From: a virus | Length of the DNA stretch: 36,967 nucleotides | Reading direction: 5' to 3' (one strand) | Virus record (IMG/VR): IMGVR_UViG_3300033148_001450 | Location: 1-36,967 of that record | Shown here: piece after piece, positions 1 through 36,967 of the stretch | Layout: each line of letters opens with the position of its first letter | Numbering within the stretch: the first letter of the stretch is position 1 | Made by a program: the position numbers and the translations under genes | Notes under the pieces: generated by a model | What the model saw: the letters and a program-made list of their open reading frames with translations, nothing else | What the model was told of the DNA's origin: nothing | The model's database searches: none

Positions 1-1
1 A

Positions 2-583
2 TGTGATCGTTGCGGATTCGATTATCTAAAAAGCAAACTCAAGCGGCAAAGGGGCATGTACCTCTCGCACGATTGCTTTGACGATTTAAGCAAAATTTCT
101 ACACATAGACCACGGTTCGGAACACCGAATGATTTTCAATCTCTTGGCATTCCGCCGGAGGCAACGCCGGAGGTCTATACTGTGACCGCAGCCGCGGGCA
201 TAGCTCAATTAACACAGTCACACTCTCTGTCAGAACGACGAGACGGAGAGCATCTAAGCACATTTATGCAGGTTATCAGCGACGGTGGAGCTGTAGATAT
301 TACGGCAGTCCCGGAGATCGTTGCTGGTCAAAATGGTGATATTTTAACGATTAGAGGGACATCTAATACGGACACAGTGCAATTGGACGATTCAGACACG
401 TTACATCTTATTGGCGGATACAGTATGATATTAAAGGAAGGCGACACGATAAATTTGGTTTACAATACGTTTGATGTAGCGGTAGGCGGATGGGGCGTGA
501 GTCAATGGGGAACAACCGGATATGGATTTGGAGGTGCCACCGAAGGATGGGTCGAGGTGTCACGATATAAGGGAGGAATATAA
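2..583 (+). CDS. Zinc-ribbon-headed phage virion-associated protein (5' end outside window)
   Basis: The reading frame is open from base 2 with no stop, so the gene begins before the window; the first internal ATG is at 56 but probably is not the start. The 18 residues before it begin CDRCGFDYLKSKLKRQRG, and a second cysteine element (HDCFDD) follows. Together these make the C-x2-C ... C-x-D head of a small phage zinc-ribbon family in which the head is followed by a glycine/serine-rich beta region. The C-terminal part, with a GWVEVSRY ending, resembles virion surface proteins. The stop shares one base with the next ATG (TAATG), with a GGGAGGA ribosome site just upstream. The exact virion role is unknown; the family assignment rests on the cysteine pattern. 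Confidence 0.7.
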   Translation, partial: CDRCGFDYLKSKLKRQRGMYLSHDCFDDLSKISTHRPRFGTPNDFQSLGIPPEATPEVYTVTAAAGIAQLTQSHSLSERRDGEHLSTFMQVISDGGAVDITAVPEIVAGQNGDILTIRGTSNTDTVQLDDSDTLHLIGGYSMILKEGDTINLVYNTFDVAVGGWGVSQWGTTGYGFGGATEGWVEVSRYKGGI

Positions 584-1482
584 TGGGGAGTAACACAACC
601 AATTACAATTTGTACAAACCTGCAGTCGGGGAGACCGGTTGGGGCGCTGCTGTAAACTCCTCCACCGACACGGTTGATACGACTATGAAGTTGAACGCCG
701 ACGGAGTAGCGGGTGTTCCTGCTAATACCGCACATAGAACTAGCGATGGTAAAGATCATAGCGACGTAGTCACCAATAACGCAAAGATTTCTTATACCGA
801 CGCTGCCGATGTGGGGTCAAACACAACTCATAGAACTAGCGATGGTAAGGACCATAGCGACGTCGTAACCAATAATGCAAAGATTTCTTATACCGATGCG
901 GCAGCTGTTGGATCAAACACAACTCATAGGACAAGTGATGGGAGCGACCACTCTTTTCTTGACCAGTCCGTAGTCAGCGGGGCGACGCCGACATTCGGAG
1001 CGGACAACTTATCCGACGGTGGGGGAAATGCAATCATCACTACTACTCAGGAGACGAACTTTGAAACAGCGTACACTCACGCTTCTTCTTCTGGCAGCGA
1101 TCACAGCTTGGTTAATTCTAGTCTTGTATCTACTATCAATTTTATCATTGATGGCGGAGGTGCGGCGATTGATACCGGAATAAAAGGGGACATTGAGATA
1201 CCGTTTGCGTGCACTATCAACCAGGTAACGCTTCTCGCTGACCAAGCAGCTACGTCCGTCATAGATATATGGGGAGAGGACTACGCTAACTTCCCACCTA
1301 CCGACGCGGATACGATTACGTCGGCAACACCTCCAACGATCACAGCTGCGCTTAAGTCGCAGGACAGCACGCTTACGAGTTGGACAACGTCGATAACGGC
1401 GGGAGACATATTGAGGTTTAACGTAGACTCGAACGATGTGGCAGAGCGTATAACCATATCAATAAAAGTGACTAAGACGTAG
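583..1482 (+). CDS. Tail fibre / receptor-binding-like protein with tandem repeats
   Basis: This 299-residue protein has three visible parts. Residues about 1-50 are an N-terminal piece starting [13 protein letters not shown] that probably attaches to the tail. Next comes a tandem 32-residue repeat built around [13 protein letters not shown] and [11 protein letters not shown]. The last roughly 100 residues form a beta-rich end containing [29 protein letters not shown] and [20 protein letters not shown]. That ending is common at the C terminus of phage tail fibres and base proteins. The start overlaps the previous stop by one base and has GGGAGGA in front. The last four codons overlap the end of an antisense HNH gene. 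The fibre role is inferred from domain layout; the receptor is unknown. Confidence 0.75.
733..955 (+). repeat. Tandem 96-bp in-frame repeat inside the fibre gene
   Basis: Two near-identical 96-base units start at 733 and 829 (both begin CATAGAACTAGCGATGGTAA), and a third partial unit starts at 925. The period is exactly 32 codons. Differences between units are mostly at third codon positions, so the amino-acid repeat is maintained. This looks like a shaft-lengthening repeat. Confidence 0.9.
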
Positions 1483-1948
1483 TCTTACGGCACTCTTTAC
1501 ATTCAGGGCGATAACCTAGTAGACTGGAAGACATTTTATGGAAATTACTAATAGGAAACCATTTGCGGCAGATAGAGCAGAGTTTCTTTCCGTTTTTTAT
1601 TCGGGATATTCTATTGTGGTGTACGGCGTGCACAGAATTGGACAGAAGTTCAAGGTTTTCGATCCTGTCATCATCACGAATACCGTTCTTGTGGTGAACA
1701 ATTTCTTCAGGAAACGGTTTGAGGGGACGGTCAAGATGCTGTTCCATTACATGGCGATAGCGTTTAACCCTTTTGCCATTTATGGTGAGCATCCAGTACC
1801 CATGAACGTCAAGACCGCCAACGCCATCAGGGTTTTTAAGAGTTTTGTTAGGGCTACCGTGTTTTCTCCAACGGGTGTAATGTTTCGAACACCATCCTCG
1901 TCCGTGAGAAGGTTTATCACAGTCTTTAATCGAACATTGAGTTCTCAT
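1472..1948 (-). CDS. HNH homing endonuclease, antisense insertion in the tail module
   Basis: This 158-residue protein, counted from ATG at 1948, has three parts. An N-terminal zinc-finger-like stretch reads CSIKDCDKP ... [10 protein letters not shown]. An HNH_3-type core has [14 protein letters not shown], the catalytic-type EIVHHKNG, and [10 protein letters not shown]-terminal cysteine ribbon has CSICRKWFP and ECKEC. HNH enzymes of this type nick or cut DNA to copy their own gene into vacant sites. An upstream TTG at 1966 is possible, but neither start has a strong ribosome site. The gene lies opposite to all surrounding virion genes, and its last codons overlap the end of the fibre gene, as expected for a mobile insert. 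Catalytic activity is inferred from the intact core. Confidence 0.88.
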
Positions 1949-2025
1949 TTTGGAAGTATAACACAAATTACCCGTATGTCAATAATAGGGAGGGCACCAT
2001 CGCCGGGAATAATCTAAATACGAAG

Positions 2026-3393
2026 TTGTTGCTTCATATGACTGGTGCGGATGGTTCTACGACGTTTACAGATTCCAGCGTAGCCGCCCCAACTCATGTC
2101 CCTGTAGCACAGGGCGACGCGCAAATAGACACTGCTATTAAAAAGTGGGGGACGGGATCAGGGTTGTTCGACGGCACGGGAGACTATGTAACGGTTCCTG
2201 ACTCGGCGGATTGGGATATTATGGGCAGCAACTCTGATGACCAAACAGTTGACTTACAAATGAACATAGCAAATACCGTAGGCACGCAAGCCTTATTGAC
2301 ACAGAGAGCAAGTAGTTCTAGCTTTTGGCAGATAACTGTGAGTAATGGTGGAGGTCTCGGTGTTTATGGATGGGATGGAGCCTATATTGGGCGGCTGTCT
2401 CAAAATCCTGTAGTTACAGCTTCAACATGGCAACACATCGCATGGATTAAAGTTGGTTCTATTTACAGTCTATATCTTGATGGCATTCAAGTTGATTATG
2501 GATGGGATGATAGAACAATATCTGTTTCAGCGCCATTGTTTATTGGACAAGAAGATACGCTAAGTTATGAGTTTGAAGGAAACCTCGACGAGGTAAGAGT
2601 CCAATCCGACAACTACTTCCTAGCCGCACCTAACTCTTTCCCCGCGGCACCACTTTTACTCTATGGAGAGGGCGTGGATGAAGCGACCACTATGTCTAAC
2701 GATGGGTATAGCGGAGCGGTTACGATGTCTGGGGGAGCAAAGCTTGACGATGGGCAGAAGAAGTTTAATGCTACCACCTCGATGTTCTTTGATGGGGCGA
2801 GCGACTATCTCTCTGTGGTTGATACCAGTGGCACGGATTATGATATTGCGGCGTCGCTTACCGACTCTTGGACTATTGACCTTTGGTTCAAACCTGATAG
2901 TGCAGGGGCTACGACATCTGAAACGTTGATACAACAGCACGACGGAACTGACCATTGGGAGTTATATTGGAATGCCTCAGAGAATGTTCTGTTTCGCATT
3001 AAAGACGATGCTGTAACTTTGTTAAGTATTGCTAGCACAAGCGAGCCAGCAGGACTGGCGTGGCACCACGTTGCTATTATTAAGTCAGCAGCCAATTACG
3101 GACTATATGTTGACGGAACTCAAGAGGCTTATGGTTCTATTGCATCAACAATCGCTCCTGCCGCAAGTCTTAGCATTGGACTTTGGGCAGGAGGTTTATA
3201 TCCATTTGGCGGGAACATGGAACAAATACAGATAACCAAGGGGAATAAGTTTGGGGTTGTTCCGAACGTAGGGTTAACAAGCACGCTCACTGTCCCAACA
3301 GCAGTCCTAACCCAGGACACAATCACCGAGCCGACAGAGGAGTATTCACCGGACGCAAATTTAGCAAGAAGTCAAGTGGTTATAATCGCATAA
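2026..3393 (+). CDS. Double LamG / concanavalin-like lectin virion protein
   Basis: The protein holds two copies of a LamG/concanavalin A-like fold. Each copy has an entry motif (LLLHMTGADGSTTFTD; LLLYGEGVDEATTM), a FDGTGDY or FDGASDY strand, a W-H-H/Q-HIAWIK type strand, and a YGLYVDGTQ type strand. Such domains in phage tails usually bind glycans. The start is uncertain: TTG 2026 and ATG 2038 both lack a convincing ribosome site. The frame stays open upstream to base 1930, inside the start region of the antisense HNH gene, and reads plausible sequence without an ATG or GTG. The N terminus may therefore have been displaced by the HNH insertion. The frame is the same as that of the fibre gene at 583. 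Confidence 0.8.
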   Translation: MLLHMTGADGSTTFTDSSVAAPTHVPVAQGDAQIDTAIKKWGTGSGLFDGTGDYVTVPDSADWDIMGSNSDDQTVDLQMNIANTVGTQALLTQRASSSSFWQITVSNGGGLGVYGWDGAYIGRLSQNPVVTASTWQHIAWIKVGSIYSLYLDGIQVDYGWDDRTISVSAPLFIGQEDTLSYEFEGNLDEVRVQSDNYFLAAPNSFPAAPLLLYGEGVDEATTMSNDGYSGAVTMSGGAKLDDGQKKFNATTSMFFDGASDYLSVVDTSGTDYDIAASLTDSWTIDLWFKPDSAGATTSETLIQQHDGTDHWELYWNASENVLFRIKDDAVTLLSIASTSEPAGLAWHHVAIIKSAANYGLYVDGTQEAYGSIASTIAPAASLSIGLWAGGLYPFGGNMEQIQITKGNKFGVVPNVGLTSTLTVPTAVLTQDTITEPTEEYSPDANLARSQVVIIA

Positions 3394-3405
3394 AAGGAGA
3401 ACAAA

Positions 3406-3756
3406 ATGGCATCAACAATCGGAGTATGGAAAATTTTTGACGCGGAAGTGATCGGAGCCGGTGGGACAGCCACGTCTGCTCCGATCGAGATGGGTACAGC
3501 GTTAGCATTAGCGTTGCACGTAAACTCTATCGCTGGAACAACGGAAGACGTGACATTTACGTATTCTCTAGGGAACACTAGGGACGATACGTTTATCATA
3601 CCGTCGTCGCCAGCAACTATTGGGGCTAATATAGGCGCTGTGGATGTACTTGATTTTGCGCCGGAGTTAGCAAAATACATTAAGATCATAGCTACGAATA
3701 ATGATGTAGCGGGTGTGACGCTTACAGCAACGTTAACCGTTCAGGAAAATAGTTAA
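3406..3756 (+). CDS. Small beta-rich virion protein
   Basis: This is a 116-residue acidic protein starting MASTIGVWKIFDAEV. It has alternating hydrophobic strands and no transmembrane segment or cysteine. An AAAGGAGAA ribosome site precedes the ATG. It is the first of a run of small beta-rich proteins between the lectin-like protein and the membrane cluster, most of them linked by overlapping stop and start codons. I do not recognise the family. A virion accessory or decoration role is inferred only from neighbours and composition. Confidence 0.7.
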   Translation: MASTIGVWKIFDAEVIGAGGTATSAPIEMGTALALALHVNSIAGTTEDVTFTYSLGNTRDDTFIIPSSPATIGANIGAVDVLDFAPELAKYIKIIATNNDVAGVTLTATLTVQENS

Positions 3757-3766
3757 GGAGAACGAT

Positions 3767-4273
3767 ATGGGTTTAGCATCAGGTCCTAAAGATAAAACAG
3801 AGACGATCATTAAAAAGGTTATAGAGAAGGTCGTAGAAAGACCTAAGTTCGTCGATGTTATCATCGAACGACCTGTGTACCGCGATAAGATCGTCGAAGT
3901 TCCGGTAATTAAAGAAGTGGAAGTTATCAAGGAAGTCGTGAAGATTGTTGAAGTGGAGAAGATTGTGGAGGTACCTAAGTTCGTCCACAAGACAGTCGAT
4001 GTAGTGAATGTTAAGGTACAGCCAAAGATTGTCTACGACGCTAAGATCGTAGAGAAGATCGTACCAGTGTCAAAGCCGGAGATACGGATTAAGCATATCG
4101 AGGAAGTGGTACGCGTCCCGAAGATCGTTTACAATGAGATACAGAAGGAGATTGTAGTTCCTGTGTTGAAGGAAAAGGACATCATTGTAAGCCGACCGAA
4201 GTTTGTGGACAAGGAAGTAACTGTCGTTAAACCTAAATACGTATGTCAGAAATGCGGGCATGAGGTAAGATGA
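3767..4273 (+). CDS. Val/Lys/Glu/Pro-repeat protein (alveolin-like repeats) with C-terminal half zinc ribbon
   Basis: This 168-residue protein is built almost wholly of short repeats of the type EKIVEVPKFVHK, RPKFVDVIIERPVYRDK and VPKIVYNEI, in which charged pairs, V/I pairs and a proline recur every 10 to 13 residues. This pattern strongly resembles the EKIVEVP repeats of alveolins (IMCp domain), which form filamentous sheets under protist membranes; the shared pattern may be convergence. The last residues, YVCQKCGHEVR, form one C-x2-C knuckle, enough for half a zinc site, so pairing with another chain is possible. AAGGAGAA precedes the ATG at 3767. The stop overlaps the next gene by four bases. 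A fibrous virion component is the best guess. Confidence 0.75.
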   Translation: MGLASGPKDKTETIIKKVIEKVVERPKFVDVIIERPVYRDKIVEVPVIKEVEVIKEVVKIVEVEKIVEVPKFVHKTVDVVNVKVQPKIVYDAKIVEKIVPVSKPEIRIKHIEEVVRVPKIVYNEIQKEIVVPVLKEKDIIVSRPKFVDKEVTVVKPKYVCQKCGHEVR

Positions 4274-4875
4274 GAGCTGTACAGCATACAAAAGAAGTTG
4301 GGGATTTTGATTACTTCAACACGTACACGTTGACGAATCTATACGTTGAGCAGGTGTTTGGAGAGCATATCTCCACCATCAACATAACGAACGATTCGAC
4401 AACGGACACCGTTCAGTTCAGCTTTGATGGGGCTACGCTGGCGGGTGAAGTGAAGCCGGGAGAATCGCTCCGCCTTAACGTAGATCAGAAATACAGCGTC
4501 TATGTTAAGGGAACGGCAGGCGGGGACGACATACGGATATGGAGTTATGCGGACATCAGCGCGTCGTCTGTGACCGCGGCGTTCGCTCCATTGGGCGTTG
4601 TGAATAAGTCTTATGAGGGGACGTTAACAGCAGGAGTGTCTCCGTTGATTATCGACTTCAACGCTGATTCTGGGCGTAATGCGAAAGAGGGCTGGATAAC
4701 TTGCGATGGAGTAGGGGTTGAGATGACAGTAGCCTTCTCTAGAGATGGCGCAACATTCGGGGACCCGTGGACAATGAGGTCGGGTGAGAACACAAACTTT
4801 ACAAACTTCGATGTTGACCAATTACGATTGGTACACACTGGGGATGACGTGCCATATAGGGCGGTGCTAATATAA
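4270..4875 (+). CDS. Virion-associated beta protein, two-domain
   Basis: The protein has 201 residues. The N-terminal half contains INITNDSTTDTVQFSFDG and EVKPGESLRLNVD, typical of a beta-sandwich in phage baseplate or decoration proteins. The C-terminal half contains VEMTVAFSRDGATFGDPWTM. There are no membrane segments. ATG overlaps the previous stop (ATGA) and the end overlaps the next start (TAATG), so translation is probably coupled. The function is not recognised beyond a likely structural role. Confidence 0.7.
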   Translation: MRAVQHTKEVGDFDYFNTYTLTNLYVEQVFGEHISTINITNDSTTDTVQFSFDGATLAGEVKPGESLRLNVDQKYSVYVKGTAGGDDIRIWSYADISASSVTAAFAPLGVVNKSYEGTLTAGVSPLIIDFNADSGRNAKEGWITCDGVGVEMTVAFSRDGATFGDPWTMRSGENTNFTNFDVDQLRLVHTGDDVPYRAVLI

Positions 4876-5270
4876 TGTCTGACTTCAAGCCAAGCCAAAT
4901 CTCAGGTGATGTAGATGCGACAGCGACGATAGAGGGCATCTCGCTAACGAAGTTCAGCTCTACAGGGGTTGCCAGTAACGTGCCGGATACTACGACAACG
5001 ACAGTGCATACGCAGTCGTATGTAGCAGGGACATTTGAGAACTTGGTGATAGTGTCTTGCAGTGGATCGACGAACGCGAAGTTTACTCTATATAAGAACA
5101 CGATTCTGTTTGACACAATGAGGAGCTCTCCACAGCGTAACGTAAGCTTTGATTTTACAGGAGCCCCGTTAGCCTTAGCTCTTGGAGACACGATAGACGT
5201 TAAGGTGGAGCACTTCCATACAGGTGTATTGGAGACCTTTGAAGCAACAATATATGGATACCCAGCATAA
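4875..5270 (+). CDS. Small virion-associated protein
   Basis: This 131-residue beta-rich protein begins MSDFKPSQISGDVDATATIEG. Its middle reads like a fibre-head or decoration domain (VSCSGSTNAKFTLYKNTILFDT). One-base overlaps with both neighbours (TAATG) place it in the same translationally coupled run. No catalytic motifs are visible. The family is not recognised. Confidence 0.68.
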   Translation: MSDFKPSQISGDVDATATIEGISLTKFSSTGVASNVPDTTTTTVHTQSYVAGTFENLVIVSCSGSTNAKFTLYKNTILFDTMRSSPQRNVSFDFTGAPLALALGDTIDVKVEHFHTGVLETFEATIYGYPA

Positions 5271-5530
5271 TGGCGGACACAGGAGTACCATCACAAGATT
5301 TAGCGAAGCCGACAGTCCAAGTTCAGCGACTATGGTACGACGACCAAATCGCAGAGAAGAAGTACCAGCTGTCAAGAGTCAAGGCAGATGTCGAGCGCTT
5401 CGTACAAGGGACGATAAAGAAGATGGAAGCAGATGTGATTATGTTGGACAGGGAGATAGCCGAGCTCATGCGTAAGAAGGATGAGCTTGAGAAGTATGGG
5501 AGCCAGGAAGTTATTGAATTGAAACGTTAA
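5270..5530 (+). CDS. Small coiled-coil protein
   Basis: This 86-residue, highly charged protein has a heptad-like helix covering roughly residues 20-80 (VKADVERFVQ, MEADVIMLDREIAELMRKK), so it is predicted to be a coiled coil. It starts with ATG overlapping the previous stop and is followed by a strong AAGGAGGA site for the next gene. It could be an assembly chaperone or tail scaffolding piece. No specific family is recognised. Confidence 0.7.
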   Translation: MADTGVPSQDLAKPTVQVQRLWYDDQIAEKKYQLSRVKADVERFVQGTIKKMEADVIMLDREIAELMRKKDELEKYGSQEVIELKR

Positions 5531-5544
5531 CCAAGGAGGACACA

Positions 5545-6543
5545 GTGGCAGATGGTAATTTGAAGACAGAGATTTCACGTAATGAATTAGAGAACACAGC
5601 GTCAAACGTTGTGTTCACTCAAATCGCGGACGACGCGGGCAACGTTGCTAGTATTACAACCGGTGCGTTAGATGTTAACGCGTCAGTAGTATTGGACACA
5701 TCCTATGTTGATGACAGCGTGTTCGTTATCGGCACAGACAGAGTAAACGCTCAAGGTTTCTTGGCTGATGAAACAGCTACGGACAGCGTGGACGAAGGGG
5801 ACATTGGTCTTGCTCGTATGACGTTGGACAGACGGATGATTACTTCGTCTGAGCAGTCTGGGACATGGGACATCGGTACGGTAACGACCTTAACCGGTAT
5901 TACCAATGTTGTCAGCGTTGACGACAATGCCGGATCGCTTACTATCGACAATTCCACATTAGCAGTGGTCGGTGGCGGGACAGAAGCAACTGCGTTAAGG
6001 GTGACTATCGCTAATGATTCGACAGGTCTCTTGTCCATTGACGATAATGGCGGAAGTATTACCGTTGATGGTTCTGTGACAGTGTCCGCGACTGATCTGG
6101 ACATCCGTAGTTTGACCCACGTTTCTGATAGCGTTTCTATCGGCGACGGGACAGATACACTAGCCGTTAACACAGACGGATCAATCAATGTTGTCTTTGG
6201 TGTAGCAGCAACTGGCAGTGAGATATGTGATTACGACACAGCCAACGTAGCTTCAGCAGGGACATCTAACCACGACTACACTGTCGCTAACGCAACGTTC
6301 CTTTGTGAGCGCGTGTCGTTCGGCGGTTCCGGTCGTATGAAGGTGGAGATTCAAGCAGGACCTGTAGCATCGCTTGTGACCAAGGCTGTTCGGTTCACTA
6401 AGAGGGACACGTCTGATGACCAGGTGTTCGACCCGGCATTGGTTGTACCTGTTGCTAGCACAGGAACGCTAAGGGTCATTCGTACCCAGCGCTCTGCAGG
6501 AACGCTTGATGTTTACTCTACCATTATGGGAAATGATATTTAA
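5545..6543 (+). CDS. Beta-repeat virion protein (332 aa)
   Basis: The start is GTG at 5545, chosen because AAGGAGGA lies eight bases upstream at 5533-5540. The middle contains several short similar strands (SVDDNAGSLTIDN, SIDDNGGSITVDG, SIGDGTDTLAVN), suggesting a stacked beta structure. The C-terminal third (residues about 220-332) looks like a separate jelly-roll-like head with FLCERVSFGGSGRMKVEIQ. Such proteins form fibres or decorations. It sits within the coupled run of small virion genes and ends one base into the next ATG. The structural role is inferred. Confidence 0.72.
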   Translation: MADGNLKTEISRNELENTASNVVFTQIADDAGNVASITTGALDVNASVVLDTSYVDDSVFVIGTDRVNAQGFLADETATDSVDEGDIGLARMTLDRRMITSSEQSGTWDIGTVTTLTGITNVVSVDDNAGSLTIDNSTLAVVGGGTEATALRVTIANDSTGLLSIDDNGGSITVDGSVTVSATDLDIRSLTHVSDSVSIGDGTDTLAVNTDGSINVVFGVAATGSEICDYDTANVASAGTSNHDYTVANATFLCERVSFGGSGRMKVEIQAGPVASLVTKAVRFTKRDTSDDQVFDPALVVPVASTGTLRVIRTQRSAGTLDVYSTIMGNDI

Positions 6544-6725
6544 TGGTTAAGAAAAAGACTGCTGTAAAGAAACCTGAAGGCGTGCAACTTGTCGAGGGGA
6601 ACGGTCTGCGCATACAGATCGCTCTTCTCGATAAGATTGCACGGAAACTTGATAACATCGACGCTAACATTGTAGCCCAGAATGATATGCTCATGGAGAT
6701 TCTGGAGAAGGTGAACGATGGCTGA
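6543..6725 (+). CDS. Small helical protein (60 aa)
   Basis: The start ATG overlaps the previous stop (TAATG) and the end overlaps the next gene by eight bases. The N terminus is lysine-rich (MVKKKTAVKK) and the C-terminal half is an amphipathic helix (LDKIARKLDNIDANIVAQND), suited to oligomerising as a coiled coil. The type is common in phage tail modules, but the function is unknown. Confidence 0.65.
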   Translation: MVKKKTAVKKPEGVQLVEGNGLRIQIALLDKIARKLDNIDANIVAQNDMLMEILEKVNDG

Positions 6726-7245
6726 CGATAACAACGTAACAGATAACGCTTCTATTTGGGATGAGCTTGGCGACAGGGCGGTTACAGTGACGACCGACGG
6801 GGCTAAGGAACGTCTCGACTGTAACATGGATGGTAGTGAGGTCATTATATCTGACAGTGAGTCGGCAACGAAGTATCAGATGAAGACGGACTTCGACGCT
6901 GTCGGGGACCTTCTAAATGTAACCACCGATACCGTCTTGCATAGCGTTACCGGAACAGGAACGCTTGATTTTGTTGCGGTTACCGGGTCTAACGCCAACT
7001 TTGAGATAACCATTGAGGTTGATGGGGTAGAGCGTATCAGAATTACGATGGCTGAATTATCTGCTATTGGATTGTCTAACGCTACCAATGTTCCGTTCTG
7101 GGCGGAGACCGCTAATAAGAACTTTCGGTACAGCCCTAACATCCCGGTAGGTTATACAGCAAGCTTCCGAATCCTAGCGAAATCAACAGGGAGCCCGATA
7201 GCAACAGTAAAACATCTTACGTTGTACAGAGAGAGGATAACGTAA
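6718..7245 (+). CDS. Virion-associated beta protein (175 aa)
   Basis: This acidic, Thr/Ser/Val-rich protein has repeated short strands (TVTTDGAKERLDC, LNVTTDTVLHSVTGTG) and no membrane segment. The C-terminal part, around PNIPVGYTASFRILAKSTG, resembles a receptor-binding or decoration beta-sandwich. It overlaps the preceding gene by eight bases and the next by one. No family is recognised; a structural role is inferred from position. Confidence 0.65.
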   Translation: MADDNNVTDNASIWDELGDRAVTVTTDGAKERLDCNMDGSEVIISDSESATKYQMKTDFDAVGDLLNVTTDTVLHSVTGTGTLDFVAVTGSNANFEITIEVDGVERIRITMAELSAIGLSNATNVPFWAETANKNFRYSPNIPVGYTASFRILAKSTGSPIATVKHLTLYRERIT

Positions 7246-7577
7246 TGAGTGTACTAAAAGAAGTAACGTTCCTCGACGAGGAGATTAGAGATACGAGTTC
7301 GCATGATGGGAGCACAGTCTTCAATGGGTCGTACATCGTTAAGACTATTGTTATCGAGAATGAGTTGAATCAGGCTGTCACGTTTCAGTGTCAAGCGTCT
7401 ATGCACGATGACTTCTCCAACAGTTTTGATGTCGGGGCAACATGGGACGTATCGGCAAACACAAACTCTTATCAAACCTGTGAGAGTTATTTTCCCTATT
7501 GGAGATTGGTAGCGACATGCGCATCCTCTCCGTCGTCGGGGGACTTAACTGTCCACATACTGGGAGTACCCTCATAA
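7245..7577 (+). CDS. Small beta protein (110 aa)
   Basis: It starts ATG overlapping the previous stop and ends in TAATG with the next gene. It contains a strand-rich core, with VKTIVIENELNQAVTFQCQ and WRLVATCASSPSSGDLTV at the end. The SPSSGDLTV-type ending is seen in phage tail accessory proteins that follow fibre genes. The function is unassigned. Confidence 0.65.
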   Translation: MSVLKEVTFLDEEIRDTSSHDGSTVFNGSYIVKTIVIENELNQAVTFQCQASMHDDFSNSFDVGATWDVSANTNSYQTCESYFPYWRLVATCASSPSSGDLTVHILGVPS

Positions 7578-7768
7578 TGGCTGGTACACTAGATCAGACA
7601 CCATCATCGGTAGTAAAAAGATTCAGTAAAATCCTTGACATTGACGGAATGACACGTCCGCAGACAAAATCGGCACTTGATAACTTCCTAAACAAAGGAT
7701 GGAGGCTCTCAGCTATTTACAATGAGGGAGGGAAGAACAGGGCGGTCTTGGTAAGGGAAGCGGAATGA
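7577..7768 (+). CDS. Small phage protein (63 aa)
   Basis: I take ATG 7577 as the start because it overlaps the preceding stop codon (TAATG), like its neighbours; an upstream in-frame start at 7499 would lie deep inside the previous gene. The protein (MAGTLDQTPSSVVKRFSKIL ...) is basic and probably helical, with ALDNFLNKGWRLSAIYNEG in the second half. It overlaps the next ATG by four bases (ATGA). The family is unknown. Confidence 0.65.
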   Translation: MAGTLDQTPSSVVKRFSKILDIDGMTRPQTKSALDNFLNKGWRLSAIYNEGGKNRAVLVREAE

Positions 7769-8022
7769 CCGAATACGTCATCGCCCTCGGTACCATTGTT
7801 GCAGTAGTAGGGCTGGTTTGGAAGATTGCACATGAAATGAAAAAGTCCTGTGATGATAAAATAGCAAGGATGTACTCAAGATTCGATGAGCATAAAGAAC
7901 ACATGGAGGACACCCACGTGAGTAAGGAAGTGCACGATTTGAAATACGATCAAATGAAAGAGACAATGGATGAGATAAAGACGGACGTTAAAGAGCTGTT
8001 GAATAGAGGCAAGGGTGAGTGA
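7765..8022 (+). CDS. Single-pass membrane protein with coiled-coil tail
   Basis: Residues about 4-22 (YVIALGTIVAVVGLVWKIA) form one transmembrane helix. The remaining roughly 60 residues are charged and helical (DEIKTDVKELLNRGKGE). This layout is shared by XhlA-like or spanin-like lysis accessories and by small tail membrane proteins. It is the first gene of a membrane-protein cluster that ends with a holin-like gene, so a lysis role is plausible but unproven. Confidence 0.7.
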   Translation: MTEYVIALGTIVAVVGLVWKIAHEMKKSCDDKIARMYSRFDEHKEHMEDTHVSKEVHDLKYDQMKETMDEIKTDVKELLNRGKGE

Positions 8023-8191
8023 ATTATGGATTCGTATGAACTACCAAACGTTAATGCACCTTATGACATCATTAGAGAAGGCACACAATGATCTACAGCA
8101 GGCTATGGACAAGGCGGCAGCGGACCCGGAGCGGTGTAAACCAAATACGTGTATGAAACTTACTTGCAAGGAGAGAATGACAGATGAGTGA
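8015..8191 (+). CDS. Small three-cysteine protein (58 aa)
   Basis: The frame from GTG 8015 (or ATG 8036, 51 residues) runs to TGA 8189-8191. It overlaps the end of the preceding gene and the start of the next, as expected for coupled translation. The sequence contains MTSLEKAHNDLQQAMDKAAA, then a cysteine cluster CKPNTCMKLTC near the C terminus, which could bind a metal or form a disulfide. GAGGCAAG lies just before the GTG. The frame fills a gap that would otherwise be empty, and its composition looks protein-like. The function is unknown. Confidence 0.6.
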   Translation: MSELWIRMNYQTLMHLMTSLEKAHNDLQQAMDKAAADPERCKPNTCMKLTCKERMTDE

Positions 8192-8648
8192 AAATTTACT
8201 TCAGCTGATAAGCGGGCTTAAAATCCTCCTCGTGGGGGCGTTTGCTATGTTATACGGTATGGGCGGTATCAGCGGCAAATGGAAACGGCGATTTATCGCC
8301 CCGGTTGTTTACGTGACCGGCATATGTGGGTTTAGCTTATGGACAGGATCCTTCAGTGTTTGGTACTTGCTTTGTGCGCCCTTGTTCTTTGGTGCATTGA
8401 GTCTGGGATATGGCGCAAGCACAACGGTAGAAAAGATTAAAAAGCGTTCAATCTGTGGACTTGCCTATGCGTTTGCAACACTGCCTATTTTCGCAGTGCA
8501 ACAGGCTTGGACTCTTTGGGCTTTACATATATTGATTTGTGTATCTACGTCGGTCGTGGCAGGCGTTTGGAATCAGACATCTTCGGCAAGGGCTGAGGAG
8601 ACTATGATTGGGGCAGCAATCGTATTAATACCAATCTTCACTATATAG
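8184..8648 (+). CDS. Multi-pass membrane protein (154 aa)
   Basis: Four or five hydrophobic segments are visible: residues about 10-28, 38-55, 59-77, 90-107 and 110-126, with a last one near the C terminus (IGAAIVLIPIFTI). Basic residues GKWKRR follow the first segment, consistent with an inner-membrane protein. It begins eight bases before the end of the preceding gene, and AAGGAGAG lies upstream. The type recurs in phage genomes next to lysis genes, but I cannot assign a function. Confidence 0.72.
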   Translation: MSENLLQLISGLKILLVGAFAMLYGMGGISGKWKRRFIAPVVYVTGICGFSLWTGSFSVWYLLCAPLFFGALSLGYGASTTVEKIKKRSICGLAYAFATLPIFAVQQAWTLWALHILICVSTSVVAGVWNQTSSARAEETMIGAAIVLIPIFTI

Positions 8649-8657
8649 GAGACTATA

Positions 8658-8846
8658 ATGAGCAAGAAAGGTGAGGTTGTTATCGGAGTTATCCTAGTAG
8701 CGGCTGTTATCTCGTCGCTAACTACTCTTGGTTTGTATAAAACAAAAGAGAATGGGGTGCTTAAAAATAATGGTAAAAAGATTTGGTGTAAAATGCAGAA
8801 CAAAGGGGAAGCCTTTTGTAATGCGGAATACCCAGATCCAGTGTAA
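8658..8846 (+). CDS. Small single-pass membrane protein (62 aa)
   Basis: An N-terminal basic pair is followed by a transmembrane helix at residues about 7-27 (VVIGVILVAAVISSLTTLGL), then a charged tail with two cysteines (WCKMQNKGEAFC). AGGAGAC precedes the ATG. The next gene encodes a lipoprotein. An inner-membrane protein followed by an outer-membrane lipoprotein is the order seen for two-component spanins, but the tail here is short for an i-spanin, so this is only a possibility. Confidence 0.65.
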   Translation: MSKKGEVVIGVILVAAVISSLTTLGLYKTKENGVLKNNGKKIWCKMQNKGEAFCNAEYPDPV

Positions 8847-8855
8847 GGAGAAGAC

Positions 8856-9206
8856 ATGAAGAAGTTTATTTTGTTAGCAATCGTATGTGCAGTATTCGTA
8901 GGATGTTCACAACCAGCAGAGGCACGTGGGCATAAAGAACCGTGTGAATCATTCTTAAGCTCTGTACTTAATGAGTGTGACCCACATCCACAAGCAGAAG
9001 AGAAGTTGGAAGCTGGTGTTGGGCTAGACATTCTTCTTTGGGAGAATGACAAGCTTATCGTAGACCAAGAGAATAAGTTGAATCTCAATGGTGGGGCGAT
9101 CGACGAAGGCGACTTCTCTACATATACAGTATTCAAACCAAAGATGGAAAAAGGAATCCTGCAAAGCATTGGTGACTTCTTTTCCGGATTGTTCAATAGG
9201 GAGTAA
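8856..9206 (+). CDS. Lipoprotein (116 aa)
   Basis: The signal peptide MKKFILLAIVCAVFVGC has a lysine start, a hydrophobic core and a lipobox-like VFVGC, giving a lipidated Cys17 after cleavage. The mature part has two further cysteines (PCESF, NECDP) and an amphipathic C-terminal helix (ILQSIGDFFSGLFNRE) that could touch a membrane. AAGGAGA precedes the ATG. Candidates are an o-spanin-like lysis partner of the preceding membrane protein or a superinfection-exclusion lipoprotein. The sequence does not decide between them. Confidence 0.75.
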   Translation: MKKFILLAIVCAVFVGCSQPAEARGHKEPCESFLSSVLNECDPHPQAEEKLEAGVGLDILLWENDKLIVDQENKLNLNGGAIDEGDFSTYTVFKPKMEKGILQSIGDFFSGLFNRE

Positions 9207-9208
9207 CT

Positions 9209-9898
9209 ATGGCTATCGTATGGACAAAAGATTGGGGACCCGCTGATGACGGTACAATCATCAAAGGGATTGACCTGAAGAACATTCAGGATGACATCAA
9301 CACCACTGGGCTTGCTGATGCGGATGCTATCCAGGGATTTCCAGTAGATGCCCCAACTGCAACGGATGATGGTAAAGCACTTATTTACGATCATGCAAAC
9401 GCTAAGTTCATATATGGAAGTCTTTCAGGCATTCCAGCTGGGGTATACATTCCGTATGGCGGAGCGACTGCCCCTGCTGGATGGCTGTTGTGCTACGGAC
9501 AGGCTGTTTCACGTGCAACATATGCAGACTTGTTCACAGCTATTGGGACTTTCTTCGGAGTCGGTGATGGTAGTACCACGTTCAATGTTATGGATATACG
9601 TGGGAGGCTCCCTCTTGGTAAAGACGATATGGGTGGGGCGTCAGCGGATAGAGTCACAGATGCCGCGGCGGACAGTATCGGGGGATCTCTAGGAGCAGAG
9701 AGTAAGAATATAGATCACACGCATACTGGGACTACAGGAACAGCAAACTCCACCGTCCTTGTAGACGATAACTCTGGTGGTACAGATTATCAAGTTCCTA
9801 ACGACTCTTCCACTTACTCGTTCACTACAAATAGCGGCGGGTCTATTCAAAATGTAATGAATCCTGTTTTAACAGGGAACTATATTGTAAAAACATAA
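9209..9898 (+). CDS. Tail fibre protein with phage tail collar domain
   Basis: Residues about 1-32 form an anchor segment (MAIVWTKDWG, IDLKNIQDD) nearly repeated at the start of the fibre at 14222. Residues about 80-140 are a tail collar domain: YIPYGGATAPAGWLLCYGQA, SRATYADLFTAIG, FFGVGDGSTTFNVMDIRGRL. The last part is short and His/Thr/Ser-rich, with a DHTHTG element typical of collar proteins. It lies between lipoprotein and holin-like genes, so adhesion and lysis genes are interleaved here. Collar proteins mediate host contact; the ligand is unknown. Confidence 0.88.
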   Translation: MAIVWTKDWGPADDGTIIKGIDLKNIQDDINTTGLADADAIQGFPVDAPTATDDGKALIYDHANAKFIYGSLSGIPAGVYIPYGGATAPAGWLLCYGQAVSRATYADLFTAIGTFFGVGDGSTTFNVMDIRGRLPLGKDDMGGASADRVTDAAADSIGGSLGAESKNIDHTHTGTTGTANSTVLVDDNSGGTDYQVPNDSSTYSFTTNSGGSIQNVMNPVLTGNYIVKT

Positions 9899-9908
9899 GG
9901 AGGTTATT

Positions 9909-10064
9909 ATGTTAAAAGGGTACAAAACATATTTGGTTATGATAGTTGGTGTTATTGCTAATGGTGCGTTTGCTATGGGAGTAATCCCGGTAGAGTACCT
10001 TGGATTTGTTAACGCTATTCTCGGCTTCTTAGGGTTAGGGGCTCTACGAGCAGGGGTTAAATAG
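9909..10064 (+). CDS. Holin-like small membrane protein (51 aa)
   Basis: ATG at 9909 is preceded by AAGGAGG at 9897-9903. The 51 residues (MLKGYKTYLVMIVGVIANG ... LGALRAGVK) contain two short hydrophobic segments separated by PVEYLG and end in a basic tail. That is the layout of small class II holin-like phage proteins and of membrane proteins often annotated only as hypothetical. The stop codon shares a base with the GTG start of the next gene. A lysis role is inferred from size, topology and position. Confidence 0.7.
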   Translation: MLKGYKTYLVMIVGVIANGAFAMGVIPVEYLGFVNAILGFLGLGALRAGVK

Positions 10065-10285
10065 TGGCAGCAAACGCTATAGCCAGTGCAATTTCTGAGG
10101 GCTTTAAGCTCGTACGTCAGATAAGAGAAACGTCTGTAATACGTAAGATGCGTAAGGCTATTGAGTATGCTGAGAAGTATATTCAGGTCAATGAGAAAGA
10201 GGGTGAGTTCGACTATCTCAACGACGATCAACAGAAGAAGAAGCTTAAGCATTATCAAAGAAAGTTTTTTAAGCACAATAATTAA
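10064..10285 (+). CDS. Small basic helical phage protein (73 aa)
   Basis: The start is GTG, overlapping the preceding stop (TAGTG). The protein is almost all helix, with a hydrophobic N-terminal third (MAANAIASAISEGFKLVRQI) and a charged C-terminal two thirds ending KLKHYQRKFFKHNN. It follows the holin-like gene without a gap; this pairing suggests a lysis accessory or tail-chaperone role, but no function is established from the sequence. Confidence 0.65.
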   Translation: MAANAIASAISEGFKLVRQIRETSVIRKMRKAIEYAEKYIQVNEKEGEFDYLNDDQQKKKLKHYQRKFFKHNN

Positions 10286-10290
10286 GATAT

Positions 10291-10369
10291 GGGTGGCGCA
10301 AACCAAGGTCAAACATAACCAACCCAAGCCCTAGGGCATTGCCTAATGAGTCTTGAGTTTGCGCCGCCC
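10291..10369 (+). other. Long-range stem-loop upstream of the connector gene
   Basis: GGGTGGCGCAAAC at 10291-10303 pairs with GTTTGCGCCGCCC at 10357-10369: 13 pairs including one G-U. The roughly 53-base loop contains its own 10-base palindrome GCCCTAGGGC at 10328-10337. There is no T-tract after the stem, so it is not a standard intrinsic terminator. The next gene's ribosome site (AAAAGGAGA) begins just after the stem. It may process or gate the mRNA between the lysis-like and connector genes. Confidence 0.7.
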
Positions 10370-10385
10370 TTAAAAGGAGAGATAT

Positions 10386-11564
10386 ATGGGAGTCATCAAA
10401 GGAACATCCACATTTATAGGAGTGATCCCGTTCACTGAGCTTTACGAACGATTACTCAATCTCGGTCGCATTGACTCTCCGAATAATTCCGATTACGCTA
10501 AGGGAATTGTCAACGATTCCTATACGCGAACTCTGCCACGGGTGGAAGATTGGGACGCTATTATAACAGAGTCAACCTTGACAACGGTCGCTACATATAA
10601 AACTGGAACGATAGCTGTGACAGTGGGTTCAACAGCAGTGACAGGAACAGGTACAACTTTTACATCTGCAATGATAGCTGAGAACGGGTACAAGGTTAAG
10701 TTTTCTGGCAACCGCGACATTTATACGTTCGAATATGTGTCTGCAACGTCTGGGACAATTTCGCCTGCTCTATCTGGTCCAAACGATTTAACTGGTAGAA
10801 CCTTTGAGATATTCAAAGACGAATATGATTTATCCGCGGACCATGATCGGTTCCTTAAGAACGGGTCTGTTTACGTGTATTCAGATGGGCGTGTACAGGA
10901 CGTTATTAAGGAAGTGCCACGGGACATGTTTCGCGAAGACTTTGTGGCGAGCAGACAGGATCCAATACGACGGGTGATTCAGACAAGGGTCAACGCAAAT
11001 ACAGGAAGCAAGATGCTCCGTGTGAACCCATACCCAAATACGATTTACAATTACCCGTACGAATATATCAAGAAGCTTACCCCCATGAGTGAGTATCGTA
11101 CTGGTACGGTAGAAGTGACAAATGCGAGTGCTACCGTTACCGGTACGGATACGTTCTTCTCCTCCAATACGTCCGCTGGCGATTACTTCCGCGTAGATGG
11201 TAATGGCATAGCAGAGTCGTCCATTTGGTATAAGGTCGCGTCTGTGGACAGCAATACCCAACTGACTTTAGAATCTGTGTATGGCGAGAGCTCAGAGGCT
11301 TCTCTAGATTACACAGCATCGGGTTCCCCGAAAGCATTCCCGTCGGAGTTCCACGAGTTCATTCTATATGACGGATTAGTCATTGTAGGAGGAGAGCAAG
11401 GCGATCCGAACGCTACCGGATTCAGTGTTCGTAAAGAAGAGATACTTACAGATTTGAAGAAGAATTACAAATCACGCAGGACAAATTCTCAATTTAGAGT
11501 AGGTGACGACGGTATTCGAAGTGGTCAATATGACCGTGACGATGACGTGAGCTATCGAAGGTAA
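10386..11564 (+). CDS. Connector/tail-adaptor-like virion protein with two inserted beta domains
   Basis: This 392-residue protein begins MGVIKGTSTFIGVIPFTELY, and its helical core contains EVPRDMFREDFVASRQDPIR. Inserted are two related beta domains, at residues about 71-150 (YKTGTIAVTV, STAVTGTGTTFTSAM) and about 237-312 (YRTGTVEVTN, ATVTGTDTFFSS). A third copy lies in the 608-residue neighbour. Size, order and the next gene suggest the adaptor plus nozzle pair that joins head to tail in podovirus-like phages. AAAAGGAGA lies before ATG 10386. The assignment is by context, not by a diagnostic motif. Confidence 0.6.
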   Translation: MGVIKGTSTFIGVIPFTELYERLLNLGRIDSPNNSDYAKGIVNDSYTRTLPRVEDWDAIITESTLTTVATYKTGTIAVTVGSTAVTGTGTTFTSAMIAENGYKVKFSGNRDIYTFEYVSATSGTISPALSGPNDLTGRTFEIFKDEYDLSADHDRFLKNGSVYVYSDGRVQDVIKEVPRDMFREDFVASRQDPIRRVIQTRVNANTGSKMLRVNPYPNTIYNYPYEYIKKLTPMSEYRTGTVEVTNASATVTGTDTFFSSNTSAGDYFRVDGNGIAESSIWYKVASVDSNTQLTLESVYGESSEASLDYTASGSPKAFPSEFHEFILYDGLVIVGGEQGDPNATGFSVRKEEILTDLKKNYKSRRTNSQFRVGDDGIRSGQYDRDDDVSYRR

Positions 11565-11574
11565 GGAGAATGGA

Positions 11575-12147
11575 ATGGTTGTAACGAAAGCAGAGTCGAA
11601 TAAAAGATATTATTTGAAGAATAAAGAGGTAATAAAAGAATACCAGGAAGAATATAGGGTCAGGTATTCAGATAGACTGTCGAAATTATCTAAAGAGCAT
11701 AGGCATACGTTTAACGGGTGGTTATCGGAAGTTTGGGGGTCTATGAGGAGACAGTGTAGGAAGAGGGGGCACGCTCTCCCTACATTTACAAAGAAAGAAT
11801 TGGGCGAGTGGGTACAAAAACAAAACAGGTGTAGAACTCTTTTCGATACATGGAAGTGCGCAGGATATGGGACCGATTTTAGACCTAGCATAGATCGTCT
11901 GGACAACTTAAAGTCCTATTCGTTTGATAATGTTCAGCTGACTACTTGGTGCGAAAATAATGCGAATGGGAGAGAGTACAGAAGGGTACGTGTTATACGT
12001 ACAGATGCTGAGACGGGTATCATGGTAGTGTACCAGTCTATAACAGAAGCGGCTAAGAAAACTCATGGCGGGAATCGTAGAGCTATAGGGGCGGCTATAT
12101 TAGGCAAGACTAAACAATCTGCAGGATATAAATGGGAGAAGGTGTAA
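11575..12147 (+). CDS. Homing endonuclease-like protein with NUMOD1-type C terminus
   Basis: This 190-residue basic protein starts with a Lys/Tyr-rich helix (SNKRYYLKNKEVIKEYQ). Its core resembles phage HNH-like nucleases: RPSIDRLDNLKSYSFDNVQL followed by TTWCENNANG. The C terminus (QSITEAAKKTHGGNRRAIGA, AGYKWEKV) matches a NUMOD1-type DNA-binding module. It is codirectional with the virion genes and fits between two structural genes with almost no spacing, as mobile endonucleases do. It lacks the classic HHKNG core, so it may belong to a different endonuclease subgroup. Confidence 0.75.
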   Translation: MVVTKAESNKRYYLKNKEVIKEYQEEYRVRYSDRLSKLSKEHRHTFNGWLSEVWGSMRRQCRKRGHALPTFTKKELGEWVQKQNRCRTLFDTWKCAGYGTDFRPSIDRLDNLKSYSFDNVQLTTWCENNANGREYRRVRVIRTDAETGIMVVYQSITEAAKKTHGGNRRAIGAAILGKTKQSAGYKWEKV

Positions 12148-13974
12148 ATGTCTATCGGTCCCTCTAATCGGACAAGCACAGTAAACTTAGAAGACCTAGG
12201 TGGAATGGGTGTGAATTATGACGAGGACATTACATCCCTTAAAGATACTGAATGCCCTAATGCAATAGACATAGAGTTTGACGATACAGTAATCCGTAAA
12301 CGTCCTGGATACGTGTCCATAACTGACGCTACGGGTTCAGCAGACCAAGGGTACGAGAGTGTGAACTTCGGTAATGACGCTGGTGTGCAGAAGCTGGTTA
12401 CACATCAGGGGAATGCTGTACGTACGCTCGATAATCTTAATGGAGCTCAGACGACTATTCGAGCTGGTGTAACACGGGTGCAGTCGTACTTCGGGTCTGT
12501 GAATAAGTACCTCGTGCATACCTTTGAAGATCACGGGGACCCGTATTACTGGGACGGGACTGCTGCATCTATGTCCCTCCTTAGCGCAAGTGCTCCTGGA
12601 TTTAAGCACGTGACAGAGTCTGCTGGTTTCCTTCTAGGAGGGAACGTGAGCGGTGAGCCTCTGCGTATTTATTATGAGGACACGAACAGCATGATAGGCG
12701 GTACGTACACAGAGTTCTTTACTCTATCCGGTGGACGTGATGACGAGATCACAGGGTTCTTTGAATATAACGGGAAGCCTTACGCTACAACAAAGACCGG
12801 AGTGTTCCTGCTTAGTTTCGTTGGCGGTGTTGTGGTATGGGAGTTCAAGAAGGTCATCGACACGTCTGGTGTTGTCCCGCGTACAGCGAGGACAGTAGCC
12901 ACGGATGAGTTCGGAGAGGTCGTCCTGTTTATGGGATATGACCTGAACATATACGCGTACAATGGAACGAGTACGCTACAGATTATCTCTGACAAATACC
13001 GGAAGCCGAATAACGATACGAAGATTGCGCTCGGCTATCTGGACAGAGGGAAGATAGCCAACAGCCACGCTATTTACGATACAATCCGTAGGATTTACCG
13101 ACTGTTCGTAACGAAGAAGGGCGACGACACAAACGAGTATTGTCTGAATGTGGACGTACGGACGTTTAGCTATTACCCGTATCAGAACATGCACTTCGCT
13201 TCTGCAACAATCGCTCAGGATGGTATAGGGCGTTTGTTCCTTGTCGGCGCGGATTACACAGGGAAGTTGCACAAACTGTTTACCGATGTGAATGACGATG
13301 ACGGAGAGGTGATTGTTGAGGAGTATGAGAGCCCTCCGTTAGGGCAGGCATTGGAGAGATTTAAGAAAGCTGAGACGGTTGATTTGCATTTCACTCCTGT
13401 AGCGAACTACAAGCTTTATTACGAAGATCGTACGGACTTCGACAGGACGTGGCACGGGCGTACGCGAGTAGCAATGTATAACACACGTGACCGGTTTCTT
13501 GGTGAGAACGCTGTATTGGGAACGTCCGCTATGCTCGGTAGTGACGTTGCTGTTCTAGGACACCATGTCAATATACCGGTTACCTCAAATATGTATAGGT
13601 TCCGCCTGCATACAAATGGAGTTTCTGGAGAAATCTGTAGGTATTCGACAGGTACCGTAGCCGGAAATGGCGGTGACACGGCTATAACCGGTACGGACAC
13701 TGTCTGGACAGCGGACATGACAGCAGCAAACGGGTGGAAGATATGGGTAGAAGACGGGGAGCACAAAAACTTTGTTTACGATTTCACGTACGTCTCCGCG
13801 ACGTCCGCGACTGTGAGTACTATGACAGGGGCGTCCCCAGCGGACGACTTCACGGGAGCCGATTACGAGGTGTACAAGACTGGCGATGCGGCGTGTGCAA
13901 AGCGCTGGGAGCTGTTAAAGATCGACTACAACGTAAAGGCAATGAGCATAGGAAAAGGGACTAAGATAAGATAA
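12148..13974 (+). CDS. Tail nozzle/stopper-like beta-propeller virion protein
   Basis: This 608-residue protein starts MSIGPSNRTSTVNLEDLGG. Long stretches of repeated strand pairs (GYVSITDATG, KPYATTKTGVFLLSF, EVVLFMGYDLNIYAYNG, GIGRLFLVGADYTGKLHKLF) look like beta-propeller blades, as in T7 gp12-type nozzle proteins and siphovirus-like stopper relatives. Near the C terminus, residues about 497-577 carry the same inserted beta domain found twice in the preceding connector-like protein (YSTGTVAGNG, TAITGTDTVWTADM). The stop overlaps the next ATG by one base. The name rests on size, fold impression and order. Confidence 0.6.
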   Translation: MSIGPSNRTSTVNLEDLGGMGVNYDEDITSLKDTECPNAIDIEFDDTVIRKRPGYVSITDATGSADQGYESVNFGNDAGVQKLVTHQGNAVRTLDNLNGAQTTIRAGVTRVQSYFGSVNKYLVHTFEDHGDPYYWDGTAASMSLLSASAPGFKHVTESAGFLLGGNVSGEPLRIYYEDTNSMIGGTYTEFFTLSGGRDDEITGFFEYNGKPYATTKTGVFLLSFVGGVVVWEFKKVIDTSGVVPRTARTVATDEFGEVVLFMGYDLNIYAYNGTSTLQIISDKYRKPNNDTKIALGYLDRGKIANSHAIYDTIRRIYRLFVTKKGDDTNEYCLNVDVRTFSYYPYQNMHFASATIAQDGIGRLFLVGADYTGKLHKLFTDVNDDDGEVIVEEYESPPLGQALERFKKAETVDLHFTPVANYKLYYEDRTDFDRTWHGRTRVAMYNTRDRFLGENAVLGTSAMLGSDVAVLGHHVNIPVTSNMYRFRLHTNGVSGEICRYSTGTVAGNGGDTAITGTDTVWTADMTAANGWKIWVEDGEHKNFVYDFTYVSATSATVSTMTGASPADDFTGADYEVYKTGDAACAKRWELLKIDYNVKAMSIGKGTKIR

Positions 13975-14213
13975 TGGCTAAGATACAGGATTTCGACTTA
14001 TCAAAGGAACGGTTAGACCTTCAGGACTTTGCTGACGAGGTACGGTCTATTATCAATAACGGGAACATAGAGATTGACGTTACGGCTGCAACTTCTCCGG
14101 CGTTTGATGCGCCACAAGAAACTAAGATTGTGCTATCTATATTTGGAGCACAGTACCGATTGTACATAAGTTACCTCGGTGATTGGTATTATACAACCTT
14201 CGCAAAACTATAG
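13974..14213 (+). CDS. Small virion-module protein (79 aa)
   Basis: ATG overlaps the previous stop (TAATG). The sequence starts MAKIQDFDLSKERLDLQDFA, and its second half is strand-like (TKIVLSIFGAQYRLYIS, DWYYTTFAKL). There are no membrane segments or catalytic motifs. It lies between the nozzle-like protein and a fibre. No family is recognised. Confidence 0.62.
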   Translation: MAKIQDFDLSKERLDLQDFADEVRSIINNGNIEIDVTAATSPAFDAPQETKIVLSIFGAQYRLYISYLGDWYYTTFAKL

Positions 14214-14221
14214 GAGTAACA

Positions 14222-15220
14222 ATGGCTATTGTATGGACACATTATTGGGGCGGTACGGACGACGGAACTACGTTGAAGGGGATAGACCTTCGAAACATTC
14301 AGGACGATCTAGCCGTAGTCCAGACTATAGATGATGTCCTGACTATTCCTGGACAGACACAGGGAGATGTTATTTATTACAACGGGTCAGCTTGGGTACG
14401 TCTTCCTGCTGGCACAGATGGGCAGATATTGGTAACAAAAGGAGCTGGGGCTAATCCTGAGTGGGGAAACTTAGATTCTGGCGGCTCCCCAACAGAGGGA
14501 GACATACTGTATTGGGACGGAAGCAGCTGGGTTACAATTAGTCCTGGTACAGCAGGAGATGTGCTTACGTCCAATGGAGCGGGGACGGCGCCATCGTTCG
14601 AACTTTCTCCTGGAGGAACTAGGATATTCACAGCAGACGGAACGTTCACGCCATCCACGGGAGTTACTGCCATCTCTCTTACAATGATTGGTGGAGGCGG
14701 TAGTGGCGGAAACCAAGGGTTCGGTACAACTAATGACGGCGGTGCAGGAGGTGGTAGCGGAGCTTGGGTTAATGACCTCATGGTACAGGTAACGCCAGGA
14801 GTAACTTACACCATTCAAGTAGGTGTTGGTGGAGCTGGTGGAGGAGCTCCTGCCGACGGTGAAGATACTATATTTGATGTTGGTGGGACGGAGATAAATT
14901 GTGACAGCGGTAAGGCTGGCGGGAATGGGACTACGGTAGGAGCTGGAGGAACAGGCGGACAGGATATGATCCCAGTTCAGACGGCGCCTGGCTTGTACCT
15001 CATAAACGATGGGGTTGATGGGGGAGAAGCCTCTGGATTCCAGACTAATTCTGGTGCGGGAGCGGGATCTCCGTTCGGGTCTGGGGCGGCAGGAGTTGGA
15101 GCTACTACTGACGGTCTTGATGCTACAGTTGGATTTGGATGTGGGGGAAGTGGCGCTGGCTTTGGAGCAGGACAAGTCCCTGGGGGCGGGTCAGATGGAT
15201 TCGTAATGATACATTATTAA
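14222..15220 (+). CDS. Glycine-rich tail fibre/adhesin-like protein
   Basis: I start at ATG 14222, which follows TAGGAGTAAC; the upstream in-frame start at 14183 lies inside the previous gene. Residues 1-30 repeat the anchor of the collar protein at 9209 with 22 of 30 identities. Two short shaft repeats follow (GDVIYYNGSAWVRLPAGTDG, GDILYWDGSSWVTISPGTAG). The C-terminal half is a glycine-rich domain (IGGGGSGGNQGFG, GGAGGGSGAW, GCGGSGAGFGAGQVPGGGSD), the type found at tips of phage adhesins. It probably forms an alternative or additional host-contact fibre on the same anchor. Confidence 0.82.
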   Translation: MAIVWTHYWGGTDDGTTLKGIDLRNIQDDLAVVQTIDDVLTIPGQTQGDVIYYNGSAWVRLPAGTDGQILVTKGAGANPEWGNLDSGGSPTEGDILYWDGSSWVTISPGTAGDVLTSNGAGTAPSFELSPGGTRIFTADGTFTPSTGVTAISLTMIGGGGSGGNQGFGTTNDGGAGGGSGAWVNDLMVQVTPGVTYTIQVGVGGAGGGAPADGEDTIFDVGGTEINCDSGKAGGNGTTVGAGGTGGQDMIPVQTAPGLYLINDGVDGGEASGFQTNSGAGAGSPFGSGAAGVGATTDGLDATVGFGCGGSGAGFGAGQVPGGGSDGFVMIHY

Positions 15221-15229
15221 GGAGAGATT

Positions 15230-16141
15230 ATGAGACCAAGTAAAGAGTTTACGATACACCTTTTAGACGATGCTGACTTCGATCTCCTTCCTTATAACGG
15301 AACACGGGACGCTCTCGGATTGTCCGATATGAAAAAGAAGACGGCGTTCATCCGTAAGACTGGCGTGAAAGAATTAGACATGGGGACAATCAACCATGAG
15401 TTCGACGAGCTTATGCAGGAGACGTCACCACATGAGATCGACGGGATACGGTACAAGAGTGGCTCAGGATGGGGAAAAATCTTCGGACCCATCATCGGAA
15501 CTATCGTTGGGATGTTTAATCCAGTTTTAGGTGCCGCGGTTGGCGCAGCTATTTCAGGAGGGACGCAGGCACACAGTCAGTCGGTTAAGCCTGAGAAATA
15601 CGGCTCTGGTTTCGGAGGTATAGCTAAATCTGCTGCTCTCGGAGGAGCTGGTGCGTATGGAGGCGCAAGTCTTATAAATGCCGGACGAGTGGCGGCTACG
15701 AACGCGGCGATTGCGGGTGGCACCGGGAACACTCTAGCTACATTCGGGGCTGGTCTAAAGGGAGCGGCATCTGCGGCGGCACCGCAGTTAGCGTCTGCAG
15801 GGTTTGATAAGATTACCAGTATGGGTACAGCGCCACAACAACAGACTATGCCTGGGTTTGCTCCACAAGCGCCCGCGTTTAACCCGTCGCAGACTACAGC
15901 AGCGTTTGCACCGCAAGCAGAGTCGGCATTGTCCAGATCTGATTTCGATACGAGCATGGCTAAGTTAACCAGCAATGCAGCGGCGAGGGAGAAGAGTGTG
16001 TTTGAGAGATTTCGAGGGTTAGGTGGGTCCGACAAGAACACAGCTTTCTCCGGAGCACTTAGCTCTGCCAGATCGAGTTCTGACTTAGCACGTAAACAGT
16101 TCCTACAAGACCAAAAGACATTAGGATCGACGTTTGTATAA
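15230..16141 (+). CDS. Internal virion protein candidate with N-terminal HExxE domain
   Basis: Residues about 1-65 form a compact domain containing KTAFIRKTGV and INHEFDELMQETSPHEIDGI. It is repeated at the start of the 424-residue protein at 16496. The HExxE helix plus a following SPHE resembles a metal-binding helix, possibly a degenerate zincin. Residues about 78-105 are glycine/alanine-zipper hydrophobic (GPIIGTIVGMFNPVLGAAVG), and the rest is Ala/Gln/Ser-rich and helical. Such proteins often sit inside the capsid and are ejected into the host envelope. GGAGAG precedes the ATG. Both the peptidase and ejection roles are inference. Confidence 0.65.
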   Translation: MRPSKEFTIHLLDDADFDLLPYNGTRDALGLSDMKKKTAFIRKTGVKELDMGTINHEFDELMQETSPHEIDGIRYKSGSGWGKIFGPIIGTIVGMFNPVLGAAVGAAISGGTQAHSQSVKPEKYGSGFGGIAKSAALGGAGAYGGASLINAGRVAATNAAIAGGTGNTLATFGAGLKGAASAAAPQLASAGFDKITSMGTAPQQQTMPGFAPQAPAFNPSQTTAAFAPQAESALSRSDFDTSMAKLTSNAAAREKSVFERFRGLGGSDKNTAFSGALSSARSSSDLARKQFLQDQKTLGSTFV

Positions 16142-16527
16142 TGGACGAAGCACAGCAACAGTACTATTACGATATGTTATCACGTGGTAGAGCGGCAATT
16201 ATTCTAAATGATGGACACGTGGCAGGAGTTTTAACGTTCTTTGTAGGAGATGACGATAAGAAATTTTTAACGCACCACGTTCCATGGACGATTGTAGAGG
16301 ACGATCCCAACGGAACGATATTCTACATAGATCAATTATTGTCGTCTAAGGTCAGGAATATGGGGGATAATATACATAATTTGTTAAGTGACATATTGAG
16401 AGACTCAAAGAAGAAATTTAAGAACATAAACAAAGTGAAATGGGTGAGAGTAGGGGCTCAGTTCAGGAAGAACAAAATAACCGAGGGAGTTACAAATGTC
16501 ATACACTGTAAAAATCTTAAGTTCTGA
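16141..16527 (+). CDS. Hypothetical protein between two paralogous virion proteins (128 aa)
   Basis: ATG shares a base with the previous stop (TAATG), and the end overlaps the next gene by 32 bases. Visible features are an N-terminal helix (MDEAQQQYYYDMLSRGRAAI), a strand-rich centre with FFVGDDDKKFLTHHVPW, and a basic C-terminal part (KKFKNINKVKWVRVGAQFRK). The alternating strands and a late basic helix are somewhat like an acetyltransferase fold, but no acetyl-CoA motif is evident. I leave it unassigned. Confidence 0.65.
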   Translation: MDEAQQQYYYDMLSRGRAAIILNDGHVAGVLTFFVGDDDKKFLTHHVPWTIVEDDPNGTIFYIDQLLSSKVRNMGDNIHNLLSDILRDSKKKFKNINKVKWVRVGAQFRKNKITEGVTNVIHCKNLKF

Positions 16528-17770
16528 TAACTTCGACAAGCTGCCATTCGAGCGGGCGAAGACTTCCCTCGGTGCAGCGAATGTAAAGAACCGTACCGCA
16601 TATGTACGTGACACGGGGTACAACGATATAACCAAAGGGACAATCTCCCACGAACTCGACGAGCTTATGCAGGAGAAATCACCGCATGAGGTTGACGGTA
16701 TTCGGTATAAAGATTTCAGCCAATCGTTCGGTAACTTTGGGAGCAGTCTACCATTTATAGGTAAAGCCGCGGGACCTGTTCTTGGAGCCGTCGGAGGTAT
16801 TGGAGATTTGTTTGGGTCTGGCATGAGTAAGGTAGGGTTACCGAGCTTCAATATGGGGAATCCTTCAGTATCGCAATTCAGTAATCAGGTTAAGGCGGAC
16901 AAATTGTCGGGATTCGGGTCATCTGCAATACGAAGTGGGGTGGACAGCGCTGCGGCTAATTATCCTTCCCCTTCCGGAAGAGCGTCTAGCGGCACCAGTT
17001 TCCTAAATCAGATGATGCCGAAAGATAGTTTATCGGATATGTTCTCTGGAATACGTGGCACGTCTACACCGTCAGCCCCAGCACAAGCACAAGCGCCGAC
17101 TGGTGGAGGAGGACTCACAGACTTCTTGAGTAATTTATTTGTAGGTAAAGAAGGAGAACAAACCAATCTTCAGAAGTCACTTCCAGGAGCTCTAACGGCT
17201 CTCCTTGGTGGGATGGCGGCACCTAAAGTAGGCGCTGTAGATTTCAGCGGAATACGGGATGACTTAAAAGGGAAAATGGGAGCAGAGGGGGGAAGCCCAG
17301 CATACGATCTTGGGTTCGGTGAGGCTAAACGTATCATTGATTCACCGTTTGGAGTTGTTCCACAAGAGATGTTCGATCCGATTGATTTCAGATTGAAAGA
17401 AAATATCACCGCTCTGGAGAGCAGATTCCGTTCAGCGCAAGGTGGAGGAGCATTGAGTGAGTCTGACACGAGTCAATTCGGACGACTGCGTGCACAGCTC
17501 GTCGATCAAGCAGAGAAGGAGAAGGCTCAGCTAGAGTTCCAGTACGAACAGCAACAGCAAGCTAACAAGATCGTAACTATGCAAGAGTTGCTTCGTTTGG
17601 ATACAGCACAGTTCACTCAATACGCTAAACTTGCTGAGTTGGACATGTCCGAGCTTATGATGCAGACTGGTGTTGACGTACAGACGGCAACCGAATTTAA
17701 ACAATTATTTAGCGGTATTGGTGAGTCGATGATACGTGGAGCACTCGACCCGCAAACTGCAACCGCATAG
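16496..17770 (+). CDS. Internal virion protein candidate, paralogous N-terminal domain (424 aa)
   Basis: The first roughly 65 residues repeat the domain of the protein at 15230: RTAYVRDTGY, then ISHELDELMQEKSPHEVDGI. The remainder is glycine/serine-rich (FIGKAAGPVLGAVGGIGDLF) and then helical with Gln-rich coiled-coil character (QAEKEKAQLEFQYEQQQQAN). GAGGGAG lies just upstream of ATG 16496, supporting this start despite the 32-base overlap. With its paralogue and the very large protein at 18483 it forms the probable ejection-protein block. The shared domain may dock both proteins to one partner or act as a peptidase. Confidence 0.65.
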   Translation: MSYTVKILSSDNFDKLPFERAKTSLGAANVKNRTAYVRDTGYNDITKGTISHELDELMQEKSPHEVDGIRYKDFSQSFGNFGSSLPFIGKAAGPVLGAVGGIGDLFGSGMSKVGLPSFNMGNPSVSQFSNQVKADKLSGFGSSAIRSGVDSAAANYPSPSGRASSGTSFLNQMMPKDSLSDMFSGIRGTSTPSAPAQAQAPTGGGGLTDFLSNLFVGKEGEQTNLQKSLPGALTALLGGMAAPKVGAVDFSGIRDDLKGKMGAEGGSPAYDLGFGEAKRIIDSPFGVVPQEMFDPIDFRLKENITALESRFRSAQGGGALSESDTSQFGRLRAQLVDQAEKEKAQLEFQYEQQQQANKIVTMQELLRLDTAQFTQYAKLAELDMSELMMQTGVDVQTATEFKQLFSGIGESMIRGALDPQTATA

Positions 17771-17779
17771 GAGGAAGCC

Positions 17780-18478
17780 ATGTTAGCACCAAGTCCAATG
17801 GACTCATTTAATATCGGGAAACAAATAGGCACAGCCAATAGCCCGTTCTCTGGACTAAAGGATGTCATTGAAAGTCTCGTCGAGACTGCCAAGAAGAAAG
17901 GGCTCCTGCAAGCTGGACAAGACATTAAGACACAGGGCGCGGTAGACGTGGCACAAGCCACGCAACCCTTTGAACGTGATAAGATGCAATTTGAGAGTGA
18001 CCTTAAAACGGAACAAGCTACCGCTGAGGCAGGAGCGATGGAGCAGTTCAAGATAAAAGCAGGGGAGCGTGATACGGCACAGGCGGTAGAACAGCAGAGG
18101 CTGATTGGTCCGATGAAGACAACGGAGGCTGTTACCCAAGCAGAAAAAGTGCAGCCGTTTGCGGAGAAGACTGCCAAAGCACAAGTAGCGGCTCAAGGAT
18201 TGAGGGATATAGCAACAGAAAAACGGGCTACGATTAGGGCGGGGAATATCCCGGATCAACCAGACCCTGAAATCTTCCGTGATGACGTGACAGGTAAGAC
18301 AATGGTGCGAAATTATAAATATGATAAGAACACGGGACAATGGATTGCGACAATATCTCCAGCGTCTTTCAATCTTATTGAACAGATTATGGGTGGAAAA
18401 GGCGGTTCCGCAATTACAGGCGGCGCACCGCTGGATGAGAAATTAGATTCCATATTGAATAACCTATTCCAGGAGTAA
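17780..18478 (+). CDS. Helical internal virion protein candidate (232 aa)
   Basis: TAGGAGGAAGCC lies before ATG 17780. Residues about 20-165 are a long Ala/Gln/Glu/Lys-rich helix (ETAKKKGLLQAGQDIKTQGA, EKTAKAQVAAQGL), predicted as coiled coil. A small beta segment follows (TGKTMVRNYKYDKNTGQW) and then a glycine-rich end. The composition matches internal virion or tail-length components encoded next to large ejection proteins in podovirus-like phages. No enzymatic motif is seen. Confidence 0.6.
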   Translation: MLAPSPMDSFNIGKQIGTANSPFSGLKDVIESLVETAKKKGLLQAGQDIKTQGAVDVAQATQPFERDKMQFESDLKTEQATAEAGAMEQFKIKAGERDTAQAVEQQRLIGPMKTTEAVTQAEKVQPFAEKTAKAQVAAQGLRDIATEKRATIRAGNIPDQPDPEIFRDDVTGKTMVRNYKYDKNTGQWIATISPASFNLIEQIMGGKGGSAITGGAPLDEKLDSILNNLFQE

Positions 18479-18482
18479 CCGA

Positions 18483-21400
18483 ATGCCTATATTTCCACGA
18501 ATGGCTGTAGGAGCCCTTCCGACTACCACGCAAAGTCTTGACCCGTCTGTCGAACCGCAAAGTCCTGGGAGACAGTTAAACCCAAAGGCTGTAGACGCTC
18601 TGCGCGAGCTGTCCGCTTTACCGGAGTTCCAAGAACGCGTGTCGCCGGATAGACAGAAGAAAGTGCAGGCTATCTTAGCTGGAGTGGGTCCCGATTATAA
18701 GTTTTATAAGTATGGGATGGAATCTGGTCCTGGGGACATTGGTGTACTTCCGTGGGTCAATAAGAAAGTCAATCCATTTGTTCCGGACGAAGAGTTTGCT
18801 CCAGGAGAACAGAGTATTTATGGGGACATCTTCTCTCGTCAAGGAGCCGGTGTACGTGGAGCTATGCGTGCGCATGGGGCACAGCAGGCTTCAGCTAAAC
18901 CTGAGTTAGAGGCACTGGAGGCAGAGTACGAAGCTGCCCCAAGTTATCCAGGGAAGGGTTACGAGTTTCAGAAACGACGCCGAGATCTGCGAGCAAAAGC
19001 AGCGCAAGAATTTGAAGGAACGTCTCCTGGGCAAGCGTATTTGGAAGGTGTGTCGTATCCTAGATCCGTAGAGCCATTCCAAGGTGAAACACTGGATAAG
19101 TTCTATTCTCGCCCAGATATTTCCGAAGCTGTGGCACAAGGGGGTCTCCCTGAGTTGGGAGCAAATATCAGAGGATTTGGTGAATCGGCTAAAGGATTAG
19201 CAAGAGACATATTCTCGAATCCAGCAGACATCGCACTTATGGGAGCACCTATACCTAAATCTTTACAACGTGTAGGAGACGTTAAGGTTGGAAAAGGTTT
19301 CGTAAAAGGTTTGAAAGGAGCGGTCAGTCCTGGCAAGACCACGAAAGCCGGGGTAAGTGCCGCGGAAGAAACCATCAAAGCTAGCCTTGCTAAAGCTGAG
19401 GCTGCCGGTAAACAGTTTGAATTTCCATTTGCGAAGAAAACAGCTGAGCCCGTGGCTGCTCAGCCAGCGGCAGTTGGGGCTAAAGGACAGATGGAGTTCC
19501 CATTCGTTAAAGAGGCGCCTGTCAAACCTTCCGGTAAAGGGCAACTGGAATTTCCGTTTAAGGACGCGCCTGCCAAGGTCGCGAAGGGTCAGAAGACCCT
19601 CAGGTTTATGAAGAAGGGTATTAAAGACGGTATTACATCTCCAACTGTCAAAGACTTACCGCCTGTACCTAAGACCCCTAAAGCAGATGTCCGTCCTCAG
19701 TTCAAGACAGGTAAAGAGCCTAAACTTTTGAATTATTTGAACGAGCATTTCACAGGGCATCAGGTCGTGAGGATGGCTGACGCCGATCGTGTACGTTTAG
19801 GAAATATGACCGCGGCACAACTGCGGGATGAGATTACTGCAATGAAGAACGTAAAACTGGACAAGCCTAAAGTTACAAAGGAAGCAGTAACACCGTTCGG
19901 TAAGAAGATGCAGAAGCAGGCTGTCACAGGAGAGGAAGTTCCGCTCCATCCTGCTGCAGTTGGCAAAGCAGCAGAAGCTGCGCGTACTCCAAACATTATT
20001 GAGCAGGGCGCAGGAAAAGTATATGACAAGAAACCTGTAACTCCATTTGGGAAAGCCTTAAAAGGTAAGATGCACGCTAAGGAAAACGTGCCCCTTCATC
20101 CGGCACAAGAGGGCAAGCGTCAGTTAAAGAATATCGTAAAGCGTACACGGAAGAAAGGTCTTGGTAAGAAAGGTGAGGTTGATACAGATGTACGAGAGTT
20201 CACAAAAGTTGAGAAAGTAACTTTGAGCAATGTCATACGTGCAGTTAGGAAACATGTGACTAATGTATCAGATGACCCTCTTCACACATCCGTCATAACT
20301 CCTGAAGGAGTGCACATTGACGCCAGTCAATTTGAGCATTCAGAAATAATACAAATGATTAACAGCGTGTTAAAGCAAAACAGGTACATACCAAAGGGGT
20401 ACGTCCGCAAATCATATGATGGTGGGTATACTATTGGTGGGATAGACGATGTGGACGCAATCAGAGTAGTAGCACGAGACATTGATTTAGCGATATTTAG
20501 AAAAGGTTCGCGTCTTTCTAAAGGACCAAAAAAGAAAATAAAAGTTGATGTGGGTGCTGGAAACTCTGTTGAATTTACAGTGGATGAATTCTTAAACCGA
20601 GACAATTTCAAAAATTTCTTGACGAAAAAACATTCAACTGAAAATCTACGCCTTCAAGCACAGTATAAGCCGTCTAAACTCGGTAAGAAAGGTCAAGCAC
20701 GCTTCGACAAGATGAGCAAGGCAGAGCTGAAGAAGAAGTTAGCCGCTGCAGAACGCGCTGGTAACGATATGATGATAAATACGTACAAGCAGGCGATAGC
20801 TAATAAAGGGAAGGTGAATCCTTTGAAAGTAAAGAAGACAACTGTAGAATTTAAGCGTCCCCCGTGGCAAGAACTTTCGCCTCAAGAAAAAGCCATAGCA
20901 CTTGGTCAAAAACCAAAGAAACCTGCAAAACCTCTGAAAGACTTCGACAAATTGTCGTCGCAAGAGAAATCTATAGCACTTGGTCAAAAATATACTCCGG
21001 TTAAAAAAGTTATTAAGAAATTACGCGACAAGAAAGGGCAAGCCGAGTTCAAGGACAAGGATGCCGACGACCTGGTCGCTGCGTTCAGGAACGTACTTCC
21101 GGAGATCATCAAAGACGTGAAGAGGAACGGCGGAACCGTCATGGAACGTATCGCGTCTATGACAGACGACGCCGGTAAACCGTTGGCTAACAAGGCTGTG
21201 CTTGAGGTGATTGAGAGAGAAGTTGGGAACTCTGCCGCCGCTGCGAAAGCAGAGATCACGCGGCACGGTAACTGGAACCTGAAGAACATCAATGAGAAGC
21301 TCCGTAAGGCTGTCGTTGAGATGGCGGAACGGGATAAGTCTATGACCAAAAAGGGACCTACAATATCTGACGTGAAAGTCAAGAAGATGGCTGAGAACTT

Positions 21401-23378
21401 ACAAGATACCCCGACTATGCGAGCTATATTAGGCGGCAAACCTGGTAAGTTAGCAGCGGAAGCCCGCAAACAGGTGGACGATGCGGTCTCCGCACTTAAA
21501 GCGGTCCTAGAAGAGGACTTTGGTCCAGAGGGTCTCCAAAAGCAACTGAAAAATATGGTGCGAAGAAAACTCTCAGAACAAAAAGAAGTTGGAAGTCGAA
21601 TGGGACGTGCTTTTCGTCAACTCAAATTAGATGCTAATGATACTGCAGAGGTTAGAACAATTATTAAAGGGATAATAAATAAATATAAAAACGACCCCTT
21701 AATGCACCCGGATGACTTCAATGTTATTAACAAGAGTTTATTAAAATTGCAGGATGATTGGTTGAATACGTCTAACCTTAAGGAGTTTGAGGGTAAGGTA
21801 TATTATACGTGGCTAAACGGTCTGCTGTCTAACCCATTTACACACGGAGTCAATTTTGTCAGTAACGCCTCGTTCTTGTTAGAGAAGGTTCCAAACAGAT
21901 TTTTTGATATTCTTGGAGACGCTACCCTAAGAGGGGTAGCTCGGTCTAAGGGGGTTAAGCTAGACCCTGCGTTCAGACTTAAAGAGATCCCAGCTATGTT
22001 CCGTGGATTTAAGAGGTTTGTATCTCAGAGAATAAAAGGTAAGAGTCCTACTAGGTTTAGGATTAAAAAAGGCACCAAGCTCGATCAAGACATCCCGTCG
22101 CCATTATCTAAAGAGTGGGAGCGTATTATAGGAGCCCCTGTTCGCGCATTAAAGTCTAAGCATATTGGAGATGACTTATTCAAAGAAGCAATCGGGTATA
22201 TGGAGTATTACGCGCGTTGGGTAGCGGGAGAGCGCAAGGACAACCTTCTTAGTTCTGTATATCACGAACAGTTGCTTCGTACTTTTCAAGACGAAGCCAG
22301 CGTGTTAGGTAAAGGATTTATGAACCTAAAGAAAACGGTCCCTGGGTTCAAGTATATTATGCCGTTCATCAATACCCCAGATCGTATCCTCTTAAGGATA
22401 TTGGAACGGACTCTTCCGGGAGCTGTAACCAAGCTTGCGTTAAGGGTAGAAAGAGGAGCGTCTCAAAAAGAATTGGCACATAGTATAGGTCTCGTCTATC
22501 AGAGTGCTCTATTGACTGGGGTGGTAGCACATATTTGGTCAAAAGGGAAAATACAAGGGGACGCTCCTGAGGAGGAGGCGGAGCGTATTGCGTTCTATGA
22601 GTCCGGGAAGAAAGCTAATGCTATAAAAGTTGGGGATTACTGGGTTCCGTTTAACAGGGTTGAGCCTGCAGGTGGTACGCTATCTATTATGGCTAATTTC
22701 ATACAGGATAAGGAAAATTCTGACCAAGAGGCGACGCTTGAACAGATAGTTGAAGCGGTAGGCGGGACAACACAGTCGCTTGCGAATAAGACCTATTATC
22801 AAGGCGCCTTAGGACTTATGCGTGCCGCTACAGAAGCCCATATTTATGGGGGTAAGTGGGTGCAGAAAATGGTAGCAAGTGCAGTACCGGCATCTGGTCT
22901 GATGAGGTTCTTTGCACAGATCACTGACCCCGTGTACCGTAACCCTAGCAATACCGTAGAGAAAGTGATGAGTGGGCTCCCTTGGTTGTCTAAGAGTGTC
23001 CCTCCGACGTTAGGGTCATTTGGTGATGAGCAACCGCGCGCACTGTTAGGGATTGGTAAGGAGAAACAAGATCATCTGACCAAAGCACTCAGAGATACTC
23101 CTGTTCCAGTGTTAGGTAAAAGTGTTGCGGGTGAAAAGATGACTGTGCGCGAACGTAATTCTATTCTACTTAAATCCGGACCATTTCTTAAGAAGACGCT
23201 GACCATGGTAACGGGTGCTCCTGGGTGGGATAAGATTCCAAGAGGGATTAGGCAAGATGTCGTGGACAGATTGTCTGAGCAGATTCGCGGTGTGTTTAGA
23301 AGTGAGCTGAAGATGCAAAAGATTTATCAACAAATCAAGGACGATCCAAACGCTTACATCAACAAATTCTTAGAGTAA
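18483..23378 (+). CDS. Very large internal/ejection virion protein (1631 aa)
   Basis: CCAGGAGTAACCGA leads into ATG 18483. The first roughly 270 residues are a Pro/Gly-rich head. Residues about 310-600 are low-complexity and basic with repeated short motifs: EFPF three times (311-360) and VTPFGK twice (469 and 519). Further on, two LS-QEK-IALGQK repeats lie near 20875 and 20955. The C-terminal half is helical and carries a segment YTWLNGLLSNPFTHGVNFVS and later FKYIMPFINTPDRILLRILE, which is typical of giant phage polyvalent/ejection proteins. Its last nine bases overlap a convergent HNH gene. The motif arrays may be peptide docking or processing sites; no enzyme domain is certain. Confidence 0.75.
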   Translation: MPIFPRMAVGALPTTTQSLDPSVEPQSPGRQLNPKAVDALRELSALPEFQERVSPDRQKKVQAILAGVGPDYKFYKYGMESGPGDIGVLPWVNKKVNPFVPDEEFAPGEQSIYGDIFSRQGAGVRGAMRAHGAQQASAKPELEALEAEYEAAPSYPGKGYEFQKRRRDLRAKAAQEFEGTSPGQAYLEGVSYPRSVEPFQGETLDKFYSRPDISEAVAQGGLPELGANIRGFGESAKGLARDIFSNPADIALMGAPIPKSLQRVGDVKVGKGFVKGLKGAVSPGKTTKAGVSAAEETIKASLAKAEAAGKQFEFPFAKKTAEPVAAQPAAVGAKGQMEFPFVKEAPVKPSGKGQLEFPFKDAPAKVAKGQKTLRFMKKGIKDGITSPTVKDLPPVPKTPKADVRPQFKTGKEPKLLNYLNEHFTGHQVVRMADADRVRLGNMTAAQLRDEITAMKNVKLDKPKVTKEAVTPFGKKMQKQAVTGEEVPLHPAAVGKAAEAARTPNIIEQGAGKVYDKKPVTPFGKALKGKMHAKENVPLHPAQEGKRQLKNIVKRTRKKGLGKKGEVDTDVREFTKVEKVTLSNVIRAVRKHVTNVSDDPLHTSVITPEGVHIDASQFEHSEIIQMINSVLKQNRYIPKGYVRKSYDGGYTIGGIDDVDAIRVVARDIDLAIFRKGSRLSKGPKKKIKVDVGAGNSVEFTVDEFLNRDNFKNFLTKKHSTENLRLQAQYKPSKLGKKGQARFDKMSKAELKKKLAAAERAGNDMMINTYKQAIANKGKVNPLKVKKTTVEFKRPPWQELSPQEKAIALGQKPKKPAKPLKDFDKLSSQEKSIALGQKYTPVKKVIKKLRDKKGQAEFKDKDADDLVAAFRNVLPEIIKDVKRNGGTVMERIASMTDDAGKPLANKAVLEVIEREVGNSAAAAKAEITRHGNWNLKNINEKLRKAVVEMAERDKSMTKKGPTISDVKVKKMAENLQDTPTMRAILGGKPGKLAAEARKQVDDAVSALKAVLEEDFGPEGLQKQLKNMVRRKLSEQKEVGSRMGRAFRQLKLDANDTAEVRTIIKGIINKYKNDPLMHPDDFNVINKSLLKLQDDWLNTSNLKEFEGKVYYTWLNGLLSNPFTHGVNFVSNASFLLEKVPNRFFDILGDATLRGVARSKGVKLDPAFRLKEIPAMFRGFKRFVSQRIKGKSPTRFRIKKGTKLDQDIPSPLSKEWERIIGAPVRALKSKHIGDDLFKEAIGYMEYYARWVAGERKDNLLSSVYHEQLLRTFQDEASVLGKGFMNLKKTVPGFKYIMPFINTPDRILLRILERTLPGAVTKLALRVERGASQKELAHSIGLVYQSALLTGVVAHIWSKGKIQGDAPEEEAERIAFYESGKKANAIKVGDYWVPFNRVEPAGGTLSIMANFIQDKENSDQEATLEQIVEAVGGTTQSLANKTYYQGALGLMRAATEAHIYGGKWVQKMVASAVPASGLMRFFAQITDPVYRNPSNTVEKVMSGLPWLSKSVPPTLGSFGDEQPRALLGIGKEKQDHLTKALRDTPVPVLGKSVAGEKMTVRERNSILLKSGPFLKKTLTMVTGAPGWDKIPRGIRQDVVDRLSEQIRGVFRSELKMQKIYQQIKDDPNAYINKFLE

Positions 23379-23822
23379 CGGTATCGCTGCACCACGGGCA
23401 TGATTACATTTCCGGCATACCGGTTCAACATCGAGGGGTTTATTGTAATCACGATGGTCATAACACGTAGCACGTGCTCCGCAGTCCACACATTCCACAA
23501 TTTCTTCCGATAGCCGCTTAAGTTTTCCTGTCTTTACTCTCCAGTTCACTGAACGCTGTGCTCGACATGCTCCAGAAATAACTTTAGCCTTGTAACTTTC
23601 TCTAGCTATTTCCTTGAAGCGAGCTGGGTTTTTTATTCGCCAGTCTTTCGATATTACTGTAGAATACCCTGGGTTTTTAAGCCTCCAGATTCTACATTTC
23701 TCATTGAGTGACTTTCTATTTTCTACCCCATATCTCTTTTGATAGGCGAGAACATCTTCTCTGTGTTTACGATAATATTCCCTAGCATACCGTCTATTGT
23801 CTTCTGGGTTTTTATACGGCAT
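23370..23822 (-). CDS. HNH endonuclease downstream of the DNA polymerase
   Basis: This is a 150-residue basic protein. A long helical N terminus rich in R, K and Y (NPEDNRRYAREYYRKHRED) is followed by a zinc-bound HNH-type core: CVDCGARATCYDHRDYNKPL and VEPVCRKCNHARG. This is the same layout as the HNH unit at 31750-31385. Its ATG lies inside the end of the polymerase gene (11-base overlap), and its 3' end overlaps the convergent giant virion gene by nine bases, so it fills the whole junction between the two modules. Homing activity is inferred from the family. Confidence 0.85.
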   Translation of the reverse strand: MPYKNPEDNRRYAREYYRKHREDVLAYQKRYGVENRKSLNEKCRIWRLKNPGYSTVISKDWRIKNPARFKEIARESYKAKVISGACRAQRSVNWRVKTGKLKRLSEEIVECVDCGARATCYDHRDYNKPLDVEPVCRKCNHARGAAIPLL

Positions 23823-25485
23823 AAGGCTCCTTCTCTGCCCAGTTCGTTGTAGTCTTCTCTATATTAACCTTGAGTGGAACGCGGAACGTCTCGTAATCCT
23901 CCATGATGTCTTTTATCTTTGGTAGGAGGCTATCTTCATCCTTGTGTATTTCAAATATAATTTCGTCGTGAACGCAGAGCAGCATATTACTTTTTTTATC
24001 AATCAACAATTCGTGGCACTCGATCATGGCTTTCTTTAATACACCGGCAGCACATCCTTGTATCAAGTACGAAACTGCGCGATAGGACTGGTCTCTTGGA
24101 CACGTGTACTTCTTTCCAAATATATCGTGTACGTACCCTACGTCTAAAACTTTTTGTGGGATTCTCCAAGTAAGTTCTCTGACCTTCCAGTAAGCCTTAT
24201 AATATTTATTGATAAAGCCACGTGCCTGAGTATACGTCATTCCCATTTCTGGGTACTTCTCATTCACCATAGTTACCAGTTTTTTGGCGCCCATACCATA
24301 TACGATACCGAAGTTGATACTCTTTGCTAAGTTTCTTTTTTCCTTCGTAACCTCCCCGAAGACGGCTTCACAGGTTCTGGAGTGGAGGTCGTTGTCTGTC
24401 TTGTTGTACTCTTCGACCATCTTAGGCTCTCTCGAATAGTGCGCAAGAATGCGTAGCTCAATTTGGGAATAATCAAAATAATAAGTAGTAAACTCTGGAC
24501 GACATATAAAAGCCCTACGCACATCAACAACCCCGCTTCTAGGAATGTTCTGTAGATTAGGCGAACGACAAGAAAATCTTCCCGTTCTGGCTCCGACTTG
24601 GAAGAAGTCGCAGTGGATGACTTTGTTGGCATCGGCTTTCTCCTGTAATGCGTCGAGGTACGTGGTCTTTATTTTCTCCAGACTGCGTAGCTCGACAATT
24701 ATTGGTATGAGTGGGTGGTCGTACTTGCTTAGGTGAAACTCGTCGAAGGCAGGGTTACCCTTATCTGTCAGATAGTCGCATGTCAACCCTTGGTCGTCAA
24801 AGAGGTACGAGGCAAGTTGCTTAGGGCTGCGTATGTTTATGTCTTTGTGGTCTCGCTTGATGGATTCCCTAAGCGCTTCAATCCGTCCGGCAATTTCGAC
24901 AGCATTCGTTTTACAAAATTCTGTGTCGATAAGGACCCCGAGTCGCTGCATACTAGCCAAGCATCTGAGGAGAGCCATTTCTTTGATATAGACGGGGTCT
25001 CCCGTAACGCCTTCTTTACGGTAGTACTTAAATAGGTCGAGGGTAATGCGAGAATCCTTTCGGGCATAAGGTTCGAGGATGCTTCGAGGTATGTCTGAAA
25101 AGCTAGAGATCTTATTTCTCCGCATATAATTTTTGAGTTCTTCTTCTTCGTCATTATCTTCTCCTAGGTATTTCTTAGCGAGGTCTTTCAACTTTACAGT
25201 ATTCTCGTCGCTGTTGTATATAGCGGCTGCAATCATAGTATCTTCTATAGGTCCTTTTATATCCATACCTATTTGGTTAAGCATGAGCCAGTCAAATTTT
25301 AGGTTGTGCGCCACCTTCCTGTAGTTTGAGGACATAAGGATAGTATCAATGGGGACAAGATTATCTTCCCCAATACTTATGTAGTCGGTATTCCCTTCCA
25401 TATCACACGTCGTTATGCAAAATGGTTTGTCTCCCTTAAACGGGTCGAGACCGGTTGTTTCAGTATCTATTGCGATAATTGGCAT
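23812..25485 (-). CDS. polA-like: Family A DNA polymerase with 3'-5' exonuclease
   Basis: This 557-residue replicative polymerase carries all the key motifs. The exonuclease has DTETTGLDP (D7, E9), HNLKFDW (D65) and YARKDSR (D144). The polymerase has TGRFSCRSPNLQNIP, motif A FDYSQIELR (D338), motif B KRNLAKSINFGIVYG (R384, K388, F392, Y396) and motif C VHDEI (H506, D507). The residue equivalent to E. coli Pol I 762 is Phe. The protein is shorter than T7 polymerase (704) and lacks a 5'-3' exonuclease. It is flanked on both sides by HNH genes with short overlaps. It is the likely replicase acting with the primase and helicase encoded upstream at 30282-27437. Confidence 0.97.
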   Translation of the reverse strand: MPIIAIDTETTGLDPFKGDKPFCITTCDMEGNTDYISIGEDNLVPIDTILMSSNYRKVAHNLKFDWLMLNQIGMDIKGPIEDTMIAAAIYNSDENTVKLKDLAKKYLGEDNDEEEELKNYMRRNKISSFSDIPRSILEPYARKDSRITLDLFKYYRKEGVTGDPVYIKEMALLRCLASMQRLGVLIDTEFCKTNAVEIAGRIEALRESIKRDHKDINIRSPKQLASYLFDDQGLTCDYLTDKGNPAFDEFHLSKYDHPLIPIIVELRSLEKIKTTYLDALQEKADANKVIHCDFFQVGARTGRFSCRSPNLQNIPRSGVVDVRRAFICRPEFTTYYFDYSQIELRILAHYSREPKMVEEYNKTDNDLHSRTCEAVFGEVTKEKRNLAKSINFGIVYGMGAKKLVTMVNEKYPEMGMTYTQARGFINKYYKAYWKVRELTWRIPQKVLDVGYVHDIFGKKYTCPRDQSYRAVSYLIQGCAAGVLKKAMIECHELLIDKKSNMLLCVHDEIIFEIHKDEDSLLPKIKDIMEDYETFRVPLKVNIEKTTTNWAEKEPYAV

Positions 25486-25907
25486 TCAAACTCCTTACGT
25501 GCTTTGGCGGCTTTATATTTAGTTTCAAAATATCCTATGGGAGTGTATTTTTTGTATACACATATTTGAGCGCGCCATTTTTTACGCAGTTTATCGTACG
25601 TCACCCCTTTATACCCGGACGTATTATTTATTGGTGCCCTAGAATTATGCCTATTTGTAGAGTGTGTGGCATATCGTAGATTACTAATTCGATTGTCTAG
25701 ACCATTCCTATTTTTATGGTCAACTAAAGAATCCTTATTTGGTAATATCAATTTGTGCATATGCTTTTTACGACCATTGACAGCACATTGTGCGTAGTAA
25801 GTATTTTTATTTTTATACCCCCACCAATGAAAGTCAGATAACATATCGTAATCCGCATCATCCACAATAGCGTAACGTTTTATATTTTTAAGATATATTC
25901 TTTTCAT
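25467..25907 (-). CDS. HNH homing endonuclease with AP2-type DNA-binding domain
   Basis: ATG 25907 is chosen because GGAGA lies just upstream (25915-25919); an upstream TTG-type start at 25946 would run into the structured RNA. Residues about 1-95 hold an HNH_3 core (MHKLILPNKDSLVDHKNRNG, LDNRISNLRYATHSTNRHN), with catalytic DHKN. Residues about 98-140 are an AP2-like domain (SGYKGVTYDKLRKKWRAQI, YKAAKARKEF). This is the standard HNH-AP2 mobile endonuclease. Its end overlaps the polymerase start by 19 bases. The RNA-like element at 25918-26090 ends directly at its ribosome site. Confidence 0.92.
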   Translation of the reverse strand: MKRIYLKNIKRYAIVDDADYDMLSDFHWWGYKNKNTYYAQCAVNGRKKHMHKLILPNKDSLVDHKNRNGLDNRISNLRYATHSTNRHNSRAPINNTSGYKGVTYDKLRKKWRAQICVYKKYTPIGYFETKYKAAKARKEFECQLSQ

Positions 25908-25917
25908 AATAAATTCT

Positions 25918-26090
25918 CCAGAGACAAGTGGGATTCGAACCCACATCTAACGGTTATATTATCCGTCGTGCTACACGAGGTCAGGTGGTAGATCGTTGCC
26001 TTGCCACCCTGTTTATGCGTGGGAACTGGAAAGAAACCACGACTAATACCCTTATGGGTTATTCTTTCACCCTTACATCATTGTCTCTGG
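25918..26090 (-). ncRNA. Large tRNA-like structured RNA element
   Basis: A perfect 10-bp closing stem is formed by 26081-26090 and 25918-25927 (CCAGAGACAA with TTGTCTCTGG). Stacked directly on it, with tRNA spacing, is a perfect T-arm (GTGGG, loop TTCGAAT, CCCAC; 25928-25944). Preceding that is an anticodon-like arm, GACGG/CCGTT, with a 9-base loop (25948-25966). The D-arm position is replaced by about 110 bases that fold into further hairpins (AATAACCC/GGGTATT; CAGGGTGG/CCACCTG; GTCGTG/CACGAC). It is too short for a tmRNA or a group I intron plus tRNA, and it has no normal D-arm. It could be a degenerate or expanded tRNA or a new phage RNA; the strand is inferred from the tRNA-like polarity. 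Confidence 0.55.
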
Positions 26091-26109
26091 TTGCCTGACC
26101 ACTGGTTGT

Positions 26110-26189
26110 ACTTCCCAACGCCAAGCGTAAGTTAGGAGGCGACTCTCCGTATCCATCTGCAGATGGGGGTTAACGGCATCTATCCTCCC
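26110..26189 (-). ncRNA. Further structured RNA segment between tRNA-Met and the tRNA-like element
   Basis: Reading the minus strand, GGGAGG (26184-26189) pairs with CCTCCT (26134-26139), enclosing CCGT/ACGG (26173-26176 with 26147-26150) and a perfect 14-base palindrome at 26153-26166. A second unit at 26110-26132 is a nested hairpin, ACTT ... AAGT around ACGC-TTG-GCGT. No open reading frame of note or tRNA arms are found here. It begins seven bases after the tRNA-Met 3' end, so it probably belongs to the same transcript. Confidence 0.45.
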
Positions 26190-26195
26190 AAAAAG

Positions 26196-26268
26196 TTGCG
26201 GGGGCAGGATTTGAACCTACGACTGTTTGGTTATGAGCCAACTTATCTACCAACTGATATACCCCGCA
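26196..26268 (-). tRNA. tRNA-Met (anticodon CAT)
   Basis: A complete cloverleaf is visible on the minus strand: acceptor TGCGGGG/CCCCGCA (7 pairs), D-arm TATC-AGTTGGTA-GATA, anticodon arm with loop CTCATAA, a 5-base variable region, and T-arm GTAGG-TTCAAAT-CCTGC. The discriminator is A and no CCA is encoded. The bottom anticodon-stem pair is G-A mismatched. Position 1-72 is a T-A pair, so it lacks the initiator-type mismatch. A CAT anticodon can also be an Ile2 tRNA after lysidine modification; the sequence alone does not exclude this. Confidence 0.92.
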
Positions 26269-26278
26269 ATTATCACAA

Positions 26279-26382
26279 TGGGATGTGGCTGTAGCTCAAG
26301 TACTATGACTAGCATTTAACCTGACTCGCGTGCGTCAGGCACCACAGAGCCCTCTTAATCAAACCACAAAACCCATATCCCA
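26279..26382 (-). other. Imperfect inverted repeat upstream of tRNA-Met
   Basis: TGGGATATGG (minus, 26382-26373) pairs with CCACATCCCA (26288-26279) at 9 of 10 positions. Inside is a clean hairpin CCTGAC/GTCAGG (26334-26339 with 26320-26325). The outer left arm overlaps the end of a 30-codon gene, so this may be an mRNA 3' structure or RNA-processing site rather than a stable RNA. Bases 26269-26354 hold no gene that I can support. Confidence 0.4.
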
Positions 26383-26447
26383 ACAGCACTTAATGTGCTA
26401 GCTCCAGCTAATAGGAAGGATACTCCAATTTTGGCTAATATGTCCAT
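26355..26447 (-). CDS. Tiny membrane protein (30 aa)
   Basis: AAAGGAGAATT lies directly before ATG 26447. The 30 residues (MDILAKIGVSFLLAGASTLS and AVGIWVLWFD) are one hydrophobic helix with a short acidic end. It follows another tiny membrane gene at 26555 whose end overlaps this gene's ribosome site. The strong ribosome site and membrane-like composition support translation. The function is unknown; small phage membrane proteins of this kind often affect host envelope or lysis timing. Confidence 0.6.
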   Translation of the reverse strand: MDILAKIGVSFLLAGASTLSAVGIWVLWFD

Positions 26448-26456
26448 AATTCTCCT

Positions 26457-26555
26457 TTATCTGCTCACCCACGCCGTTAAAAAGGCTAAACAACATACAG
26501 TCAGCACACACATAAAAGCCGTAAAACATATGTCTGATACCATTGCTTCTGTCAT
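26457..26555 (-). CDS. Tiny cysteine-containing membrane protein (32 aa)
   Basis: AAGGAGGA precedes ATG 26555. The sequence (MTEAMVSDICFTAFMCVLTV, then CCLAFLTAWVSR) is a single hydrophobic helix with four cysteines. ATG overlaps the stop of the 67-residue gene upstream (ATGA), so the two are translationally linked. No family is recognisable at this size. Confidence 0.6.
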   Translation of the reverse strand: MTEAMVSDICFTAFMCVLTVCCLAFLTAWVSR

Positions 26556-26755
26556 TTCGGCTCCTCCTTGAGAATAAACCCAATGTTGTTCTCGGATTCT
26601 TTGCCGCTAGGTTTTATAATAATACCAGCGATATTGTCTTTACCAAGCCGGTTAACGAAGTCTCCGATTCCCATACAACGATACCATGTTGTAATGTTGG
26701 AATTGAATCCTTCGTCTGCTACTTTTATGTCCCAATAAATCCGTTCTTCATTCAT
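26552..26755 (-). CDS. Small soluble early protein (67 aa)
   Basis: Starts ATG 26755. The protein MNEERIYWDIKVADEG ... GKDNIAGIIIKPSG is acidic-basic mixed and strand-rich, with no membrane segment. It overlaps its neighbours by four bases on both sides, an operon-like arrangement. No family is recognised. Confidence 0.65.
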   Translation of the reverse strand: MNEERIYWDIKVADEGFNSNITTWYRCMGIGDFVNRLGKDNIAGIIIKPSGKESENNIGFILKEEPK

Positions 26756-27018
26756 TTCTTGACTCCTCTAGATTCCTTTACTCTTTTCATCATTTCTTCT
26801 GCTTCTTTGAAGTTTGTTTCCATGAACGCACCTGCTGATATTTTCTTGAAGCTAGCGTCTATCTTAGACCTTTCGTTTCTCCCAACATAATCAAGCATTT
26901 TGATAATGCAGTCGTAGTTTTCCAATGTTAATGGCATACTTCCGCAACCCTTACTACAATCGCTTATGTGGAAATTGTATGCAACCATACTGTCTTTGAT
27001 TTCTATTTCAAATTTCAT
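26752..27018 (-). CDS. Small early protein (88 aa)
   Basis: I choose ATG 27018, with AGAGGG upstream, over a longer TTG-type frame from 27087, because a separate 23-codon gene occupies that stretch. The N-terminal half has MKFEIEIKDSMVAYNFHI and a C-x3-C pair (DCSKGCG); the C-terminal half is a charged helix (NFKEAEEMMKRVKESRG). Its function is unknown. The start overlaps the preceding stop (TAATG). Confidence 0.65.
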   Translation of the reverse strand: MKFEIEIKDSMVAYNFHISDCSKGCGSMPLTLENYDCIIKMLDYVGRNERSKIDASFKKISAGAFMETNFKEAEEMMKRVKESRGVKK

Positions 27019-27089
27019 TAAAATACCCTCTGAAAGATTAAAGTTAGAATTATCCCGACGGTGATTAGAAAGAATACGTCTATCCACAT
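27018..27089 (-). CDS. Possible tiny membrane protein (23 aa)
   Basis: ATG 27089 begins a 23-residue frame, MWIDVFFLITVGIILTLIFQ plus RVF, which is one near-perfect transmembrane helix. The stop shares a base with the ATG of the next gene. The ribosome site is weak, so expression may rely on coupling to the gene ending at 27098. The hydrophobicity and tight junctions favour a real gene, but at this length the evidence is limited. Confidence 0.4.
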   Translation of the reverse strand: MWIDVFFLITVGIILTLIFQRVF

Positions 27090-27097
27090 TTTGTCGG

Positions 27098-27292
27098 TCA
27101 AGCCAACCCCATTTCCTCAGCCTTTAGCTGGTCTGCAATTCCCTGGTAATCTGCTTCGTGATACAGCTCTTGCCAAGGTGTCGTTGCCGGATCGCATATA
27201 CCGGCTTCCAACGTTCCCCCGTACCATATCTCTACGTCTCCGTCATACTCATTTCCTGTCGTCGTCCACGTGTAATGTGTGTAATCACCCAT
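27098..27292 (-). CDS. Small acidic protein (64 aa)
   Basis: ATG 27292 is preceded by GGGGGAATGAC. The product (MGDYTHYTWTTTGNEYDGDV, WYGGTLEAGICDP, ELYHEADYQGIADQLKAEE) is acidic and soluble, with aromatic strands followed by a helix. The composition recalls small phage inhibitors that mimic DNA, but there is no specific support for this. It lies within the row of micro-genes after the helicase. Confidence 0.6.
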   Translation of the reverse strand: MGDYTHYTWTTTGNEYDGDVEIWYGGTLEAGICDPATTPWQELYHEADYQGIADQLKAEEMGLA

Positions 27293-27293
27293 G

Positions 27294-27437
27294 TCATTCC
27301 CCCATGAATAGAACTGCTGTGTTAAGTGTAGCTGCAGCCATCCAGTACACCGTATGTACAGGCATTCTGTGCAACCCGTAGACTATAGAAGCCCCTAGAC
27401 TTAAAATTATAATTAAAATTGGAAATACAGCTACCAT
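27294..27437 (-). CDS. Small two-helix membrane protein (47 aa)
   Basis: AAAGGAGG precedes ATG 27437, which overlaps the helicase stop (TAATG). The 47 residues contain two hydrophobic segments, VAVFPILIIILSLGASIVYG and VYWMAAATLNTAVLFM, separated by a short His/Arg loop. It is the first of several tiny membrane genes. The family is unknown. Confidence 0.65.
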   Translation of the reverse strand: MVAVFPILIIILSLGASIVYGLHRMPVHTVYWMAAATLNTAVLFMGE

Positions 27438-28714
27438 TAAAAATCCTCCTTTAATTTCTTAGGGTCAGCGATGAACGCCTTTAACAGTTTGATGAACGCT
27501 GGTGTCTTGACATAAAACCCGTGCTTCTTCTTAACGCAACGGTTACGCAGTAGCGTAGAGAGCTGTCCCTTAGCATCATTATACTCTGAACCCGTGGATT
27601 CCTCTATATATCTGACAGTGAGCTGATAGTTGTCGATGAACTGGTAGCAAATCTCTTCGCCCCATGCCTTTAGCAACTTGTGGACCTTCTCTGGTTCCTT
27701 TATAATCTCTTCGCTCAGCTTCTTGTGAGAGAACATATTGTATCCGAAATGAGACTTGTCGTACTCCGTGTTAAGGAAGTTATAGATATATTCCACGTGC
27801 TCCGGCTTAACAATGACCTTCTCGCCAGTTTCGTCCGTGCTGAATAATCGACAAGCCAGGGCTACTGCTAACCTAGCCAGTTTGATTTTCTGTTCCATAG
27901 AGTTCACGATGGGGCAGTCTGACGAGTACTTCTTACTCATCAACTTGCCGTACATGTGGCACGCGTCGATCGTGGCAGCGTCTAGTCGTACCTGTTCGGC
28001 TTTTCTGCTCCAAGCCCACAACACTAAATCGTGACAGAGGTCAGTCGTATAGACGTGCGGGACGTTGGGCTGCAACCTTTCGTCAGCGTCGTCTTCGTTG
28101 ATCTCGTCTTTCTCCAGGATGACAACAAAATCAAACCGCGCAATATCCTCCGGCTTGCCGATTAAGTTCTCAATTATCTTTGTTCCAGATCCGAAATTGT
28201 TAATACTATCTGCCGACCGCGGGTTGCTAAGCCAAACCAAACGTGTCCTAGCAAGGGTTCGCTCAGTCTGGATTTTAGTAACTTCAGCGATACCGGAGCT
28301 ACGAAGGTCGGACATTTTGGCGATCTCTTCCGCAAGAATACCAGATACTTCATCAATAAAGAGAAGTCGTCCGTCGTTAAGAGGAATACGTCCCCACGAA
28401 ATACGCCAGCCAGTGCGAACTTGATGTAACCCACCGATGAGTCCAGCCGGTGTAGTGTTCTCGCCCGATGAGCGAGCTCCAAGACGGTAGTGTCCAACGA
28501 GTTTTTTTGAAGTTTCTGATTTCCCACAGCGCGTGTCTCCTATGATTAGAACTTCTGGGTATCCTTTTTCGATGAGCTTCTTTCCAAAATAGAACTGAAG
28601 AGGACTATGGTACACCAAGTCAATAGACAGATGAAGGTTAGTACGATTGTATATGCTAGTAACGTTGGTACTGATGTCAGCATAAATGGCATTTAATTTG
28701 TCTCCGATTTGCAT
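27437..28714 (-). CDS. MCM-like AAA+ replicative helicase (ATPase part)
   Basis: This 425-residue ATPase has the MCM order of motifs: Walker A GDTRCGKS (residues 59-66), SSGENTTPAGLIGG in the place of the MCM SG..S..GLT region, Walker B LLFIDEVSG (117-125), sensor-1 WLSNPRSA (161-168) and arginine-finger-type IARFDFVV (191-198). The C terminus is a likely winged helix (RCVKKKHGFYVKTPAFIK). It lacks the MCM N-terminal zinc/OB region, which appears instead at the C terminus of the overlapping primase gene. It is expected to unwind DNA ahead of the polymerase. The start is ATG 28714, 22 bases inside the primase gene. Confidence 0.85.
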   Translation of the reverse strand: MQIGDKLNAIYADISTNVTSIYNRTNLHLSIDLVYHSPLQFYFGKKLIEKGYPEVLIIGDTRCGKSETSKKLVGHYRLGARSSGENTTPAGLIGGLHQVRTGWRISWGRIPLNDGRLLFIDEVSGILAEEIAKMSDLRSSGIAEVTKIQTERTLARTRLVWLSNPRSADSINNFGSGTKIIENLIGKPEDIARFDFVVILEKDEINEDDADERLQPNVPHVYTTDLCHDLVLWAWSRKAEQVRLDAATIDACHMYGKLMSKKYSSDCPIVNSMEQKIKLARLAVALACRLFSTDETGEKVIVKPEHVEYIYNFLNTEYDKSHFGYNMFSHKKLSEEIIKEPEKVHKLLKAWGEEICYQFIDNYQLTVRYIEESTGSEYNDAKGQLSTLLRNRCVKKKHGFYVKTPAFIKLLKAFIADPKKLKEDF

Positions 28715-30282
28715 TGAAAGATTTCCAATCTCTTTTTAAGGTCAGGGGTCATTTTAAACTCTTCAATAGATGAATCTGCAGGCTGTACTTCGTAGACCAG
28801 ATGTACCAACGTCTGATTCTTTGGGTCTGGCATAGCGATGGAACGTATCTCATAATCCATGTTTGCTTCTATCGGATAGGACAGGACGAACAAGTCACGT
28901 TCCACGTACTTCTGGTTGAAGTCGGCTGTATCGAACGAAAGGTCGTCGATAGCAGGTATGACTGAGCAACGTGTGATACCTTGGTGATCTGTTTCTTTGA
29001 TTGAAAACTTCTTACACGAAGATAACTGGAATAAATCTCCGATTATGTGCCTACGCTCCCTAGTGGTGCACTCTATAAGTTGTAAAATCTCCGGAGTGGC
29101 TTCGTTAATCTCTTTGAAGTCTGTGTGCGCTGACTTCCCAGCTAATGGACACGTGTTACATGCGTTCTTAGAATTGTCCATGTTGCACGTAACACCGATA
29201 GTTTTTGGGATAATAGACGGTGCTGAATCCTTGGCTATGACACGGACGTTCATCCTGGAGCGTTTGTAGAACAGACGTTCCTGAGAGACTTTATCCAGTG
29301 ACACATCATACACTTCGTCCGGTATGTCGATCGGTCCGGATGATTCTGGTTTGGATAGAGGTGAGTCTGTTATGAGCGCTCTAAAATCAATAGGTGTAGC
29401 GCCCTTCATAATCCAGTCTGTGTAGTCCGCGTTATGCGGCTCTGTGATCGGAAGGTCTACGACACGTACACTGCGTGCTATGTCCAGTAATAGGTGCGCT
29501 ACTTTTCGTGCCCCTGTCCTACCAGCGTCGTCGATGTCATAGCAGAGGACAACGTCTTTGTCGCGGAAAATCTCTTTCCACTCCGACTTAAAGGTACCAG
29601 CGCCCCCTGTTACAGTGACAGCATTGAATCCGTGTTGATTAGCTAGGATACAATCCTTTTCCCCTTCCATAATAACGACCTCTCGCTCTTCGAGATTCTC
29701 GTATGGAAATAGCCTTATCTCGCTGTGACCCATTATCTGTGTCATCTTAGGGTCGCCCTGTGGAGCGTACTTTCGTACGTTTACCAGAACGCCATGTTCC
29801 TTAATTGGTATCCAGTACCGTTTGGTCTGAGCGTCATACCCGATCTCATACTTTTTCATAACGTCCAGAGTCCAGAACGTATGGTCTGTGAGATACTGTA
29901 TCCGTTCCGGATGGTTCATCAGTCCGGCTATGCGTTGGTCGATGTCGTCCTGTCGGAGTGGGAATACTTTTGTGGAAGCGGGTGGCTTGCGCTTCTTAGG
30001 TTCTGGAGGAGCTGAGGCTTTGGCGTCCTTTTTAATTCTGTCGCTGGCTTCTGTTATGGGTATATCTTCAATGACAGATAGGAACTTAGCCATACTCCCG
30101 CCACTTCCGAGCTTACAGCTACTGTTGAAGCACATATAGAGCCCTGTACCAGTGTTGAAGCTGAATGAGGCAGTCTTATCGTCGTGGCAGGGACAGCAGG
30201 CGACCACTTCGTCGCCCGTTGCCCGTGCCTCGTCGAGATTGATGTGTCTTCCGTAGAACTTTTTTATGTAATTGGAATCCAC
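28693..30282 (-). CDS. DnaG-type primase with MCM-N-like C-terminal region
   Basis: The start is GTG 30282. Residues about 30-56 form a CHC2-like zinc site (C30-x2-H33 ... C51-x4-C56). Residues about 201-270 are a TOPRIM domain: VVIMEGEKD (E206) and CYDIDDAG (D249, D251, D252). These make RNA primers. Residues about 335-529 are unusual for a primase: NVRVIAKDSAPSIIPKTIGV, a cysteine cluster CNMDNSKNACNTCP (C366, C375, C378), further beta strands, and a terminal EEFKMTPDLKKRLEIF resembling the MCM linker before the ATPase. This suggests the MCM N-terminal domain is fused to the primase. The end overlaps the helicase gene by 22 bases. Confidence 0.88.
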   Translation of the reverse strand: MDSNYIKKFYGRHINLDEARATGDEVVACCPCHDDKTASFSFNTGTGLYMCFNSSCKLGSGGSMAKFLSVIEDIPITEASDRIKKDAKASAPPEPKKRKPPASTKVFPLRQDDIDQRIAGLMNHPERIQYLTDHTFWTLDVMKKYEIGYDAQTKRYWIPIKEHGVLVNVRKYAPQGDPKMTQIMGHSEIRLFPYENLEEREVVIMEGEKDCILANQHGFNAVTVTGGAGTFKSEWKEIFRDKDVVLCYDIDDAGRTGARKVAHLLLDIARSVRVVDLPITEPHNADYTDWIMKGATPIDFRALITDSPLSKPESSGPIDIPDEVYDVSLDKVSQERLFYKRSRMNVRVIAKDSAPSIIPKTIGVTCNMDNSKNACNTCPLAGKSAHTDFKEINEATPEILQLIECTTRERRHIIGDLFQLSSCKKFSIKETDHQGITRCSVIPAIDDLSFDTADFNQKYVERDLFVLSYPIEANMDYEIRSIAMPDPKNQTLVHLVYEVQPADSSIEEFKMTPDLKKRLEIFQCKSETN

Positions 30283-30284
30283 TT

Positions 30285-30989
30285 CTAGAAGTCCTCTCCA
30301 TCTATTGGCTTAGAAGACTGTTTATCCTGAGCACCCTCTACTTCGAAGTTGAGGTCTCGTTTAGAGAACGTGTCGTACAACTGTTCACAGATTCGTTGCT
30401 CTCGTGCTTCTGTAATACCTGCCTCTTTCACATCGAATATGAAGAAGGTCCCAAACTGGTTAGTCTTGTTGACAGAGTGGAGCTTGTACTTATTTGCCCA
30501 TATGTCCTTACCCGTCATCTTAGCCATAGTCAGCAGCTTTCGCCCTGCCTGGTATGACGTCATGGAAAAGCTCAGCATAATTGGCAACGTGCTTCCCTCT
30601 AGGAGTACGAGGAAGTTCAAGTAAGCAGTACACGACGGCTTCTGTCCGCCAGCTCCCCACTTCGTGTCTTTGATAACACGTGGGTCTTGTGAGTCAGACG
30701 TCTGGTACTCCACGCCTCCACCTTCTCCACGCGGTATCCATTTTATATACTTCTTGTGCATGGCGATCGGAATGAATATGTCCGTTGGAAGTTTTGTCTT
30801 GCTGATTTGGTTGACCAGCGTACCTGCCTGACCTAGCCCCTGCTGTACGGTAGGACTCATGGACTGCAGTAGTTCGATTCTAGGGATGAGTAATTCGCTT
30901 GAGTCTGCGTCTTCCAGACCGCGTGGTGCGGCGGTAACTTTGGCTACCTCTTGTGATGCTTTCTTCACTACGTCTTTTTTAGCTGTCAT
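30285..30989 (-). CDS. Putative ssDNA-binding-like replication protein (234 aa)
   Basis: It sits two bases from the primase start. The body has a conserved-looking segment PRIELLQSMSPTVQQGLGQA followed by strands (FIPIAMHKKYIKWIPRGEGG, GTFFIFDVKEAG). The C terminus is acidic with a final Phe (PIDGEDF), like the partner-binding tip of SSB proteins and T7 gp2.5. The N terminus is lysine-rich and flexible. Size, tip and neighbours suggest an ssDNA-binding role, but no OB fold can be proved by eye. It belongs to a family often left as hypothetical in phage replication modules. Confidence 0.6.
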   Translation of the reverse strand: MTAKKDVVKKASQEVAKVTAAPRGLEDADSSELLIPRIELLQSMSPTVQQGLGQAGTLVNQISKTKLPTDIFIPIAMHKKYIKWIPRGEGGGVEYQTSDSQDPRVIKDTKWGAGGQKPSCTAYLNFLVLLEGSTLPIMLSFSMTSYQAGRKLLTMAKMTGKDIWANKYKLHSVNKTNQFGTFFIFDVKEAGITEAREQRICEQLYDTFSKRDLNFEVEGAQDKQSSKPIDGEDF

Positions 30990-30994
30990 TTTCT

Positions 30995-31384
30995 TTAGCC
31001 TCTTATGGTTATGTTGTTTTTTATGAATGTTTTAATCCCAGGCGGCAACTCTTCGTTGAGCTCTAGCTTCTCTTTATAATAGCTATGCACCTTCTGTGCG
31101 TGCACCGCCATTACGTTGCCCATTTCCCCGTGCCCCAGCATCCACTGTTCGAATGCCATCGGATCTTCGATGGAATACTTCTTCGTGGAGGTCAAGGAAC
31201 AGGTACCTAGTCCTGCTATCTTCACGGACAGCATGTCGTGATCTTCCATATGTTCGACCAGACCGTAGATTTTATCTGCTATTTGTCCGTTTACTTCTTT
31301 CAACTCTGCCTCAATACCGGACTTCTTAGTCCGAAGCTCCTTTAAGTGCTCTAACTCTGTTGCGAACTCTTTGTAAGACAGCAT
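30995..31384 (-). CDS. Internal start: coiled-coil early phage protein (129 aa)
   Basis: AAAGGAGGAAAAATG marks an independent start at 31384 inside the HNH fusion frame. The N-terminal half is a coiled coil (LEHLKELRTKKSGIEAELKE), followed by strands and a helix (AGLGTCSLTSTKKYSI, PMAFEQWMLGHGEMGN) and an end resembling other phage proteins, PPGIKTFIKNNITIRG. It lies between small Cys proteins and the SSB-like gene, suggesting a replication or recombination accessory. The function is unknown. The internal ribosome site is the best evidence that this is the ancestral gene. Confidence 0.7.
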   Translation of the reverse strand: MLSYKEFATELEHLKELRTKKSGIEAELKEVNGQIADKIYGLVEHMEDHDMLSVKIAGLGTCSLTSTKKYSIEDPMAFEQWMLGHGEMGNVMAVHAQKVHSYYKEKLELNEELPPGIKTFIKNNITIRG

Positions 31385-31750
31385 TTTTCCTCCTTTCCTT
31401 AAATAGCTGTGGAGTAACCCATGATGTCTTTTACACAGCCACACAACTTCTAAGGGTTTAGAATAATCTTCGTGGTGCCCTTGTCCAGGAAGCCCACAAC
31501 GACATATTCCTCGTATAATACGACCAGATCGTATCTCTCTGTGAAATAGCTTTCTGGCTTCTTCTTTTTCTGGGTGTTTTAGCTTACTCTTTCTGTTTAG
31601 AGAGACCCTAAGCCCCATGTGATTCTTTTGGTACTTACTGTTGTATCCTCTGACCTTATCTCTATTTCTGAGCTTCCACGCCCTGGTTAAAGCGTTTTTC
31701 TTGAGTCTACGTTCTTCTTTAGACTGTGGCACAGCATTCTCCGCCACCAT
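30995..31750 (-). CDS. HNH endonuclease unit fused in frame to a phage early protein (251 aa)
   Basis: Residues about 1-120 are an HNH-type unit like the one at 23822: basic helix (NRDKVRGYNSKYQKNHMG), then ICRCGLPGQGHHEDYSKPLE and WLCKRHHGLLH. No stop follows; the frame continues through RKGGK into the downstream 129-residue phage protein. A strong internal ribosome site and ATG at 31384 lie at the junction. The start is ATG 31750 or GTG 31732, both inside the previous gene. The fusion looks like an HNH insertion that lost its stop. Whether the fused or the separate protein is made is unknown. Confidence 0.75.
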   Translation of the reverse strand: MVAENAVPQSKEERRLKKNALTRAWKLRNRDKVRGYNSKYQKNHMGLRVSLNRKSKLKHPEKEEARKLFHREIRSGRIIRGICRCGLPGQGHHEDYSKPLEVVWLCKRHHGLLHSYLRKGGKMLSYKEFATELEHLKELRTKKSGIEAELKEVNGQIADKIYGLVEHMEDHDMLSVKIAGLGTCSLTSTKKYSIEDPMAFEQWMLGHGEMGNVMAVHAQKVHSYYKEKLELNEELPPGIKTFIKNNITIRG

Positions 31751-31952
31751 TCAACGTCGGTTCACGTAGCGCGTTGTCCACGGATATGCGTAGACCAGCG
31801 TTCCACATGTTCTCTGCCAGACGACGCACGTCACACCCTTCTTCCTGTGTCACGCCTTTGTCCTCTAAGAACGCACACAATTCATTTGCGATTACGGCTA
31901 GCTCCAGATAGCGTTGCCTCTTCGCCCGTTTCACATTTACGTACCTGTCCAT
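31719..31952 (-). CDS. Small early protein (77 aa)
   Basis: GGGGGGAGAAT lies before ATG 31952, supporting this start despite a 71-base overlap with the end of the upstream gene. The product is a mostly helical basic-acidic protein (MDRYVNVKRAKRQRYLELAV, DVRRLAENMWNAGLRISVD). No family is recognised. Its end overlaps the start of the HNH fusion. Confidence 0.6.
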   Translation of the reverse strand: MDRYVNVKRAKRQRYLELAVIANELCAFLEDKGVTQEEGCDVRRLAENMWNAGLRISVDNALREPTLNGGGECCATV

Positions 31953-32148
31953 ATTCTCCCCCCTTATTCTCGTCTAGTTTGTGATCCCCGCACCAGTCCG
32001 ACGGAAAGACTGCTGGGTACCCTTTCATTGTCGGGCTGTGATGCCGACATCGACCGAGTTTTGTATCACCGCGGTCGTTGATCTTTGGTACGTACCACAT
32101 GCACGTGACACATGCCATGTTCTTACTTCTGTGTTTCCATGGATCCAT
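31882..32148 (-). CDS. Cysteine/histidine-rich small phage protein (88 aa)
   Basis: AAGGGAGT precedes ATG 32148. The core MACVTCMWYVPKI, GRCRHHSPTMKGYPAVFPSD, WCGDHKLDEN belongs to a recurrent phage family with a C-x2-C, C-x-H-H, C-x2-H arrangement that could bind zinc. The C-terminal tail after LDEN is basic and overlaps the next gene. Its role is not known; such genes accompany early or replication genes. Confidence 0.72.
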   Translation of the reverse strand: MDPWKHRSKNMACVTCMWYVPKINDRGDTKLGRCRHHSPTMKGYPAVFPSDWCGDHKLDENKGGEYGQVRKCETGEEATLSGASRNRK

Positions 32149-32149
32149 T

Positions 32150-32449
32150 TTAATTTACTCCCTTTCTTATGCGCCAGTTCTTAATCGGCACAACTAACTT
32201 GGTCTCATCTTGGAACATTCTTTCAAACCCTTTTTCCTTAGCCCACGCCAAGTCTATCGTGTACTTCGCTTGGTCTGTGATATACATAATCCTTTCGACA
32301 CCTTCTGGAAGAAGATCGAGGTTTATTGTCCACGAGCCTCCCCCCATACGTAGACGGTTGTGCTCTTGCTCTACCTTAAATAACGTTTTGTTCTCTACCC
32401 ATTGTTGCATAGCGTTCTCCATACGCACGGGATACGAAAGAAAGGACAT
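32150..32449 (-). CDS. Hypothetical early protein (99 aa)
   Basis: ATG 32449 has a GGGG-type weak ribosome site; ATG 32422 is an alternative giving 90 residues. The protein has KTLFKVEQEHNRLRMGGGSW followed by strands (IMYITDQAKYTIDLAWAKE) and a basic end. There are no metal or nucleotide-binding motifs. It is located immediately after the SNF2-like helicase gene. No family is recognised. Confidence 0.62.
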   Translation of the reverse strand: MSFLSYPVRMENAMQQWVENKTLFKVEQEHNRLRMGGGSWTINLDLLPEGVERIMYITDQAKYTIDLAWAKEKGFERMFQDETKLVVPIKNWRIRKGVN

Positions 32450-32467
32450 AACCCCGTAGAGCCCGTG

Positions 32468-33814
32468 CTAAACCATTCTAACAATATCGCCCGTGACCAT
32501 ACCAGCGAGTGATTCTTTCTTCCTTAATACAGAGTGGATACGTACATCGACGGTATTCCTCATCAGTAAATCTATGTATGTAATGTTACGCGTCTGTCCT
32601 ATTCGATGAAGCCTGTCCTCTGCCTGTATCCTATCTCCGTAGCTGTAGCTGTTGCTCATAAACACACAGTACGAGGCAGCGGTTAAATTGATACCAACAC
32701 CGGCAGTTTGTATCTGTCCTATGAAGACCCGTGTATCTTTATCTTCATTGAACCGCTTAATGCGGCTAATTCTATCTTTAATTGCTCCGTGTATAGCTGT
32801 GCTTTTAATACCATGAACACCAAATGCCCTTTCGAGCATTGCGATTTCCTTTTTGAAGCGCACAAATACGACCACTTTATCCGTAACAGGTAAGTCGTTA
32901 AGGAAATCAATAAGCCATGTAACTTTAGGATTTTTCTCAAACTCATGCTCGTTACCCTCCACGTCTTTAGTAAAACCTGCTGTTATCTGGCTGAACCTCA
33001 TTAACCGTGTAAGCACGATTGGTGCGGTGACTACCGCGCCACTGAACTCAAATATAAACTCCTTCTTTAACGTCTTGTACAGGTGCGCTTGCTGGTCTGG
33101 TAGGTCGAGCTTAATGACCTGATACAGTTTGTCCGGCAGGTCTAGGCATTCCGCTTTGGTCTTACGCACGGCACAGGCGAACACCCTCTGCTTGAAGCTG
33201 TCCATGTTCCGCCACTGTATCGGTTGCTTACCCATGAAGCCTCCCATGACTGCATATCGGTTACGAAACCGGTAGAAGCTGATACCAAATATGGACGGAT
33301 CGAGTACCCTGTACTGAGCGAAGATGTCCAACGGGCTCTGTGTTACTGGTGTACCGGTCAAGATGTAGCGCTTCGGTATGCTCTGGCTGATGTCGTAGCA
33401 GGCTTTGGACTGTAAGCTCTTGAAATGCTTTATGTTCTGGCTCTCATCTAAGATGAGCACGTCAAACTTCTTCTCCTTTAGCTCCCTAGCGAGTATGCGC
33501 GTGCTCTCATAGTTTATGATGAACACGTCTGCCTCATGGGTGAGGCGCTTTAATCGTGTAGGCTTAGTGCCTGATAGCACAATGCAGCTAAGGTCAGAAT
33601 GCTTGCTCACCTCATCTAACCAGTTGTCAGTAATGGTGTTCGGGCATACTACCAGAGCGGTGACGGTCTTGTTCCGCTTCTTGACCCAATCGAGGTATGC
33701 TATGAGCGTGAGCGTCTTTCCCGTCCCCTGCTCCATGAATACCCCGTAGTACGGTTCAAGTTTCAACATTTCAAGCACGTCACTCTGATGATCGAATAGC
33801 TCTGTCTTAATCAT
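32468..33814 (-). CDS. SNF2-family superfamily 2 helicase/translocase
   Basis: The start is taken at ATG 33814, which overlaps the VRR-NUC stop (ATGA), giving 448 residues. Motifs counted from this ATG: I FMEQGTGKT (about 26-34), Ia VVCPNTI, II LDESQNIK (DESQ box, about 122-129), III LTGTPV (about 152-157), V TAGVGINLTAASYC and VI QAEDRLHRIGQT. These define an SNF2-type DNA translocase, which moves on duplex DNA using ATP and can remodel or displace bound proteins. Gene order with VRR-NUC is common in phages and suggests joint work in recombination, repair or host-DNA attack. It is shorter than cellular SNF2 proteins but has both RecA lobes. Confidence 0.95.
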   Translation of the reverse strand: MIKTELFDHQSDVLEMLKLEPYYGVFMEQGTGKTLTLIAYLDWVKKRNKTVTALVVCPNTITDNWLDEVSKHSDLSCIVLSGTKPTRLKRLTHEADVFIINYESTRILARELKEKKFDVLILDESQNIKHFKSLQSKACYDISQSIPKRYILTGTPVTQSPLDIFAQYRVLDPSIFGISFYRFRNRYAVMGGFMGKQPIQWRNMDSFKQRVFACAVRKTKAECLDLPDKLYQVIKLDLPDQQAHLYKTLKKEFIFEFSGAVVTAPIVLTRLMRFSQITAGFTKDVEGNEHEFEKNPKVTWLIDFLNDLPVTDKVVVFVRFKKEIAMLERAFGVHGIKSTAIHGAIKDRISRIKRFNEDKDTRVFIGQIQTAGVGINLTAASYCVFMSNSYSYGDRIQAEDRLHRIGQTRNITYIDLLMRNTVDVRIHSVLRKKESLAGMVTGDIVRMV

Positions 33815-34149
33815 TCTATGTCGTTTCCCCCTGTACATGCCTTCTCTAATATATGGGCAACCGCCTCACTGAACTCGTAACCCGTGCCACGTATCCACCA
33901 CTTCTTGTTCCGGTTGTTGAATGTCAGCACTCCGGCATACCCACCGTTCTTGATTATCTCAAGCAACGTGTACACCTGTATCTGAGATGGATGGTTGTAG
34001 TCGATCTTCATTTCTAGCCCAACGAACCGCCCGCGATAGCACCCGACTATGTCCGGCACACCGGCACGGAATCTGTCGGCACTTTTCCAGAAGTGCCCTT
34101 GCTTCTGCAGGGCTCCCACCATCTTTGTTGTCGCTTGTGTCTCGGTCAT
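33811..34149 (-). CDS. VRR-NUC domain nuclease
   Basis: This 112-residue protein has the PD-(D/E)xK signature of VRR-NUC nucleases: FRAGVPDIVGCYRGRFVGLE followed by MK (D33, E46 and K48 as likely catalytic residues). N-terminal E3/Q5 (MTETQATTKMV) and a later Q56 (SQIQVYTLLEII) fit the family. Phage members have been linked to Holliday-junction or branched-DNA cleavage. ATGA overlaps link it to both neighbours, the SNF2 helicase downstream and a small unknown gene upstream. Confidence 0.92.
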   Translation of the reverse strand: MTETQATTKMVGALQKQGHFWKSADRFRAGVPDIVGCYRGRFVGLEMKIDYNHPSQIQVYTLLEIIKNGGYAGVLTFNNRNKKWWIRGTGYEFSEAVAHILEKACTGGNDIE

Positions 34150-34436
34150 TTAGGTCTGTATTGGAGGTTTTCTAATTGTAACTTAATGCGGTCGAAGTCC
34201 TCTGCGGTGATCTCCTCACCCACACGGTATGACAGGCTCTTCCCATCTATGAACCAAAAGCTCACCACGTCGGCTTTGTATTCGTCGAAGTCGTCACGCT
34301 TCTCACCTTTCTCAATGCCGTCTTTCAGTTTATATTGAACCGTGTCACGTTCTACGGACTGGCTCACAGATAAGGCAAGATTGATCGTGATACCGTCACG
34401 GATTTTAAGCAAAGCTGGGGCGGTCAAATTCAGCAT
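34146..34436 (-). CDS. Hypothetical early protein (96 aa)
   Basis: AAAGGAAAATC leads into ATG 34436. The protein starts MLNLTAPALLKIRDGITINL and carries a possible beta core and an acidic helix at the end (ITAEDFDRIKLQLENLQ). No metal, nucleotide or membrane motif is visible. It is overlapped by the preceding gene by seven bases and by the following nuclease gene by four. Confidence 0.65.
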   Translation of the reverse strand: MLNLTAPALLKIRDGITINLALSVSQSVERDTVQYKLKDGIEKGEKRDDFDEYKADVVSFWFIDGKSLSYRVGEEITAEDFDRIKLQLENLQYRPK

Positions 34437-34636
34437 GATTTTCCTTTCGATTTGTCGATGAAGGTCAGCTCACACTTCCGCTTCCCTATACATTTAATTA
34501 AGTTATTTACGGGGATTTGGGCGTTCTGCTTGGTCGTGTATGTCTCACTCACCCACACTATCTTGCGGTTAGCGGACTTGATACGTGACCAGAAGTGCCC
34601 TTTCTTGGACTTGAGTATCTCGATGTAGTATTCCAT
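34430..34636 (-). CDS. DUF1508/YegP-like small protein
   Basis: This 68-residue protein has GHFWSRIKSANRKIVWVSET followed by YTTKQNAQIPVNNLIK, matching the DUF1508 pattern (F-W/Y-R-x-K-A-x-N, then S-E-x-Y-x-x-K). The family's function is not settled. It is the first gene after the promoter at 34684-34712, with ACGGAG before ATG 34636. The C-terminal cysteines (IKCIGKRKCEL) are extra to the family core. Confidence 0.75.
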   Translation of the reverse strand: MEYYIEILKSKKGHFWSRIKSANRKIVWVSETYTTKQNAQIPVNNLIKCIGKRKCELTFIDKSKGKSC

Positions 34637-34683
34637 TTGTACTCCGTAGGGGGTTATGCTTCGGTGCGGTTAGTTAATGCGGG

Positions 34684-34712
34684 ATTATACTGCGGTTATG
34701 CCGGTGTGTCAA
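34684..34712 (-). promoter_or_regulatory. Near-consensus sigma-70 promoter
   Basis: On the minus strand TTGACA (34707-34712) is followed by exactly 17 bases and TATAAT (34684-34689). Both hexamers are perfect consensus. It points at the gene starting at 34636, about 40 bases beyond the expected transcription start near 34677. It should drive the replication operon with host RNA polymerase. Confidence 0.92.
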
Positions 34713-34740
34713 GAAATTTATTCTCTCGACGAGGATTGGA

Positions 34741-34768
34741 CACTGCCCATACTAAAATATGGACAGTG
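34741..34768 (-). terminator. Hairpin between upstream genes and the promoter
   Basis: CACTGTCCAT and ATGGGCAGTG (minus strand) pair at ten positions with one G-U, around an 8-base loop. It begins 10 bases after the stop of the 53-residue gene and lies 28 bases upstream of the promoter -35. There is no T-tract, so it could be a Rho-dependent terminator component, an mRNA end or an operator rather than an intrinsic terminator. Confidence 0.5.
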
Positions 34769-34778
34769 CCTCACTTAT

Positions 34779-34940
34779 TTATTTTGCATCATTAAACGAT
34801 ATTATCCCCCTCTTCATTAAGAGACACACAAAGCTCATAGCCTTGTTGATCTCTGCCGGTGTGTCGAAACACATACACGCATGGAGGGCTGTCTTATCAT
34901 ACACTTCTCTAGCCATCACTTCGTCTTCGGTCTCCATCAT
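34779..34940 (-). CDS. Small early protein (53 aa)
   Basis: AGAGGAG lies before the double start ATG-ATG at 34940. The product (MMETEDEVMAREVYDKTALH, then ACMCFDTPAE and KAMSFVCLLMKRGIISFND) is helical with three cysteines and a fairly hydrophobic end. It overlaps the preceding gene by 32 bases. It is followed by a hairpin and the promoter, so it is the last gene of the upstream transcript. The family is unknown. Confidence 0.62.
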   Translation of the reverse strand: MMETEDEVMAREVYDKTALHACMCFDTPAEINKAMSFVCLLMKRGIISFNDAK

Positions 34941-35145
34941 CTAACTCCTCTCTGCTAAAGAGTTCCATCTGGTCTGTTGTCTGGTTGTCCGACTTCACCA
35001 CAACAACGTCATTAACTTCTATGTTGTCTTCTACACCTCCATCATACAGTTGTTCAATGGCACATTCCTCTGCTTTCTCTTCGTCTCTAGCCTCGACAGA
35101 GACAGTCGCACTTCCTCGGTAATACAGTGTTACGTTGTATATCAT
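34909..35145 (-). CDS. Small acidic early protein (78 aa)
   Basis: AGAAAGGC precedes ATG 35145. The sequence MIYNVTLYYRGSATVSVEAR resembles the first strands of small phage sensory or DpnD/PcfM-like domains, with an acidic continuation (EEKAEECAIEQLYDGGVEDN). The strand-strand-helix order (residues 1-45) supports a compact fold. No specific family is certain. Confidence 0.62.
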   Translation of the reverse strand: MIYNVTLYYRGSATVSVEARDEEKAEECAIEQLYDGGVEDNIEVNDVVVVKSDNQTTDQMELFSREELDDGDRRRSDG

Positions 35146-35155
35146 GTTTGCCTTT

Positions 35156-35686
35156 CTACTTGCTACATATCACTGACTTAGTTGTCTGCACAGAGTACTT
35201 ACAGTGTATTTTGTTAGCGTTGAGTTTCTTCATAATTGTAGAGACAGCTTTCTCTGTCCCGTCGGTGACAATAACACCTAGTACCTTGATCTGTTCCGTC
35301 TTACCCTCACCTATGTCCATCTTCTTCGTAGTACGTGTGAAGGACACTGTCGATCCTTTGTACGCTAGCCTAAGCCTACGCACACGCATGTGTCTTAGGT
35401 CTAGGGCGAGCTCTTTACATATCTCACGGGCGTTGCGTGCTATCGTGGCACGTGCCCCTGAGAGAAGACCAGATGCGGCTACAGTTGTAGACGGCTCACG
35501 CATTGATGTGACGCCTAGTGCTGTTAGCGTCGGAGGTATGCGTGTCACCATAGTGCGAAACGTCATGCCCACTTCAAACGTAAGCTCTTCGATTGTTAGG
35601 TCTTTGTCAATAGTTAAGACCTCCTGCAGTTTGTTCTCTACGATACACCACTGGAACAGTGGGCGTTCTTCTTTTACTTTTACCAT
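35156..35686 (-). CDS. Hypothetical early protein (176 aa)
   Basis: AAGGAGTGTAAC before ATG 35686 and the minus-strand context favour this frame over the opposite-strand frame of similar length. The product has an acidic N-terminal half (EVLTIDKDLTIEELTFEVGM) and a basic helical centre (LDLRHMRVRRLRLAYKGS). Cysteines are few and scattered. No motif identifies a function. It directly follows the XRE-type regulator and may be controlled by it. Confidence 0.62.
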   Translation of the reverse strand: MVKVKEERPLFQWCIVENKLQEVLTIDKDLTIEELTFEVGMTFRTMVTRIPPTLTALGVTSMREPSTTVAASGLLSGARATIARNAREICKELALDLRHMRVRRLRLAYKGSTVSFTRTTKKMDIGEGKTEQIKVLGVIVTDGTEKAVSTIMKKLNANKIHCKYSVQTTKSVICSK

Positions 35687-35687
35687 G

Positions 35688-36101
35688 TTACACTCCTTGT
35701 TTGCATAAGTAAACGATCTGCCGTATCACCTCACCACGTTCCTCTTGGAACTCAGCCCACGTTCTCTGTTTACTCAGTTGTTGTACGTACCCGTCTAAGA
35801 CACTCCCTATTTGCTGTGCCAATATCTCCGGCACGATAAGATGTCTACGATAAGCACGTGTTGGTTTGTTCTTGTCGTCTTGTTTCTTGTATATCTTCTG
35901 TATTGCTTCCTCACGTCGCACCTCACCCGTCTCTGGTATGATACCTAACTTCATTAACTTCTTACGGTTCTTCTTGCTACGTGGTGTGCTTCTGCCGGAC
36001 TTCCACGAATAGATACTAGCTACGTGGACACCTAGCTTCTCTGCCATTCTATCCGAGCTTAGTTTATTGTCCTGCATGTACTTCTTCAGTGCTTGTTGCA
36101 T
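35688..36101 (-). CDS. XRE-type helix-turn-helix regulator
   Basis: The start is ATG 36101, preceded by GGAAAGGA; in-frame upstream starts have no ribosome site. Residues about 1-45 (MQQALKKYMQDNKLSSDRMA, EKLGVHVASIYSWKSGRST) form a Cro/CI-type HTH, with VHVASIYSWKSG as the recognition helix. The C-terminal 90 residues are basic and then helical, possibly for dimerisation (AQQIGSVLDGYVQQLSKQ). A perfect 10-bp inverted repeat lies 25-61 bases upstream. It may autoregulate or control the early genes. Confidence 0.82.
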   Translation of the reverse strand: MQQALKKYMQDNKLSSDRMAEKLGVHVASIYSWKSGRSTPRSKKNRKKLMKLGIIPETGEVRREEAIQKIYKKQDDKNKPTRAYRRHLIVPEILAQQIGSVLDGYVQQLSKQRTWAEFQEERGEVIRQIVYLCKQGV

Positions 36102-36125
36102 GTCATTCCTTTCCATAGTGAGCGA

Positions 36126-36162
36126 CACGGTACACGAAAGGGGCAACCAAAAGTGTACCGTG
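36126..36162 (-). promoter_or_regulatory. Perfect inverted repeat, possible operator
   Basis: CACGGTACAC (36126-36135) and GTGTACCGTG (36153-36162) are exact 10-bp inverted repeats separated by 17 bases. A second, outer 6-bp repeat, ATAGTG/CACTAT, lies at 36115-36120 and 36172-36177. The pair sits just upstream of the HTH regulator gene and downstream of the ThiF-like stop. It could be an operator for the adjacent regulator or a hairpin ending the ThiF transcript. Confidence 0.6.
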
Positions 36163-36173
36163 CCACGTGCCCA

Positions 36174-36836
36174 CTATCCGTGTACTACATTCATGTGATT
36201 GGCGTTCTGGAAGTCCATACGCATGACGTTATGTATGCGCTTGCCCTCCATGAGAAGCCGTGTGTTGTTAGCTATCATAGAAGCTATCCATAGCACGTTG
36301 TACATTACTGCTTTCTGTGTGCATGGTAGCTCGCTTGCTTCTGTTTCACTCCATAGGTACTGCAGGTATATGCGCTTGTCTTCTGATTTACGCAAGTCCA
36401 CTGTGTACACCTCTGCCTGCTGTCCCCCCATGCGCCCATCTATGAAGCTGTCCACGTCTACGTTGCGCTTTACAGCGTCGAAGATGTGCTTGCGTACTAC
36501 CATGCTGTCTACTGCCATGATGACATGACCGGACAGTGCTTCTGTCGCCCAGTTGTGCCGGTAGTATTTGATCTGTATGTCCTCAAAGTCATGTACCATG
36601 CCATACAGAGCTTCTGCCTTATTCTTCCCTACGTCGCTGTACCGGTAGAACTGATTGCTTATGTTCTCTTCCCCGACGCTGTCATTGTCATATACAGTGA
36701 TGTCGTGGAAGCCCATCTTAGCTAGTGTTAGTGTCGTGAATGACCCGATAGCCCCACAACCTATAACGGTTATGGGGTTCTCGAATATATCAGGGTTCAC
36801 TAAGTCAGCTTGTCGTGAGCGTCTTAGTTCTGTCAT
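36174..36836 (-). CDS. ThiF/E1-like adenylyltransferase-family protein (220 aa)
   Basis: ATG 36836 is preceded by AGGAGGACAGC and overlaps the previous stop (ATGA). The nucleotide-binding motif ITVIGCGAIGS (residues 23-32), the acidic strand end TVYDNDSVGEENISNQFY (47-64), and later AVDSM and ELPCTQKAV (C172) match the ThiF/MoeB/E1 family. These proteins adenylate the C terminus of a small carrier or modify a peptide. No beta-grasp carrier, E2 or JAB gene is in view. It could act in a ubiquitin-like or PRTRC-type system, or in host modification. Confidence 0.85.
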   Translation of the reverse strand: MTELRRSRQADLVNPDIFENPITVIGCGAIGSFTTLTLAKMGFHDITVYDNDSVGEENISNQFYRYSDVGKNKAEALYGMVHDFEDIQIKYYRHNWATEALSGHVIMAVDSMVVRKHIFDAVKRNVDVDSFIDGRMGGQQAEVYTVDLRKSEDKRIYLQYLWSETEASELPCTQKAVMYNVLWIASMIANNTRLLMEGKRIHNVMRMDFQNANHMNVVHG

Positions 36837-36967
36837 GCTGTCCTCCTGTTCCAGTGGTCTATGGCGTCGCCTATGTTCTTGTGTATTGTCTTTACACCAC
36901 ATATGCTACAACGAACATGACTGCGCCTTGTTGTTTTGTATGTCACTATGGTTGGTGTTGCTATGGC
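36833..36967 (-). CDS. Lar-like zinc ribbon protein (5' end outside window)
   Basis: The frame is open from the window edge to TGA 36833-36835. The visible end, VRCSICGVKTIHKNIGDAID then HWNRRTA, has the second half of a Lar-family zinc ribbon: C-x2-C-G, a short strand, a helix A-I-x-x-W-N-x-R. A first C-x2-C pair would lie beyond the window. Lar proteins alleviate restriction by the host. The family is also common in phages with unknown roles. The stop overlaps the ThiF-like start (ATGA). Confidence 0.75.
   Translation of the reverse strand, partial: AIATPTIVTYKTTRRSHVRCSICGVKTIHKNIGDAIDHWNRRTA

Follow-up and report, generated by a model that had tools for sequence, protein, structure and literature searches.

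MCM-type helicases are the kind used by archaea and eukaryotes. The archaeal and eukaryotic enzymes have in common with the proteins described here, as judged from structure matches, an N-terminal tier made of an OB fold and a zinc domain and a PF00493 AAA+ motor; they differ in having this N-tier on the motor's own chain, in carrying a helical A-subdomain and in having no attached primase. The helicases of T7 gp4 and of DnaB are RecA-type enzymes that move 5'->3' and are not MCM proteins. T7 gp4 and bacterial DnaG/DnaB are a functional parallel to the present locus, as one- and two-component primase-helicases whose primase side bears a collar-related domain, and a model for the evolution of these forms has been discussed (PMC12593628). 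An AEP-MCM primase/helicase fusion is already known from a Bacillus cereus prophage (BcMCM; PMC4538821, PMC5862659). The closest relatives of our locus are fused DnaG-MCM phage proteins (PHROG 18685), such as gp47 of Microbacterium phage AnnaSerena, the protein of Bacillus phage BSTP5 and the IMG/VR sequence L030. As in BcMCM, the primase is fused ahead of the MCM motor; that of BcMCM is archaeo-eukaryotic and not DnaG/Toprim, and BcMCM is unsplit. The DnaG-MCM proteins possess the same three modules in the same order as our locus, share 35-47% identity with it in the AAA+ part and likewise have replication and recombination genes as neighbours, but each is one polypeptide of ~915-1030 amino acids, whereas our locus consists of two overlapping genes. 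In the literature that we searched, neither fusions of DnaG to MCM nor an MCM divided between its collar and its motor had been described.

A primase and an MCM motor in two overlapping genes

The window, meaning the whole stretch of 36,967 nucleotides analysed here, is a linear IMG/VR virus record in which both genes lie on the minus strand. An initial annotation had described an MCM-type helicase divided between these two genes, and its coordinates, strand, lengths and 22-nt overlap were all confirmed from the open reading frames (ORFs). The N-tier and the AAA+ motor are thus not on one chain, being encoded by two ORFs in different frames. The features are as follows.

28693..30282, minus strand: DnaG-type primase with the MCM N-tier as its C terminus, 529 aa, GTG start
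30019..30222, minus strand: CHC2 zinc ribbon, primase residues 21-88 (PF01807, E 1.2e-9)
29449..29682, minus strand: Toprim catalytic domain, primase residues 201-278, with EGEKD and DIDDAG motifs
28696..29307, minus strand: predicted MCM N-terminal tier (OB and zinc domain), primase residues 326-529 (AlphaFold2, Foldseek, phrog_18685)
29014..29187, minus strand: probable four-Cys zinc site, C366-C375-C378-C423, invariant in 52 relatives
28693..28714: overlap of the primase and helicase genes, 22 nt, helicase in the -1 frame relative to the primase
28724..28726, minus strand: weak Shine-Dalgarno-like GGA upstream of the helicase start, duplex energy -3.3 kcal/mol
28711..28719, minus strand: conserved start context TTTCAATGY, the Phe-Gln-Cys codons of the primase enclosing the helicase start codon
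27437..28714, minus strand: MCM AAA+ motor gene, 425 aa, ATG start (PF00493, E 4.1e-7)
28073..28663, minus strand: MCM P-loop ATPase region, helicase residues 18-214 (Pfam match)
28517..28540, minus strand: Walker A GDTRCGKS, helicase residues 59-66 (motif inspection)
27479..27697, minus strand: C-terminal region, probable winged helix, helicase residues ~340-412 (pattern in the fused L030 model)

A promoter scan around the two genes gave matches at chance level only.

The assignment of the first protein to the DnaG-type primases holds, as Pfam detected both Zn_ribbon_DnaG (E 1.2e-9) and Toprim_2 (E 1.9e-8), and the CxxH...C...C, EGEKD and DIDDAG motifs are all intact. The archaeo-eukaryotic primase domain PF01896 had no match in the window in the Pfam search. 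The C terminus is not the DnaB-interacting domain of DnaG, its place being occupied by the MCM N-tier. Residues 326-529 matched no Pfam model, and searches with PDB HMM and MCM_OB profiles also left them without a match; residues 335-525 matched positions 393-583 of the 1028 of PHROG 18685 (E 3e-18). This region was modeled with AlphaFold2 on 52 aligned relatives (window and IMG/VR sequences only), with a pLDDT of 90.9. MCM chains made up all 50 of the PDB matches listed by Foldseek, the best with E 3.6e-8 and probability 1.00, at a moderate TM-score of 0.41-0.51 by query length. The model therefore bears out the earlier reading of residues 330-529 as an MCM N-tier, on which sequence HMMs alone are silent, and residues 326-529 carry, as modeled, an MCM OB/zinc tier. 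The stretch NVRVIAKDSAPSIIPKTIGV, quoted earlier for its strand pattern, covers two predicted beta strands, and the three-cysteine cluster (C366, C375, C378) is joined by C423 in a four-Cys set that is invariant across the 52 relatives and is probably a zinc site. The two genes had been said to cover a whole MCM, which is too strong: the OB/zinc tier and the AAA+ part are present, but neither of two models (the window N-tier and L030) shows a helical A-subdomain in the stretch from the Toprim domain to the first OB strand, and this subdomain seems to be absent from the phage N-tier.

The second protein matches PF00493 (MCM) above the cut-off (E 4.1e-7), with MCM5 among its PDB matches. Together with the intact Walker A (GDTRCGKS, 59-66), Walker B (LLFIDE, 117-122), sensor 1 (SNP, 163-165) and arginine finger (RFD, 193-195), this upholds its identification as an MCM AAA+ motor. 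Its C terminus is probably a winged helix, since the homologous region of L030 shows a fitting helix and two-strand pattern in the secondary structure of the fused model. The helicase matches positions 590-1009 of PHROG 18685 (E 7e-59), next to those matched by the N-tier, so the two genes cover one family; judged from these profile alignments, such adjacency is far above chance.

Other genes of the window include a tRNA-Met gene (anticodon cat, 26195-26268) among the replication genes, an HNH and AP2 domain protein that is homing-endonuclease-like and adjoins the PolA gene (25467-25946), an ORF fusing an HNH endonuclease-like part (phrog_2340) with a Pam3 gp33-like domain (PF23984; 30995-31750), a ThiF-family (E1-like) protein close to the record end (36174-36902), and a 1631-aa ORF lacking a convincing Pfam match (18483-23378).

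Fused relatives and the position of the break

Fused versions in related phages, whose survey had been suggested, were found in number. A tblastn search of phages gave 50 records for the AAA+ part and 41 for the N-tier, and a scan of IMG/VR found 208 relatives, of which 80 were kept. DnaG, N-tier and AAA+ stand in one ORF in 73 of the 88 rows compared, these single-ORF relatives coming from IMG/VR and from isolated Microbacterium, Arthrobacter, Bacillus and Weizmannia phages. In public annotations the phage relatives are called DNA primase or primase/helicase, and some of the DnaG type are called 'primase small subunit'; among L013, L014 and L015, DnaG-MCM fusions are labelled 'DNA primase small subunit' (BSTP5, Youna2) and, in MW202657, 'DNA directed DNA polymerase'.

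The fused relative L030 (941 aa) was modeled by AlphaFold2 with a pLDDT of 87.3, and the model aligns to nearly full-length MCM chains over 550-740 columns (E 1.2e-24). The two window proteins map onto it end to end, primase residues 7-524 on L030 7-513 and helicase residues 3-412 on L030 516-930. The break falls between the helices 502-511 and 516-532 of L030, that is, in a short loop between the last N-tier helix and the first AAA+ helix, so that no structural element would be cut.

Other arrangements also occur. In Bacillus phage vB_BboS-125 an archaeo-eukaryotic primase (PF01896) precedes the same MCM N-tier and AAA+ part, both detectably homologous to those of the window by tblastn; two non-homologous primases thus stand ahead of one helicase family. 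In L047, L080 and L082 the N-tier and AAA+ part share one ORF that has no DnaG part. Each of the L080 and L082 proteins (L080:3514-5772, L082:3595-5781) is an MCM that has an N-tier of its own, and ahead of it lies a brief segment resembling a relic of the DnaG core, with neither zinc ribbon nor Toprim.

Conservation of the break

The break is common to seven distinct phages (the window, L001, L020, L021, L022, L023 and L046), the other six being 48-81% identical to the window, with L001 at 81%. They form one clade (support 100/99). Their overlaps range from 10 to 55 nt and have the same -1 phase throughout, and in all seven the second gene has its start codon inside the Gln-Cys codons of a ...FQC sequence; in L021 this start is GTG, within a variant of the TTTCAATGY context, TTCCAGTGC. 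Beyond FQC, the primase tails are mostly unconserved except in the close pair of the window and L001. Shine-Dalgarno-like sites with a duplex energy of -6 or stronger precede the second gene in four of the seven (that of the window is weak), whereas just 6 of the 64 homologous sites of fused genes have -5 or stronger. Between the window and L001, the DnaG part has a dN/dS of 0.07 and the AAA+ gene one of 0.115; in the N-tier the synonymous sites are saturated and pN is 0.117. The primase and helicase halves are both under purifying selection.

Further breaks lie outside this clade. In L037 the two genes overlap by 26 nt and the split is in the other phase, and gaps of 675 nt and 612 nt separate the primase and AAA+ genes of L040 and L098. 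Two small genes occupy the gap in L040 (L040:3811-4485), the first ending in DDDIPF, which resembles the acidic tail of a single-strand binding protein. In L025, the primase with its N-tier is separate from the AAA+ gene, with one of the two at each end of a linear contig. In the tree, L040 groups with the fused L062. In scans with L037 and L098 as queries, the only sequences returned were L037 itself and fused relatives of L098. An AU test on ten split sequences, from which the long-branched L098 was left out, rejected one common origin for all splits (p-AU 0.028). A similar break appears to have arisen independently at least once more, giving at least two origins; the number is uncertain, because L098 is long-branched and outside the AU test and the L025 pieces lie at unjoined contig ends.

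A proposed two-piece primase-helicase and its alternatives

Since most related phages encode a single chain, the split can be seen as a natural two-piece version of their primase-helicase. We consider it probable that the two genes encode the phage's own replicative primase-helicase, a single-chain DnaG-MCM broken in two whose parts would associate as a primase-MCM ring. The ancestor would have been a one-chain DnaG-MCM, broken at the loop between N-tier and AAA+. The first product would be a DnaG-type primase ending in an MCM OB/zinc collar and the second an MCM motor, with AAA+ and probable winged helix, whose translation would begin within the end of the first gene. Collar and motor most likely bind through the normal MCM N-tier/AAA+ interface; if they do, six primase-borne collars would sit on one motor ring, presumably a hexamer, and would keep the primases at the fork, where priming could occur. 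The motor ring would translocate 3'->5' along the leading-strand template. Docking of the collar on the motor ring, bringing the primase to the fork, is the most economical reading.

It is unlikely, in our view, that the two products are independent enzymes, a stand-alone AAA+ helicase and a primase whose OB/zinc tail serves as its grip on single-stranded DNA, with no joint complex. Such a motor could work, as the AAA+ domain of SsoMCM suffices and that of A. pernix MCM unwinds DNA alone (PMC4359371), and the genes are non-adjacent in L040 and L098 and at opposite contig ends in L025. However, the two pieces meet precisely at the boundary between the MCM domains and neither linker helix is lost, they form one chain in most relatives, and the genes are neighbours throughout the split clade. 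Unwinding by the AAA+ part of PfMCM alone is negligible, and a chimera of the N-domain and AAA+ part of two archaeal MCMs is an active helicase (PMC4359371); these data suggest that the collar is a modular part worth keeping, one that can help the motor ring.

Programmed -1 ribosomal frameshifting, by which the frames would be joined and some full-length DnaG-MCM would still arise, perhaps only in minor amounts, is very unlikely. All seven clade members have the helicase in the -1 frame, the direction of the commonest programmed shifts, and L023 has one in-frame slippery heptamer (AAAAAAC), but a canonical in-frame X_XXY_YYZ heptamer is missing from the overlap of the other six, including the window, for which the lack of a convincing slippery site had already been pointed out. 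The conserved element is a start codon within TTTCAATGY rather than a slip site, and neither the other phase of L037 nor the ~610-675 nt between the genes of L040 and L098 fits a -1 shift. With no slippery site common to the clade, two separate proteins are expected from the sequences, as the initial annotation had anticipated; given also the conserved internal start, the Shine-Dalgarno-like sites and the purifying selection, two functional proteins are the best reading. That the break reflects gene decay or an error of sequencing or assembly can practically be discounted: one extra base in an A5 run (CTTAAAAAGAG), precisely where the -1 frame opens, would join the frames, but the same geometry in L001 and five further distinct phages rules out a sequencing error as the cause of the split, and both halves are under purifying selection with all catalytic motifs intact.

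A wider reading, on which we are nearly evenly divided with a slight leaning against it, is that breaks at the collar/motor boundary have occurred repeatedly among the MCM primase-helicases of phages, yielding two-component primosomes with the helicase's N-terminal ring on the primase. This would independently replay the passage from a T7-like single chain to separate DnaG and DnaB, and translation could set how much primase-collar is made relative to motor. For the two-piece primase-helicase proposed here, a replicative helicase would be naturally split exactly between its DNA-gripping collar and its motor, which would make the role of the MCM N-tier for the motor testable by mixing two native proteins. 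In phages, MCM motors have been joined to primases of two unrelated kinds, DnaG and AEP, and one-chain primase-helicases can become two-chain ones, a point that bears on the discussion of T7 gp4 versus DnaG/DnaB.
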